DNA of 56,186 nt from NCBI GenBank assembly GCA_005776395.1, contig SXPJ01000104.1, positions 1-56,186 of the forward strand, written 5' to 3'. The notes beneath the pieces are model-generated. The model searched no databases. It had not been told where the DNA came from and worked only from the letters and a program-made list of their open reading frames with translations. The DNA is from Bdellovibrionales bacterium. Its GTDB lineage: Bacteria > Bdellovibrionota > FAC87 > UBA2466. The position numbers and the translations under genes were made by a program. Shown here piece by piece: positions 1-56,186 of this stretch. Every line of letters starts with the position of its first letter. Position 1 is the first letter of the stretch.

Positions 1-374
1 GAAAAGAATTGCACGGAGAACAAGCCAAAGGCAGCGAGCTCTCAAGGCTGACTAGAGGGAAGTTTCGGTTCCTTTACTTGAAGAAAGCTAAACGTAGAAC
101 CGAAAAGGAAAACCAACACATCAACGATGTCTTTAAAGCCAATGAGCACTTTCTAAAACTCGAGCTTATCAAAGAGCGGATGATCACTTTTTTCGATGAA
201 ACCAATGCGGTTACTGCCAAGACCGTGTTTGAGGAAATCGGGGATTGGATATGGCAGTCGGGATTTCAGCATCTTATGAAGTGGTACTTCAGGCTCAAAA
301 TCATGCAGGTCTGCGGCTACCTAAACTCTCGCTACATCACGACATGCAATCAAGTAGTTGCACAAAAACGATAG
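1..374 (+). pseudogene. ISL3-like transposase, 3' remnant
   Basis: The open frame runs in from the window edge and ends at 374. Its middle part (residues about 10-100) looks like the end of the catalytic domain of ISL3-family transposases: a basic stretch with LYLKKAKRR, then a helical region in which an asparagine-rich turn is followed by ELIKERM and, further on, a GDWIWQSG segment. The family would continue with a conserved C-terminal block, but from about 310 the frame leaves the family pattern and soon stops. The last 50 bases belong to a 59-bp sequence repeated near 7.1 kb. I read it as a decayed element. The family assignment rests on pattern memory only, and the 5' part is outside the window. 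Confidence 0.5.
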
Positions 375-380
375 AGACCC
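322..380 (+). repeat. 59-bp dispersed repeat, copy A
   Basis: This stretch matches 7115-7173 in the same orientation at 54 of 59 positions. It starts at TAAACTCTCGCTAC and ends at GATAGAGACCC. The sequences on both sides of the two copies are unrelated. It overlaps the end of the transposase remnant, so it may be part of an old mobile element. Confidence 0.8.
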
Positions 381-625
381 AAACTTACGAAGAGGGCGTG
401 TATAAAAAAAAAGAGAACGGGTAAGTTAGAAATCTTTTAGGATGGAATTGTTATTTCGTAGTCACCTAGCTAAAGCCTCTTACTTATTTGAGATTTACCC
501 TAGTGGAATTGTGCTAAAAACTTCACAATTGCTCTATTGAAAAAAAAAAAGGAAATCTAAAATAAACATAATCAGCAACAAAAAATGAAGGTATTTTTAT
601 AATCTCAGCTTTAAAAGGAGTTAAT

Positions 626-1069
626 ATGATGCGTTCCTATTTTTTATTTTTAATTGGAGTCACTGGTCTATTTACCCTCCCCTCAACCGTATTTGCCGAT
701 TATAGTTTTCACTGCTCCATTGAGTACTTTGCTAGAGGTCTTGTTCGCCCTCGAATTCTCAACACCGAAAATCGAAACTGTGTAATTGGAGTCGTTTATG
801 AAAAGCAAAATAATCTGCCCATCGAACGAGTCTATTCCTGTTCGGTCCCCGCAGGAGCATTGAGCTGTTCGATAACAGTTTCCAACTCTGAAATTCCCTT
901 GGGTTTCTGGTTCAAAAGCGCATATGTTAATCCCGTTATGCTAGAGTCGGATCTCCAGAAGGGGTGCCTCTATGCTCAGGGATATCCTAAGGCTTTCTTA
1001 GCCATTCCCCTCCCCCCTAGCAATAAAATCATCGAAGTCGGTCATAGATATTTTTGCGCGAATCTATAA
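626..1069 (+). CDS. secreted protein of unknown function, six cysteines in the mature part
   Basis: A 147-residue protein with a clear Sec signal peptide (hydrophobic residues about 4-20, cleavage probably after VFA near residue 24). The mature part has about six cysteines, consistent with disulfide bonding after export. A good Shine-Dalgarno (AAGGAG) sits just upstream; the ATG at 626 or at 629 could be used. It stands alone between a repeat-bearing gap and a convergent gene 6 bp away. I do not recognise the family. Gene call firm, function unknown. Confidence 0.75.
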   Translation: MMRSYFLFLIGVTGLFTLPSTVFADYSFHCSIEYFARGLVRPRILNTENRNCVIGVVYEKQNNLPIERVYSCSVPAGALSCSITVSNSEIPLGFWFKSAYVNPVMLESDLQKGCLYAQGYPKAFLAIPLPPSNKIIEVGHRYFCANL

Positions 1070-1075
1070 ATTCTC

Positions 1076-2851
1076 TTAGGGGAGCTCAAATGTCATTTTG
1101 GTTAGAGTCAGAGGATGAGTAAAGCTCACCTTCACCGATCTTAAGCAAAGAGGTTCGTCTTTAAGCGAATGGGTTTGAGTGGCCCCTAGTTTCTTGTTGG
1201 GCAAGTAAAGTTTTTCTCCCACAATAGGAAATCCCAACTGCCATAGATGAATTCTAATCTGGTTGGTTCTTCCCGTTATGGGAATGGCTTCAACTAAAGC
1301 CGTTCCATCTGCATATCTTTGAATAACTTTAAATTCCGTTCTTGCCTCTAGCCCTTGATTTATTTCAATTGCAACGGTTCTTGATCCACACTCATCGGGT
1401 TCAGAGGTAATGGCCATTTCACAAATAAACTCGTCCTCTTTGGGATGCCCTTGTACTTTAGCGTGATAAATCTTTTCAACCTTTCCATTAGCAAATTGAG
1501 TTTGAAGATTTCCTGCTGAATGACGACTTCGAGCAATCACCATCACACCTGAAGTATTCGCATCTAACCGATGGGCAGGTCTGGGGCGTTGAGGTGCATA
1601 AACCTCATTGAGAAAATACTGCAAAGTATTTCGATTAAATCTCCCACCTGCATGAACAGGTAATGGCGCCGGCTTATCAATCACAATCACCATTTCATCC
1701 TCATACAAAATCTTCACATTTGCATTTACATCGGGCTCGCTCGCCTTGGGAAGTTTGTGAAGATACCTCTCTCCAGCTTGGATCTTGTGCGAAGCTATTA
1801 CAGGTTCCATTTGAGATGTGAGAATTTCCCCGGAATTAATCTCTTTCATCCACTCCTCTTCTGGGATGTGATTCAAAATTTCCGACAAAAATTCCAAAAT
1901 AGTTTTTCCATGAAAAACTTTAGGCACTTTGACAGGACGATAGTTTTCATAAGGTTCGCTGCCGGGAAGTTTTGTTTTAAATCTCTCAAAAGCCACTTGG
2001 TGTTTCTCCATTGACTCTCGACGTTTTTCTTCAGGAGAAACATAACAATAAGAACAGGTCTTACCTAAAACATAACGAGGATCCTTTTGCTCTTCCGAGG
2101 TCAAAGGGGAAAGACAGGCAAAGCACTGGGAGTCGGGTGTTTCTGCAAGATGAGGATCTACCCCAACTCTCTGGTCAAAAACAAAACAGTCCCCTTGATA
2201 GTGTGCCCCCCCAACCTCTTCAAAATATTTTAAAATGCCACCATCCAATTGAAAAATATGCTTAAAGCCAACCGACTCCATGTAAGGGCCGGCCTTTTCA
2301 CAACGGATTCCGCCAGTGCAAAACATGACAATCGGTTCATCCTTCATCTTCTCAGGTAATTTGGCTACAGCTAAAGGGAAGTCTCTAAAATGGTTTACCC
2401 CAATAGGGAGTGCCTTATCGAAAGTTCCGAGCTTAACTTCATAATCATTTCTTGTGTCTAATAGAGTGATAGCTCTGCCCTCATCCAGCCATTTTTTTAG
2501 TTCTATCGCTTTTAATTTAGGAGAGGTTCTTTTAGCAGGATCAATCCCCTCCACTCCGAATGCGATAATCTCTTTCTTAATTCTCACTAACATACGGGTA
2601 AAGGGCTGATGAGTACTGTCGCTAAACTTAGGATTTAATCCTTCAAGCCCTGGAATCTTCCAGAGCTCTTGCATGAGAAGATCGATCTTCTCTCGTGTCC
2701 CTGCCACAAACAGATTGATCCCCTCAGTACTAAGTAAAATGGTCCCTTTAAGTTCCCAAGCTTTACACCTTTCCAATAGCCTTTCTCTCAAGGGTTTAAG
2801 ATCGGTTAAATGGGTAAAATAATAGGTAGAAATATTGGTATATATATTCAT
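1076..2851 (-). CDS. TrhO-type tRNA uridine hydroxylase fused to RluA-family pseudouridine synthase
   Basis: Two RNA-modifying enzymes in one 591-residue frame. Residues 1 to about 300 match TrhO (UPF0176/YceA): an N-terminal ferredoxin-like part, then a rhodanese domain with active-site loop FCTGGIRCEK (Cys178), then two CxxC pairs (243/246 and 266/269). TrhO makes 5-hydroxyuridine at tRNA position 34. Residues about 315-370 may be an S4-like RNA-binding region. Residues about 375-591 are an RluA-type pseudouridine synthase with the catalytic motif HRLDANTSG (427-435, Asp430) and the GRTNQIRIHL motif (527-536). Both active sites look intact and the frame is unbroken, so the fusion is read directly from the sequence. 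The target of the second domain (tRNA or rRNA) cannot be told from here. Confidence 0.92.
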   Translation of the reverse strand: MNIYTNISTYYFTHLTDLKPLRERLLERCKAWELKGTILLSTEGINLFVAGTREKIDLLMQELWKIPGLEGLNPKFSDSTHQPFTRMLVRIKKEIIAFGVEGIDPAKRTSPKLKAIELKKWLDEGRAITLLDTRNDYEVKLGTFDKALPIGVNHFRDFPLAVAKLPEKMKDEPIVMFCTGGIRCEKAGPYMESVGFKHIFQLDGGILKYFEEVGGAHYQGDCFVFDQRVGVDPHLAETPDSQCFACLSPLTSEEQKDPRYVLGKTCSYCYVSPEEKRRESMEKHQVAFERFKTKLPGSEPYENYRPVKVPKVFHGKTILEFLSEILNHIPEEEWMKEINSGEILTSQMEPVIASHKIQAGERYLHKLPKASEPDVNANVKILYEDEMVIVIDKPAPLPVHAGGRFNRNTLQYFLNEVYAPQRPRPAHRLDANTSGVMVIARSRHSAGNLQTQFANGKVEKIYHAKVQGHPKEDEFICEMAITSEPDECGSRTVAIEINQGLEARTEFKVIQRYADGTALVEAIPITGRTNQIRIHLWQLGFPIVGEKLYLPNKKLGATQTHSLKDEPLCLRSVKVSFTHPLTLTKMTFELP

Positions 2852-2914
2852 TGATAAAGGCGTTTTAGCGAAATATGGTGCGCTTAGTCAACTACATGTA
2901 ATAATCTTTCCTTA

Positions 2915-2932
2915 GAGAGGCCGAATCCTCTC
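2915..2932. other. small hairpin between ATP-grasp gene and trhO fusion
   Basis: GAGAGG and CCTCTC form a perfect 6-bp stem with a 6-base loop. It lies in the 131-bp gap upstream of the TrhO-RluA gene. No U-run follows on either strand, so it is not a standard terminator. Confidence 0.35.
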
Positions 2933-2956
2933 GTGATTCCACCCAAAGTAAAGCCG

Positions 2957-2982
2957 TACCTTTTGGTGGTACCTTTTGGTGG
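2957..2982. repeat. 13-bp tandem repeat, two exact copies
   Basis: TACCTTTTGGTGG occurs twice in direct succession and ends at the base next to the stop codon of the ATP-grasp gene. It looks like a recent slippage duplication in non-coding sequence. Confidence 0.9.
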
Positions 2983-3936
2983 TTATTCCAATAACTTGAG
3001 CATCTCATCGATAATAATCTTCTCGCCTCTAATGCCCATGACTTTGTTTATTTGAGGGACCGCTGAAGGGCACGTAATATTAACTTCGGTTAAATAATCA
3101 CCGATAAAATCCACTCCAAGAAGATAGAGTCCTTTACTATAGAGATCACGCGAAACGACTTCACAGGCCTTAAGCTGTTTTAAAGTGGGGGTAAAAAGAT
3201 GAGCACTTCCCCCTTGATGAAGATTAGCTAAACGACTTCCCTCTTTAGGTTTTCTTAAGACACTGCCTACCACTTTCTGATTCATGACAACAATCCGAAG
3301 ATCTCCTTGGGTTGTCACCTCATTTAAATAAGGCTGAACAGCTACTTTGGGCTGCCATTGCTCCCAATATCTCTTAAGTTCATCATCGGAACTCTTCGAA
3401 CTAAAAAATTCAATACCTAATCCCGAATATAGATGAAGTGGTTTAGCTACAACCTCCCCTGCACTTTTGCGAACTAAAGAGATAAATTGAAAAAGAGAAT
3501 CACATTCCCATGTAGTTACAGCAAATTCAGGATAGCTCTGAGGTAAGAGATGTTCACTTAAACGCCAATTCCATTCTGGATTATTGATCTGTAAAATTCT
3601 TTTGGATAATGAAGCAAAGTGCTTCATATGACCCCTATAGCGATCATTAACTGGAGGATCTAGTCTCTGCCAAATGACATCATACTGTTCAACCTCTTGG
3701 CTCTTAGGCGCCTCTAAAACAAAGGGCTCTTTCTGCAGAGGGAGAACCTGAACCAACTTCTGAATCGGCAAATGAGTGAAGTAATCTTTTGTCTTTTTTT
3801 TCCAATCAACTGCCCCTAAATCAACATAATCAACACTAAAGCCACGGGACAACATCTCTAATGCCAATACAACTCCCGTATCTAATCCAATCTGCATTGT
3901 TTGGGTGGGTTCACCCGCTATCAGAATCTTAATCAT
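2983..3936 (-). CDS. glutathione-synthase-like ATP-grasp ligase
   Basis: A 317-residue protein with the layout of GshB. The N-terminal domain ends in a DPP motif (RLDPPVNDRY). It is followed by the NxP region (INNPEW), a central AKPLHLYSGLG loop matching the KPL..xGG nucleotide-binding loop, a GDLRIVV strand, a glycine-rich NLHQGGS loop, and a C-terminal metal-binding TEVNIT where GshB has EINVTSP. GshB joins gamma-glutamylcysteine and glycine. The start is supported by GGAG eight bases before the ATG. Several GshB positions are altered (TCPSA in place of TSPT), and no gshA is nearby. A related peptide ligase is therefore possible. Confidence 0.75.
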   Translation of the reverse strand: MIKILIAGEPTQTMQIGLDTGVVLALEMLSRGFSVDYVDLGAVDWKKKTKDYFTHLPIQKLVQVLPLQKEPFVLEAPKSQEVEQYDVIWQRLDPPVNDRYRGHMKHFASLSKRILQINNPEWNWRLSEHLLPQSYPEFAVTTWECDSLFQFISLVRKSAGEVVAKPLHLYSGLGIEFFSSKSSDDELKRYWEQWQPKVAVQPYLNEVTTQGDLRIVVMNQKVVGSVLRKPKEGSRLANLHQGGSAHLFTPTLKQLKACEVVSRDLYSKGLYLLGVDFIGDYLTEVNITCPSAVPQINKVMGIRGEKIIIDEMLKLLE

Positions 3937-4327
3937 CTCTCTAGCTCCACTTTTAAACTCTCAAAATCATAATCTCAATTTTTACATGTACAAACAAAAC
4001 TTTAAACTCCCAACAATTCTCGGTGAGCCACAGGGCATGATAAAAAGTGAAGTCCTTCAAGAATTTGGATATGAAAGTGGGGCTACCAGCTCCAGGGAAA
4101 GTCACTGTACGCCCCACTTTCATATCCAAATTCTTGAAGGAACCATCATAAAATTACCCCAATGGCACACCGAGACTTTACGGAAATATTTTTCTAGTGC
4201 TCCTCAATTAGCCTCAAAATCTATTCACCTAGAATTGCTGTTAAACTTCTATACTTTACAAACCGCAATGCAATGCCCCTTACATGTAACTTTAATAATC
4301 TATACACTTAGTTAAAGGCTCCTGATA
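3937..4327. other. 391-bp gene-free stretch between divergent genes
   Basis: It separates the ATP-grasp gene (leftward) from the GT-C gene (rightward) and should hold both promoters, though no convincing -35/-10 pair was seen. Its main content is the perfect inverted repeat at 4053-4141. An open frame crosses most of the gap on the plus strand, but it has no Shine-Dalgarno and runs through both arms of the hairpin, so I do not call a gene. Confidence 0.6.
4053..4141. repeat. perfect 31-bp inverted repeat with 27-base loop
   Basis: The left arm 4053-4083 (TCCTTCAAGAATTTGGATAT and 11 further bases) and the right arm 4111-4141 are exact reverse complements, with no mismatch over 31 bp. The loop is 4084-4110. 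Neither arm is followed by a T-run, so this is not an ordinary terminator. It could be a structured RNA, a remnant of a small mobile element, or an amplification artefact. Confidence 0.95.
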
Positions 4328-6046
4328 ATGATAAAAACCACTGAAGATGCCTTCCCGTCTAAATCTCGCTTAGAGATTAACTCTTCATTTTTTTTGGGCA
4401 CCTTAAAAAGACCCCATGTTTTAATGAGTGTTTTATTGGGATTAATATCACTTGCCTATTATATTTTAGTCCCTACACAATTAATCTCTACTAAGCTGAC
4501 TCAAATTGGATTTAGAGAACCCTCTTTTTTTCCTGAAGGAATAAAGATTTTAGTTTTTTCTTTGTGGTTTAGTATTTTTTATTTCCTATTTTCTTCCAAA
4601 AACAACATCACTCAACGGGCAAGTCCCTTTCATTTTAAAACAAGTCCCTACCCAAGTTGGGCAAATTATTTTCTACTAACAGCAGCTTTTTCCATACTTC
4701 TAGGCTCTCTGTTACAAATTCAATCTCCCTTGACTTACGATGAGATGAATATTGGTGGAGCCTTAGCCAACAGAAGTTTTTCCCAGGTTATAGATTTAAT
4801 ACTTCAGGGGCTCTACCGAGCCACCAATACCCAACACACGTTATCATCACTTACTGCCTATTTTAGTATGGTTACTTTTGGAAAGAGTGCATGGATCATG
4901 CGGCTAAGCGCCATTCCGTTTGCTATTTTATTTTTACTGACAGTTTATAAGTTCTGCAAAAATTTTCTTCCTCTCATGGCTACGTTAATAGTTTTTGGAA
5001 ATCTATTAGCCAATGAAAACGTGACATTCTATCTTCATTCACCGAGAGGTTTTGTCACAATGATGCTATTTAGCCTTCTCAGTTTAATGGGGGTTTTAAA
5101 ACTAATTAAACCAGATACAAAACTCACTCCATTTAGGTATTCATGCTTTGGGCTATTTTATTTTTCACTTATTTTAACTAATACCAATGGAGGAATGTTC
5201 GCTCTTTTCCTGTTTTGCTCACTCGTTTTTTGGGCGTTACTAAATAAAAAACAATACTCAAGAGAACAATTTCAATCGATTAAATGTGTACTTTTAATTA
5301 TGGTTTTACTCCTACCTCTATTTTTTATTGGAGCCCTACGTGAAGCCCAAGTTCAATCGGGACTTTCACAGTTAAATGGCTACAATAAGGAATGGAATCT
5401 GGGAACTATGGGATATCTCTTTGGGTTCGACCGTATTTGGTGGAGCAAATTGGTCTTAATCTTTAGTCTCGGGCTCTTTGTTTTTCGAATTCGTAAGTTT
5501 AAATTAACTACAGATTTTTTAAGTCTATTTTTACTACTTTCTTGGTTAGCACTTTTTACTATCCTACTCGTTTTAGGAGTTCGATCCTATGAGGCCAGAT
5601 ACGCCCTAGCCTTCCTCGTTCCTTTCTTAGCTTGGCTCGGACAAACGATAGATCTTCTTCCTAGATATTTTCGTGCCGGTGGAATTTTCTTGGTAGGTAT
5701 TCTAACTATTTTATTACCTCTTTTATCAAGACACCGAGTTTATGAATCTATCACTGGAAGTTACGAAATGGCTCACACCTTTTTAGTAGAGGCTCGTAAT
5801 ATAGCGAGAGAGCCAAAATCATGTTTTTCATTTAAAGGGGATAATTATGAAATTACAGCCGCTAAAGAGCTCTATTTTCAAGGGGTTCAACTCTTAGATA
5901 ATACATCTGATTTAAAAGCCTGCCCCCTAATTTATCAGCTGAGAATGAAAGAGGGTTCTAAAAAAATACTACCTAAACTTCCTGGACAAACTATATATTT
6001 CGATTCTGAGGGCCGATCTCTAGCCGTAGAGCAACTCCACAACTGA
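4328..6046 (+). CDS. polytopic membrane protein, probable GT-C (ArnT/PMT-like) glycosyltransferase
   Basis: A 572-residue protein with about ten or more hydrophobic segments and a soluble C-terminal tail (about 500-572). After an early membrane segment comes a loop with TYDEMNIG. An acidic pair in the first outer loop is the hallmark of GT-C enzymes, which take sugars from polyprenyl-phosphate donors and add them to lipids or proteins at the outer face of the inner membrane. A GT-2 glycosyltransferase of the polyprenyl-phosphate type lies just downstream and could supply the donor, which supports the call. AAAGG nine bases before the ATG supports the start. The acceptor is unknown. Confidence 0.6.
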   Translation: MIKTTEDAFPSKSRLEINSSFFLGTLKRPHVLMSVLLGLISLAYYILVPTQLISTKLTQIGFREPSFFPEGIKILVFSLWFSIFYFLFSSKNNITQRASPFHFKTSPYPSWANYFLLTAAFSILLGSLLQIQSPLTYDEMNIGGALANRSFSQVIDLILQGLYRATNTQHTLSSLTAYFSMVTFGKSAWIMRLSAIPFAILFLLTVYKFCKNFLPLMATLIVFGNLLANENVTFYLHSPRGFVTMMLFSLLSLMGVLKLIKPDTKLTPFRYSCFGLFYFSLILTNTNGGMFALFLFCSLVFWALLNKKQYSREQFQSIKCVLLIMVLLLPLFFIGALREAQVQSGLSQLNGYNKEWNLGTMGYLFGFDRIWWSKLVLIFSLGLFVFRIRKFKLTTDFLSLFLLLSWLALFTILLVLGVRSYEARYALAFLVPFLAWLGQTIDLLPRYFRAGGIFLVGILTILLPLLSRHRVYESITGSYEMAHTFLVEARNIAREPKSCFSFKGDNYEITAAKELYFQGVQLLDNTSDLKACPLIYQLRMKEGSKKILPKLPGQTIYFDSEGRSLAVEQLHN

Positions 6047-6131
6047 AGTTTGGTTTTACAGCTCACAAAAAGCTATTAAACTTAAGTAAATCCATAGCGC
6101 AAACTTAGTTTAATTGATAAAATTTTCATCT

Positions 6132-6932
6132 ATGATTAACAATAAAAAAATTGCCGTAGTTCTTCCGGCTTATAATGCCGAACTTACACTTGAGAGAACC
6201 GTTAAAGAAATCCCCAGAGATATTGTAGATGAAGTTATTCTAGTTGATGATGCAAGTTCCGATAAGACAGTTGCTTTAGCAAGAAATCTCGAACTAAAAA
6301 CTATTCAACATTCGAAAAACAGAGGCTATGGAGGAAATCAGAAGACTTGCTATGAGGCGGCTCTTAAATCTGGAGCGGATATTGTCGTGATGGTTCATCC
6401 CGATTATCAGTACACCCCCAAGTTAATAACCCCCATGGCATCTATGATAGCCTTTGAAGTTTATGATTGTATATTGGGCTCCAGAATCCTTGGTGGAACT
6501 GCCCTATCCGGAGGAATGCCTGTCTACAAATATATATTCAACCGACTTTTATCTGCAGTTCAGAACCTTCTTCTCGGGCAAAAGATATCGGAATATCACA
6601 CCGGGTACAGAGCCTTCTCAAGAAAATTATTGGAAAGTCTCCCTTTAGAAAACAATTCAGATGATTTTGTATTCGACAGTCAAATGTTGGTTCAGATTAT
6701 CTTTGGAAAATTTCGTATCGGTGAGATCTCTTGTCCCACCAAATATTTTGCAGAAGCCTCATCGATTAATTTTCTACGATCAGTAAAGTATGGTTTAGGG
6801 TGTCTTATATGTGCCTTACAATTTCGACTTAAAAAACTAGGTTTCGCACACACTAAGTTTCTAGATTTCTCTCCGCCCGTAACCCTTAACAATAAAGATT
6901 TTCAAGGTAAAATTAAGTCCCACTCGAATTAG
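6132..6932 (+). CDS. family 2 glycosyltransferase, polyprenyl-phosphate-sugar synthase type
   Basis: GT-A fold enzyme resembling dolichyl-phosphate-mannose synthases: VVLPAYNAE at the N-terminus, VDDASSDKT for nucleotide binding, and a VHPDYQY segment in place of the DxD motif. It probably moves a sugar from a nucleotide donor to a lipid phosphate, or directly to a glycan. I chose the ATG at 6132 over a TTG at 6114 because family members begin a few residues before the first strand; neither has a clear ribosome site. It lies 85 bp after the GT-C gene and is probably cotranscribed. There is no long membrane segment at the C-terminus. Confidence 0.85.
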   Translation: MINNKKIAVVLPAYNAELTLERTVKEIPRDIVDEVILVDDASSDKTVALARNLELKTIQHSKNRGYGGNQKTCYEAALKSGADIVVMVHPDYQYTPKLITPMASMIAFEVYDCILGSRILGGTALSGGMPVYKYIFNRLLSAVQNLLLGQKISEYHTGYRAFSRKLLESLPLENNSDDFVFDSQMLVQIIFGKFRIGEISCPTKYFAEASSINFLRSVKYGLGCLICALQFRLKKLGFAHTKFLDFSPPVTLNNKDFQGKIKSHSN

Positions 6933-7254
6933 ATTTGCATCTTATATCTCTTATTCCATCATTATTGCTTATAGAATCACCGCTATATAATGAAAAGAAA
7001 TTTCAAAAAACGAAGAAAGTTCCTAGAAGATTTTTTGCTGAAGAAATCTGTGGTGTTGTCGGCAGAGGGAACACTAGTTTTGAGATCTGTGAAATATTGA
7101 TTCCGAAGAAATATTTAACTCTCGCTACGTCACGACGTGCAATCAAGCAGATGCACAAAAACGATAGAGACCCGGCAAACCGAACAAAAAAAACACTAAA
7201 CTCATCACCTCCCTATTTCTGGTTCTTTCTAAATAACGGCTAGAGGACTAGTCG
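6933..7254. other. 322-bp stretch without a supportable gene
   Basis: This follows the glycosyltransferase. It contains copy B of the 59-bp repeat and several short open frames, including a 36-codon basic one from 6990, none with a ribosome site or recognisable sequence. It looks like decayed mobile DNA. Confidence 0.6.
7115..7173 (+). repeat. 59-bp dispersed repeat, copy B
   Basis: Matches 322-380 at 54 of 59 positions in the same orientation, ending at the identical GATAGAGACCC. It lies 81 bp beyond the 3' end of the chimeric four-helix-bundle ORF, as copy A lies at the end of a transposase remnant. Confidence 0.8.
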
Positions 7255-7599
7255 TCACTCGAGAGTTTTGCATAGTTTGCAAAGGTGATGAGCGAGTTTG
7301 TCCGTGATTTCACTCAACTCAGGGTTGTGAATTTCAAGTAATTGAAGAACTGCTACACTTTCACGAAAACTGCCAAGAGCAATACGGCAAAATCTTGCTC
7401 TGTCTTTGGGACTGGGCTTAGCCGAACCCTCTGCGAGGTTTAGAGCCACTCCTTCAGATAAAGGTTCAAGTTGAATAATGGCCTGTACTTCTCGGTGACT
7501 CCCAAAAGCGATTTGGAAAAACCTTCCTGATGAATTTAACAAAAAGGAACGAGATACTTTGGACCCTTTAGCTGCCAGCGTCTTCAAACTCTTGCGCAA
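7255..7599 (-). pseudogene. four-helix-bundle (rRNA intervening-sequence/Avd family) protein, rearranged
   Basis: The C-terminal 80 residues match the small four-helix-bundle family (TIGR02436-like). They show ALNLAEGSAKPSPKDRARF and then RIALGSFRESVAVLQL, the conserved NxAEG turn and the A-GS-RE helix. Upstream, where helix 1 should be, there is instead a second version of the same helix (QIAFGSHREVQAIIQL). The two DNA stretches are clearly related but diverged. The frame opens with a TTG placed directly after an in-frame TAA. This suggests fusion of two paralogous copies and decay. Family members are found inside 23S rRNA intervening sequences, as free-standing genes, and as Avd in diversity-generating retroelements; which applies here is unknown. 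Confidence 0.55.
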
Positions 7600-7650
7600 T
7601 TACCGGGTGCCCTGACCGCAATCCGGTGTGCCGGTTTTGCCGCAATGCCG
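7594..7650. repeat. GC-rich patch with two imperfect repeat units
   Basis: The patch is much richer in G+C than its surroundings. It carries two related units, each starting TGCC and ending CCGCAAT (7608-7622 and 7629-7646). It abuts the start of the four-helix-bundle ORF. Its function is unknown. Confidence 0.4.
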
Positions 7651-7808
7651 AAATCAGATATCAGCTAGGCGGGGACATACAAATAAAAGAAAGAGCGCCT
7701 ATTTCTTCAAAAGGCCACTCAATACGTCTCGTCTCTTTGGAGACAGATCCAACTTAACACCTATTAAAGAATTCCCAAATTCTACCGATAACTTAATGGG
7801 GGTTTCTC

Positions 7809-8939
7809 ATGTCAGACGACAGCAAAAAAAAACCATCAAAACAGACTTTTTTTAGAATTAATTCTCAGGGAGAGCTTAGCCGAACTGAAAAAAGTGCCCC
7901 CCATTCTGAAGAGCTGGAGCCGAAAAGTTTTACCGAATCCAAAAACTCACCTTTTGACAACTCTCCCACTGAAGTTAAACCCAAAGAGCCCACAATAGCC
8001 GAGTCTCAAATAGAAAACACTCACACTGGTGTTTTCCAAGAACCCAAAACATTCACAGCTCTTTCCACAAATGAGCCAGAGAAAAAATTAAATGTAGAAC
8101 CCTCTCTCTCCTTAGAAGATGGGCAAAAAGAGGTTCACGAGCCCTCGTCAATTCTAGCCTCGGAATCGGAAGAGGTTAACAAAGAGTCTAGTATTGAAGA
8201 GCTCTTTGATCTTGCTAACAAAGAAGAGATCCCCATCGAGCCATTGGATTCCAATTTAGAAAATAATATTTCTTCCACTTTCGCCCCTTCAAACCACGAC
8301 AATCTCGCCACTTTAAAAAATTATATCGTTCTAAAAGAAAAAGAGGTTGAAGATCTTAAAGAACAACAAAAACAGTATCAAAATGTTCTCTTAAAATTAA
8401 AAAGAACCCACTCTGAATTAAATCAAACCAACATGGATCTTCAACATGAACTAGAGGCTGCTAAAACAAATGAGCAATTAATCAAAACAGACCAGGTTCA
8501 TCTGCGCGAAAAACATGAAAACGAAATTGCAATTTTAAAAAATGACTTTGAACAGCAACAGCAACAAAATGGTTTTTTCCAGGAACAGCTCCAGGATCTT
8601 AATCGACAAAAAAATATCTGGAAAGAAAAGATTTCAGATGATTTAAAAAAGATTAAAATCAAGGAAAAGGAATTAGAAAATCGTTATGAGCTTCTAAAAA
8701 AAGATACTGAAACACTTTTAGATTCGAAAGATCAGCAGATTCTTGAGCTCAAGAAAAAGAGTGATGCTTTTGAACTAGAACTAGAATCTCTAGAGGAGCG
8801 ATTAAGAAGCGAATATGCCATACTTAATAGTATCAACAGTAAAAAACGAAGGCTCATCGAAACTTTAAAATTAGCTATTTCACTATTAGAGCAACTTGAC
8901 TCTTCAACTGAATCGGCTGAAGAACGCAAAATAGGATAA
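7809..8939 (+). CDS. long coiled-coil protein with disordered acidic N-terminus
   Basis: A 376-residue protein with no signal peptide or membrane segment. Residues 1 to about 165 are rich in Glu, Ser, Pro and Thr and look disordered. Residues about 170-365 are almost continuous heptad-like coiled coil (many Lys, Glu, Gln and Leu, including a run of glutamines near residue 250). The diguanylate cyclase gene starts 11 bp downstream, so the two are probably cotranscribed. A scaffold or polar-organising role next to a c-di-GMP enzyme is conceivable but not shown. I do not recognise a named family. Confidence 0.75.
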   Translation: MSDDSKKKPSKQTFFRINSQGELSRTEKSAPHSEELEPKSFTESKNSPFDNSPTEVKPKEPTIAESQIENTHTGVFQEPKTFTALSTNEPEKKLNVEPSLSLEDGQKEVHEPSSILASESEEVNKESSIEELFDLANKEEIPIEPLDSNLENNISSTFAPSNHDNLATLKNYIVLKEKEVEDLKEQQKQYQNVLLKLKRTHSELNQTNMDLQHELEAAKTNEQLIKTDQVHLREKHENEIAILKNDFEQQQQQNGFFQEQLQDLNRQKNIWKEKISDDLKKIKIKEKELENRYELLKKDTETLLDSKDQQILELKKKSDAFELELESLEERLRSEYAILNSINSKKRRLIETLKLAISLLEQLDSSTESAEERKIG

Positions 8940-8950
8940 CATCAACTCTT

Positions 8951-10372
8951 ATGAAAAGTATTGCGCACTCTTTTAACTATCCCACCCCTTCAGCAATTCC
9001 CAAGGTGGCTGTCTGGACTAAAGACCCTTTCTTAAAGAATTTATATCAACCTGAATTTGAAAATCACCCGATTAAATGGCATTGGGAAACACATCCAAAA
9101 AACTGGAAACTTCTTTTAAAAAAACAAAAACCTCAGTACCTACTCCTAGATCTGGAGCTAGTTGCAGAAAACCCAATACAAGCACTTCAGGAAATCAGAT
9201 CTTTATCACCTCTAACAAACATTATAGTGCTCTCTCATACCCATGATGTTCAAGTGGCGATCTCTGCGTTCAAAGCTGGAATATCAGATTATTACTTAAA
9301 ACCCACAAATCCAGAGACACTGCTCTATGCAGTCCAAAAGCTTATCAGTGAAAAGAGTCTAACCCCCCACGACCCCTTAATGCAGGCCGATATGCAGATG
9401 TTTAGTGTGACCCATCACATCAGCATTGCTGAATCAGATTCCAAGATGAGAGAACTAGCTATCCATCACCTGCTCACAATCTTTGATGCTCGTGGAGCCC
9501 TTTGGCTTTGTCCTGCGGATAAACAAAAGGCCTCCTCAAGCACCATGTATCAAATGATCGATGAAACCCAATTTGCAGTTGAACACTGGAATTTTCAATC
9601 CTCTCACGAGGCCCAAACTGAGTTAACCTATTTTCAAAATCAACACCCTCTTCTCATAAGAGATTCCTTTCACTCCCAATTAACCTCTCATCCCGAACAC
9701 TGGTTCCATGGGGACTCCGCTTGGATTCCTTTGAAAAACTCGTCAATGGGAGGGGTTCTTATTATTGGTATTAATCGTCAACTAAGTTTACAAATTGAAA
9801 GTCGAACGGAATTTCTTATTAGAAGCCTTGAGGTGTCCTTAGAAAACCACCGTAGATATATTGAAGCTAAACAATTAACCTACGTTGATGATCTGACAGG
9901 TCTATATAATCCGAGATTTTTAGACCACGCCCTAAATATTGCAATGGATTCTCTCAATAAAAAAGAAGAGGGATTCTGTATCCTATTTATCGATATCGAT
10001 AAATTCAAACAGGTTAATGATCAATACGGGCACCTTATTGGAAGCCAAATGCTTCTCCATGTGGGACGAGTTATCAAGAATGGTCTTAGAAACAGTGATC
10101 ACGTCTTTAGATACGGAGGAGATGAATTTATCGCCGTTCTCTACGACACCCACCTTGCCACTGCCCAGGAGATTGCCGAACGTGTTAGGAAAGCCACCGA
10201 AGCGAGAACTTTTAGGTTCCCTCATATAAATATCAAGATTACTCTTTCGATTGGAATAGCTAGATTCCCTGATCACGGGCAAGATAAAGGCACTATTATC
10301 TCAATGGCAGACAATGCAATGTATGCAAGTAAAAAACAGGGACGAAATCAGGTCATAGTGGCGGAGTCCTAA
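8951..10372 (+). CDS. diguanylate cyclase with receiver-like and GAF-like domains
   Basis: Makes c-di-GMP from two GTP. Residues 15-135 form a receiver-like domain with a candidate phospho-Asp (Asp67 in LLLDLEL) and the conserved Lys117-Pro. The acidic pair near the first strand is not obvious, so phosphorylation is uncertain. Residues about 155-300 resemble a GAF sensor. Residues about 308-473 are a GGDEF domain with DDLTGLYN, FIDIDKFK (metal and substrate) and an intact GGDEF (389-393). RNSD (380-383) lies exactly five residues before it, the position of the RxxD inhibitory site, so product feedback is expected. It sits between a coiled-coil gene and a metallophosphoesterase gene with 11- and 4-bp gaps. 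Confidence 0.93.
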   Translation: MKSIAHSFNYPTPSAIPKVAVWTKDPFLKNLYQPEFENHPIKWHWETHPKNWKLLLKKQKPQYLLLDLELVAENPIQALQEIRSLSPLTNIIVLSHTHDVQVAISAFKAGISDYYLKPTNPETLLYAVQKLISEKSLTPHDPLMQADMQMFSVTHHISIAESDSKMRELAIHHLLTIFDARGALWLCPADKQKASSSTMYQMIDETQFAVEHWNFQSSHEAQTELTYFQNQHPLLIRDSFHSQLTSHPEHWFHGDSAWIPLKNSSMGGVLIIGINRQLSLQIESRTEFLIRSLEVSLENHRRYIEAKQLTYVDDLTGLYNPRFLDHALNIAMDSLNKKEEGFCILFIDIDKFKQVNDQYGHLIGSQMLLHVGRVIKNGLRNSDHVFRYGGDEFIAVLYDTHLATAQEIAERVRKATEARTFRFPHINIKITLSIGIARFPDHGQDKGTIISMADNAMYASKKQGRNQVIVAES

Positions 10373-10376
10373 AGCC

Positions 10377-11453
10377 ATGACAAAATTAAAGCTTATTTTT
10401 TCTGACTTTCATCTTGGGAAGGGAAAAAGACTTCGTAACGGAGCTATGAACCCGCTCGAGGATTTTTTTCATGATCATCACTTTAAAGAATTTCTAGAAC
10501 ATTATACCCAAGCTCCCTATGAAGACTACGAGATTGAGCTCATTCTTAATGGAGACATTCTTAACCTTATTCAGATCGACTATCACGGCCACTTTACGAC
10601 AGTTATTACTGAATCGGTCTCCACAGCCAAATTACAGAGTATCATCGATGGCCATCCCGTTTTTTTTAATACCCTCAGAGATTTTCTAAACCATCCCAAG
10701 CGCAACCTCACCTATGTAGTTGGAAATCATGATCAGGAAATGCTTTGGTCTAGAACACGCCAACTTTTCGAAGGGGCCATTGGAAAAGAGATAAATTGGA
10801 AAAATACCTACTACCAGACCGATGGAATTCATGTCGAGCATGGGCATCAATACGAATCGGTAAATCGAGTCGATCCGACCCGCCTATTTCTAACCGATGG
10901 ACTACCCGAGCCTATCTTAAACTTACCCTGGGGTACGCTCTTCACAATCCAATTTATTGTAAGACTTAAACTCATTCGGCCTGCCGTCGATAAAGTACGT
11001 CCTTTCCGTCACTTTATATGGTGGAGTCTGTTCCATGACACTTGGATGTCCTTAGGACAGGGAATTAGATTATTCTTTTATTTTATCTCCACCCGATTCA
11101 GTAAGGTTCGATATCGTCAATCTAGTTTAATGTTAACTTTTAAAATTCTAAAAGAGGCCTCAGTTTTTCCGGATCTTAGTGATGCCGCTAAACGAATTTT
11201 GAGAAGTCCCGAACTTCACACTGTCATCTTCGGCCACACCCACGTCTATAAACAGATCCCTATTGGAGATGAGAAACAATACTTAAATACGGGCAGTTGG
11301 ACCGATATCATCTCAATGGATCTCGACAACTTTGCCCGCCGCTCTCGCCTCACCTATGTCCGTGTAGAGTATGATTCGAAAGGAAAAGCCATTCCTATGC
11401 TACGCCATTGGATAGGCCGCATTCCCATTGAAGATGATGCCTTTGGGTTATAA
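10377..11453 (+). CDS. calcineurin-like metallophosphoesterase
   Basis: All five metal-binding blocks of the family are present: SDFHLG (9-14), NGD (58-60), GNHD (116-119), HGHQYE (155-160) and FGHTH (285-289). Residues about 180-245 carry a hydrophobic insertion that could touch the membrane. The block spacing recalls LpxH/UDP-diacylglucosamine hydrolases, but the insertion makes the protein longer (358 residues) than LpxH, so I leave the substrate open. It follows the diguanylate cyclase gene by 4 bp. The first AUG, 12 bases after a GGAG, is the only sensible start. Confidence 0.88.
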   Translation: MTKLKLIFSDFHLGKGKRLRNGAMNPLEDFFHDHHFKEFLEHYTQAPYEDYEIELILNGDILNLIQIDYHGHFTTVITESVSTAKLQSIIDGHPVFFNTLRDFLNHPKRNLTYVVGNHDQEMLWSRTRQLFEGAIGKEINWKNTYYQTDGIHVEHGHQYESVNRVDPTRLFLTDGLPEPILNLPWGTLFTIQFIVRLKLIRPAVDKVRPFRHFIWWSLFHDTWMSLGQGIRLFFYFISTRFSKVRYRQSSLMLTFKILKEASVFPDLSDAAKRILRSPELHTVIFGHTHVYKQIPIGDEKQYLNTGSWTDIISMDLDNFARRSRLTYVRVEYDSKGKAIPMLRHWIGRIPIEDDAFGL

Positions 11454-11498
11454 TTCATGATGCCTCGAGTCTATTTCTTATTTTTTTCTACCAACCTT

Positions 11499-11527
11499 TT
11501 GTCAGATAGTTTTCTCTGACATATACT
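11499..11527 (+). promoter_or_regulatory. sigma-70-type secA promoter with a dyad across its spacer
   Basis: TTGTCA (11499-11504), a 17-base spacer and TATACT (11522-11527) match the consensus at five of six positions each. The secA start lies 45 bases downstream. TGTCAGA (11500-11506) and TCTGACA (11515-11521) form a perfect 7-bp inverted repeat from the -35 to the edge of the -10, a plausible operator. Confidence 0.7.
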
Positions 11528-11572
11528 GTGGAAATTTAGAGGTCCGCGTCAACTTTAATTTAGGGCTCATAT

Positions 11573-14095
11573 ATGATTGGAACTATTGCAAAAAAGATTT
11601 TCGGCAGTGCGAACGACAGAGAAATTAAACAACTTATTCCAAAAGTATTAGAAATTAATGCTCTGGAGCCCACCCTTTCAAAATTAACCGATGAAGGTTT
11701 GAGAAATAAAACTCTGGAGTTCAAACAAAAATTAGAACAAGGAGCCACTCTCAATGACATTCTTCCCGAAGCCTTTGCAGTGACTAGAGAAGCTGGAAAA
11801 CGTGTTCTCAACATGCGCCACTTCGACGTGCAACTCATTGGGGGCATGATCCTTCACAGCGGAAAAGTAGCAGAGATGCGAACCGGAGAGGGAAAAACTT
11901 TGGTAGCCACCTTGCCCGTTTATCTCAACGCCTTATCCGGTCAAGGGGTTCATGTCGTTACAGTTAATGATTATCTGGCTCGAAGGGACTCCGAATGGAT
12001 GGGTCAGCTATACAAATTCTTGGGTCTAACCGTGGGAACTATTGTTCATGGACTTAATGATTCTCAAAGACATGAGGCCTATCACGCTGACATCACTTAC
12101 GGTACAAATAATGAATTTGGATTTGATTATCTTCGGGATAATATGAAGTTTCGTCTCGAAGATTTCGTTCAAAAGCCCCTTAATTTTGCGATTGTAGATG
12201 AAGTTGACTCGATTCTAATCGACGAGGCACGGACCCCTTTAATTATCAGTGGTCCTACTGATGATAGTACCGATAAATATTATTTAATTAACTCCGTAAT
12301 CCCCATTTTACAAAATATCGAAGATTACACCATTGAAGAGAAATCCCGTAGTGCGGCTCTCACAGAATCGGGAGTTAATAAACTAGAGAAAGCTCTTCGC
12401 GTTTCTAACCTTTATGCCCCCGAACACATGGAGTTAGTTCACCATGTTCATCAAGCTCTAAAGGCTCACGCCATTTTTAAGCGAGATGTCGATTACGTGG
12501 TTAAAGAAGGGGAAGTGATTATTGTCGATGAGTTCACGGGTCGACTCATGCCAGGAAGACGTTATAGCGATGGCCTTCACCAAGCGCTCGAAGCTAAAGA
12601 GGGGGTGAACATCGAGAATGAAAATCAAACATTAGCTACGGTTACTTTTCAAAATTATTTCCGCATGTATAACAAGCTGGCCGGTATGACGGGAACTGCC
12701 GATACCGAAGCCACCGAGTTTAATGCTATCTACAAACTCGAGGTTTGTGTCATTCCTACCAATCGCTCAATGATTCGAGATGATCGCCAGGATGTTATCT
12801 ACAAAACAGCTAAGGCGAAATATTCGGCGGTCTGTGATGAACTCGAAGAGATGTTTAAGAAAAAACGGCCTGTACTCGTTGGAACTATCTCTATTGAGAA
12901 ATCCGAATACCTAAGTCAGATTCTTAAAAAAAGAGGGGTTCCTCACAACGTATTGAACGCTAAACAGCACGAACGGGAAGCTGACATTGTGGCTCAAGCC
13001 GGACAACCTGGATCTATCACCATTGCAACCAACATGGCCGGTCGGGGAACCGACATCGTGCTCGGCCCAGGCGTTAAAGAGATGGGGGGACTCCACATTC
13101 TAGGAACTGAACGTCACGAGTCTCGACGCATCGACAACCAACTACGAGGACGGGCTGGTCGTCAAGGGGATCCCGGATCCAGCCGTTTCTATTTATCCCT
13201 AGAAGATGATCTTTTACGAATCTTCCAAGGAGAAAAAATTAAGGGCTACATGGAAAGATTCAAAATGGAAGAGGATATTCCCATTGAATCCAGACTTATC
13301 TCTAAAGCTATTGAAAATGCCCAAAAAAAGGTTGAAGGGCACAACTACGATATTCGTAAACACCTACTAGAATATGACGATGTTTTGAACAAACAGAGAG
13401 AAGTTATTTATGAGCTAAGAAGACTCATCTTAAAAGGCGAAAATACCAAGGCATTAATCTCAGATATTGTTCGAGAACAGATAGAAGGGAGCTGTGATAC
13501 TTTTGCCTCCACCAAAACCACCACAGAGTGGAATACACAATCAATTCTTGAGTCGTTAATCACTCTTTTCGATAAAACACTTGGTTTTACGGAAGAGACT
13601 TTAAAACTGATCGATGGAAAAGAGGCCTTGGTCACTGAAATCTGCAAAAGAGCTCAAGAACTCTACAATGACCGAGAAAAACAAATGAGCTTGGAGGTCA
13701 TGCGCCAACTTGAGCAAATGATCTACTTAGGTTCTATCGATCAACTCTGGAAAGATCACCTTCTTAACATGGACCACTTAAAAGAAGGGGTTGGACTACG
13801 CGGATACGGGCAAAAGGACCCCTTGGTTGAGTATAAAAAAGAGGGGTTCACACTATTTAAGTTAATGGACGAACAGGTAAAAATGGATGTCATTACAAAG
13901 CTGTATCGTGTCCAGGTTACTCGAGAGGAAGAGGTCCAAGATCTCCAACCTAAAGAACAACCCATGCAGTTTTTTCATGGAGCTGAAGAGGAGAGCGAAC
14001 TTCAACCCTCAATTCGAACAGAAGATAAAGTAGGAAGAAATGACCCCTGCCCCTGTGGGAGTGGAAAAAAATACAAAAAATGTCACGGAGGATAA
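11573..14095 (+). CDS. secA: preprotein translocase ATPase SecA
   Basis: The motor that drives unfolded proteins through SecYEG. It is full length (840 residues). It has Walker A MRTGEGKT (102-109), the DEVD Walker B box (209-212), [12 protein letters not shown], the GTDIVLG and [13 protein letters not shown] helicase motifs, and a C-terminal SEC-C zinc motif (residues 820-840, CPCGSG...KKCH) that binds SecB or ribosomes. It has its own promoter upstream. The downstream gene uses a ribosome site inside the last codons of secA, so the two are translationally linked. Confidence 0.99.
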
Positions 14096-14098
14096 CCT

Positions 14099-14788
14099 TT
14101 GTTTTCTACATGTCCAAGTTGCTTAACTCAGATTTTGCATGATGATGGAATTAACCAATTACGCTGCGAATGCGGAAATCACTTTAGCCCGTTTTTAGAT
14201 GCAACTCCAACTCTAGGGGCAGATTCCAATTCTCCTCTAATGGCCATGGGAGAAAAACATACCTTTACCGGAGTCCCTGTAATTTCAGAGGTAGAGAATC
14301 CTTCATCCGATGTCGCTGCCGGCACACCCACTTTTTCTGACTATTCCGAAAGTGAAGCAGCTTTCGCTGAGTTGAGAAGTTTTGGTGAAGATTTAGGAAG
14401 TTTAGAAATAGATTCTCAGGTTAAGCCCACGCCAAAAGTTCCAATAGAAACTGAAACAAGCCTTCCTTCAACGCCTAATTCGACTCCTATAGTAACCACA
14501 GCGCAGTCTAAGATCAGTAGTGTTGAAGTAGGTTTTCCCAATTGCCTTATTACTGCAGGAGATCAATTATCCGGTTATGAAATTGAGGCCTTCTTGCCCC
14601 CAATTTCAATTTGGTGCTCGACGGCCGTTGAAACTGAGGATCCGCTTAAAGGGGCTCATGAAATACTTTCACAAAGAGCTAGTCACATTGGAGCTAACGG
14701 GGTTGTATCGGTCCGTTGGTCATTTACTCCAGATGGCTCACGGATTCTTTTGACAGGAACACCCGTTAAATGTCGAAAACAAAGTTAA
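14099..14788 (+). CDS. zinc-ribbon protein with YbjQ-like C-terminal domain
   Basis: A 229-residue protein starting at TTG, chosen because a perfect GGAGG in the last codons of secA lies about seven bases upstream and no better start exists. Residues 1-30 form a short zinc ribbon (Cys5, Cys8, Cys23, Cys25). Residues about 35-150 are low-complexity and acidic. Residues about 160-229 resemble the YbjQ/UPF0145 domain: a helix with GAHEILSQRASHIGANG, then a strand ending in GTPVKC. The role of that domain is not well established. It overlaps rsmD by 19 bp. Gene call strong, domain call moderate. Confidence 0.65.
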   Translation: MFSTCPSCLTQILHDDGINQLRCECGNHFSPFLDATPTLGADSNSPLMAMGEKHTFTGVPVISEVENPSSDVAAGTPTFSDYSESEAAFAELRSFGEDLGSLEIDSQVKPTPKVPIETETSLPSTPNSTPIVTTAQSKISSVEVGFPNCLITAGDQLSGYEIEAFLPPISIWCSTAVETEDPLKGAHEILSQRASHIGANGVVSVRWSFTPDGSRILLTGTPVKCRKQS

Positions 14789-15315
14789 CTAGATCTTCTA
14801 AGCCCCTTATTAATGAGGTAAGACCCATTGGGGCCCGAGTCCTTAAAAGCGCTATAGATAGTTTAAGGCCCTATCTGTTTGAAGCCTCTGTACTAGATCT
14901 TTTTGCAGGCCAGGGAAGATTTGGAATTACTACAAGCGAAGAGGGGATCTCTTGCGTTACCTTTGTGGAGAAAGATCGTCAGACCACTTCAGAGCTTAGG
15001 TCTTTTGTGAGCGGACGGCAGTTTCCAAAAAATGTAAAAGCCACCATCTTGTGTCAGGATGTATTTACTTTTTTAGAAAACTCTAAAGAAACATTTGATG
15101 TTGTTTTCGCCGATCCCCCTTTTCCTCTTTGGAATAAAGACTTCGAAAACCGTCTATTTACAGCTGTAATTAAAGCGTTAAAACCTGGCTCTATTTTTCT
15201 TGTGAAACACCCTAGCCGAATGTTACCCTGCTCTCAATTAGGTGAATTAACTCAGATGAAATTAAGCGATTTTGGCGAATCGAGACTCATTTATTTTAAA
15301 TATGAAGCTCAGTAA
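14770..15315 (+). CDS. rsmD: 16S rRNA (guanine966-N2)-methyltransferase RsmD
   Basis: SAM-dependent enzyme that methylates G966 of 16S rRNA. It shows RPIGARVLKSAID near the N-terminus (usual form RPT...R...FN), motif I DLFAGQGRFG (43-52) and the catalytic DPPF (115-118). Its length (181) is normal. It is encoded next to coaD, the standard pairing in many bacteria. It overlaps the YbjQ-like gene by 19 bp and coaD by 14 bp. Confidence 0.92.
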   Translation: MSKTKLTRSSKPLINEVRPIGARVLKSAIDSLRPYLFEASVLDLFAGQGRFGITTSEEGISCVTFVEKDRQTTSELRSFVSGRQFPKNVKATILCQDVFTFLENSKETFDVVFADPPFPLWNKDFENRLFTAVIKALKPGSIFLVKHPSRMLPCSQLGELTQMKLSDFGESRLIYFKYEAQ

Positions 15316-15814
15316 ACAAAACACACTCAAAAAAACTTCACTCCATCGAGCTATCTATCCAGGAACTTTTGATCCCATCACCAATGGGCATGTTGATCTC
15401 ATCACTCGTTCATTATCGATATTCGATGAGGTGATTATCTTAATCGCCCCTTCTAGCAAAAAACCGATTTTTACTCCCGCAGAGAGAGTGAAACTTATCA
15501 CGCAATGCTTTAAAAATGACCCTCGTATTAAGGTGGATATCATCGAAGGGCTACTAGCCGATTACGCAAAAAAAGTTAGAGTCAATGTAGTTCTCAGAGG
15601 GCTTAGAGCTATTTCAGATTTTGAATACGAGTTTCAGATGGCAACTATGAATAAACGACTCCATCCGGGACTTGAAACTTTCTTTCTCATGGCATCGGAA
15701 AGTAATTTTTTTGTAAACTCAACCTTGGTAAAAGAGGTTGTTTCTCATAACGGAGACATCTCTTCTTTAGTTCCCCCCCATGTTGAAAAAAGCCTTAAGG
15801 AAAAACTATGCTAA
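15302..15814 (+). CDS. coaD: phosphopantetheine adenylyltransferase CoaD
   Basis: Fourth step of coenzyme A synthesis: ATP plus 4'-phosphopantetheine gives dephospho-CoA. It has GTFDPITNGH (21-30), VLRGLRAISDFEYE and NSTLVKEV, all family signatures. I prefer the ATG at 15302 to a TTG at 15272 because family members begin shortly before the first strand; this gives 170 residues, close to normal. It overlaps rsmD upstream and the aminotransferase gene by 7 bp downstream. Confidence 0.95.
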   Translation: MKLSKQNTLKKTSLHRAIYPGTFDPITNGHVDLITRSLSIFDEVIILIAPSSKKPIFTPAERVKLITQCFKNDPRIKVDIIEGLLADYAKKVRVNVVLRGLRAISDFEYEFQMATMNKRLHPGLETFFLMASESNFFVNSTLVKEVVSHNGDISSLVPPHVEKSLKEKLC

Positions 15815-16989
15815 AAATTGCTAATCGAGTCAGCTCACTCAAATCCAGTAGCATCATGGAGATCTCGGCCAGAGCAGCTCAATTAAAAGCTCAAGGTCAC
15901 GAAGTTATTAGCCTTGCAGCAGGAGAGCCAGACTTTAATACCCCTGAACCCATTCAAGCTGCAGTCACGGCTGCGATGAAGGAGGGGATCACAAAATACA
16001 CTCCAGCCCCAGGTTTTCAAAAGCTACGAGAGGCCATCGCTAAAATGGTTTCCACTGAAAATGGTTTTCCGGTAGATCCTGAAGAGGTTTTAGTGACTAG
16101 CGGAGCAAAACACGGCCTTTATTTAGCTCTCCAATGTTTAGTGGATCCAGGAGAAGCTATTCTTATACCCACTCCATCCTGGGTCAGTTATCGTCCTATG
16201 ATTGATCTCGCTGGAGCCTCAGTTATCCCTCTGCCTCTGTATGAAGAGGATGGTTATCGTCCTAATATAGAGCGCTGGAAGGGAATGGCGATTCCGCCTA
16301 ATGCCAAGGGGATCATCATTAATAGTCCTAATAACCCCACAGGGGTAGTTTACAGTCGAGAAGAGTTGGTCAAACTCACAGGATGGGCTCTCCAAAGAAA
16401 TCTTTGGATTATCTCAGATGAGATTTATGAAAAAATTATCTATGATAATTTGACTCACACCAGTATTGCAGCCCTCGGACCTGAAGCCAAGAAGGCCTCC
16501 ATTACTATAAGCGGATTTTCAAAAAGTTACGCTATGACCGGTTGGAGATTTGGCTGGGCAATCGCCGACAAACCTTTTGTAGCAAAAATGGCAGCACTCC
16601 AAAGTCAAAGTAATAGCCATGTAACTAGCTTTGTTCAATGGGCCGCATTAACTGCCTGTACACTTTCTCCATCCATTGGCGCTTCAATGGTAGCTGAATT
16701 TGATCAGCGACGTCGTTACTGCATGGAGCGACTCGACAAACTATCGCCTCATCTCACCTACACTCGCCCCACTGGAGCCTTTTATATTTTTATTAATTTA
16801 TCTAAATGGCTACTGGCACACAAAATGACCGACTTGGAGTTTTGTAAGGAGCTCTTAGACAAAGAATATGTGGGAGCAGTTCCAGGTTCTTCTTTCGGCA
16901 AAGAGCACTCAATAAGAATCAGTTATGCTACGAATATTGAAAACTTAAAAAAAGCTTTCGATAGAATTGAAGCTTATTTAAACCGCTAA
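15808..16989 (+). CDS. class I aminotransferase, aspartate aminotransferase type
   Basis: PLP enzyme of 393 residues, most like subgroup Ib aspartate aminotransferases. It has the AGEPDF N-terminal substrate loop, NNPTG (175-179), SDEIYE and the PLP-binding Lys239 in SGFSKSYAMTGWRFG. The likely reaction is aspartate plus 2-oxoglutarate to oxaloacetate plus glutamate, although related enzymes also act on prephenate or aromatic amino acids. It is last in the secA-coaD run and ends 11 bp from a convergent gene. Confidence 0.92.
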   Translation: MLKIANRVSSLKSSSIMEISARAAQLKAQGHEVISLAAGEPDFNTPEPIQAAVTAAMKEGITKYTPAPGFQKLREAIAKMVSTENGFPVDPEEVLVTSGAKHGLYLALQCLVDPGEAILIPTPSWVSYRPMIDLAGASVIPLPLYEEDGYRPNIERWKGMAIPPNAKGIIINSPNNPTGVVYSREELVKLTGWALQRNLWIISDEIYEKIIYDNLTHTSIAALGPEAKKASITISGFSKSYAMTGWRFGWAIADKPFVAKMAALQSQSNSHVTSFVQWAALTACTLSPSIGASMVAEFDQRRRYCMERLDKLSPHLTYTRPTGAFYIFINLSKWLLAHKMTDLEFCKELLDKEYVGAVPGSSFGKEHSIRISYATNIENLKKAFDRIEAYLNR

Positions 16990-16999
16990 GTTTAAATAC

Positions 17000-18391
17000 C
17001 TAAAACGAATTTCCCAGTTCTATATAGAAGGAAGAGCCCTCAGGGGTCAGTGCAAGATCCCCTCGAACGATCAATCTTTTTCCCCAGATGATTCGTGTGC
17101 CCCAGCCTATCGAGGCATGTAAGTTTCCTATCTGGATCGGAAGTAATTTATTCCAAACTCGTCCTACATCAACAAAGGGGACAAAGCCTAACTGAATCTC
17201 TTGATCGGCAAAACCAAAGCTCACGGGATCCCAACGCAACTCAAACCCTATAGCCGAGCGAATATGGTCGATAAAACGGTTACCATCGTAACCTCTCATA
17301 AACCGATCTCCCCCAAAACCAATCGTTGAATCAGAGCCCCCTGCGCTTGAAAGTTCATAAAAGGGCACTGTCCCAGACAAAACTTCAAAAAAGGTTCGAT
17401 GTGCAAAAATTAATTTTCGATTAAGTGGATAATAGTATCTGAACGTATAAGTTGTTCTTAAAAAATCATAATTGCTTCCCGTGAATTTGGAATACCACTG
17501 CAGATAAAGCTCATTGAAACTTCCTTTAGTGGGATAGGGTTCGAAATCCAAAGTATCATGAACAATAGCCCATCCCATATAATGAGTTTTTCCACCGGAA
17601 CTTCCCAGAGGATGTTCTGTTGTTAGAAGACTTGTGGGGGGAGCTGAAATAGTCATCCATTTAAAACCCAGAACAGGACCGGTTCTTATATTCCTTCCCA
17701 TGTACCGTAAGACCTGAAGCGTAATCGTCGGTGAAGTCCTTTGATTAGCATACAAAGGATTTTCAGGCTCCAGACCAATGGGGTTCACTTTTGTGTCATT
17801 GCCCATACCGTAATATCTCTGAGTGATATCACTGTTAAAGGCTATTCTACTGGTAACCCTCCATAGGCCGCCAAATGCGTAGGGATAGTCCACTTGAAAG
17901 AAATGCTTATAACGCCCTTTATCACTCGCTAGAACCTGTCCTATAAACTCGGCCTTATGTGGGTCTTGTCTCAGAATATCAACTAGCTTGGCATGTAACC
18001 CTAAGTGGAAACCATTATTAGGGCTTGGAAAGATAAGAGGGATTCCCTGAATCGTCCAAGGTTCCCCCCACATTTGAAACCCTTTACGACTCACCACTTT
18101 ATCAATTCGAGAAGCAACCTCCTCTCCGAAAAGCTTAAGTTCTTTTCCCATTCCAGGTGTTTTCGGAGGGTTTATTAACGGCCCATCTTCAATAAAATCA
18201 TCCGGACGTAACGCGGCGGGCACTTCAGAACTCTCCTCCTCTTTCTTAGGAATTCTACTTTTTTTCTTGTTGAGCGGTCGGGCTCTTTTAATACCTGGGA
18301 GTTCAGATTCAGCAGAAATCGGCGTAGAGATACCAATAAAACAGACCCCTACTACCGTAAGGTAACAAAAAAATTTCTGCCCAAATAACAT
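17000..18391 (-). CDS. Omp85-type outer-membrane beta-barrel protein
   Basis: A 463-residue protein; the ATG at 18391 has AGGA four bases upstream and opens directly on a signal peptide (about 25 residues ending in SAES). A basic/acidic linker follows, and no POTRA domains are evident. The C-terminal part is a barrel with the surface-antigen/BamA pattern: GGSDSTIGFGGDRFMRGYDG (lipid-binding and RGF/Y-like loop) and a final aromatic residue after ELGNS. Without POTRA domains it resembles stand-alone barrel members of the superfamily, not BamA itself. Transport role unknown. Confidence 0.8.
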   Translation of the reverse strand: MLFGQKFFCYLTVVGVCFIGISTPISAESELPGIKRARPLNKKKSRIPKKEEESSEVPAALRPDDFIEDGPLINPPKTPGMGKELKLFGEEVASRIDKVVSRKGFQMWGEPWTIQGIPLIFPSPNNGFHLGLHAKLVDILRQDPHKAEFIGQVLASDKGRYKHFFQVDYPYAFGGLWRVTSRIAFNSDITQRYYGMGNDTKVNPIGLEPENPLYANQRTSPTITLQVLRYMGRNIRTGPVLGFKWMTISAPPTSLLTTEHPLGSSGGKTHYMGWAIVHDTLDFEPYPTKGSFNELYLQWYSKFTGSNYDFLRTTYTFRYYYPLNRKLIFAHRTFFEVLSGTVPFYELSSAGGSDSTIGFGGDRFMRGYDGNRFIDHIRSAIGFELRWDPVSFGFADQEIQLGFVPFVDVGRVWNKLLPIQIGNLHASIGWGTRIIWGKRLIVRGDLALTPEGSSFYIELGNSF

Positions 18392-18469
18392 GATTCCTGA
18401 TTTTGGCCTGATCTGCCTTATTTGAGAAGTGAAAAATAGGGTAAGGGGTTCGAAATTCAAGTTTTTGTT

Positions 18470-19042
18470 TCATCTGCGCACAGAAGTATTCCAGGTTGAT
18501 TTTACACGACTATCTAAAAACCTCTCAACGCTGGTAAATGAAATATGATCTCCAATGCTTTTTCCATAATAGAAATACTGAATGATACCATCTTCCGCTA
18601 TCAAGAAGTGGGCTGGAACCTGCCCTATCTTACCGTCAATTTTTCCTTGCGGATTTCCATTTAAAATAGCTTTAATAAAAGTCACAACGACACTGGGCTT
18701 TAGCACTGCCTTTAGACTTTCCTCAGTCTCGTAAAGTTCATAGAGCTTTTTCTCTGGCTCTGAAATCAGTGGAAAGTCAGGAAAAGGTTCTTTAAGGCTT
18801 TTGAACTTATCAGGACTAGATTCAAAAATAGCTATTATTTTTAATCCCCTCTTCATTAAATCTGGGCATCTTTTTTTAACTGCATTTAAATGAAGATTAC
18901 AGAGTGGACAGCCCGGATAGCGATAGAAGATAAGCCACAAAGGGGAGCCCAAAAACTGAGAAGATGAAATCTCTTCTCCTTGCCACGTTTGCGCGACAAA
19001 CTTAGGGGCCTCCATTCCAATCTTAATTCTTTTTTCATTCAT
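18470..19042 (-). CDS. peroxiredoxin-like thioredoxin-fold protein
   Basis: AhpC/TSA-type thioredoxin fold of 190 residues. The motif PGCPLCNLHL gives a CxxC at the start of the first helix. A KPSVVVTFIKAI stretch and a C-terminal strand pair with PAHFLIAEDG follow. Such proteins are usually thiol peroxidases or reductases of the cytoplasm; no signal peptide is seen. It sits between two outer-membrane barrel genes on the same strand. The donor and substrate are not predictable. Confidence 0.8.
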   Translation of the reverse strand: MNEKRIKIGMEAPKFVAQTWQGEEISSSQFLGSPLWLIFYRYPGCPLCNLHLNAVKKRCPDLMKRGLKIIAIFESSPDKFKSLKEPFPDFPLISEPEKKLYELYETEESLKAVLKPSVVVTFIKAILNGNPQGKIDGKIGQVPAHFLIAEDGIIQYFYYGKSIGDHISFTSVERFLDSRVKSTWNTSVRR

Positions 19043-19076
19043 ATTATTTTCACTTATCTATTTGTGTTTTATAAAA

Positions 19077-19733
19077 TTAAAACATGATCCCTAAACCCAT
19101 TCCAGCAAAAGGCCCTGAGAGATTTAAATCTCCACCTTCAGAAACAAACGACACTCCATTGCTTTTTAGATCTCTAAGATTGAGCCAATGGTATCCGGCC
19201 TCTAAATGAAAAGCTAATCGTGAAGTGACTTTTAACTCCATTGAGGCTCGAGCATAGTAATTCCAAAATCGAGTTCCTCGAGTAAAACTCACTTGAGTTA
19301 ATGAAGAGATTTTTTGTTCGAAGGGGTAGAGCCCCCCCACAGCGAAAAGATAGGCTATTCTTGGGTTTTTTCGAACATAGGCCACTTCAGGGCCGACCAT
19401 TTGTAAATTCAAACTATTCTTTTCAGAAACTCCTTCCAATAAAAACTCCCTAGAGGTAAACCATCGTTCATATCTTGCCCCTATCCACAAATAAGAAAAA
19501 AGATAGCCCCCCAATCCAAGGGTAGCGACTAACGGAGTTCTCATATTTTTTGAGTACTGGGCTCCCGCAACTGCATCAGCTTTATTTGAAGTAAGTGCAA
19601 GATCTCCTGCTAGATAAAAAAGAAACGGACGATCAGGTAGATTGACAACTTTCCTAGCCAATGTAGTTCTAGGAAACAGGAGTGACACTCCTAAAATCAA
19701 TCCTAAGAAAGATATTTTTCGTGCATAGTCCAT
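19077..19733 (-). CDS. small outer-membrane beta-barrel protein
   Basis: About 218 residues: a signal peptide (to about residue 27, ending in TLA) followed by alternating amphipathic strands and a C-terminal phenylalanine (GIMF), the usual barrel signature. Family not recognised; the length suits an eight-strand barrel. The ATG at 19733 is preferred over the GTG three bases earlier. Confidence 0.7.
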   Translation of the reverse strand: MDYARKISFLGLILGVSLLFPRTTLARKVVNLPDRPFLFYLAGDLALTSNKADAVAGAQYSKNMRTPLVATLGLGGYLFSYLWIGARYERWFTSREFLLEGVSEKNSLNLQMVGPEVAYVRKNPRIAYLFAVGGLYPFEQKISSLTQVSFTRGTRFWNYYARASMELKVTSRLAFHLEAGYHWLNLRDLKSNGVSFVSEGGDLNLSGPFAGMGLGIMF

Positions 19734-19818
19734 CACCTAGTCTTCGGACTATTTAACACTCAGTCACAGAACATAATGAAGGATTAACTATGTCGAAAAG
19801 CGAACATTGATAAACAGA

Positions 19819-20430
19819 TTAAGGAACTGTAGAAAATGGAATATCTTCGATAGGATAGTTTTCCCAAGCTTTAAAATCGAAATGCCACCACTCAGTATCA
19901 AGACCTACAAATCCCTCCTGTTCCATGGCTTTCTCTAATAGGGTGCGATTTGATATCTGTTTCTTTGTACCCTTCATAGAGTTGCGATGGGCCCTCTCAG
20001 TAAAGTCATCGTAGCCAGTCGGCATCTCAAGCTCTTTGTCATCTGCATTAATAAGAGTTAAGTCTACAGCGGCACCTCGATTATGACGAGAGCCCTTCTC
20101 GGGATTTGCGACATATCTTTCATCAGGCACTAACTCCCAAAATTTCTTCTGAACCGTTAAAGGACGATAGCAGTCATAAATCTTTAAACGTAATCCCCGA
20201 ATCTTAAGTGAAGCTTGGACTCTTGAAAGAGCCTCTGCCACCGGTTTTCTCAAGAGACATCTAGCTTCTGGATAAATCACCTTGTGAGTAAAATTATTCG
20301 AAGTCGCATACCGAATATCCAAGAACAAACTAAAATCATACTTTTTAGCATCGATGAGCGGAGTATTATCTGCCCAGCTGAGACCTGAAAGCTGAGAAAC
20401 TATCCATAAAAAAACAAATGAAATTCTCAT
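19819..20430 (-). CDS. ddpX: D-alanyl-D-alanine dipeptidase (VanX/DdpX, M15D)
   Basis: Zinc dipeptidase that splits D-Ala-D-Ala. A signal peptide (residues 1-20, ending in SWA) places it in the periplasm. Family marks are LDIRYATSNNF (38-47), YDCYRP with Arg89, SRHNRGAAVD with His116 and Asp123 as zinc ligands, and EWWHF with catalytic Glu180 and ligand His183. All expected residues are present. Its start codon overlaps the stop of the RND pump gene (ATGA), so it is translated as part of the efflux operon. A role in recycling peptidoglycan peptides fits better than antibiotic resistance, because no vanA/vanH homologue is near. Confidence 0.9.
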   Translation of the reverse strand: MRISFVFLWIVSQLSGLSWADNTPLIDAKKYDFSLFLDIRYATSNNFTHKVIYPEARCLLRKPVAEALSRVQASLKIRGLRLKIYDCYRPLTVQKKFWELVPDERYVANPEKGSRHNRGAAVDLTLINADDKELEMPTGYDDFTERAHRNSMKGTKKQISNRTLLEKAMEQEGFVGLDTEWWHFDFKAWENYPIEDIPFSTVP

Positions 20431-23400
20431 CTCTCTTCCGCAGGCTTAAGAAACACCAACCTACCCTTAATCCATAGACGAAACCGATCAATATAGGTAT
20501 ACGCGGCTGGAATAACTACTAAACTCAAAAGAGTCGAGCTAATGAGCCCTCCAATAATCGCAATTCCCATACTAGTGCGTTGTTTAGAGGCCTCGTTTAG
20601 GCCAATCGCAACCGGTAACATTCCTGCAATAAGAGCGAAGGTGGTCATCAAAATAGGACGTAATCGCATTTTACCTGCCTGCACTAAGGCCTGACCTCTC
20701 TCCATTCCTTCCTTGATAAGCTGATTAGCAGCATCTACAAGAAGAATTGAATTCTTAGTCGCCACCCCTAGCAGCAAAATACATCCAATCATCGAATTAA
20801 TATCTAGAGATTGTCTAGTGATAAAGAGCGCAATAAAGGCCCCGCACGCAGCAAGCGGAATAATCAACATAATCGTAAGCGGTGTAATGAAAGACTCATA
20901 AAGACTTGCTAATACCAGATAAATAAAGACGATAGCTAAAATCGCAGCGGTCGCCATGCTCTCGATAAGCTCCTTAAAGTTCTCAGCCTGTCCGACAAAG
21001 GCATAACTCACCCCCTCAGGTAACTTCATCTCACCTTCGAGAAGTTGATTAATATCGGTCATCACTCCCGCCATACCTTTTCCGCCTGGGGTTAAATCAG
21101 CCGATAGCTGAACGTATCGGCCCCGATCCTGTCTCAAAATATTAGCGGGTCCTGTGGCTTCAACTCCACTAGCAATATTCTTAAGAGCAATTTGTCTAAA
21201 GTTAATATTAGGAACAAAGGTCTTATTAAAATTAGTTTTTAGATCCCTATCTTCTTCTTGAAGCCGAACACGAATATCATACTCTCTACCCTCTTCTCGA
21301 TATACAGCCGGTGTAGAGCCCTCAATTTGATTTCTGAGTTCAGTTCCTACAATACTACTTGAAACTCCCATTCGCTCAGCTTTTCTGTTATCTAAAATCA
21401 CTTGGAATTCAGGTTTTCCGGGGCGTACACTCGTATCCACATCTTTAAGATCGGGCATTGTTTTAAGATGCTTGAATAACTTATCAGAAACTTTTTCAAC
21501 AACCGCAAGATCACTTCCAATGATATTCACATTAAAAGGACGTGATCCCGCACCTACCATATCGATATCTTTCACTGTAGGATTTGCAAACGCAAATTCT
21601 TTAAGCTGCCCCCTCAATCGATCTTTAAATTGAGTCGTATTTACTTTGCGCTGTTTCGCTGGAACCAACTCAACAAAGAATGTCGCTACATTACTTTCAA
21701 GATCACGACTTCCTACCATCAATACAGCAGACTTTACTTCGGAATTAGCGCGAACAACGTCATCTACTTTCTGGGCCACTCGAGCCATTTCGTTCAAATG
21801 AGTTCCGGGAGGCATGTCCAATCCTATCGAGAACTCGCCATAATCCTGAGCTCCTAAAAATGTTTTTGGAGTAAATTTAAGAGCCACTCCGCTCAATATC
21901 ACAACTAGCCCAGCGAATACGAATGTCTTCAGAGGCTTATGAATGGTTTGCTCTAAAATCTGTGCATACCTATTTTCCAGTGAACTCTGAAATTTATTAA
22001 ACAACTTTAAGGCACGCCCCAAAGTAGCTCCAAGAAATCCATCTTCTGGAAATCCGTGACTCTTACCTGCAAAATAGGCGGAAAGCATAGGGGCTACCGT
22101 TAAAGCATCAAAAAGACTAATAACCATTGCGAAGCAAATTGTAAGCCCGAACTCTTTAAAGAATTGTCCTACCACCCCTTTTAAGAAAGCAATCGGACCA
22201 AACACCGCAAGAACTGCACAGGTGGTCGCAATAACGGCCAGAGTCACCTCTTTAGTTCCAACTGAAGAGGCCTTGATAGGATCCTCTCCCATCTCAATAT
22301 GTCTAAATATGTTTTCTCGAACTACAATAGCATCGTCGATAAGAAGCCCTACAGCTAACGAAAGTGCTAGTAAGGTCATTACATTGACTGTAAACCCTGC
22401 CATAGCCATTAAAATAAAGGCTCCCAAAAGAGAGTTGGGTAATGCAAGCCCTGTAATTAACGTTGATCGTGCCGAACCTAAAAAGAAAAAAACTACAATG
22501 ATAGTTAAAACAATCCCGATAAAAATCGATTCGGTGACATCGTCTATATTGGCTCGAATGGGTTTTAAGGAATTTCGCACGATTTCAAGCGTGGGTTTTC
22601 CCTCAGCATGAGCCACCGTCTGATTAATCTCAGAAACACGAGCGCTAACAGTATTCGCAACTTCAATGGTATTAGCCCCTGTCTGTCTAAAAACCATTAA
22701 AAATAAAGATTTCTTCCCATTGTAAAAGGTCCTCGAGTTTTCCTCTTCAAGAGAATCGGTTACTTTGGCAACCTGAGACACGGTGACTGGAACATCATTT
22801 CCAATAAAATTAACAATCACATCCCCAATATCTTTTAAACTTCGAAACTCCCCTAAAGTTCGAAACACCAAATCCGTTCCGTTCTGTTTAACCTTACCCG
22901 CTGGAATATTTTGCCCAGTGCTCGCAATTCTCTGAGAGATTTGTGAAGCGGAGATCTCGTAAGCATTAAGTTTCTTTCGATCTAGTTCAACTCGAATCTC
23001 CCGTTTCCTTCCCCCTAGAATTTCTACAAGTCCCACATTTTTTATTTGCTCGATTTTAGGACGAATGACCTGGTCCGCAAGATCATATAATTTTGACTCC
23101 GAAAGATCCGCTGCCACCGTGATAGTCATTATCGGTTGATCAGCAGGATCCACTCTTCGAATAAACGACTCTTTTGTCTCCTTAGGAAGCTTTATCTTTG
23201 CAGAGGATACTTTGTCTCTCACCTGTTGTTCCGCATATTTCACATCGGTCTCAAGAGTGAACTCCGCAATAACAATACTAATCCCTTCTTTATTGATCGA
23301 ACGAAGTCTTTTGATTCCTGCCACTGTCGAAATTTGATCTTCAAGAACCTTTGAAACAAGGGTCTCTACCTCTCTAGGGCCCGCTCCAGGATAAGGGGTA

Positions 23401-23543
23401 CTCACAGTCACTACAGGAAAAGTAACATTAGGAAAAAGATCTACCCCTAACTTCTTTAATGACAAATACCCTATCACGAGCATCGCAATGACTGTGCAGG
23501 TAATAAAAATCGGGCGTTTAATTGAAAGCTCGGCGAGTGTCAC
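20427..23543 (-). CDS. RND-family inner-membrane transporter (HAE1/AcrB type)
   Basis: A 1038-residue proton-driven pump with the standard plan: TM1 at the N-terminus, a large periplasmic loop, TM2-6, a second loop and TM7-12. TM4 carries the proton-relay pair in GLLIDDAIVVREN. It resembles AcrB/MdtB/MexB-type multidrug pumps more than CusA. It overlaps tolC upstream by 4 bp and ddpX downstream by 4 bp. No membrane-fusion (adaptor) gene lies in or near the operon, although such pumps normally need one. Confidence 0.95.
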   Translation of the reverse strand: MTLAELSIKRPIFITCTVIAMLVIGYLSLKKLGVDLFPNVTFPVVTVSTPYPGAGPREVETLVSKVLEDQISTVAGIKRLRSINKEGISIVIAEFTLETDVKYAEQQVRDKVSSAKIKLPKETKESFIRRVDPADQPIMTITVAADLSESKLYDLADQVIRPKIEQIKNVGLVEILGGRKREIRVELDRKKLNAYEISASQISQRIASTGQNIPAGKVKQNGTDLVFRTLGEFRSLKDIGDVIVNFIGNDVPVTVSQVAKVTDSLEEENSRTFYNGKKSLFLMVFRQTGANTIEVANTVSARVSEINQTVAHAEGKPTLEIVRNSLKPIRANIDDVTESIFIGIVLTIIVVFFFLGSARSTLITGLALPNSLLGAFILMAMAGFTVNVMTLLALSLAVGLLIDDAIVVRENIFRHIEMGEDPIKASSVGTKEVTLAVIATTCAVLAVFGPIAFLKGVVGQFFKEFGLTICFAMVISLFDALTVAPMLSAYFAGKSHGFPEDGFLGATLGRALKLFNKFQSSLENRYAQILEQTIHKPLKTFVFAGLVVILSGVALKFTPKTFLGAQDYGEFSIGLDMPPGTHLNEMARVAQKVDDVVRANSEVKSAVLMVGSRDLESNVATFFVELVPAKQRKVNTTQFKDRLRGQLKEFAFANPTVKDIDMVGAGSRPFNVNIIGSDLAVVEKVSDKLFKHLKTMPDLKDVDTSVRPGKPEFQVILDNRKAERMGVSSSIVGTELRNQIEGSTPAVYREEGREYDIRVRLQEEDRDLKTNFNKTFVPNINFRQIALKNIASGVEATGPANILRQDRGRYVQLSADLTPGGKGMAGVMTDINQLLEGEMKLPEGVSYAFVGQAENFKELIESMATAAILAIVFIYLVLASLYESFITPLTIMLIIPLAACGAFIALFITRQSLDINSMIGCILLLGVATKNSILLVDAANQLIKEGMERGQALVQAGKMRLRPILMTTFALIAGMLPVAIGLNEASKQRTSMGIAIIGGLISSTLLSLVVIPAAYTYIDRFRLWIKGRLVFLKPAEER

Positions 23544-24976
23544 AGGTTTTCTCCTGGGTTGGCTTCAAGGGGCAAGTAGGTCTTCATCTGGGCTAGAAGA
23601 GCTAGAATTTGAAGCTCCGTTTTCAACATTACAATTTGACTGCTGGCGTAATCCTGTTCGAACAACACAACCTGATACAACACCGATCGCCCTGTCTTCA
23701 AACGAGCTCGCTCGTTCTCTAGTTTTTGTTGTTGCACCTTTTCGATATCTTTGGCCAATTGCAATCGCCGTTTAGCCTCTCCAAATCGGGTAACTAGTTC
23801 GTTCCATGCAATCTCCTCTTCAAATATTTTCCTCTGATAATTAAGCTCGGCCCCTTTTTCTTCTTTAAGATATCCCGCTTTATCAAGAATCACAGTTCCC
23901 AGATCTAAAGGAGCCGAAAATTTCAAACCCATAGCAAAGGTATTTTGTCCTGTTCTACTCGCGTCAGAAACACTTTGACTTAAAGAAGAATCTCGGCCGT
24001 TCAAACTATAACTACTAAAAATATCAAAGGTGGGTGAATTTTTTTCTCGTCCCAGTTCGCTCATAGCTTGCGCAGCTTTTCTAGCTTCGTCAGCAGCTAA
24101 GAGATCCTCTCTTTGCCCCTTACGTTCTATTGGAGAAAGCATAATCAACTTGTCGCCATCGATCTTTTCGAGGATCTCCTCAGTAGTTTCAGAATCTTTT
24201 CCACGAAGGCTGTTAAACCTCTTAATGGCCTCTCTTTGCTCGTCTATCGCCATCTGTAATTCGAGCTGTTTACCTTGCAGTCCAGCTTCAGCTTGCAAAG
24301 TGTCCGATTTATCAGCCAAAGCCAGAGAGGCTCGCCTTGCGCTCCACTCTCTAATTTTCTTGGCTCTCTCCACTCCGTTTTTTGCAACTCCGACAAGTTC
24401 TCTAGCAATAACAAGTCCCCAGTAAGAGCTCTCTGCTTCAGCTAGGATAGCTTTTGATTTTAGAGCTTCAGTAAGGCTTAGGGCCTTAGCTTGGGCTTCA
24501 ATCACTTTCACCGTAGCTCTGGTTTCTGAACCAAAACCATTTCTCCATAAGGACTGATTTAACTCCAACGAGGGAACAACATTATAAAATTTTGACAGTG
24601 GCACAAAGGCTTGATTGACTCCAAAAAGTTCTGTTCGAGTCACGGTATAGATTAATTTTGCGGAGAGCCCAAACTTTGTTTGTTCCGCTATACCTAAAGA
24701 ATAACTTTGAAATACCGTACGATTTCCCAGAAACGAAGGATTATTCGTAGGCTTTCGATCATCCAAATATTGAACATTTGAAATAAGAGAAGGAAAGGTT
24801 AATAAAGTAGCCTCCCCTGTTCTCTCTAGAACTCCTTGACTCACCCACTGAGAGGCTTGATAACCCAAATGTTTTTGCTTCACCTGAGAAAGATAATCTT
24901 TGAGAGTTAACAGCTCAGTCCCTAAAGATAGAGAACTAGAGAAAAAAAACAGACTGAACAATATTCTTAACCACAT
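23540..24976 (-). CDS. TolC-family outer-membrane efflux protein
   Basis: A 478-residue protein with a signal peptide (1-19), long alpha-helical heptad stretches and two internal repeats typical of TolC. It contains the second-repeat segment GLKFSAPLDLGT, with a LELNQSLWRNGFG counterpart in the first repeat. It forms the outer-membrane channel and periplasmic tunnel for the RND pump encoded immediately downstream, with which it overlaps by 4 bp. First gene of the operon. Confidence 0.9.
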   Translation of the reverse strand: MWLRILFSLFFFSSSLSLGTELLTLKDYLSQVKQKHLGYQASQWVSQGVLERTGEATLLTFPSLISNVQYLDDRKPTNNPSFLGNRTVFQSYSLGIAEQTKFGLSAKLIYTVTRTELFGVNQAFVPLSKFYNVVPSLELNQSLWRNGFGSETRATVKVIEAQAKALSLTEALKSKAILAEAESSYWGLVIARELVGVAKNGVERAKKIREWSARRASLALADKSDTLQAEAGLQGKQLELQMAIDEQREAIKRFNSLRGKDSETTEEILEKIDGDKLIMLSPIERKGQREDLLAADEARKAAQAMSELGREKNSPTFDIFSSYSLNGRDSSLSQSVSDASRTGQNTFAMGLKFSAPLDLGTVILDKAGYLKEEKGAELNYQRKIFEEEIAWNELVTRFGEAKRRLQLAKDIEKVQQQKLENERARLKTGRSVLYQVVLFEQDYASSQIVMLKTELQILALLAQMKTYLPLEANPGENL

Positions 24977-25105
24977 GGCTGATTTATACTCATATTATTT
25001 AAGCGAGACAAGGCTTCTCAAACTTGCCTACCCATTCTTGACCCTTAATCGAAAGCGCATTAATAAATAGGAGGTAGTTAACTACTTTTAAGGAGTCGAC
25101 TAAAA

Positions 25106-25606
25106 ATGAAAGTAAGAACTTGGCTTTTTATTGCATTAGGGCTTGGGATCTGCTCCTTGGGATTAGCAAACTCAAAAACGACAACTCAAACAGATCTCTT
25201 TTCTAAGGTTTTAATACCGTACACAGAACTTCAAAGAGCCCTCTCACAGGATAAAATAGATCCTGTTAAAAAACAGGCTGAGGCAATGAAAATTTCACTA
25301 GAAAATCTCTTGAAAGGGCCACTTAAAAAAGAGGAGGTCTCTCTATTCAACGAACTCCTTACCCATGTAAATAACTTCCTTGAAGCTAAAGAGATCAATG
25401 AATATCGTATTCAATTTGGGAATATCTCAAAAGTCCTCATTGAATATCTTAAACTCCATAAGGAGAAGACGAAGTCTTTTATGCTCCTATTCTGTCCGAT
25501 GTTTCCCGAAGGCTATGCCTTTTGGATCCAACCCAAAGGGGAGAGTCTTGCTAATCCCTATTGGGGAGAAAAGATGTTGACCTGTGGTGTAAAGCGTCCT
25601 TGGTAG
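25106..25606 (+). CDS. secreted DUF3347 protein, probable metal-binding
   Basis: A 166-residue protein with a signal peptide (1-22). The C-terminus has the distinctive DUF3347 ending: LLFCPMFPEGYAFWIQ, then LANPYWGEKMLTCG. In this family the CPM and MLTCG elements supply Cys and Met residues and are often found attached to CusB-type copper efflux adaptors or in copper-induced proteins. A helical part (about 30-130) precedes it. The ribosome site AAGGAG precedes the ATG. CopA is encoded 4 kb away. Confidence 0.75.
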   Translation: MKVRTWLFIALGLGICSLGLANSKTTTQTDLFSKVLIPYTELQRALSQDKIDPVKKQAEAMKISLENLLKGPLKKEEVSLFNELLTHVNNFLEAKEINEYRIQFGNISKVLIEYLKLHKEKTKSFMLLFCPMFPEGYAFWIQPKGESLANPYWGEKMLTCGVKRPW

Positions 25607-25614
25607 GTTTTACA

Positions 25615-25929
25615 TTAGAATAATAACTGGGCGAAAAAAATACCCCCAAAAAGAAACATCCAATAGATAAGCGATAAAGTCGCCACACTGGCATAAAGGT
25701 AGATTTTTACTGGCTTCACTTCCTTATTAACTCTAAATCTCACAAAAGCTTCTAGAGAAGAAAACAGGGCCCCTATCGGCAAAAGGGACTGATACTTTGG
25801 GTTATATTCACAATAGATAAAAAGAGATAAAAAGAATAAAGAGACAAAGGGGCGACTGTTAAACAGTTGCCCCAACCCCGGAAAACAGAAGCTATACACC
25901 CCTGCGAAAATCTGTTCTTTTGATTTCAT
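25615..25929 (-). CDS. small membrane protein, TM2/DUF5683-like
   Basis: A 104-residue protein with three hydrophobic segments. Its first has FPGLGQLFNSRP, close to the PGLGQLYNG motif of small TM2-type membrane proteins. Function unknown. It ends 8 bp from the convergent DUF3347 gene and begins 5 bp after the stop of the next minus-strand gene, so it is probably cotranscribed with it. Confidence 0.6.
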   Translation of the reverse strand: MKSKEQIFAGVYSFCFPGLGQLFNSRPFVSLFFLSLFIYCEYNPKYQSLLPIGALFSSLEAFVRFRVNKEVKPVKIYLYASVATLSLIYWMFLFGGIFFAQLLF

Positions 25930-25934
25930 TTCTA

Positions 25935-26495
25935 TTATATATTCTGAAGTATCGCGATGATAGCGGTATCAAAGCCTGAATCATTAGAGTTTCCATCGCA
26001 ACCTTCTGCTCCAGCAAAGGCTTGAGCCATGGCTAAAGCTTGCGCCTGTTTAGCCTGACGAACCCCAGGATCATTAGAACCCCCATTTTGTCGAATTGAG
26101 CTCATCTGTGGCATTAAAGCAACAACAAGTCCTGTTTGAAATGTTTTAGTTAAAGAACAGATCCCTTTCTCAAATAGTGTTTTTGCTTGGACATAAGGGA
26201 GTCGAGAACCTGGAGCTTTCTTAATGGCTTCCTTAATAGCACTACTCATAAGGTGATTAACCAAAACGTATTGTGCCACTGGAGAGATCGCGCCAGAAGT
26301 TAAACTTGAAAGAACCTGCCCAGGAATAAGGGCAGCCCCACCCTGGCTGAATGGAATGGGTTGCAAACTTTGTATGTATTGCAACGAATTTTCAGCTCGA
26401 GCAGGGCTACTCAAAAATAGAGAAAGAAGAAAGCCGCTAAGTAGTATTGCTTTGATGATTAACGAATCTAGTTGAAGTCTAAGTTGCTTAATCAT
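25935..26495 (-). CDS. secreted protein of unknown function
   Basis: A 186-residue protein with a long signal peptide (hydrophobic about 12-30, cleavage after ARA). The mature part is rich in Ala, Gln and Ser and has two cysteines spaced far apart (GICSL and EGCDG). AGGA eight bases before the ATG supports the start. No family recognised. Confidence 0.65.
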   Translation of the reverse strand: MIKQLRLQLDSLIIKAILLSGFLLSLFLSSPARAENSLQYIQSLQPIPFSQGGAALIPGQVLSSLTSGAISPVAQYVLVNHLMSSAIKEAIKKAPGSRLPYVQAKTLFEKGICSLTKTFQTGLVVALMPQMSSIRQNGGSNDPGVRQAKQAQALAMAQAFAGAEGCDGNSNDSGFDTAIIAILQNI

Positions 26496-26832
26496 AGTTC
26501 CATCCTAAGGTGCAAAACGATTTTTAAATTCGTTTCTTAATCTAGTTGTAAATTCAAAATGTGTTTCTTCTTGTTTATTTAATAAAGCAACGCTCGTGCC
26601 GTCCCTGTTTTAAAGCTAATGTCCACAACACGGTCTACACTAGCTGACCAACTCCCTGTCAGTAAAAATAGGCCATCTGATAAGTGCCTTATATCAGCCA
26701 CTTACTTTGACTAGCCTTTAGACAGCATTCACAATGCAGGCTAACCGCTTGTAATAATAACAGAAAAAAGATATAGCTTAAGCAACGCTGACATGATTTT
26801 TAGCAGTAGGTTACTTTATCTTGAAGAACGAG
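26496..26832. other. 337-bp structured gap between divergent genes
   Basis: No gene found. It holds two hairpins. One is at 26677-26697 (CTG-ATAAG paired with CTTAT-CAG). The other is nested at 26712-26743: outer TAGCCT/AGGCTA and inner GCATT/AATGC around a CAC loop. A candidate promoter for the rightward gene lies at 26749-26777. A small RNA or a leader is possible. Confidence 0.45.
26749..26777 (+). promoter_or_regulatory. candidate promoter for PP-loop ATPase gene
   Basis: TTGTAA, a 17-base spacer and TATAGC, 56 bases before the ATG at 26833. Each hexamer matches four of six consensus bases. It lies just downstream of the nested hairpin. Confidence 0.3.
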
Positions 26833-27867
26833 ATGTTATCCTTAAAAACAGTTCCTAAAGCCATTGCTTTGATTTCGGGAGGGCTTGATAGCGCTCTTGC
26901 CGCCTCTTTAGTTAAAAGTTGGGGCATCGATGTAGTAGGACTTCATTTAATCTCCCCTTTTGGATGCACTACAGACGCGGAAAAAGTAGCAAAAGAGCTT
27001 CAGATTCCCCTTATCATTAAAGAAAAGGGGGAGGCTTTCATTGAACTAGTAGAAAAGCCTCAGTATGGCTATGGAAGCCAGATGAATCCTTGCATTGATT
27101 GCCGGATTTACATGTTTGAATTAGCAGAAAAAACTCGAATTGAACAAAAAGCCGATTTTATAATCACTGGTGAAGTCGTAGGGCAACGACCCCTGTCACA
27201 AAATAAAAACGCAATGAAATTAATCGATCGTAAATCTCCTGTGGAGGATCTGATTTTAAGACCTCTTTCTGGAGGAAATATTGCGGCAACACTGGCGGAA
27301 AAAAAAGGATGGGTCAAAAGAGAAAATCTTCTTAAGATATCTGGCCGTGGAAGAGGTGAACAGATAGCCTTAGCTAAAACACTTAGCCTTTCCGAATATT
27401 CAAGTCCGGGAGGGGGATGTCTTCTCACTGAAAAGGCATTTTCTAGTCGCCTGAAAGATTTCTACTCCCATCCTACTTACAAAACTCCAGAACAAAAGAT
27501 GGCACAGGCATCACTCCTTCGATTGGGACGTCATTTTCGACTATCTGAAAAAACCAAAGTTATAGTCGCAAGAACTGAAGCTGAGAATAATGAAATCACT
27601 CGCCTTTGGAAAGAAAGCGGAGCTCTTTTTTTCAAACCCGCAAACTTCATAGGGCCTTCAGCATTAGTTTTTGGCTCTCTGACTTCAGAAACAAAACAAC
27701 AGGTGACCTCCCTATTAGCTCGTTATGGAAAAAAACCCGAGGGAGAATCCTTTAAAGTAGAAAGTTTAGAGATGAATTCTGAAAATCAAGTGTATCCATC
27801 TTTACTGATAGTCACAGAGCCCACGTCAGATGACATTCTTAATCAATGGAGAATAGGTATTACATGA
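26833..27867 (+). CDS. PP-loop ATPase, MnmA/ThiI-like, with NFACT-R-like tail
   Basis: About 344 residues. The N-terminal PP-loop SGGLDSAL activates a substrate by adenylation, as in tRNA thiolases. Downstream come NPCIDCRIYM (a CxxC that could carry sulfur or metal), TGEVVGQRPLSQ and a glycine-rich GGGCLLT with another Cys. The C-terminal 100 residues (VIVARTEAENNE, then FIGPSALVFG) resemble the DUF814/NFACT-R module. Proteins of this type are often labelled thiouridylases, but the modification they make is not settled. The ATG at 26833 is preferred to a TTG at 26821. Its end overlaps the pyrF start (ATGA). Confidence 0.75.
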   Translation: MLSLKTVPKAIALISGGLDSALAASLVKSWGIDVVGLHLISPFGCTTDAEKVAKELQIPLIIKEKGEAFIELVEKPQYGYGSQMNPCIDCRIYMFELAEKTRIEQKADFIITGEVVGQRPLSQNKNAMKLIDRKSPVEDLILRPLSGGNIAATLAEKKGWVKRENLLKISGRGRGEQIALAKTLSLSEYSSPGGGCLLTEKAFSSRLKDFYSHPTYKTPEQKMAQASLLRLGRHFRLSEKTKVIVARTEAENNEITRLWKESGALFFKPANFIGPSALVFGSLTSETKQQVTSLLARYGKKPEGESFKVESLEMNSENQVYPSLLIVTEPTSDDILNQWRIGIT

Positions 27868-28559
27868 AATATTTGGAAAACATCATTGTCGCTCTCGATT
27901 ATGAAAACCGTGATGAGGCATTTCGTCTAATAGATACATTAGGGGAACGAATTCGGACCTATAAAATCGGGCCTGTTTTATTCACCCGCTCTGGACCTGA
28001 AGTGATTCAATACCTTCACAGTCGTCGTAAGCAGATTTTTGTAGATCTTAAGCTTCATGACACACCCCAGGTCGTTTGTGAAACCATTCGCCAGTTGGCT
28101 GAAATGGGAGTCGACTTTGCAACAGTTCATTGTTTAGGGGGAAAAAAGATGCTTCAGGCGGCAAGTCAGGGTTGCCGAAATTCCAAACTCCAGCTTCTGG
28201 GTATTACATTACTTACCAGTTTCGATCCTATGGAAGCCACCTATTGGGATTGGGAGACAACTTCTGAAAAATCGGTTTCTCAATTAGCTTTTTTAGCGCA
28301 AGAGATGAGGCTCAAGGGAATTGTCTGCTCGGTCTCAGAGGCTAAAATGCTTAGGCCTTTAGTCTACCCTGGTTTTTTATTAGTGACTCCCGGCATTCGT
28401 CCACAACTCAAAGAGGTTTTTCAAGAGGATCAAAAGCGAATCGCAAGCCCAAAAGAAGCGCTAGCTGCAGGGGCCGATTATTTAATCATTGGCAGACCTA
28501 TTATTAAAAGTCAGGATCCTAGAGTTGCAACCGATACTATTTTTTTAGAAAGCTTATAA
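27864..28559 (+). CDS. pyrF: orotidine 5'-phosphate decarboxylase
   Basis: Last step of UMP synthesis. The N-terminal IVALDYEN strand is followed by the catalytic DLKLHDTP and a C-terminal VTPGIRPQ phosphate-binding loop. At 231 residues it is full length. I chose the ATG at 27864, which overlaps the preceding stop codon, over an ATG 18 bases earlier. It is followed directly by the SpoU gene with no gap, so all three genes are probably one operon. Confidence 0.95.
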   Translation: MKYLENIIVALDYENRDEAFRLIDTLGERIRTYKIGPVLFTRSGPEVIQYLHSRRKQIFVDLKLHDTPQVVCETIRQLAEMGVDFATVHCLGGKKMLQAASQGCRNSKLQLLGITLLTSFDPMEATYWDWETTSEKSVSQLAFLAQEMRLKGIVCSVSEAKMLRPLVYPGFLLVTPGIRPQLKEVFQEDQKRIASPKEALAAGADYLIIGRPIIKSQDPRVATDTIFLESL

Positions 28560-29285
28560 ATGAACACTATTTCTTCCTTAAGTGCGATCCATCATCTTCT
28601 AACTCATTGCCCTCGTTCAGTAAAAAAGCTGATCGTGTTCGTACCAAGAGAAAATGCCTCTTCTCGAGTGAAAGAAATTCTTGAACTCGCAGATGACCTG
28701 GGACTAGCCATCGATTTTCAGCCCACCCCAAAAAATCGGCATACTGAAACGTTCGAACCGATAACTGCACAGATACAGCCTTTTCAGTTTACCGAATGGA
28801 AACCATTTCTTGAAGGGCTCTCCCAAAAACCTACTAGCGCCTTATTAGCTTTAGACCATTTACAAGATCCTCAAAACTTTGGAGCACTTTGCAGAACGGC
28901 TGAGGGGCTGGGTTGGGATGGGGTTATTATTCCGAAGGATCGCAGCGTAACGGTAAGTCCTGGAGTGTACAATGCTTCGGTAGGGGCTGTTGAAACTATC
29001 CCCGTTATCCAAATCGTAAATCTTGCCGATGCCCTTCGAAAACTCAAAGACGCAGGCTTTTGGATTGTGGGAACTTCGCTTGGAGATAAGACACAAACAT
29101 TAAAACAGCTTCCCCCGTTAGAAAAGGTAGTTCTAGTTCTCGGAACTGAACTCGAAGGTTTATCACCTCTTGTGGCAAAAACATGTGATTTTCTTGTTCA
29201 GATTCCACTTAAAGGAAAAGTTCAATCACTCAATGTTTCAGCTACAGGTGCCATTTTGATGCACGCCTTACTAAGCAAATCATAA
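28560..29285 (+). CDS. SpoU/TrmH-family RNA 2'-O-methyltransferase
   Basis: A 241-residue SPOUT-class enzyme. It has the three SpoU motifs: DPQNFGALCRTAEGLG, LVLGTELEGLSP and PLKGKVQSLNVSATGAI. A substrate-binding-like N-terminal domain (about 1-75) resembles RlmB more than TrmL, so 23S rRNA G2251 is one possible target, not proven. The ATG follows the pyrF stop without a gap. Confidence 0.88.
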   Translation: MNTISSLSAIHHLLTHCPRSVKKLIVFVPRENASSRVKEILELADDLGLAIDFQPTPKNRHTETFEPITAQIQPFQFTEWKPFLEGLSQKPTSALLALDHLQDPQNFGALCRTAEGLGWDGVIIPKDRSVTVSPGVYNASVGAVETIPVIQIVNLADALRKLKDAGFWIVGTSLGDKTQTLKQLPPLEKVVLVLGTELEGLSPLVAKTCDFLVQIPLKGKVQSLNVSATGAILMHALLSKS

Positions 29286-29291
29286 ATAAGT

Positions 29292-29322
29292 AGTTTTTGT
29301 CGGGTTTCACCCGGCAAAAACT
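29292..29322. terminator. symmetric hairpin between convergent genes
   Basis: AGTTTTTGTCGGGT and ACCCGGCAAAAACT form a 14-bp stem (one G-U pair) with loop TTC, between the ends of the SpoU and copA genes. The position fits a shared terminator, but the T-run lies at the 5' side of the stem on both strands, so it is not canonical. Confidence 0.45.
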
Positions 29323-29350
29323 AAGTAACGACTGAATAGTTATTCCTACA

Positions 29351-31519
29351 TTATAGATCTTTATCACGAATGATCGCTTTCAGACGAAGCGAGTTTAAAA
29401 CTACAGAGAGGCTACTTAAAGCCATAGCAAGTCCTGCAACCATGGGATTTAGAAGGCCAAATGCAGCAATTGGAATACTAAAGGTATTATAAAAAAATGC
29501 TGAGAAAAGGTTCTGTTTTATAACTCTCATCACTTGGTGACTGATCTTAAGAGATTGAGAAACTTGCCTCAAATCGCCATGAAGTAATGTCACCGAGGCC
29601 ACCTCTTTAGCTAAATCGGTTCCACTTCCCAAAGTAAAACTTACATCTGCTAGAGCTAAAGCCGGGCCGTCATTAACACCCTCCCCCACCATCGCGACCT
29701 GTAATCCCTGTGCCTTTAATCTCTTTACCTCTTCCGCTTTTTGGCTAGGAGTGACCTCTGCCAGCCATTCGGTAATTCCAAGTTCTTGGGCAACTCTTTG
29801 TACAGCATCTGAATTATCGCCGCTCACAATCTTAACTTTGGCTTCCCGCTGAAGATCAGAAATAGCCTTCTTGGCTTCGGGCCTTAACTCATCCTGGATA
29901 ATTAGAACGCAGGTTAAGTGATTGTCCACCGAGGCCCAAACTCGACTCTTACCCTCCCGTTTAATCTTCTCAATTTCAGCATGAGGCAACCAATCCACTA
30001 CAGTATTAATCCCCTGCGACTCCACCCACTGCCGACTTCCCACATAAACATCTTTACCGTCGACCTTTCCTGAACAACCGAGACCTGAGACATTTTGAAA
30101 GTTTTCAACCTTATAGGAGTTAGATTCCGCTATTTGAAATGTCTTTGCATATTGAGAAATTGCTCTAGCAAGTGGATGACTTGCCTGATTCTCAATCAAA
30201 GCAATTAGACCAAGTTCTTTTTTCCCCGTAGGGCAGTAATAACTATCAACCACTCTCGGAGTCCCTTCGGTCAATGTGCCAGTTTTATCTAATAAAATCA
30301 CATCAATCTTGTGACTAGCTTCTAAGCTTCTTGCATCTCGAATCAAAATCCCAAGTTCCGCGGCACGCCCGATGCCTGTGATAAGAGCTGTCGGAGTTGC
30401 AAGACCTAAGGCACAAGGACAGGCAATAACCAGAACCGAAATACTGGGAATTAAAGCCTCGATCCAACTGTGTCCTGTGAAACTCCAACTTAAAAAAGTG
30501 ATCACTGCAACTAAGAGCACTGAAGGCACAAAAACAGCGGAGATCTTATCGGCAAGTCTTTGAATTTTCGTTTTACTTCCTTGCGCCTCTTCAACAAGTT
30601 GAATTAACTTTGAAAGACGCGTCTCTTCACCAAGAGCCGTAGCTTCGACAACAAGTCTTCCATTTTGATTAAGAGTCCCTCCAAAAACCACACTTCCTAC
30701 TATCTTTTCTTTAGGCGCACTTTCTCCAGTGAGTTTTGATTCCTCAACTGATGAGATGCCTTCAATAACCCTTCCATCTGTAGCGATAATTTCTCCCGGT
30801 CGAACGAGAAATAGATCTCCCTCTTTGAGTTGAGAGAGGGAAACCTCGCTAGTAGCTGTAAATTTTCCACCCTTCGAAATAAGAACCACAGTTTGTGGAG
30901 AGACTGTCATCAGTTCCATAAGTGCGTTTGAAGATCTTCGCTTAGCGATCTCCTCTAATATTCTTCCCAGAAGAACAAGAGATAAAACTACAGCGGCCGA
31001 CTCAAAATAAAGGTGAGGAAACTTAAAAAAACAGCCGGCTGCACTATAAATAAAGGCTGAACCGGTTCCTAAAGCCACCAGGGAATCCATTGTAGCGGTT
31101 TGATGTTTGAAGTTTTTCCAGCCCCCCACAAAAAAACTTCGCCCTAGAATTAAGACTGGGATCGTAAATCCAAATTGAACCCAACCACTCCACTCCCCTT
31201 CGACGTGCCCCATAGAAAGAACAAAAACAGGAAATGAGAATAGCATTGCTAAAGCAGCTTCTAATTTTTGTCGTTTTAATTGAGCCTTCTCAAGCTCTGG
31301 GCTCCTAACCTTATCAAGAACCGGTTTATAGCCCGCACTTTCGATAGCTTTACAGAGATCTTTAAGTGCCACATCTCCTCGAACTAAAGCTTTTTTTGTG
31401 GCGAAATTAACAGAAACCCACTCAACTCCGAGAACAAGTGCGATCTTTTTCTCGATAGTGCCGGCACACCCCGCACAGCGCATGCCCTCAATGGGTATTA
31501 GGGTCGTTGGGGACTTCAT
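29351..31519 (-). CDS. copA: P1B-type copper-exporting ATPase CopA
   Basis: Pumps Cu(I) out of the cytoplasm. One N-terminal heavy-metal domain carries Cys15-x-x-Cys18. TGES (264-267) is the actuator, CPC (367-369) the membrane metal site, DKTGT (411-415) the phosphorylated Asp411, and His448-Pro449 the nucleotide-binding HP pair. The P-domain hinge reads GEGVND (612-617) where most have GDGIND. The last helices have YN (677-678) and a [15 protein letters not shown] segment, which with CPC marks the Cu(I) subgroup. No CueR or CsoR gene was seen next to it. Confidence 0.95.
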
Positions 31520-31596
31520 ATCTTGATCTTACACGAAAGCAGGAAAGAGGGTCTAAGTTTTACTAATTCACTTAATTCGGTATATTAAAGGCCTTA

Positions 31597-32214
31597 ATGC
31601 TCACACCTAAGATTAAAACCTTGGTCTTTGACCTTGGAGAGGTTCTAATTAAATTGAATTTTTCCAAAATTATGTACTTACGTCGCTTACGCGAAATGCA
31701 CCTAGAATCTTCCCTTCAATCCATGAATCAATGGCCTCTTTATGATACGTTTGAGCGAGGGAAGATCACCGAAAAGGAATTTTTAATTAAGTTAAATAAA
31801 GAGCTAGCAATCTCTCTTACTTTAGATACCTTTCGTCCTCTTTGGAATTCAGTTCTCCAAGATAGCGTATTTGGAATAGAACAGACTTTGAAACAGCTTG
31901 CACAAAATTATCCACTTTGGATTCTGACCAATTCTAACGAAACCCATATCAATCACTTTAAAATCAACTATCCCTGGCATAACCAATTCCAAGGAATTCT
32001 GACCAGTTATGAGTTAGGTTGTCGAAAACCAGAAAAATCTATCTACGAAAAACTTATCAGCCTCACTCACTCTTCTGCAAACTCCATCCTTTTTGTAGAT
32101 GACCGGAAGGAAAATATAGAAGGGGCTAGAGCTTGTGGAATTCATGCGGAGCTTTGCGAAGATACTTCACGAGATCTTGCTAAGATTCTTAAGAGTTATT
32201 CAATTCAATATTGA
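31597..32214 (+). CDS. HAD-superfamily phosphatase, YihX-like
   Basis: A 205-residue HAD subfamily IA hydrolase. The nucleophile motif is FDLGEVL (Asp12), with Gly where most HADs have the second Asp; the same is true of E. coli YihX, an alpha-glucose-1-phosphatase, which this protein resembles along its length. Further motifs are ILTNSNE (motif II), CRKPEKSIYEK (Lys, motif III) and FVDDRKENIEGA (motif IV). It is probably a sugar-phosphate or related phosphatase in the cytoplasm. Confidence 0.85.
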   Translation: MLTPKIKTLVFDLGEVLIKLNFSKIMYLRRLREMHLESSLQSMNQWPLYDTFERGKITEKEFLIKLNKELAISLTLDTFRPLWNSVLQDSVFGIEQTLKQLAQNYPLWILTNSNETHINHFKINYPWHNQFQGILTSYELGCRKPEKSIYEKLISLTHSSANSILFVDDRKENIEGARACGIHAELCEDTSRDLAKILKSYSIQY

Positions 32215-32275
32215 TTGTGCTTAAAAAATCACACTTTTGCCCTTAAGAGCTAATGCGGCGCTCCGATAGTAAGGC

Positions 32276-32881
32276 ATGAAGATAATCAAAGCATTAATCA
32301 CAGGTATTGTATTAACCACAGTTGTTAGTTGTTCCTCCTTGGAGGTCAATGATCTCCCCAAGAGTACTTCAATTCAATCTGAAAGCACTAGGGGAGTTGA
32401 TAGCCAAAAGAAGGGCTACGGCAGCATAGGTATCTACTCTTCCGGAGATAAACTTAGAGGAGATCTATTATTAGAAGAGTCGCTTTCTAATGCTCTCTAT
32501 AAAAGAAAAATTCGAAACCTAACCTCTTCTCTCATTCTTTCGGGAAGTGAGAGCCGGACACTTCCTCCAGTTGTAAAGGTGTTAAAACGAGATAACTTTG
32601 AAGCTTTACTAGTCATTAAGAAGCTAGAGATCTCTTCTGAATCCTCTCGTTCTCCAAATGCTACTGTGGGAAACGACAATCGCGAAACGCTAATACTAAA
32701 AAAACAGCCCGAACCCTTAAGAACACTATCAGCTCAAATTGAGTTTATCGATCTTAAGTCCAAAAATACCGTATGGTCGGGAGAACTCACATTCCAAGAT
32801 GTTAATTCTCTATCCCTACTTATTCAAAAAACTGCGGATGGAATAGCATCTCATTTAGCAGCGAAAAACCTTATTCCTTAA
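32276..32881 (+). CDS. lipoprotein of unknown function
   Basis: A 201-residue protein with a lipobox (VVSC, Cys19) after a short hydrophobic segment, so it is probably membrane-anchored on the periplasmic side. The rest alternates strands and helices; no family recognised. The stop codon is TAA only because an IS element begins at its last base. Reading across to the far side of the IS, the original stop was TAG, so the protein is unchanged by the insertion. Confidence 0.75.
   Translation: MKIIKALITGIVLTTVVSCSSLEVNDLPKSTSIQSESTRGVDSQKKGYGSIGIYSSGDKLRGDLLLEESLSNALYKRKIRNLTSSLILSGSESRTLPPVVKVLKRDNFEALLVIKKLEISSESSRSPNATVGNDNRETLILKKQPEPLRTLSAQIEFIDLKSKNTVWSGELTFQDVNSLSLLIQKTADGIASHLAAKNLIP
32872..32880. 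repeat. target-site duplication, left copy (TATTCCTTA)
   Basis: Nine bases directly before the left end of the IS, identical to 34030-34038 on its other side. Confidence 0.93.
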
Positions 32882-34029
32882 TACCTGGCCCCGAATACTG
32901 TGTAAGGGAGGGGGATAAGTGGGAAGGGAAAGTTTTATTATTACGCCCCCCTAGAGTACTTGAGTGAGAGTAAATAGCTGTGTAGCTAGTTATTCCGATG
33001 GGATTTTTAGTACGCCAGTGCCCTAACGCAACTTGCAAATTTGCAAAACCAACCCGTCATAGATTCTACTCCAGGGTGGGAAGCTTTCTCTGTAAATGGA
33101 ATCATCGCCGCATTCCGAGATACCGCTGCCGTGGGTGTGGGAAGGGTTTTTCCTCAAGTCGTTTTAAAGCCACCTACCGACAAAAAAAACCTTATTTAAA
33201 TTCTTCAATTTTTGAACTCTACTCGTCCAGCACAAGTCAGCGTCGACTTGCTAAGTATTTAAAGACCGACCGAAAAACTATAGCGCGTAAATTTATTTGG
33301 TTAGCGGAATGGGCAGAGCGGGAACACAAGAAAAAACTCAGTGAATTACCAGCTAGCAGTGTGTTCCAGTTTGACGAGATGGAATCTTTTGAACATACGC
33401 GGTTAAAACCGTTATCAATAAGTGTCGCAGTAGATGCCTCTTTCTCAAAGGTAATTGCCTTACAAGTAGGAACGCTAGGTTACAAAGGGAGAATGGCCTC
33501 TTTTGCCCTCTCAAAATATGGCCCCAGAATAGACACTAGTGAAGAGGCCGTGTTACGCGCACTCTCTAGTATTAAAATACATTGCGAATCGAAAAACATC
33601 GCTAACCCCAGCCTTATTACCGATGCTAAGTCGACCTACCCAAGACTCATTAAAGGGGTATTACCCGATGCCCTTCATACGGCCGTTAAAGTAGAGAAGA
33701 TTTCCATGGCTCAGAGACTATTTCGAAAGGGGCGGCGAAATGAAAAGGACCCCTTATTTGTTTTGAATTTTACCGCCGCAAAAATACGACACGATTTATC
33801 TAGAATGGCTAGGAAGGTGTGGGTCACCACAAAAAAGAGCTCCTTTTTACAGGCCCACCTTAATTTATATCTCGCTTATGTTAATGGGTATGAAGTTCCT
33901 AGGTAAAAACCACTTTTAATAGGTCAACCGCCCTTTAAAAACAGGAAAACAACTTAAACTTCTTTTTAAATTTCCTTCCCCCAAGCCTTCCTTACCCCCC
34001 TCCCTTACACAGTATTCGGGGCCAGGTAT
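32881..34029 (+). mobile_element. complete insertion sequence, 1149 bp
   Basis: Both ends begin ATACCTGGCCCCGAATACTG when read inward. The terminal inverted repeats are perfect for 34 bp and continue to 39 bp with one mismatch (left 32881-32919, right 33991-34029). It is flanked by a 9-bp direct duplication and carries one transposase gene. Intact ends, exact target repeats and an intact frame point to a recent insertion. The 9-bp duplication and the zinc-ribbon/HTH/DDE transposase recall the IS1 and IS1595 groups; I cannot settle the family. Confidence 0.97.
32998..33906 (+). CDS. transposase, zinc-ribbon and HTH DDE type
   Basis: A 302-residue protein filling most of the IS. The N-terminal zinc ribbon uses Cys8, Cys13, Cys44 and Cys47. 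A helix-turn-helix lies at about 78-104 (RRLAKYLKTDRKTIARKF). The catalytic core has Asp126 (FQFDEME) and Asp209 (ITDAKSTYP), and probably Asp252 in the segment before VLNFTAAKIR. The C-terminal VWVTTKK...LQAHLNLYLAYVNG segment is typical of this IS1-like group. The frame is intact, so the element may still be mobile. Confidence 0.9.
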   Translation: MGFLVRQCPNATCKFAKPTRHRFYSRVGSFLCKWNHRRIPRYRCRGCGKGFSSSRFKATYRQKKPYLNSSIFELYSSSTSQRRLAKYLKTDRKTIARKFIWLAEWAEREHKKKLSELPASSVFQFDEMESFEHTRLKPLSISVAVDASFSKVIALQVGTLGYKGRMASFALSKYGPRIDTSEEAVLRALSSIKIHCESKNIANPSLITDAKSTYPRLIKGVLPDALHTAVKVEKISMAQRLFRKGRRNEKDPLFVLNFTAAKIRHDLSRMARKVWVTTKKSSFLQAHLNLYLAYVNGYEVPR

Positions 34030-35468
34030 TATTCCTTAGACTCAGTATCTGTTACACGTAATTGTATACTCACTACAGTCCCCTTATTAAGATCTGAATC
34101 CAAGGCTACGAGTCCACCCCATGACTCAACGACAGATTTCACAAAGGACAACCCAAGTCCATTACCGTTCTTCTTCCCAAAACTCACTCCAGGTTCCCAA
34201 ACGCGATCAAATTGTTCCTTGGGAATCCCTTTCCCACTATCTTTTACTAAGAGAGATACTTTCCCATCGGTTTCCGTAAATTTTAATCTAATCTCTCCCC
34301 ATCCCTCTAAGGCCTCAATCGCATTATCGATTAAATTTGAAAGGGCTCTTTTCAGATCAGATTCCTCGGCCACTACTTTCACCTCTGGAACCTCAGGTAC
34401 AATCAATTGGATCTCTAAGTTTCCACTTAGAAGTATTCTTTTTTCATCTACAATCGCTGACACTAGAGGCTTGAGATTAATAGAACCACAGCTAGGTTCA
34501 ATACTAGAATTTGTAACACTCTCCCCCTCTTTTTTTCGACTGGTCAAAAGCTCCTCACCAATTTCATTAATTCTCATCAATACGCCAAGAAATATCTCTT
34601 TCTGCTTTCCTGGAAGTGGTGGCAACTCCTCAATCGCTAATAAAAGGGCTGCTAATGGAGATCGTATATCATGAGCCACTTGAGTCGCAACCTCCACTCT
34701 AGCTGCCCCGGCCACAAACTGATTTTCCTTTTCATGAAGAATTTTAATATTAGAAACAAGGTGGTTGTAACTTTTTACCAGTTTTACGAACTCAATAGGT
34801 GCAAATTTAAAATCAACTTCACTAAGTGAGATAGGCTTAAGGCTTTCAAACTTAATGAGCTCTGGCGAAATCTCCAAAGTCATTCGTTCAACCGGTCTAA
34901 CGATACTTCTTCTTAGAGTTAAAACCCAGAGCCACACCCCAAACTTCAAAATTAGAAACACAGCCAAACAGGCTATTAACAATAGCAGAGACGGTCTAAT
35001 AAGCCGCTTCCAATCATAAAATGCATGAATCACCAAGTAGCCCTGAATTTTATCTCCAAGATATAGAGAGGTCACATCAATGATTTCTCCCTGTCTGAAA
35101 TTCACTCTCATTCCTTGAGGGAGTTCTAACATCTTCTCTTTCTTAGAAAGAGTACTGTGGTTCGCTTTTAACTTTCGTTTTTTATCCCAAACTTCAATTT
35201 GCAAGGGCAGTTCAGATTGATTAAGTTTTTTTTCTTGTAAATGAATAATTTCTTTCAAGTCAGCATCATTCTGAAGAAAGAGTGCCTGAGCAATTCTATT
35301 TTTCTGATCTTCTCGCCAAATGGAGATCTGCTTTTGAGTTTCATTCATCTGATTTACAAATAACAAAATCTGAAGAATTAGATAACTCAAAGCTACTGGA
35401 ACCACGAGCCAAAAAGTTAACTTTGCATTTCTATCTTTTAAAATTCTCTCTAAGGTATAGGTTTCCAC
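34029..35468 (-). CDS. membrane sensor histidine kinase
   Basis: A 479-residue kinase with TM1 (about 17-37), a periplasmic domain (about 40-158), TM2 (about 160-182), a linker, a phospho-acceptor His266 in VAHDIRSPLAAL, and an ATPase domain with Asn382 (NLIDNAIEAL), DSGKG (410-414) and GNGLGL (435-440). The GTG start is supported by GAGG five bases upstream and lies inside the end of the binding-protein gene (19-bp overlap). No response regulator is encoded next to it. The stop codon TAA is formed by the first base inside the IS end plus two bases of target duplication, without changing the protein. Confidence 0.93.
   Translation of the reverse strand: METYTLERILKDRNAKLTFWLVVPVALSYLILQILLFVNQMNETQKQISIWREDQKNRIAQALFLQNDADLKEIIHLQEKKLNQSELPLQIEVWDKKRKLKANHSTLSKKEKMLELPQGMRVNFRQGEIIDVTSLYLGDKIQGYLVIHAFYDWKRLIRPSLLLLIACLAVFLILKFGVWLWVLTLRRSIVRPVERMTLEISPELIKFESLKPISLSEVDFKFAPIEFVKLVKSYNHLVSNIKILHEKENQFVAGAARVEVATQVAHDIRSPLAALLLAIEELPPLPGKQKEIFLGVLMRINEIGEELLTSRKKEGESVTNSSIEPSCGSINLKPLVSAIVDEKRILLSGNLEIQLIVPEVPEVKVVAEESDLKRALSNLIDNAIEALEGWGEIRLKFTETDGKVSLLVKDSGKGIPKEQFDRVWEPGVSFGKKNGNGLGLSFVKSVVESWGGLVALDSDLNKGTVVSIQLRVTDTESKE
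34030..34038. repeat. target-site duplication, right copy (TATTCCTTA)
   Basis: Nine bases directly after the right end of the IS, identical to 32872-32880. Confidence 0.93.
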
Positions 35469-36634
35469 TTTGACCTCAATGTCTTTACAACCTTACTTTT
35501 GGAGATCTTTGTAACCTTAATATAGACATCCTTTATGGGGGAATGGGTAGGCCCACTCTTAAAATCAAGATCTCCCTGAGTTGATGTAAAACTCATATGC
35601 TCTAAAAAATATCTAACTCGATCAACACTTGGATTGTCCCCGGCCTTTTGTATGGCCTGCGCCAAAACATAAAGCGCATCGTAAGTTAAACCGGCCTCCT
35701 GAGAAGGGATCTCTTTCGGAAAAGTCTTTTTATACTCCGTTATAAATTTTTCGTTTTCGGAATTCCTTTTTCGATTACTCCACAAAGATGTAAAGTACAG
35801 CCGCATTTTAGGTACATCTTTCAAAAGAAGCTTTATGGCTTTTTCATTACCGAATGAATCTCCCGTCAAAAAAGGAAGATAGGGGTCAATTTTGTGAATA
35901 TACTTTGCTAATATTGCACTATTAGAAATTTCATCTGAAACAAAAACAAGGTCGGGCTTAAATTTTCCTATTTTTTGCTGCAAGCTCTCAAGGCTGAGTT
36001 CATACCCATTTGAATAATGTCTATCCATCGTAATAGCAGGAAACTGCTTAACCCCCTTCTCAAAGGATTCAGAAAATGCCTGAGAAAAAACGGACCGATT
36101 ATTGGAAAGAATTAAGATCTTATTTCGCTTGAGATCAAGAGCTGCAAAACGCGCTAAGGCAGCCCCCAACAAAACCTCATTAGCTGCAATCTGAAAAGTG
36201 TTTTTTTTCCCAAGTGTTACTTTAGAAAAAGTAGCAAGTGGAGTTATAAACAACATTTCATTCTCTTCAGCAAATTGAGAGGCTGCCATAGCCTCTTCGC
36301 CTCTTCTTAATCCTATTACATAATTAAATTCCTGTTCTTTAATCTTCTTCAATTCAGCTAGTGTGTTCTCAATCGAGCCTTTATTATCAAAGAAAACCAA
36401 GTTAATCTTTTGAACCTCTTCGGGATGAGTAGCCTTAAAAATCTGAGCCCCTTTTTTCATCTCATTTTCAATAAGTGAATTAGCGCCAGTATGCGCATAA
36501 AGAAATGCTACTTTTACTTTTGCAACAGATCTTATTCCATCAACAGAAAAACTTGATTTGGCAGTTAAGCTTAAAAACAGAAAGAAAAAAACCCGTAAGA
36601 AAGTGTTCAATACTCTTAATCTAACCCACACCAT
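35450..36634 (-). CDS. periplasmic ligand-binding protein, LivJ/Peripla_BP_6 type
   Basis: About 394 residues with a signal peptide (hydrophobic stretch FFFLFLSLTA) and a two-lobe type I periplasmic binding fold. It has VAFLYAHTGAN at the ligand site, a NLVFFDNKG strand and PDLVFVSDEISNSA in the second lobe, and a late LTYDALYVLAQAI helix. Such proteins bind amino acids or related small molecules. No ABC permease or ATPase genes are nearby; instead its 3' end overlaps the sensor kinase gene, so it probably delivers a ligand signal to the kinase. The ATG at 36634 is preferred over a GTG 24 bases upstream, with only weak support. Confidence 0.85.
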   Translation of the reverse strand: MVWVRLRVLNTFLRVFFFLFLSLTAKSSFSVDGIRSVAKVKVAFLYAHTGANSLIENEMKKGAQIFKATHPEEVQKINLVFFDNKGSIENTLAELKKIKEQEFNYVIGLRRGEEAMAASQFAEENEMLFITPLATFSKVTLGKKNTFQIAANEVLLGAALARFAALDLKRNKILILSNNRSVFSQAFSESFEKGVKQFPAITMDRHYSNGYELSLESLQQKIGKFKPDLVFVSDEISNSAILAKYIHKIDPYLPFLTGDSFGNEKAIKLLLKDVPKMRLYFTSLWSNRKRNSENEKFITEYKKTFPKEIPSQEAGLTYDALYVLAQAIQKAGDNPSVDRVRYFLEHMSFTSTQGDLDFKSGPTHSPIKDVYIKVTKISKSKVVKTLRSKWKPIP

Positions 36635-36909
36635 ACCAGGAGCATAAGACTGCAACACGAATACCGGACTGTATCTAAAGTCTACATAGTAAAACTAAAA
36701 GCAATTAGGGCTTTTGTGAGGCAAGCAATCATAAATACGTCATCCAGATGTTAAAACCTTAGCCACCTCTATTCTAGATTAACACTTCGTTTTATTTTAA
36801 GACAAATCACATAGTTTTAAGGGTGTATTCTACGCTTAAGAAAATGGAGTTTTTTTTGCAAAGTTCTCCCTTAGGAAGGACCCTTACGATTTAAGTAAGG
36901 CAGTTTAAA

Positions 36910-37584
36910 ATGAAGTTACCCTATAGGAGGCTTAAATCTGACTTTTTAATCGTACTCCTTATTTTAATAACCGGGGCTACTCTAACTGCCTCCCGTGAAG
37001 ATCATGATAATACTGGTAGAAACAGAAAAGGATCTTTAAATCCATTCCCAAACAATCCAGATAATAATGTATTCGGTCGCCTTATCGACGACTCAGCCTC
37101 AAGGAATCAAGGTTTAGAATTTACATGTGTTAAAAACTCAATTGGTTGGCGCCCACAAAGCACTAGAAAACAGGGGCATAGAGAGCCCTTTCCTCCTCTA
37201 GGCCCTGGATTTATCTCTACTGAAGAGATTTGCGAAAAGGTAATTGCTGCATCAAAGAACGGTATTGTCTGTTCCAAGACGAAAGTAGGCCCTGGCTATA
37301 CCCCCACCCATTTTTCCGGCTCCACAGAAACAAGCCCAGACTTCGGCTTCTTGGGTTTGCCTACAAATTTAGAATCCTGTCTAATAGCTACTGAAAACTC
37401 ATTACCCCAGAAGATTTGCTATTTAGGTGAAGAGGGGGCGTTTATTGTGGGAGATATTAAAGGCCACAATGAAAATAACAGTCCAAAATTCTCGTCGATC
37501 GAAGCTTGTGTAAAAAGTTACGGAGCCATTCCAAAAAAGAGACCACCGGGAGAACTTCTCAGAGCTCTTTTCAAAAACCGATGA
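36910..37584 (+). CDS. secreted or membrane-anchored protein of unknown function
   Basis: A 224-residue protein with an N-terminal hydrophobic segment (about 12-28), then an Asn/Pro/Gly-rich region and six cysteines spread over residues 70-200 (ICEKV, IVCSK, ESCL, KICYL). AAGG nine bases before the ATG supports the start. It is followed 38 bp later by the radical SAM gene on the same strand. Family not recognised. Confidence 0.65.
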   Translation: MKLPYRRLKSDFLIVLLILITGATLTASREDHDNTGRNRKGSLNPFPNNPDNNVFGRLIDDSASRNQGLEFTCVKNSIGWRPQSTRKQGHREPFPPLGPGFISTEEICEKVIAASKNGIVCSKTKVGPGYTPTHFSGSTETSPDFGFLGLPTNLESCLIATENSLPQKICYLGEEGAFIVGDIKGHNENNSPKFSSIEACVKSYGAIPKKRPPGELLRALFKNR

Positions 37585-37622
37585 GCTAGGGTATATAGAT
37601 TCAAACTTAATAAGAGGCTAAT

Positions 37623-38480
37623 ATTTTCTTTAAGAAGGTAAATATCGAAATCACTAATATCTGTAACTTGCAGTGCAGTTTCTGTCCGCAAGTGGTTCGC
37701 CCTCAGGGGCTGATGCCCATTGAGCTCTTTAAGAAGATAATTTCAGAGGTATCCCAAGTTACAAAACTCATTGCTCTTCACTTGATGGGAGATCCCATGG
37801 TTCATCCTCATCTGCTAGAGATGCTGGAAATTTGCCAAACTCAAAATTTAAAAGTTTTCTTTGTAACCAATGGAGTCCTACTTAAAAATCCTGAGATTCT
37901 CCTTCATCCTGCAATCCAACAGGTGAGTTTTTCGCTTCATAGTTTTACCGATAATTTTCCATGGAAAGACCCTTCAGCTTACCTTAATAAAATTTTTGAT
38001 TTTACCGAAATGGCCTTTAGAAAAAGGCCTACCATGTTTATTAACTATCGGCTTTGGAATTTAAAATCTCGTTCTGGAAATGAAGCCCTAAACCCTACTT
38101 TTTATCAAGCTATCGAGGAGAGATTCCACATTTCAATTCCGAGAGACTTTGACTCCTCTTCACAGAAAAACCTAAAATTGAAGAACTACCTGTCACTCCA
38201 TTATGATACGGAATTTGTATGGCCTGCATTAGAACTCCCAGTGATTGGAGAAACTGGAACTTGCTATGGCCTTAGAAGCCACTTCGGTGTTCTCGTGGAT
38301 GGGACCGTGGTCCCCTGCTGTCTAGATAAAGAGGGGATGATTCCTTTAGGAAAACTAACCCTAGATCCCCTTAAAAAGATCTTATCTAGTTCAAAGGCCA
38401 AAGCAATCGTAGAGGGTTTTCAGAGGCATAGGCTAGTGGAAGATCTCTGCCAAAGATGTCAATATATCGAGCGCTTCTAG
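37623..38480 (+). CDS. radical SAM/SPASM-domain protein with non-standard start
   Basis: The 4Fe-4S motif CNLQCSFC (CxxxCxxC) is present, but its first cysteine lies upstream of every ATG, GTG or TTG in the frame. The next in-frame stop is at 37611. The frame fits an AUU start at 37623 (ATT TTC TTT AAG AAG), preceded by AAGAGG with a 5-base spacer. That would give the usual family opening KKVNIEITNICNL, with cysteines 14, 18 and 21. The C-terminus has a SPASM-like cysteine set (TCYG, VVPCC, LCQRCQY), which binds extra Fe-S clusters. Substrate unknown. The alternatives are a sequencing error or a point mutation of an ATG. Confidence 0.8.
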   Translation: MFFKKVNIEITNICNLQCSFCPQVVRPQGLMPIELFKKIISEVSQVTKLIALHLMGDPMVHPHLLEMLEICQTQNLKVFFVTNGVLLKNPEILLHPAIQQVSFSLHSFTDNFPWKDPSAYLNKIFDFTEMAFRKRPTMFINYRLWNLKSRSGNEALNPTFYQAIEERFHISIPRDFDSSSQKNLKLKNYLSLHYDTEFVWPALELPVIGETGTCYGLRSHFGVLVDGTVVPCCLDKEGMIPLGKLTLDPLKKILSSSKAKAIVEGFQRHRLVEDLCQRCQYIERF

Positions 38481-38484
38481 CTCT

Positions 38485-38964
38485 TCACTCAACTGAGACT
38501 ATTTCATAATCTTTAATTTTACGTTGAATTTGAACCTCAAATTCATCATTCAATTTTTTTCCTAGAATCATCTCACCGATAGGAGACTGCGGGGTTAATA
38601 CATGAATGATTCTCTCTGCCGCCTGAATCTGTAGCCCCCCTCCTTTAGGCATGAGCAAGAAATAAGAAAGTTTGTCTTCAGAACGTAACCCCACTAAAGC
38701 GGTCGCAGAAATTTTGTCCTCAACTCCGAACTTTTTAAGATCAATGAATTGATAAAGTTTTATAGTCTCTTCTAGCTCAGCAACTCTCTTGGATTGAGCC
38801 CCTGCAAGATAAGAGGCCTCTAGACCTCGCGTGTCATACTGATCTTCAGCCTTACTATCCGAATGGATAGCCCCTTGATAGGTGGCTTGAGTCGCCTGGT
38901 TCAAACATTCTAAGTCTTTTTTTAGCTTATCCACGATTAAATCTATAACTTTTCGTTTATCCAT
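38485..38964 (-). CDS. GreA/GreB-like transcription factor
   Basis: A 159-residue protein. Residues 1-75 form a helical coiled coil with conserved acids (KAEDQYDTRGLEASYLAGAQ). Residues 80-159 have the GreA/B C-terminal fold, including TPQSPIGEMILGKKLNDEFEV. It resembles stand-alone GreA-family proteins that bind RNA polymerase near the secondary channel, but it is not standard GreA. Its stop lies 4 bp from the convergent radical SAM gene. Confidence 0.8.
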   Translation of the reverse strand: MDKRKVIDLIVDKLKKDLECLNQATQATYQGAIHSDSKAEDQYDTRGLEASYLAGAQSKRVAELEETIKLYQFIDLKKFGVEDKISATALVGLRSEDKLSYFLLMPKGGGLQIQAAERIIHVLTPQSPIGEMILGKKLNDEFEVQIQRKIKDYEIVSVE

Positions 38965-39096
38965 ATCTCGCTAAGAATAAACCAAAACATATGTTAAAGG
39001 ATAAAAGTTTTTTCTACACAAAGGGACTCAAGATCTACTAAAATAACAGCTGTCTTATCTATTAGCGTTTAAACACTTAATTTTTCGGGGGAAATC

Positions 39097-39996
39097 ATGA
39101 AGGCTTTCAATAGTATTTTTCTCTTCCTGGGTTTAAGTTCTCTCACCTTTGCGGCCGCTCCTACAGGGCGATATAAAACCATTCACGATCAGATGAAAGC
39201 CCTAGAAGCAGGCCACCCTCAAGTTGCCAAAGTCTTCTCTATCGGAACCAACGATGATGGAGTTGAACTGTACGCGCTTAGAATCAGTACAGCCCCCCAA
39301 GAGATGGACAAATCCAAAATCGGACAACTCATGGTAGCCACCCACCATGGAAATGAAGGGGGTTCAACTCAGTTAGCGATGGAGTTCTCAAAAGATCTTG
39401 TCCGACGTTACGAAAGCAAAGCCCTCTGGAAAGAAAATCTCAATCAAATGGAGTTTACTATTCTCCCTGTTTTAAATGTCTCCGGATACAATAACAATGC
39501 TCGTCACGAACATGGTCAAGATCCAAACAGAGACTATCCGGGTCCATGTACTCCCAATGGTTGGGGCAAACTTAAGAGCATACGAAGCCTCATTAGTTTT
39601 GTTGAAACTCGATCTTTTGCAGGAAGTGTGACAGCACACGGCTATGTAGGAAATGTCACCTATCCTTGGGGCTTCTACACGGATAACAACAAATCTTTTG
39701 ATAACAATAAATACCACGAAATTTTTAGAAAAGTTGCTGAAGTAAATAGCTACTCTTACGGGAACTCTGGAGATGCTATTTATCCAGCTAATGGTTGTTA
39801 TGAAGACTTCATTTACTGGAAACATGGAAGCTGGTCTTTATTGCTAGAGCTTCTCAATGGTAGCCAGAGCGATGTAGCTGATACAGTTCCAGCTATGGCG
39901 AAGTTTTATGATTTAATTGATTCAACTCCAAGTGCAAAAAATCAATTCGAAGCCAATTGCACAAATCATCGCGGTCCAAATCTAAGAATTGAATAG
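39097..39996 (+). CDS. secreted M14-family zinc carboxypeptidase
   Basis: A 299-residue protein with a signal peptide (1-20). Zinc ligands are His84 and Glu87 (HGNE) and His181 (TAHGY). Arg145 (DPNRDYP) binds the substrate carboxylate and Glu251 (LLLELLN) is the catalytic acid. All catalytic residues of M14 are seen, so it should be active in the periplasm or outside, on peptides or peptidoglycan stems. A strong hairpin follows the gene. Confidence 0.92.
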   Translation: MKAFNSIFLFLGLSSLTFAAAPTGRYKTIHDQMKALEAGHPQVAKVFSIGTNDDGVELYALRISTAPQEMDKSKIGQLMVATHHGNEGGSTQLAMEFSKDLVRRYESKALWKENLNQMEFTILPVLNVSGYNNNARHEHGQDPNRDYPGPCTPNGWGKLKSIRSLISFVETRSFAGSVTAHGYVGNVTYPWGFYTDNNKSFDNNKYHEIFRKVAEVNSYSYGNSGDAIYPANGCYEDFIYWKHGSWSLLLELLNGSQSDVADTVPAMAKFYDLIDSTPSAKNQFEANCTNHRGPNLRIE

Positions 39997-40027
39997 ATGA
40001 CAATAATCTTGTCTTCACTCAAATATT

Positions 40028-40059
40028 GGGAGAGCTCTACTTAAAAGTAGGGCTTTCCC
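40028..40059 (+). terminator. strong hairpin after carboxypeptidase gene
   Basis: GGGAGAGCTCTACTT pairs with AAGTAGGGCTTTCCC over 15 positions (two G-U pairs) around a very short loop. It lies 32 bp after the stop. No T-run follows, so termination is likely but not canonical. Confidence 0.5.
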
Positions 40060-40125
40060 CTATGAAATAGAATATTCAAGAGAATAGATTGACTCAAGCC
40101 GCTTGGGCTCATTAAAGACAAGCTA

Positions 40126-40767
40126 ATGCCCTTTTCATCACCCCTAATAGAATGTCCACTTTGTAAAGAGAGTTCTCCCTTAGCCCCACAAGTTGAACAC
40201 AAATACCAAAGATGTAACCAGTGTGCTTTATGGTTTCTTCTTCCTCAATTTAGACTTGATCCCACGACCGAGAAATCACGATATCTTTTACATACCCACG
40301 ATGCTAACGACGAAGGTTATAAACAATACCTATTGCCACTCTATAGTTCTCTAATCCAAAAGCTTACCCAAGAATCTAAGGGGCTTGATTATGGAAGTGG
40401 CCCTGATTCGCTTTTAGGTCAAATGTTAAAGGAACAACTATTTAGCATCTCATCCTATGATCCCTATTTTATTCCTGATGAAACTGTTTTGAGCCAATCC
40501 TATGATTTCGTTTTTTCCTCAGAGGTTTGCGAACACTTCTATGATCCAGCCTTTGAATTCCAGAGGCTTAGAACACTCGTCAAACCCAATGGAATTCTAG
40601 GAATTATGACCCAGATGTATGACAACTTGGATTTCGCCAGTTGGCACTATCGAAAAGATCCCACCCATGTCGTCTTTTATTGCAAAGAAACCTTTAACTG
40701 GATCGCATCCCATTTAGGTTGGAATGAAGTTTCTTTTATCGATAAAAAAACTATCCTACTAAGATAA
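40126..40767 (+). CDS. zinc-ribbon class I SAM-dependent methyltransferase
   Basis: A 213-residue protein. The N-terminal ribbon CPLC...CNQC (residues 9-35) is followed by a methyltransferase fold with motif I LDYGSGPDSLLGQ and SYDFVFSSEVCEHFYDP (SAM and catalytic region). It belongs to the Methyltransf_23-like group that methylates small molecules or sugars. No partner gene indicates a substrate. Confidence 0.85.
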   Translation: MPFSSPLIECPLCKESSPLAPQVEHKYQRCNQCALWFLLPQFRLDPTTEKSRYLLHTHDANDEGYKQYLLPLYSSLIQKLTQESKGLDYGSGPDSLLGQMLKEQLFSISSYDPYFIPDETVLSQSYDFVFSSEVCEHFYDPAFEFQRLRTLVKPNGILGIMTQMYDNLDFASWHYRKDPTHVVFYCKETFNWIASHLGWNEVSFIDKKTILLR

Positions 40768-40815
40768 TAGCCTTTATTCATCGAGAACTCTAAATAGAAC
40801 CTAAACTTGTGGGCC

Positions 40816-41079
40816 TTATTTTTGAGTTTCCTGTTTTAATTGTCGTAAAAAGATAACACCTCCTAGAATTCCTAAGATTCCACATAAGAATCCCATAGCC
40901 AATCTAGCCCACTCATATCCTAATGCGGTCCCAAGACCTCGATAAAGCGCCAAAATAAAAAATCCAACTCCAGCAATAATCAGGCTTAACAGAAAAATTA
41001 GTAGACTTACTTGTGCCCCCCCCCGAACTACATAGGGAAGATAATCTTTCGAAACTGGCTTAGGAAATTTCAAAGACAA
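40816..41079 (-). CDS. small membrane protein, YqjE-like
   Basis: An 87-residue protein with two hydrophobic segments (about 23-45 and 55-77) and a charged tail. It uses a TTG start (two candidates six bases apart, no good ribosome site). It lies 20 bp downstream of the YqjD-like gene; a YqjD plus small two-TM protein pair is known in other proteobacteria. Function unknown. Confidence 0.55.
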   Translation of the reverse strand: MSLKFPKPVSKDYLPYVVRGGAQVSLLIFLLSLIIAGVGFFILALYRGLGTALGYEWARLAMGFLCGILGILGGVIFLRQLKQETQK

Positions 41080-41099
41080 AAGAGGACTTGTAACCGCAG

Positions 41100-41423
41100 C
41101 TAGGGACTCGAAGACTTTCTCATAGTCCCTAACTTTCCCAGGACAAACCCCACGCCCAAAGCGGTTCCAATAGCAGCAAAGGGATGATTTTCTACAACCT
41201 GCTCGACCTTTTGACTTGATTCACGAAGCTGACTTCGCAAGCTTGAGATGGTTTCCTGAGCTCGTTTTGCCATTTGTTTAAACTGCTCTGAACTGGTTTC
41301 AGTAAGTACAGCCTCCGTTTCACTCAATCTCTCCACACCCACTTCCTTAGCATCATTAATCAGAACTTTTAAATCGTTCTGTAAATTTTCGAGATCCTTT
41401 TGTAACCGTTTTTGTGCCAACAT
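41100..41423 (-). CDS. YqjD/ElaB-like DUF883 protein
   Basis: A 107-residue protein. Residues 1-80 are a coiled-coil helix, followed by ENHPFAAIGTALGVGFVLGKLG, the C-terminal membrane anchor with the family HP and glycine-zipper pattern. E. coli YqjD tethers ribosomes to the inner membrane in stationary phase. It is probably in an operon with the small membrane protein downstream. Confidence 0.8.
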   Translation of the reverse strand: MLAQKRLQKDLENLQNDLKVLINDAKEVGVERLSETEAVLTETSSEQFKQMAKRAQETISSLRSQLRESSQKVEQVVENHPFAAIGTALGVGFVLGKLGTMRKSSSP

Positions 41424-41639
41424 TATGTTCCTCCGTTTATAGGATTGTTTTAATAATTCCTGTGCATCCTATATGCCATTAAATGATTAAGGTTCACTCT
41501 GCTTTAGATGGAGTCTTTAGAGAATATTGATTAGAAGAGCGCTGATATTTAATCTTCACATCAAGCCAAGTATTGTTATTTGCAACGGTCCCCATTTTTC
41601 TTATGGCTTGGACATCTACTTTAATAGATACTCATTACT

Positions 41640-41918
41640 ATGAAAACATTAGGACTCGTCTCAATTTTTTGGATAGCCACTATGGGTTGCGCTTCGGCTA
41701 AAATTCAACAACACGATAAGATATCGAAAACTCTAGTCTGCGAGCCGTCAGGTTGCAGTGGAGAAATATGCACTGAGAAAGGAAAGAAAATCATTACAAC
41801 ATGCTTAATGATGCCTCAATACAAATGTCTCAAAAATACAAAGTGTGAGGTCCAAAAAAATGGAAAATGTGAATGGACCCCAAATGAAGAGTATCTCTCC
41901 TGTATAAAAGCCTTTTAG
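41640..41918 (+). CDS. small lipoprotein with eight-cysteine cluster
   Basis: A 92-residue protein with a lipobox-like TMGC (Cys17). The mature part has eight cysteines in the pattern C..GCSG..C, TTC, YKC, TKCE, GKCEWT and SCI, matching a small family of eight-cysteine-cluster secreted proteins. Disulfide-bonded after export; function unknown. Confidence 0.6.
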   Translation: MKTLGLVSIFWIATMGCASAKIQQHDKISKTLVCEPSGCSGEICTEKGKKIITTCLMMPQYKCLKNTKCEVQKNGKCEWTPNEEYLSCIKAF

Positions 41919-41954
41919 TTTAAACGAATAAAAATCCCTGGGGTTACTTACAAT

Positions 41955-42638
41955 TCAACGCGAAGCCCCTCGTCTAGCAAGTATAATTTCAGCTGGGATA
42001 GTCCCCCTCTTTCTTGGCTCAACTCTCTCAATGTTGAAACCTGCCTCCCTTAGCATCTGCGGAATAAAAACAGGTCTGTAGTCAATTTTTTTTAGAAACC
42101 GTCGATGGGCCCACTCGTAGAGACGTAATGATAACGCTTTATAAACTTGGCCCGAAAGCCCTAAAACAACGACTCGTCCTCCGGGACGCAGAACTCGATA
42201 ACATTCAGCAAGAAATTTCGAAATCTCTAGGGTGTCAAATAATTCCAAGGTGAAATTGATAAAAATAGCATCCATCATTCCAGTGGGATAAGGCAAGGTG
42301 ATCGCATCGATACTTAGCAGATCACCCTCCTTAAACAACTTCTCATGCTCTAGTTTACTTTTAGCGATCTCAATCATATCCTCTGAAATATCGACGCCAT
42401 ATATCTTTCCATCTTCTTCCACGACCTTCACCCTAGCTAATATAGAATGGCCGCTTCCCAAACCAATCTCTAAAACCCTTTCGCCGGCTCGGGTCCCAAG
42501 GAGATTTAATCCCTGTTTTCGAAGGGGAGCCTCTACCCATCCCGTCATGCGATCATAGAATCCGCCGATTCTATGATGGAAGGAGTTAGCTTCAGCTTTA
42601 GAGGTCACAACTCTAAAAGATTGTTTCTCGAGCTCCAT
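41955..42638 (-). CDS. class I SAM-dependent methyltransferase, UbiE-like
   Basis: A 227-residue protein with motif I VLEIGLGSGHS, an acidic VDISED loop binding the SAM ribose, a NFTLELFDT segment and a LRPGGRVVVLGLSG strand. It is similar in plan to UbiE/MenG and phospholipid methyltransferases. The ATG at 42638 is chosen because AAGGA precedes it; a TTG 18 bases upstream is possible. The substrate is not identifiable. Confidence 0.8.
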   Translation of the reverse strand: MELEKQSFRVVTSKAEANSFHHRIGGFYDRMTGWVEAPLRKQGLNLLGTRAGERVLEIGLGSGHSILARVKVVEEDGKIYGVDISEDMIEIAKSKLEHEKLFKEGDLLSIDAITLPYPTGMMDAIFINFTLELFDTLEISKFLAECYRVLRPGGRVVVLGLSGQVYKALSLRLYEWAHRRFLKKIDYRPVFIPQMLREAGFNIERVEPRKRGTIPAEIILARRGASR

Positions 42639-42667
42639 TATTTCATCATCCTTCAAGATCAGCTTCT

Positions 42668-42898
42668 CTACCCTGGCATGACATCGGAATCCACAACCCC
42701 TTGCTCCACGATTTCATTAGGAAAAACATCAGATATCCTATCTTCAGAATAGAGGTCTCCTTTAGAGGAACGATTAAACAGCTCTTCGATAATCTGAAGA
42801 TTGACCCCTTGATGTAATTGCTGACTACTCTCTATGGCCTCAGGGGGAACTGCCGAGTACTCTTGCCTTATTTTTTTGATTTTTTTATAACTAGCCAT
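42668..42898 (-). CDS. small protein of unknown function
   Basis: A 76-residue hydrophilic protein with a basic N-terminus (KKIKKIRQEY) and an acidic end. It lies just upstream of the UbiE-like gene on the same strand. No ribosome site is evident, so the gene is less certain than its neighbours. Confidence 0.4.
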   Translation of the reverse strand: MASYKKIKKIRQEYSAVPPEAIESSQQLHQGVNLQIIEELFNRSSKGDLYSEDRISDVFPNEIVEQGVVDSDVMPG

Positions 42899-42987
42899 TG
42901 TAATTTTTTGATAAGTGCAAACTAGAAGCCGAAACTAATTCTAACTTCGCCATTTATTCGGCGCTTGTTTTGCAGAATATTTTTTCT

Positions 42988-43641
42988 ATGATCATTGGAA
43001 TTGCTTCAGACCACGGCGGATTTTCATTGAAAGAAGAGTTAATTCAAGCTCTTCGTAAAGAGACTTTTATTGTAACCGATTTTGGTAATACGATTTTCGA
43101 TCCTGAAGATGACTATCCCGATTTTATTATTTCCTTAGCCAAAGCCATAGCAGAGAACCGAATTGAAAGAGGGATTGCTATCTGCGGAAGCGGAATAGGG
43201 GCCTCAATCGCAGCCAATAAAGTCCGAGGCGTAAGAGCAGGTCTCATTCACGATCCCTTCTCGGCTAACCAGGGGGTTGAAGATGACGATATGAATATCC
43301 TCTGTTTGGGGAGTCAACTTACTGACTTTTCTAGTGCTCTTAATCTAATTAATATTTTTCTAACGGCCCGTTTCGGTAACAGCCCACGGCACTTACGTCG
43401 TCTCAATAAAATCTCAACTCTCGAGGGTTATAGCAAACGGAAAGAGAAAAAGGCCCCTTCCATTACTCACTCCCAGGTTGACGAACAATACACTGGAGCT
43501 TTTCCCAGATTTTCTGGGGCCATTAGCGCAGTCACCGGCGGCCCACCAGAAGATATCAATGAAATGCCAGTTTGCCTTGAACCCGATAAAGAGAGTTCAA
43601 TCTACGACGGCACCCATCTAGAAGAGAGAAAGAGTTCTTAA
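42988..43641 (+). CDS. rpiB: ribose-5-phosphate isomerase B with a 70-residue tail
   Basis: Interconverts ribose 5-phosphate and ribulose 5-phosphate. The core (residues 1 to about 147) has ASDHGG at the start and the catalytic Cys in AICGSGIGASIAANK. The later segment VEDDDMNILCLG replaces the HNDANVL form of E. coli RpiB and is a known variant. Beyond the core is a polar, proline-containing tail of about 70 residues with no recognised domain. The ATG at 42988 is preferred to an upstream TTG. Confidence 0.9.
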   Translation: MIIGIASDHGGFSLKEELIQALRKETFIVTDFGNTIFDPEDDYPDFIISLAKAIAENRIERGIAICGSGIGASIAANKVRGVRAGLIHDPFSANQGVEDDDMNILCLGSQLTDFSSALNLINIFLTARFGNSPRHLRRLNKISTLEGYSKRKEKKAPSITHSQVDEQYTGAFPRFSGAISAVTGGPPEDINEMPVCLEPDKESSIYDGTHLEERKSS

Positions 43642-43651
43642 AAAAATTCTA

Positions 43652-45076
43652 TTATTGGGAATGAGTCATTTTAAGTGGATTTACCCATAGCTCAAAGTCT
43701 TGCTCGGTAACCTCCCCCAATCCAACCGCAGCCTCTTTAAGAGTTATATTTTCTTGAAAAGCTTTTTTTACAACTACTGCGACTTTGTCATAACCAATAT
43801 GGGGACTTAATGCGGTTACAAGCATCGGTGAGTTTGATACGTAGTTTTTTATTTGCTTAATATTAGGCTTTATTCCTGGACGAGATGGAGTGTCCTGAAC
43901 ACAATTCACTCGAAAAGAGTGGCAACAATCGCTCAATAACTTAGTAGACTGCAAAAAATTGTAAATGATCACAGGTTTAAAAACATTCAACTCAAAATTC
44001 CCTTGAGAGGCTGCCAATCCTATCGTGGCATCACTTCCAAATACTTGAGTACAGACCATTGCTAACACTTCACACTGAGTAGGATTACTTTTTCCTGGCA
44101 TAATTGAAGATCCTGGTTCATTCTCTGGGAGAGTCACTTCATTAAGACCACATCTTGGGCCGGAAGCCATCCAGCGAATATCGTTCGAAATCTTCATCAA
44201 GGCTATCGCTAAAATCTTAAGGGCCCCCATCGCATTGGCCAGTGGCTCATGTGAACTTAATGCCGCAAATCTATTTAGAGCTAACACAAAAGGAAGTTTC
44301 ATCTCATCTGCAATTTTTGAAACGACTCTTTTCGCAAATTCTGGATGGCAATTAAGCCCTGTTCCTACAGCGGTTCCACCGATAGCAAGCTCGTAAAGCC
44401 CTGGCAAAGTCGACTCAATGACTTTTGTAGCATGATCTAATTGCGCTACATAACCTGAGAACTCCTGTCCCAAAGTCACTGGAACCGCATCCATAAGATG
44501 GGTACGACCTATTTTAACTACATTCTCAAACTCCTTTTGTTTGAGAGTCAAAGCAATCTGTAACTCACGAAGATTAGGTAAAAGCAAATGAACTAAGAAC
44601 TGAGTAGCTGCTATATGCATCACGGTAGGAAAAGTATCATTTGAAGATTGCGACAAATTCACGTCATCATTGGGATGAATAGGTCTCTTTGAACCCATTT
44701 TACCTCTGGCAAGCTCGATAGCTCGATTAGCTATGACCTCATTGACATTCATATGAGTCTGAGTCCCACTGCCGCTTTGCCATACTGTTAATGGAAAGTG
44801 CTCATCAAGCTTACCCTCAAAGACTTCAACCGCAGCCTTTGAAATCAAATTAATCTTTTCACTAGCCGAAATTTCATTGGCTTTGAATAGGCCCAATTCA
44901 AAATTCGTCCAAGCCGCCACTTTTTTAATTAGGCCAAATACCCGAATGATTTCTGTTGGCATTCTCTCACTGCCAATCTCAAAGTGAATCAAAGCTCGTG
45001 CAGTCTGGGCACCATAATATCGATTTGATGGAACCTCAATTTCTCCAAGGCTATCGGTTTCAATTCGATATAACAT
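43652..45076 (-). CDS. fumC: class II fumarate hydratase
   Basis: About 474 residues. It matches FumC from the start ([23 protein letters not shown]) through [15 protein letters not shown] and SSNDTFPT to the superfamily signature [11 protein letters not shown]. It hydrates fumarate to malate in the TCA cycle. Aspartase shares the signature, but the N-terminus and the [14 protein letters not shown] block fit fumarase. The ATG at 45076 matches family N-termini; a GTG lies 15 bases upstream. Confidence 0.92.
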
Positions 45077-45097
45077 ACAAACAGAGGTCACTCTCTT

Positions 45098-45694
45098 TCA
45101 ATTAACCCACCCCCAACACTCGGGGAGATTAGGAGCCTTTATTTTGAGAATCCACTGCTTTAGACTGTTAAGATATTTTACAATAAAGTCCCTTGTCTCT
45201 CGGTCTATCATTAGACCCTCGTTATCAAATTTTTTATCTGCATTGTTAATAAAAACCTCTGGAGAGTTCATCACAAGACCATTTAAAGGCGTCAAAATCT
45301 GCCTTAAATGAGTTTGAGCGCGAACCGTTCCAAATACGGACGGAGAAGCCCCCATAATTCCAATGGGCTTTCCGTTAAATGCTTGATGTGGAGGGCGAGA
45401 AGCCCAATCTATAGCATTCTTTAACACTCCAGGGATGGAATAGTTATATTCAGGTGTTACTATTAACAATGCGTCAGCCTCTTTAATCTCTCTTCGAAAT
45501 TTTTCAACAATAAGAGGAAAACCTCTATCCTTAATATCCTGATTATAGAGTGGAATTGGGGCCAGATCGAAAATGTAAATCCCCATCCCTATAGGGGTTA
45601 ATTCACAAGCCGTATTAAGTGCAGCTGTATTCAATGATCTTTGGCGCAAACTACCTGAAAAACCTAACACCTTAATTGTAGAGTCTGAATTCAC
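45098..45694 (-). CDS. NADPH-dependent FMN reductase, ChrR-like
   Basis: A 198-residue flavodoxin-fold protein. GFSGSLRQRSLN binds the FMN phosphate, and TPEYNYSIPGVLKNAIDW is the family flavin-ring motif. Relatives reduce quinones, chromate or azo compounds. The GTG start has GGAGA five bases upstream. It is followed 21 bp later by fumC on the same strand. Confidence 0.9.
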   Translation of the reverse strand: MNSDSTIKVLGFSGSLRQRSLNTAALNTACELTPIGMGIYIFDLAPIPLYNQDIKDRGFPLIVEKFRREIKEADALLIVTPEYNYSIPGVLKNAIDWASRPPHQAFNGKPIGIMGASPSVFGTVRAQTHLRQILTPLNGLVMNSPEVFINNADKKFDNEGLMIDRETRDFIVKYLNSLKQWILKIKAPNLPECWGWVN

Positions 45695-45718
45695 AAGCTC
45701 TCCTAATCTCCTCTTGGA

Positions 45719-45967
45719 TTAACAATTTTTTTTCTCAGAACCAGATTCTTCTTTTAATGAAAAGAAGGTGCCAGATTCCAGCCTGTAAATAAGTTGACGA
45801 ATCATCCCCTCCTCCTCCTTCATGGCTTTTTTAAACTCTGTATTATCTGAATGGTAAACCCCCTGACGCTGAGTTCCTAAACGCTCAATGAGAACATCTA
45901 TTAAGTAACGTCGTTCTTGTTCAGTGAACTCTTCATAACTTTCCTTAACCGTAACGGACTCGCCCAT
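45719..45967 (-). CDS. small helical protein of unknown function
   Basis: 82 residues, charged and mostly helical, with ERRYLIDVLIERL in the first half. The start at 45967 is decided by GGAGG six bases before this ATG; an upstream TTG overlaps that site and is rejected. It lies just before the FMN reductase gene on the same strand. Confidence 0.6.
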   Translation of the reverse strand: MGESVTVKESYEEFTEQERRYLIDVLIERLGTQRQGVYHSDNTEFKKAMKEEEGMIRQLIYRLESGTFFSLKEESGSEKKNC

Positions 45968-46060
45968 AATAACCTCCAAATTAAATCATAATGACTTTTC
46001 TGTTTTTGATTTTTTGCAATTACCTAGCCAGAGAGGTTAGTATTAAAAGAAAAGAATCTA

Positions 46061-46753
46061 ATGTTAGAAATTAAATACCTTTTTTCAGCTTATAGTATCG
46101 GGGCAGCACTTCTGCTTCTAAATATTTGTGCCTATGCTAAGTCTGAGACATTCCGCAAAGAAAATAGGGATCATTTAAATTCCATTCGAAATCGAACAAT
46201 TAAACAGCAGCCGGTCAAGGATCCCTCTGCAATTCATTCAGAGCCTGAAATGCAAAACAGAAGGTCTTTGCGACCTACAGTTCAAGAACAGACATCTCCT
46301 TCTGAAAACAAGAGATCGATTCCGAATCAACTCAATAGTTTCCCAAGAAGTGATGTTCAAAATCCAGAAGTTCATGAATCAACTCTCTCGGGTCGAATTA
46401 TAAAATGGTCAGGGAATTTTATTCCCTCTAGAAGCTCGATAAATAAGGGTTCACAAAAGCTTCCACTAGAAACCAAGCTCTTTATTTTCAAAGGTAAAAT
46501 CAAGAGCAATGGAACCCCCCATTTTAATCTTTCACCTTTATCTGCAAAGCCCTTTGCAGTAATTAACTCTAATAAAAATGGTGAATTTAAAACTCAGCTT
46601 CCTCCTGGGGAATACACAATTTTCGCCGAAATAGAAGGGGGAAGACTTTACAGAAACTCGCTCGATGGAGATGGTTTTTATTCCACTACAAAAATTGAAA
46701 ATGGTGTTAATGCTATTGAAGATATCATCGACTCTAGAGATGCTACATTTTAG
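46061..46753 (+). CDS. secreted protein with carboxypeptidase-regulatory-like domain
   Basis: A 230-residue protein: a signal peptide (to about residue 26, ICAYA), a disordered basic region (30-105), then a beta-sandwich with LSGRIIKWSGNFIP, NGEFKTQLPPGEYTIFAE and LYRNSLDGDGFY. That C-terminal pattern is the one seen in small secreted proteins of Bacteroidetes with a CarboxypepD_reg-like fold (GKF...LPPGKYSLF...). The function of these proteins is unknown. Its end overlaps the convergent methyltransferase gene by 4 bp. Confidence 0.65.
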   Translation: MLEIKYLFSAYSIGAALLLLNICAYAKSETFRKENRDHLNSIRNRTIKQQPVKDPSAIHSEPEMQNRRSLRPTVQEQTSPSENKRSIPNQLNSFPRSDVQNPEVHESTLSGRIIKWSGNFIPSRSSINKGSQKLPLETKLFIFKGKIKSNGTPHFNLSPLSAKPFAVINSNKNGEFKTQLPPGEYTIFAEIEGGRLYRNSLDGDGFYSTTKIENGVNAIEDIIDSRDATF

Positions 46754-47736
46754 GAGAGTTTCTTAAAACAATAGGCGGATAGAGGCGCCTCTACCCCCAT
46801 CAAATCCTGAGGGATTTTGGGAAGATCCCATTCATCCACTTTTATTTTTTTATCTGCAATAACTTCCTTGGTAAGCTGCTTTAGCAAAGAAGAGTTCCAG
46901 CTAGCTAAATTTGAAGAAATAAACAAAGTTCCTTGCGGGTTTAAAATATCACAACTCTCTGAAATTAGTTTTTGCATATCTTTTTTTACTGAAAATGCTT
47001 TTCCCCGATTATTCCTAGAGAAGCTAGGGGGATCCAAGATTATTAGATCGTAGGTTTTTCCAAGCTTTTTAGCTTTATTAAATTGCTCAAAAACATCAAC
47101 CGCATAAAAAAAATGGGCCTCCGTACTAAGTCCATTCAAATTAAAATTATTTCGTCCCCAGTCCAAATATTTTTTAGAGAGATCTACACTGGTGACCTGA
47201 TTCCCGTTTAAAGCACAGGCCACACTAAAGGCACAGGTATAGGCAAAGCAATTAAGGACCTGTTTATTCGAAAACTGAGTTCCTAAAAATTCACGATTAT
47301 TTCTCTGGTCCAAGAAAATTCCAGTGGAGAACCCATCACAGGGATGGATCTCGTATTTTATTCCCTTTTCATGACAAATAATTTTTGAAGAGCTCTCTTC
47401 CCCCCAAAGAGGACGATTGAGATAGTAACTTAAATCGGCACTGTGTGAACTTCTATCACTTACAAACCTTTTTAAATAGACGCTCTTAATTCCTAGATTA
47501 GCAGCATAAAATTGGGCTATTTCCAACATTTGAGAAGTCTCAAGTTGGCACTTACCTTCATGCCACTGAAACACTAGAACATCTTTGTACCGTTCGACAA
47601 TAAAACCGGAAACACCTTCATCGATACCATTAAAAAGTCGGTAGCAATCGGTATTTTCAGTTTGAAAGGCTATAAGCATCCCTTCCCTAGATTTCAAAGC
47701 TTTTTCGATCGCTTTTAGGAAATTTTCCCCCTTCAA
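46750..47736 (-). CDS. RlmI-like rRNA methyltransferase
   Basis: A 328-residue enzyme resembling RlmI/RlmK (23S rRNA m5C or m7G). The N-terminal half is YRLFNGIDEGVSGFIVERY; the C-terminal SAM domain has FCDG-type TGIFLDQRNNR, VLNCFAYTCAFSVA and the catalytic DPPSFSR. The TTG start overlaps the stop of the upstream pseudouridine synthase gene (TTGA), so the two are coupled. The exact target cannot be named. Confidence 0.85.
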   Translation of the reverse strand: MKGENFLKAIEKALKSREGMLIAFQTENTDCYRLFNGIDEGVSGFIVERYKDVLVFQWHEGKCQLETSQMLEIAQFYAANLGIKSVYLKRFVSDRSSHSADLSYYLNRPLWGEESSSKIICHEKGIKYEIHPCDGFSTGIFLDQRNNREFLGTQFSNKQVLNCFAYTCAFSVACALNGNQVTSVDLSKKYLDWGRNNFNLNGLSTEAHFFYAVDVFEQFNKAKKLGKTYDLIILDPPSFSRNNRGKAFSVKKDMQKLISESCDILNPQGTLFISSNLASWNSSLLKQLTKEVIADKKIKVDEWDLPKIPQDLMGVEAPLSAYCFKKLS

Positions 47737-48428
47737 GTAAAGCCGCCTACAATCGCAGACTCCTCTTCAGGAATTGAGATCTCAATCATGGTTTTAGTGG
47801 TGGGATGAAGAAAACTTACATAACATGACTCTAATGCAATCGCTCCTTCACGAAACTTTTTGTCAGAGCCATATTTCTTATCCCCCACAATAGGGGCTCC
47901 TACAGCGGATAACTGGGCTCGAATCTGATGTTTACGGCCCGTAATGAGCTCTATCTCAACTAAAAAGGCCTTATTCTCCCGTCTCTTAGTAGAATAATTT
48001 AAAACGGCCTTCTGCCTCTTACCTTGGGGCTCTGAAAAAACACGAGTTTTTTTGTCCTGTTCATTAAAATCCAAGTAATGGACAAGGGTGCCTTTGTGGG
48101 GTTTAAGTTCCTGTGAAACCCAAGCCCTATATCGCTTTTTAAACCCATGACTTCTCATCTGCTCCGAAAGGCGACTCGCAGCTTTGCTAGTTTTGGCAAA
48201 AACCACGACTCCAGCCGTAGGCCTATCCAGCCGATGAACCAACCCTAAATAGACATTCCCAGGCTTGGAATACTTAGCCTTAAGCCATAATTTAACAGCT
48301 TCAAACAAAGAAAAGTCCCCGGTCAAATCCCCCTGGGTTAGCACCCGATGAGGCTTAAAAACGGCTATAAGATGTGAGTCTTCGTAGAGAACTTTCAACT
48401 TTTGGCTCAATGTACTTGACGACGGCAT
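47733..48428 (-). CDS. RluA-family pseudouridine synthase
   Basis: 231 residues if the ATG at 48428 is used, or 241 from an ATG at 48458. It has LYEDSHLIAVFKPHRVLTQG, the catalytic HRLDRPTAGVVVFA and GRKHQIRAQL. It lacks an S4 domain, so it resembles RluA or TruC-type enzymes. It is coupled to the RlmI-like gene by overlap. The upstream ATG shares a CATG with the start of rsmG on the other strand. Confidence 0.9.
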   Translation of the reverse strand: MPSSSTLSQKLKVLYEDSHLIAVFKPHRVLTQGDLTGDFSLFEAVKLWLKAKYSKPGNVYLGLVHRLDRPTAGVVVFAKTSKAASRLSEQMRSHGFKKRYRAWVSQELKPHKGTLVHYLDFNEQDKKTRVFSEPQGKRQKAVLNYSTKRRENKAFLVEIELITGRKHQIRAQLSAVGAPIVGDKKYGSDKKFREGAIALESCYVSFLHPTTKTMIEISIPEEESAIVGGFT

Positions 48429-48456
48429 ATTGAATTCTCTATAGCTCAGAACACTC

Positions 48457-49251
48457 ATGAAAAGCTATCCCCCAAAATTTAAAAAATCTACAGGCACCAA
48501 ACAGGGAAAGACTAACTTTAACCGACGCCCAGTTGAAAATCGTCTTCCCCCTACCCTGAACTCAATGATTGAGCTTCTAAAGCGTAGTGATATTAAGCTT
48601 AATAAAGAACAGACCCATCAGCTTTGGACATTCCATAACCTGCTCAGAGCCAGGAATACAGACCAAGAATTGACCCGTATTATTGGGTTTGAGCCGATTA
48701 TTATCAAACACTATGTCGATTCTATGATTGTAGGAAAATTTCTTGAACTCCCCTCTCCAATTGTCGATGTGGGCACAGGAGCTGGATTTCCTGGAATTCC
48801 ACTTAAAATTAGATACCCTCACTTAAAAATTACATTGGCCGAACCTCGTCCCAAGAGGATTGCTTTTCTAAAAGAGGTTATCCACACTTTAAAACTAAGA
48901 AATATAGAGATCTTCGAACATAAAATAGTCAGTCGCAGCTTCCGAACCCCCATGAAAGCGGTTATTACACGAGCCTTAGAGACCATTGATAAGACGATGC
49001 TTAGAACTTCAGGCTGCCTCGAAGTGGGAGGTCGCCTAATATTTCTTAAAGGGCCTGCGGTGGATCCAGAGATCTCAGCGGTAAGAAAAAGATTTGGAGA
49101 ATATTTTAAGCTGATTTCAGATAAGAAGTACCAACTCCCACATACGGGCCACTCTCGGCGACTTGTGATTTACGAAAAGCTAAAAAACTTCGAATCGGAA
49201 AACGAATCCAAAAATGAAGAATCTGAAGACTCTTTTAGTGAATCGAATTAG
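48457..49251 (+). CDS. rsmG: 16S rRNA (guanine527-N7)-methyltransferase RsmG with extra tails
   Basis: Methylates G527 of 16S rRNA. The core (about 40-240) has HYVDSMIVGKFLELP, motif I VDVGTGAGFPGIPLKI and EPRPKRIAFLKEV. At 264 residues it is about 50 longer than usual: a basic N-terminal extension (about 30 residues) and an acidic Glu/Ser-rich C-terminal tail. It is divergent from the RluA-like gene and overlaps the convergent lipoprotein gene by 17 bp. Confidence 0.92.
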   Translation: MKSYPPKFKKSTGTKQGKTNFNRRPVENRLPPTLNSMIELLKRSDIKLNKEQTHQLWTFHNLLRARNTDQELTRIIGFEPIIIKHYVDSMIVGKFLELPSPIVDVGTGAGFPGIPLKIRYPHLKITLAEPRPKRIAFLKEVIHTLKLRNIEIFEHKIVSRSFRTPMKAVITRALETIDKTMLRTSGCLEVGGRLIFLKGPAVDPEISAVRKRFGEYFKLISDKKYQLPHTGHSRRLVIYEKLKNFESENESKNEESEDSFSESN

Positions 49252-49756
49252 CAAAAGCCAAATGTTCAATCTCTGCGATTAGTTTTCCGAAAATCATTCC
49301 CTCATCAGAACTTCGACACCCTTCAACCGCAAAGGCTTCCTTGCTGTTTTTAATCTTTATAATAAAGGGGGTTCGACATCGATTAAGTTCTCTCATGGCA
49401 GGTTTTCTATAAAATACGCCCGCTGTTTCTATTGATTTAGCCAACAAATCCTTAAACTGAACTTCATCAATTTTTAAACTCTTGTAAATTTGTTTATCAT
49501 GAAAAATATGAAGTTCAGGTGAGTACTGCTTATGAAAAGCATAAATTCGATGAGAATTGTGTCCTCTCTCAAAAACGATATCTACTGAGGCTGTTTTAAA
49601 ATCATTTAAATAAACTGACACAAGCTCTTCAGGAATGGAATGTTTACTATTTGGAATAGATGAGCAGGAGGTCATGAGTTCCAGCAAAACTAAAACAACT
49701 ATACTTTTTAGAATTTTATTTTTTAATCCCAGATCTAATATTTTTTTCAACTGCAT
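49235..49756 (-). CDS. lipoprotein of unknown function
   Basis: A 173-residue protein with a basic N-terminus, a hydrophobic segment and lipobox LMTSC (Cys31). The mature part ends with two cysteines (NRC, EGC). Its start overlaps the stop of the protease gene by one base (TAATG), so they are coupled. No family recognised. Confidence 0.7.
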   Translation of the reverse strand: MQLKKILDLGLKNKILKSIVVLVLLELMTSCSSIPNSKHSIPEELVSVYLNDFKTASVDIVFERGHNSHRIYAFHKQYSPELHIFHDKQIYKSLKIDEVQFKDLLAKSIETAGVFYRKPAMRELNRCRTPFIIKIKNSKEAFAVEGCRSSDEGMIFGKLIAEIEHLAFANSIH

Positions 49757-50865
49757 TATCTCTTCCCTTCAAACGTGCAATAGGAGATTGACTGGCCCTG
49801 TTCAAAACAGCCTAATAAGGCTCTTAATTGCGGACTTCTTCCGAATACTTTCTCGATTCTAACTTTGGATTCAGGATGAGACTCAGAGTTTTGATCTAAC
49901 CAGCTTTCTTGATTACAAAGATCTTTAACAGAATTTACAACCGAATAGCTCAACTCTTCATTGTTTTTAAACTTAGAAGAATAGGTCTCTAGAGCCTGTA
50001 CCGTGATTTGAGTAGCGAGCCAATCGGCAAACAACTCTCCAAGATAATTGTTCTTAGAACAGCCATTTTCAACTCGGTTAGGCCCCACCACCTTCTCATT
50101 TTGAAAACATTGCAGTAGTTGTCGATACCCTTCGATCTTTATCTGGCTCATCTCTAATTCACAAGGATCGATGGCATGGCTTATTTCATGGGCAATAGTA
50201 AAAACTCTATTAAACCAAGATTTTGCAGAAAGCAAATAGGCTCCTCCAACCCGAATCACTCTTTTCTCCCCAGGAAAACTCTCATAATAAACATCATTTT
50301 TAGTAAACAGATCAGGTTCGTTGGCATAAAGACTTGTAGGAGGAGGAATCTCAAGCACAATATGTTTTAAACGGCGAGTGAGTTCGTTTTTTGATGCTTT
50401 TGGAATTATTTGCTCTGGTTGTTTTTCAATCAACTTAATCATTTGCTTTTGAATCCAATCATAGATCTCTAAAAGCATCTTCTTTCTTCGAGGAGTGTAA
50501 ATACGACTAACAAGTTCTTCATCAATCTGTTCATTACTCCAATTGGGATGTTGATGGAGAATCATTTCATAGAGTCTTAGAGCCTCTACTTCACCTTTGA
50601 TATCAGGCTGAACACTTCCGGTAGGATCGGATACCACCTCGTTTGAAAGACAAACAGTCTGGTAAAAATGGGTACAAAGTGATTCGGTTAAAATTTTTGA
50701 TGGAACCTCAACCTCGGAAGGAAGTTTGGATTCGGATGTCTCGCGCACCGTCTTACTTTTTAAATCTTCCTGCATTTTGAATAACTGTTGATACACCGCG
50801 CCTGAGATCACAACAAAAGAGGCCACCACTACAGAAACTCTTGCTGTGTATTTAGGAAGATGCAC
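49756..50865 (-). CDS. membrane-anchored zinc metalloprotease, M13-like
   Basis: A 369-residue protein with an N-terminal anchor (about 9-28) and periplasmic body. The zinc site is HEISH (226-230), with the third ligand likely Glu277 in GELFADW (276-281), the gluzincin ExxxD arrangement of M13. The C-terminal HPESKVRIEKVFGRSPQLRALLGC also follows the M13 pattern (H...RV...F...C). It is about half the size of typical neprilysins, so it is either a distant member or a separate family. A GTG start directly follows the stop of the TPR gene. Confidence 0.7.
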   Translation of the reverse strand: MHLPKYTARVSVVVASFVVISGAVYQQLFKMQEDLKSKTVRETSESKLPSEVEVPSKILTESLCTHFYQTVCLSNEVVSDPTGSVQPDIKGEVEALRLYEMILHQHPNWSNEQIDEELVSRIYTPRRKKMLLEIYDWIQKQMIKLIEKQPEQIIPKASKNELTRRLKHIVLEIPPPTSLYANEPDLFTKNDVYYESFPGEKRVIRVGGAYLLSAKSWFNRVFTIAHEISHAIDPCELEMSQIKIEGYRQLLQCFQNEKVVGPNRVENGCSKNNYLGELFADWLATQITVQALETYSSKFKNNEELSYSVVNSVKDLCNQESWLDQNSESHPESKVRIEKVFGRSPQLRALLGCFEQGQSISYCTFEGKR

Positions 50866-51348
50866 CTAGTTTATTTCCTTACGAAGCTCGTCCATTTTTT
50901 TCACTAGCCCTGGATCGCCTGGCAAATAATTCAAGGCCCTATCCAGTTCTCGCATGGCCTTCATAAACATTTTTTTCTCTATGAAGATGTGGGCAAGATT
51001 TATATGGGGAAAATGACGAAACTCATAATTTTTACTTTTCATTGCTCGCTTTAGCCATGGAATAGCTTCATCAAATTTACCCTGAGAAATGAGATACGAT
51101 CCAATATCATTGAATGGATTTCCAAAATCAGGATCCAACAAAATCGCCTTTTTACAAAGTTCGATAGCCCTATCACTTTGATTTAATTGATGTTCCATCC
51201 ATCCCCAATAGGTCATTCCTTCAGCCGTAGGATGAACTTTAATACTTGATTCGAATATTTCTTTGGCTTTGTCAGCATGACCAGAATGGGCCAGCACTAA
51301 TCCCTCTTTAATTAAATCTTTAGCCCGCTTGTACGAGGTAAACCCCAT
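50866..51348 (-). CDS. tetratricopeptide-repeat protein
   Basis: A 160-residue cytoplasmic protein of about four TPR units, such as LVLAHSGHADKAKEIFESS, AIELCKKAILLDPDFGNP and AMRELDRALNYLPGDPG. It is a protein-binding scaffold. Its stop codon abuts the GTG of the protease gene, and a lipoprotein gene follows, so the three form a small coupled operon. Confidence 0.85.
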   Translation of the reverse strand: MGFTSYKRAKDLIKEGLVLAHSGHADKAKEIFESSIKVHPTAEGMTYWGWMEHQLNQSDRAIELCKKAILLDPDFGNPFNDIGSYLISQGKFDEAIPWLKRAMKSKNYEFRHFPHINLAHIFIEKKMFMKAMRELDRALNYLPGDPGLVKKMDELRKEIN

Positions 51349-51400
51349 ATGATTATTTTGCTCTCTATCCGAAAGTCATGCAAGAGAGTATCCTATTAAT

Positions 51401-51703
51401 ATGAATAAACCCCAGTTTAAAAGTTATGAAGAATTTTGGCCCTACTATCTTAGTTTACATTCCAAAAGAGGCACTCAACTCTTTCATACGGCAGGACTTC
51501 TTCTTGGAGTCTCACTATTTATCGTTGGTATTTTAACCCTTAACTGGATCTACATTGGGTTAGCTCTAGTTTGTGGCTATGGTTTTGCTTGGACTTCCCA
51601 TTTCCTCATAGAAAAAAATAATCCCGCAGCGTGGCAATTCCCTGGATGGTCATTTCTTTCCGAGTTTAAAATGGCCTTTCTAGTTTTAACTAGAAAGATT
51701 TAA
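51401..51703 (+). CDS. DUF962/Mpo1-like membrane protein
   Basis: A 100-residue protein with two to three membrane segments and the DUF962 marks: [38 protein letters not shown] and PGWSFLSEF. The yeast relative Mpo1 is an iron-dependent dioxygenase of 2-hydroxy fatty acids, using the conserved histidines. Bacterial roles are unknown. Its stop overlaps the convergent eno gene by 4 bp. Confidence 0.8.
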
Positions 51704-53007
51704 CGTTTAAAAATATTTTCGTAAGGAATTGTTTTGTGATGGGTCTTTGCCCACTCTTCAATTCTCAAAAGTTCATTGTATTTCGCTGTTCTCTCAGAAC
51801 GAGACACTGAACCTGTTTTGATCTGTCCACAACCACTTCCCACAGCTAAATGCGCTATCGTGACATCTTCAGTCTCGCCAGATCGATGAGATGCTACCGC
51901 TGTATAACCCTTTTTTCTACAGAGAAGCATAGTATCAAAAGTCTCTGTTAATGTTCCAATTTGATTCACTTTAATAAGAACCGAATTAGCAACATTTTCA
52001 GAGATCCCTCTCTCCACTCTCGAAGGTTGAGTGACAAACAGATCATCGCCCACCAACTGGGTTCGCCTTCCAAATTTTTCAGTAAGCTCTTTCCATCCTG
52101 ACCAATCGTTTTCATCAAGCCCATCTTCAATACTCACTAAGGGAAACTTCTCCAAGAGGCCTGAATAATAATTCATGAGTTCTTCTTTGGAGAGTTGATT
52201 TTTACCGCCATAATTGAGTGAATATTGCTGACTATTCTTATTAAAGAAAGAGCTTGCAGCGACATCAAGAGCTAAAGAGATCTGCTTTCCTAATTGATAA
52301 CCCGCTTTTTCAACTGCTTCCGAAATAAACTCCAGGGCCTGGGCATTGTTTTTAAGAGAAGGGGCAAAACCTCCTTCATCACCTACTGCAGTAGAAAGGT
52401 GTAGATCATGAAGTTTTTTCTTTAGATACTGAAAAACCTCGCAACCACTTCGTAGCGCTTCATGAAAGCTTTCAAAACCATGAGGAACAATCATGAATTC
52501 CTGAATCTCTAATCCATTATTGGCATGCAATCCGCCATTTAAAACATTCATCAAGGGCACTGGAAGCCGCATCTCTTTTTCAGATAACCCCAACATCTCA
52601 TTCATTGTAAGGAAAAGAGGTCTTTTCTGCTGATTAGCTATCGCATGAGCAAAGGCCAATGAAACTCCTAGTAAAGCATTAGCCCCATATTTTCCTTTTT
52701 GAGGGGTTCCATCCGCATGAAGAGTTATTTGATCTAACTCACGAATGCTTGAGAAACTTTTTCCTTCCAGCAACTTACTCAAGGCTTCATTGACATTTTT
52801 AACGGCCTTTAAGGTCCCCTTACCTAAAAACCTTTTAAGATCCCCATCTCTAAGTTCCAAGGCTTCATGCTCTCCAGTCGAAGCACCCGATGGAACCATC
52901 GCCCTTCCCCAACTTCCATCAGCTAACGTTATTTCAACTTCAATGGTGGGGTTTCCACGAGAATCTAGAATTTCACGACCGTGAACTTTAGAAATTTTAT
53001 ATGACAT
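51700..53007 (-). CDS. eno: enolase
   Basis: Converts 2-phosphoglycerate to phosphoenolpyruvate. A full-length 435-residue protein with [12 protein letters not shown] at the N-terminus, the metal and catalytic [11 protein letters not shown] and GDDLFVT blocks, the catalytic Lys in [13 protein letters not shown] and SHRSGETED near the end. Its GAGGG ribosome site, seven bases before the ATG, lies in the stem of a long leader hairpin (53008-53090), which may control translation. Confidence 0.98.
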
Positions 53008-53090
53008 AAAAAAGCCCTCGATAACTTATCCTAAATCTAATTTTACTCTTTGGTCGAGTAAAATTGTACTTAAGAAGTTTCGAGGGGCTT
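53008..53090 (-). promoter_or_regulatory. eno leader hairpin covering the ribosome binding site
   Basis: On the minus strand, AAGCCCCTCGAAACTT (53090-53075) pairs with AAGTTATCGAGGGCTT (53027-53012): about 15 bp with one bulge on each side. An inner stem (AATTTTACTC/GAGTAAAATT, 53039-53065) sits inside it. Six Us follow the outer stem and end at the eno AUG. The GAGGG ribosome site is within the 3' arm. The structure could act as a terminator after dnaK and as a translational or transcriptional attenuator for eno. Confidence 0.6.
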
Positions 53091-53124
53091 AATCTTTAAC
53101 TAGAAGGTCTCTTACCCGCTAATT

Positions 53125-55023
53125 TTAATCATTTTTCTCTTCTCGAAATTCAGCCTCAATGGGCTCATCCTCTTTTTTAGCTTCGGCAGTTGGAGCCTCC
53201 TGACCTTGAGCTGCTCCGGTTCCCTGAGCTGAAGATTTATACATAGCTTCTGCCATTTTGTGGGATAGCGAGGTAAGCTTATCTAAGCAAACCTGCATAC
53301 GGTCATACTCTTCTTTTTGGACCGCTTCTCGGCCATCCTTAACAGCAGATTCAATGTCCCCTTTAATATCAGATGGAACTTTGTCGCCATTTTCTTTGAG
53401 AAGTTTTTCAGTATTGTACACAAGATTATCCAAATTATTTTTCAGAGAAACTTGTTCACGTTTTTTCTTATCCTGTTCAGCATTGGCTTCAGCGTCTTTC
53501 ACCATCTTTTGAATGTCAGACTCGCTAATTCCACCGCTAGCTGTAATCTTAATCGACTGTTCTTTTCCAGTGGCAAGATCTTTAGCTGCTACATGAACAA
53601 TACCGTTAGCATCAATATCAAATATGACTTCAACCTGTGGAACTCCTCTTGGAGCTGAAGCAAGACCGGTCAATTGAAATCGAGCTAAAGTTCGATTGTC
53701 ATAGGCGAATTCTCGTTCTCCTTGAAGAACATGGATTTCCACTGTGGTCTGATTGTCTTCCGCGGTCGAAAACACTTGGGTTTTCTTGGACGGAATAGTT
53801 GTGTTTCTCTCAATTAGCTTAGTGAACACATGACCTAAGGTTTCGATACCGAGAGATAGAGGAGTCACATCCAAAAGCAGTAGGTCTTTTACCTGCCCCC
53901 CAAGAACTCCACCTTGAATTGCAGCTCCGATAGCCACAACTTCATCAGGGTTTACGCTCTTATTAGGCTCTTTTCCGAAAAACTTTTTCACAGCCTCTTG
54001 GATTTTAGGCACACGAGTAGATCCCCCTACCAACACGACTTCGTCGATGTCAGCTGCAGTTAAACCCGCATCTTTTAAAGCCTGTTTACAAGGTTCAATC
54101 GATTTTTGAATCAGGTCATCGATGAGTTGCTCAAATTTTGCTCGGCTCAACTTAACTTGAAGATGTTTAGGCCCACTTGCATCTGCTGTAATAAAGGGCA
54201 AGTTAACTTCTGTCTCAAGAGAGGATGAAAGTTCAATTTTGGCCTTTTCAGCAGCCTCTTTTAATCGTTGCAAAGCCATTTTATCTTTACTTAAGTCGAT
54301 ACCTTGGTCTTTTCTGAACTCAGAAATCAACCATTGAATAACTCTTTGGTCAAAGTCGTCACCCCCAAGGTGGGTATCTCCATTAGTGGATTTCACTTCC
54401 ACCACGTTGTCCCCTACATCAAGAATGGAGACATCGAAAGTTCCGCCTCCGAAGTCGTAAACTGCAATTTTCTCTTCTTTCTTTTTGTCCAATCCATAGG
54501 CCAAAGCTGCTGCAGTAGGCTCGTTGATAATACGTTTCACTTCAAGACCGGCAATGCGACCCGCGTCTTTAGTCGCCTGTCTTTGAGCATCATTAAAGTA
54601 AGCAGGCACTGTAATAACAGCCTCTTTAACTTCTTGGCCTAAATAATCTTCAGCGCATTTTTTTAATTTCTGAAGAATTAGAGCCGAGATTTCTGGGGCT
54701 GAAAATTTTTTACCTCTGATATCCACCGCCACATCGTTCCCACTTTTGACTACCTTATAAGGAACCAATTGGGTTTCACCCGTTACCTCATCAAATCGCC
54801 GCCCCATGAAACGCTTCACAGAGTAAATTGTATTTTCAGCGTTAGTGATAGCTTGGCGCTTCGCTACAGTTCCAACCAACCGTTCCTCATCCTTAGTAAA
54901 GGCTACAACTGAAGGGGTAGTTCGTCCGCCCTCTTCGTTAGCAATAACTTTAACATCGCCGCCTTCCATAACTGAGACGCACGAATTTGTGGTTCCTAAG
55001 TCAATTCCGATAATTTTACTCAT
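53125..55023 (-). CDS. dnaK: chaperone DnaK (Hsp70)
   Basis: A 632-residue Hsp70. [17 protein letters not shown] is the nucleotide-binding start, followed by [26 protein letters not shown] and the substrate-binding domain ([12 protein letters not shown]). It has an acidic tail ending in EEKND. AAGGAG six bases before the ATG supports the start. No dnaJ or grpE is adjacent. A promoter-like motif shared with groES lies about 95 bases upstream. Confidence 0.99.
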
Positions 55024-55116
55024 ATCATTCTCCTTAAACTGATGTTTTTAGCTATAAATTCACATTCATTAAGTCGCTCAGGGACTCTTTGTTTAATCCC
55101 AATCTTTAACGAGAAG

Positions 55117-55145
55117 CAATATGGGTTCGCTTTTTTTTAAGTCAA
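55117..55145 (-). promoter_or_regulatory. dnaK promoter candidate, heat-shock-like
   Basis: TTGACTT followed by ATATTG (17 bases between TTGACT and ATATTG), read on the minus strand. The same two elements, with an 18-base gap, precede groES. The distance to the start codon (about 94 bases) is also alike. Confidence 0.5.
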
Positions 55146-55215
55146 CTCGAAAAGGAAGGGACTTGACTCTATTTAAAAAATTAGCAAATTAAGAGTTCTA
55201 AACATGAGGTAAGCT

Positions 55216-55482
55216 ATGCCGTTATATGAATACAAATGCGAAACTTGTGCGAAAACCTTTGAAGTTGTACAGAAATTTTCGGACCTGCCTTTGAAAGCCT
55301 GCCCTGATTGTGGAAAAGAGGTTGAGAAACTCATGTCTTTAGGCAGTTTTCAGCTTAAAGGGAGTGGTTGGTATAATACTGACTATAAGAAGACCTCTGC
55401 AACCACTAGCTCCTCTTCCAAGAGCGAGAGCTGTGCAGCCCCCACAGGTGGATGCGAAAAACCCGCCTGTTCAACAAATTAA
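55216..55482 (+). CDS. FmdB-family zinc-ribbon protein
   Basis: 88 residues. The N-terminal zinc ribbon MPLYEYKCETC...CPDCGKEVEK is the FmdB regulatory-protein signature; GSGWYNTDY follows. The tail is Ser/Lys-rich with CAAPTGGCEKPAC. A small conserved protein without a settled role, named after a putative regulator of formamidase. Divergent from dnaK. Confidence 0.9.
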   Translation: MPLYEYKCETCAKTFEVVQKFSDLPLKACPDCGKEVEKLMSLGSFQLKGSGWYNTDYKKTSATTSSSSKSESCAAPTGGCEKPACSTN

Positions 55483-55539
55483 TTTTCATATAAGCTATTG
55501 TTTTCTTTAGTTTTTACATTTTTTACAAAGCGACTTTCC

Positions 55540-55569
55540 TTGACTTTTAAATAAACCCAACCAATATTG
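55540..55569 (+). promoter_or_regulatory. groESL promoter candidate, heat-shock-like
   Basis: TTGACT (55540-55545) and ATATTG (55564-55569), 18 bases apart and about 90 bases before the groES ATG. It shares TTGACTT and ATATTG with the region before dnaK. No CIRCE (TTAGCACTC...) element is present, so HrcA control is not indicated. Confidence 0.5.
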
Positions 55570-55572
55570 GTT
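55559..55572. promoter_or_regulatory. 14-bp perfect palindrome in groESL promoter
   Basis: AACCAATATTGGTT is exactly self-complementary and covers the -10-like ATATTG. It is a candidate operator; the dnaK promoter lacks it. Confidence 0.4.
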
Positions 55573-55658
55573 CGTTCGTTTTTTAATGGCCGGTTTTAGG
55601 ATGCTCTATTTAAGGGTTTTTCTAAACATATAAACTTAATAAACAAGGAGGAAAACAA

Positions 55659-55949
55659 ATGAACATTCGTCCCTTACACGATCGTTTGATTGTGAAGCGT
55701 TTCGAAGAAGAAGAACGCACAAAAGGTGGAATTATTATTCCTGATAATGCGAAAGAAAAACCTCAACAAGGAGAAATTATCGCAGTAGGTGCAGGAAAAG
55801 TTTTAGAGGATGGCAAAAAATCTCCTCTTGAAGTCAAAAAGGGCGATCGAGTTCTTTTTGGTAAATACTCTGGAACAGAGATTAAAATCGATGGAACCGA
55901 GTACTTGATGATGAGAGAAGAAGACATTCTCGGAGTTATTGAAAAATAA
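55659..55949 (+). CDS. groES: co-chaperonin GroES
   Basis: A 96-residue Hsp10, full length. [20 protein letters not shown], then the mobile loop [14 protein letters not shown] that touches GroEL, and a C-terminal [22 protein letters not shown] lies seven bases before the ATG. groEL follows 22 bases after the stop. Confidence 0.99.
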
Positions 55950-55953
55950 TTAA

Positions 55954-56186
<233 letters not shown>

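Follow-up and report, generated by a model that had tools for sequence, protein, structure and literature searches.

The closest described counterparts of the locus reported here are the tripartite HAE1 pumps of the AcrAB-TolC and MdtABC type and, for its third gene, the M15D proteins VanX, DdpX and PcgL. Direct contact between an RND permease and TolC is a long-argued question. In the passages of a 2015 review that deal with AcrAB-TolC (PMC4403515), the direct-docking model is contested by imaging that showed longer complexes in which AcrA sits between its partners. Exact-word matching in the open-access literature returned nothing to the point on adaptor-less RND-TolC operons, or on Hedgehog together with an RND and a dipeptidase; such a search is no proof of novelty. 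We analyzed a 56,186-nucleotide stretch of DNA from a Bdellovibrionales bacterium (the window) in which an RND-TolC pair is coupled to a VanX-like gene. We think it reasonably likely that this three-gene block is an RND-TolC efflux module driven by protons, one that operates with no classical membrane-fusion adaptor and carries an accessory VanX-fold protein.

The three genes are encoded on the minus strand. The first encodes a TolC-family outer-membrane channel of 478 aa (23540..24976), the second an HAE1-type RND permease of 1038 aa with a GTG start (20427..23543), and the third a VanX/DdpX-like (M15) periplasmic D-Ala-D-Ala dipeptidase-like protein of 203 aa (19819..20430). The TolC stop and the RND start share the sequence GTGA (23540..23543, minus strand), and the RND stop and the dipeptidase start share ATGA (20427..20430, minus strand), each overlap being exactly 4 bp. 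These junctions and the Pfam identities of the products agree with an earlier note on this DNA, which had described the genes as one coupled set with no adaptor gene; we likewise found no adaptor adjoining the block, upstream or downstream. Overlaps of 4 bp are ordinary in bacterial operons. Among 31 codirectional pairs of neighboring ORFs (at least 100 aa) in the window, three overlapped by 4 bp, and the overlap chain is atypical of the window because two of these three are the TolC/RND and RND/dipeptidase junctions. Among orthologues with TolC directly upstream, 4 bp was the most frequent value of the TolC/RND overlap. A scan of the window for promoter-like sites was uninformative (6 observed vs 9.9 expected), and many of the terminator-like sites (10 observed vs 4.2 expected) lay within genes.

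Upstream of TolC are two small proteins and a DUF3347 protein (25106..25606, plus strand; 35.7 bits, cut-off 25.5), which is encoded divergently from TolC and is retained in genera g1 (the genus of the window) and g6. Downstream, again on the minus strand, is a 219-aa protein with no Pfam match (19077..19736) that is retained in the loci of the family and appears barrel-like by eye only. It is followed by a SelL-related redox protein, assigned by the Pfam/NCBIfam scan (18470..19042), and by an Omp85-family outer-membrane protein (17000..18460; NF047779, 244.5 bits, cut-off 200) that is a conserved neighbor. The SelL-related gene lies between the other two in the window and in genome G003, and is missing from that position in g6.

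The permease matched Pfam ACR_tran (PF00873) over its full length (841.9 bits, cut-off 28), and its nearest solved structure by sequence was MdtB (9lyq). Its score against NCBIfam RND_permease_2 (NF033617) was 797.2 bits, under the curated cut-off of 1250. Residues D403, D404 and K930, which we take to be equivalent to the AcrB proton-relay positions, were present in 69 of 69 clade members. The channel had two OEP stretches (Pfam OEP, 51.8 bits, cut-off 22) and scored under the cut-offs of NCBIfam type_I_sec_TolC (43.7 bits; 225.15) and outer_NodT (25.2 bits; 210.05). Its AlphaFold2 model (pLDDT 90.9) had the CmeC/TolC/OprM fold, with CmeC as the best match (Z 27.2, rmsd 4.0, 398 aligned).

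We scanned a non-redundant set of 81 RND orthologues (identity of 44% or more), mostly from Bdellovibrionota, and found no adaptor within five genes of any of these pumps; 52 of the loci had good flanks (at least 3 kb upstream and at least 1.5 kb downstream). The same scan detected adaptors beside 9 of 11 distant RNDs, and we therefore conclude that the adaptor HMM works. Adaptor-bearing operons in relatives, which the earlier note had taken as the sign of a recent loss, were absent from all 81 orthologues, so we reject a recent loss. The absence of an adjacent adaptor is old and clade-wide. In a tree, the 69 full-length orthologues clustered with two more adaptor-less RNDs (L165 and L212), with L169 just outside and low support at the root. 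Of the 52 well-flanked orthologues, 45 had TolC as the gene directly upstream of the RND gene. It was not directly upstream in the other seven (for L097 only since the RND ORF is split), and therefore some of the pumps may work alone. A gene of approximately 210 aa that precedes TolC in other families was considered as a hidden adaptor and rejected, as it encodes a TetR regulator in all eight cases scanned. The TolC-RND pair also occurs together with TetR on contigs named Bdellovibrio sp. (L157, L158 and L172), at 51-52% identity. An adaptor too diverged to be recognized by TIGR01730, PF16576, PF13533 and our in-house HMM could exist.

In E. coli, AcrD uses AcrA, an example of an adaptor that acts in trans. 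The pump described here might similarly borrow CusB or MacA from another operon, an explanation that we regard as unlikely. Full-length CusB-like (C38) and MacA-like (C67) adaptors are encoded in the genome of the window, and such proteins, where present, could serve in trans; RND pumps are also presented as tripartite in the relevant part of the 2015 review (PMC4403515). However, each of the two adaptors is tightly packed in an operon with its own partners (TolC-CusB-CusA and TolC-MacA-MacB-like), and the first TolC tip is unlike those of the other TolCs compared. Matches to TIGR01730, PF16576 and PF13533 were otherwise short or partial in this genome, and the search for an orphan adaptor, which the earlier note had proposed, yielded none. 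Furthermore, the pump is present in the near-complete genomes G010 (95% complete) and G088 (99%), where the adaptor-model search found no full-length adaptor and matched only biotinyl/lipoyl-domain or other short proteins. The only adaptor match in G076 (98% complete) was a 189-aa partial one, and there was no TIGR01730 match in G005 (83% complete).

We now return to a pump that works without a classical adaptor. In such a module, the RND trimer would take up substrates that are small and probably hydrophobic, either from the periplasm or from the outer leaflet of the inner membrane, and would hand them to the TolC of its own operon, most likely by direct docking or with a non-homologous helper. 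The H3-H4 stretch of TolC comprises 112 residues in the clade (range 112-113) vs 108-114 in 12 other TolCs, and the H7-H8 stretch 109 residues vs 107-111; with these canonical lengths, a longer TolC that bridges the gap is ruled out. An adaptor-like insertion in the RND was also rejected, the clade-specific extras being merely 3 residues (310-312) and 9 residues (502-510). Given TolC helices of ordinary length and an RND free of large insertions, nothing obvious stands in for the adaptor, and nothing apparent in the sequence would explain how the gap between RND and TolC is bridged. Such a clade, whose RND-TolC pairs have done without neighboring adaptors throughout a phylum and which extends to genomes where the search recovered no full-length adaptor, would open adaptor-free coupling to direct testing.

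The product of the third gene matched Pfam Peptidase_M15 (127.3 bits, cut-off 27) and, by sequence, VanX (1r44; 9.3e-15), and was a near miss below the cut-off of the DdpX-type equivalog NF007557 (174.5 bits, cut-off 176). The catalytic residues R89, H116, D123, E180 and H183 are all present, and a signal-like segment was recognized by eye at the N terminus. A VanX-like gene adjoins 9 of the 81 orthologous pumps in addition to that of the window. In the dipeptidase tree the linked copies formed one clade (0.87), within which those with degenerate active sites grouped together at 0.92. Relatives show that the absence of the adaptor has one history and the dipeptidase another; the latter was added at the level of the family, later than the pump-channel pair, and would have entered the operon in an ancestor within the family of the window.

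The earlier note had taken the dipeptidase as a hint at a function in handling peptidoglycan fragments or D-amino acids. Stated fully, the three genes would export or process muropeptides or D-amino acids, with the enzyme cutting D-Ala-D-Ala for the pump. Consistent with this, the linked gene has all catalytic residues in six of six g1 genomes and is the sole dipeptidase match in them. However, most orthologous pumps have no such neighbor, and linked copies in G006, G010, G012 and G013, which belong to two other genera, have lost one or all catalytic residues while retaining the coupling; this loss is therefore evidence against a muropeptide or D-Ala pump. In addition, G008 (73% complete) has the VanX-like gene in the corresponding syntenic position but lacks TolC-RND there, and in the 14 readable loci elsewhere in the phylum where an intact dipeptidase stands unlinked, neither an RND nor a TolC gene was found nearby. 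A dedicated muropeptide system thus seems very improbable, and of the earlier interpretation we retain the absence of the adaptor and not this function. In the genus of the window, the protein is probably still a D-Ala-D-Ala dipeptidase, for cell-wall recycling rather than for the work of the pump.

A second possibility, which we also doubt, though slightly less strongly, is that the VanX-fold protein serves the RND as a non-catalytic partner or as a regulator; its catalysis could then disappear with the position in the operon kept. The reading frame of the linked pseudoenzymes and its overlap with RND at the start have been preserved despite saturated synonymous sites, as have two cysteines and, in many cases, the C-terminal tail, and the model of the G010 protein predicts that the VanX fold is kept (Z 19.3), with Hedgehogs among the next matches (Z ~10). 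On the other hand, dN was 0.53-0.66 for the linked protein vs 0.11-0.13 for RND, a rate that resembles relaxed constraint (dN/dS was incalculable for most pairs because synonymous sites were saturated), and both the G008 locus and the many pumps without a VanX-like gene count against a partner role as well. In our preferred reading, the protein is accessory, and in the sister genera it would be a fast-evolving pseudoenzyme. The linked copies, which run from intact enzyme to pseudoenzyme, offer a natural experiment in the loss of catalysis by a peptidase fold next to an RND.

Like the AcrAB-TolC and MdtABC-type pumps, the block combines an ACR_tran RND that has the proton relay with a TolC-fold channel in the same operon. 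Unlike them, it lacks a membrane-fusion adaptor beside the pump in all 81 orthologues, and its RND falls under the RND_permease_2 cut-off. With VanX, DdpX and PcgL it shares the M15 domain and, in the genus of the window, the active-site residues; it differs in being coupled to an RND-TolC pump, in scoring just under the DdpX-type cut-off, and in the loss of the active site from linked copies of sister genera. A more distant likeness is to the Hedgehog N-domain and Patched/Dispatched, where a protein of VanX-like fold is also associated with a member of the RND superfamily. It is a long shot that the locus is a two-part, directly docking RND-TolC pump long spread in Bdellovibrionota, whose family-specific VanX-fold partner is turning into a non-catalytic RND ligand in parallel to Hedgehog with Patched/Dispatched. 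Here, the association is known as gene coupling only, the RND is AcrB/MdtB-like, and the small protein appears nearest to VanX in both sequence and fold.

The TolC gene (23540-24976), the gene for an RND permease of the HAE1 type (20427-23543) and a VanX/DdpX-like dipeptidase gene (19819-20430) lie on the minus strand and overlap by 4 bp, with GTGA at the TolC/RND junction and ATGA at the RND/dipeptidase junction. Overlaps of this length occurred in three of the 31 codirectional neighbour pairs in the window (ORFs of at least 100 aa), two of them within this block. The products matched Pfam OEP, ACR_tran and Peptidase_M15, respectively, well above cut-off, and missed the cut-offs of NCBIfam type_I_sec_TolC (43.7 vs 225 bits), RND_permease_2 (797 vs 1250 bits) and DdpX-type (174.5 vs 176 bits). 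As the earlier note had claimed, there was no adaptor gene among the neighbours of the block. A DUF3347 protein (25106-25606), encoded divergently from TolC, is kept in genera g1 (that of the window genome) and g6 (of the same family); by eye, its Cys/Met end may bind metal.

Purpose-built HMMs, including an adaptor HMM made from 15 adaptors, were used to label the genes at 110 loci (L067, L079-L117 and L118-L187) surrounding relatives of RND or of the dipeptidase. Five loci (L114-L117 and L175) had no usable RND ORF, and removal of duplicates reduced the other 105 rows to 92. RNDs that were 44% or more identical to that of the window were taken as orthologues (n = 81); 52 of these had good flanks (upstream, 3 kb or more; downstream, 1.5 kb or more). 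The operon adaptor expected in relatives after a recent loss was found within five genes in 0 of the 81 orthologues, and in 0 of the 52 with good flanks. The same scan detected an adaptor within five genes of nine of the 11 RNDs below 44%; the RND tree placed the other two, L165 (44%) and L169 (38%), within the orthologue group or next to it. The missing adaptor beside pumps of this type is an old absence.

In 45 of the 52 orthologues with good flanks, the gene directly upstream of RND was TolC, and in 29 a TetR gene lay two positions upstream; a Pfam scan of 10 neighbours gave eight TetR proteins, one leucyl-tRNA synthetase and one unmatched protein. In the RND tree, 69 full-length orthologues (window included) clustered with L165 and L212, with low node support (0.17). 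A second set of TolC-RND pairs from the same phylum without an adjacent adaptor (L208, L209, L211, L213 and L215; ~31-34% identity to the window RND) lay elsewhere: the four included in the tree (all but L209) branched apart from the window's group. The closest named match to the window RND among genome contigs was Bdellovibrionaceae bacterium UBA2466 (L118; 86% identity), and other close matches were mostly named Bdellovibrionales, Bacteriovoracaceae, Oligoflexia or similar. Relatives of this group were also present on contigs named Rickettsiales and Spirochaetes (L160, L163, L164, L165 and L185), through either transfer or binning error; the Spirochaete-named ones had no adjoining TolC.

An adaptor can come from elsewhere, as when AcrD works with AcrA. 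The window genome (2.76 Mb, 106 contigs, 98% complete) has two full-length adaptors by TIGR01730 (RND_mfp) and PF16576 searches, both inside other transporters' operons: TolC-CusB-CusA on contig C38 and TolC-MacA-MacB-like on C67. The remaining matches to these models were all partial or short, for example a 122-aa frame on C84 (1.4e-6, model positions 65-129). A third RND, CzcA-like by eye (contig C24; L206:3528-8416), has a 141-aa His-rich secreted protein and TolC downstream, without a full adaptor. Genome G076 has a CzcA-like locus (L218:1725-4199) with, 5' of RND, a 189-aa His-rich secreted protein whose match to the adaptor model is confined to the C-terminal part. These two short proteins are possible mini-adaptors. 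In ABC transporter loci of g1 relatives (L198:881-7385 and L199:580-7121), one gene set is flanked by two different MacA-like adaptors.

By our own count of listed rows, 51 of 97 genomes had a pump match of at least 48% identity. Four of the 51 (G010, G088, G076 and G005) had no RND_mfp match better than 1e-5 and no PF16576 match above cut-off; G005, at only 83% completeness, was left out of part of the adaptor-model searches. PF13533 matches above cut-off in G010 and G088 were short biotinyl-type proteins, by eye adjoining carboxylase-like genes, and the 189-aa partial adaptor-like protein of G076 lies upstream of another RND. G010 has a second TolC-RND pair, likewise without an adaptor. No full-length adaptor was found in these four genomes, which may lack one or may hold one that is very diverged.

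The predicted TolC structure (pLDDT 90.9) looked like an ordinary channel, matching CmeC at Z 27.2 and 1ek9 (E. coli TolC) at Z 26.5, and its helix stretches were as long as those of 12 other TolCs. The first beta region had a median of 87 residues in 67 clade TolCs vs 35-47 in 10 of the 12 others; the other two had 86 and 91. TolC chains usually contribute four strands to the outer-membrane barrel. In the window model, the first beta region has four predicted strands and the second has two; six per chain would suggest a wider barrel. The first tip of clade TolCs differs from that of other TolCs, often with RR and LAD residues. RND had no large clade-specific insertion, and its proton relay (D403/D404/K930) was kept in 69 of 69 clade members. 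Neither protein showed a visible substitute for the adaptor, and adaptor-free RND-TolC coupling is inferred from the absence of adaptors.

A dipeptidase gene lies 3' of RND in the window and in nine of the 81 orthologues; these nine come from the window's family (g1 genomes G001-G005, and G006, G010, G012 and G013). Allowing for alignment-dependent positions, R89, H116, D123, E180 and H183 were all present in six of six g1 proteins, all lost in the linked copies of G010, G012 and G013 and in the G008 copy, which has an extra N-terminal part, and E180 alone was lost in the shorter G006 protein. Cysteines 58 and 87 were kept in all 11 VanX-like proteins compared. The copies in g6 are fast-evolving (dN 0.53-0.66 vs 0.11-0.13 for RND), and their frames are intact although synonymous sites are saturated. 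The G008 gene lies beside pyrF and trmH without TolC-RND. At that locus (L116:86-3158), TolC-RND is absent between conserved neighbours and the VanX-like gene reads through from its N-terminal part, which resembles a 104-aa protein at window 25615-25929.

In the dipeptidase protein tree, the linked copies and G008 formed one clade (0.87), with the degenerate ones together (0.92), beside intact unlinked enzymes including those of G199 and G190. The RND tree placed G006 outside g1 and g6, unlike the dipeptidase tree, so the active site may have been lost more than once. Intact unlinked copies exist in G010 and G013. Dipeptidase matches at 1e-12 were found in 89 of 290 phylum genomes, and 14 loci of unlinked dipeptidases (16 fetched; gene called in 14) had no RND, TolC or adaptor labels within the stretch retrieved. 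The proposal that the system handles muropeptides or D-amino acids is weakened because the enzyme is rarely beside the pump and its active site is lost in linked copies.

The reading that fits best is an RND-TolC pump that has no classical adaptor and that gained an accessory periplasmic VanX-fold protein in one family; pump activity, substrate and docking are putative. PcgL is located in the periplasm. It is described as a D-Ala-D-Ala dipeptidase of Salmonella (PMC7933661). A model of the G010 pseudoenzyme (pLDDT 83.9; five sequences) has the VanX fold (1r44, Z 19.3, rmsd 2.7, 162 aligned), followed at Z ~10 by Hedgehog domains, the Ply500 and LysB4 endolysins, and LdcB. Bacterial Hedgehog-like peptidases were described in 2018, in an account stating that clear receptor homologues are absent from bacteria that have them (PMC6027127). 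According to an essay of 2009, bacterial hopanoid-transport systems that include RND proteins gave rise to the Hedgehog pathway (PMC2698682); the parallel with a VanX-fold protein beside an RND is an analogy.
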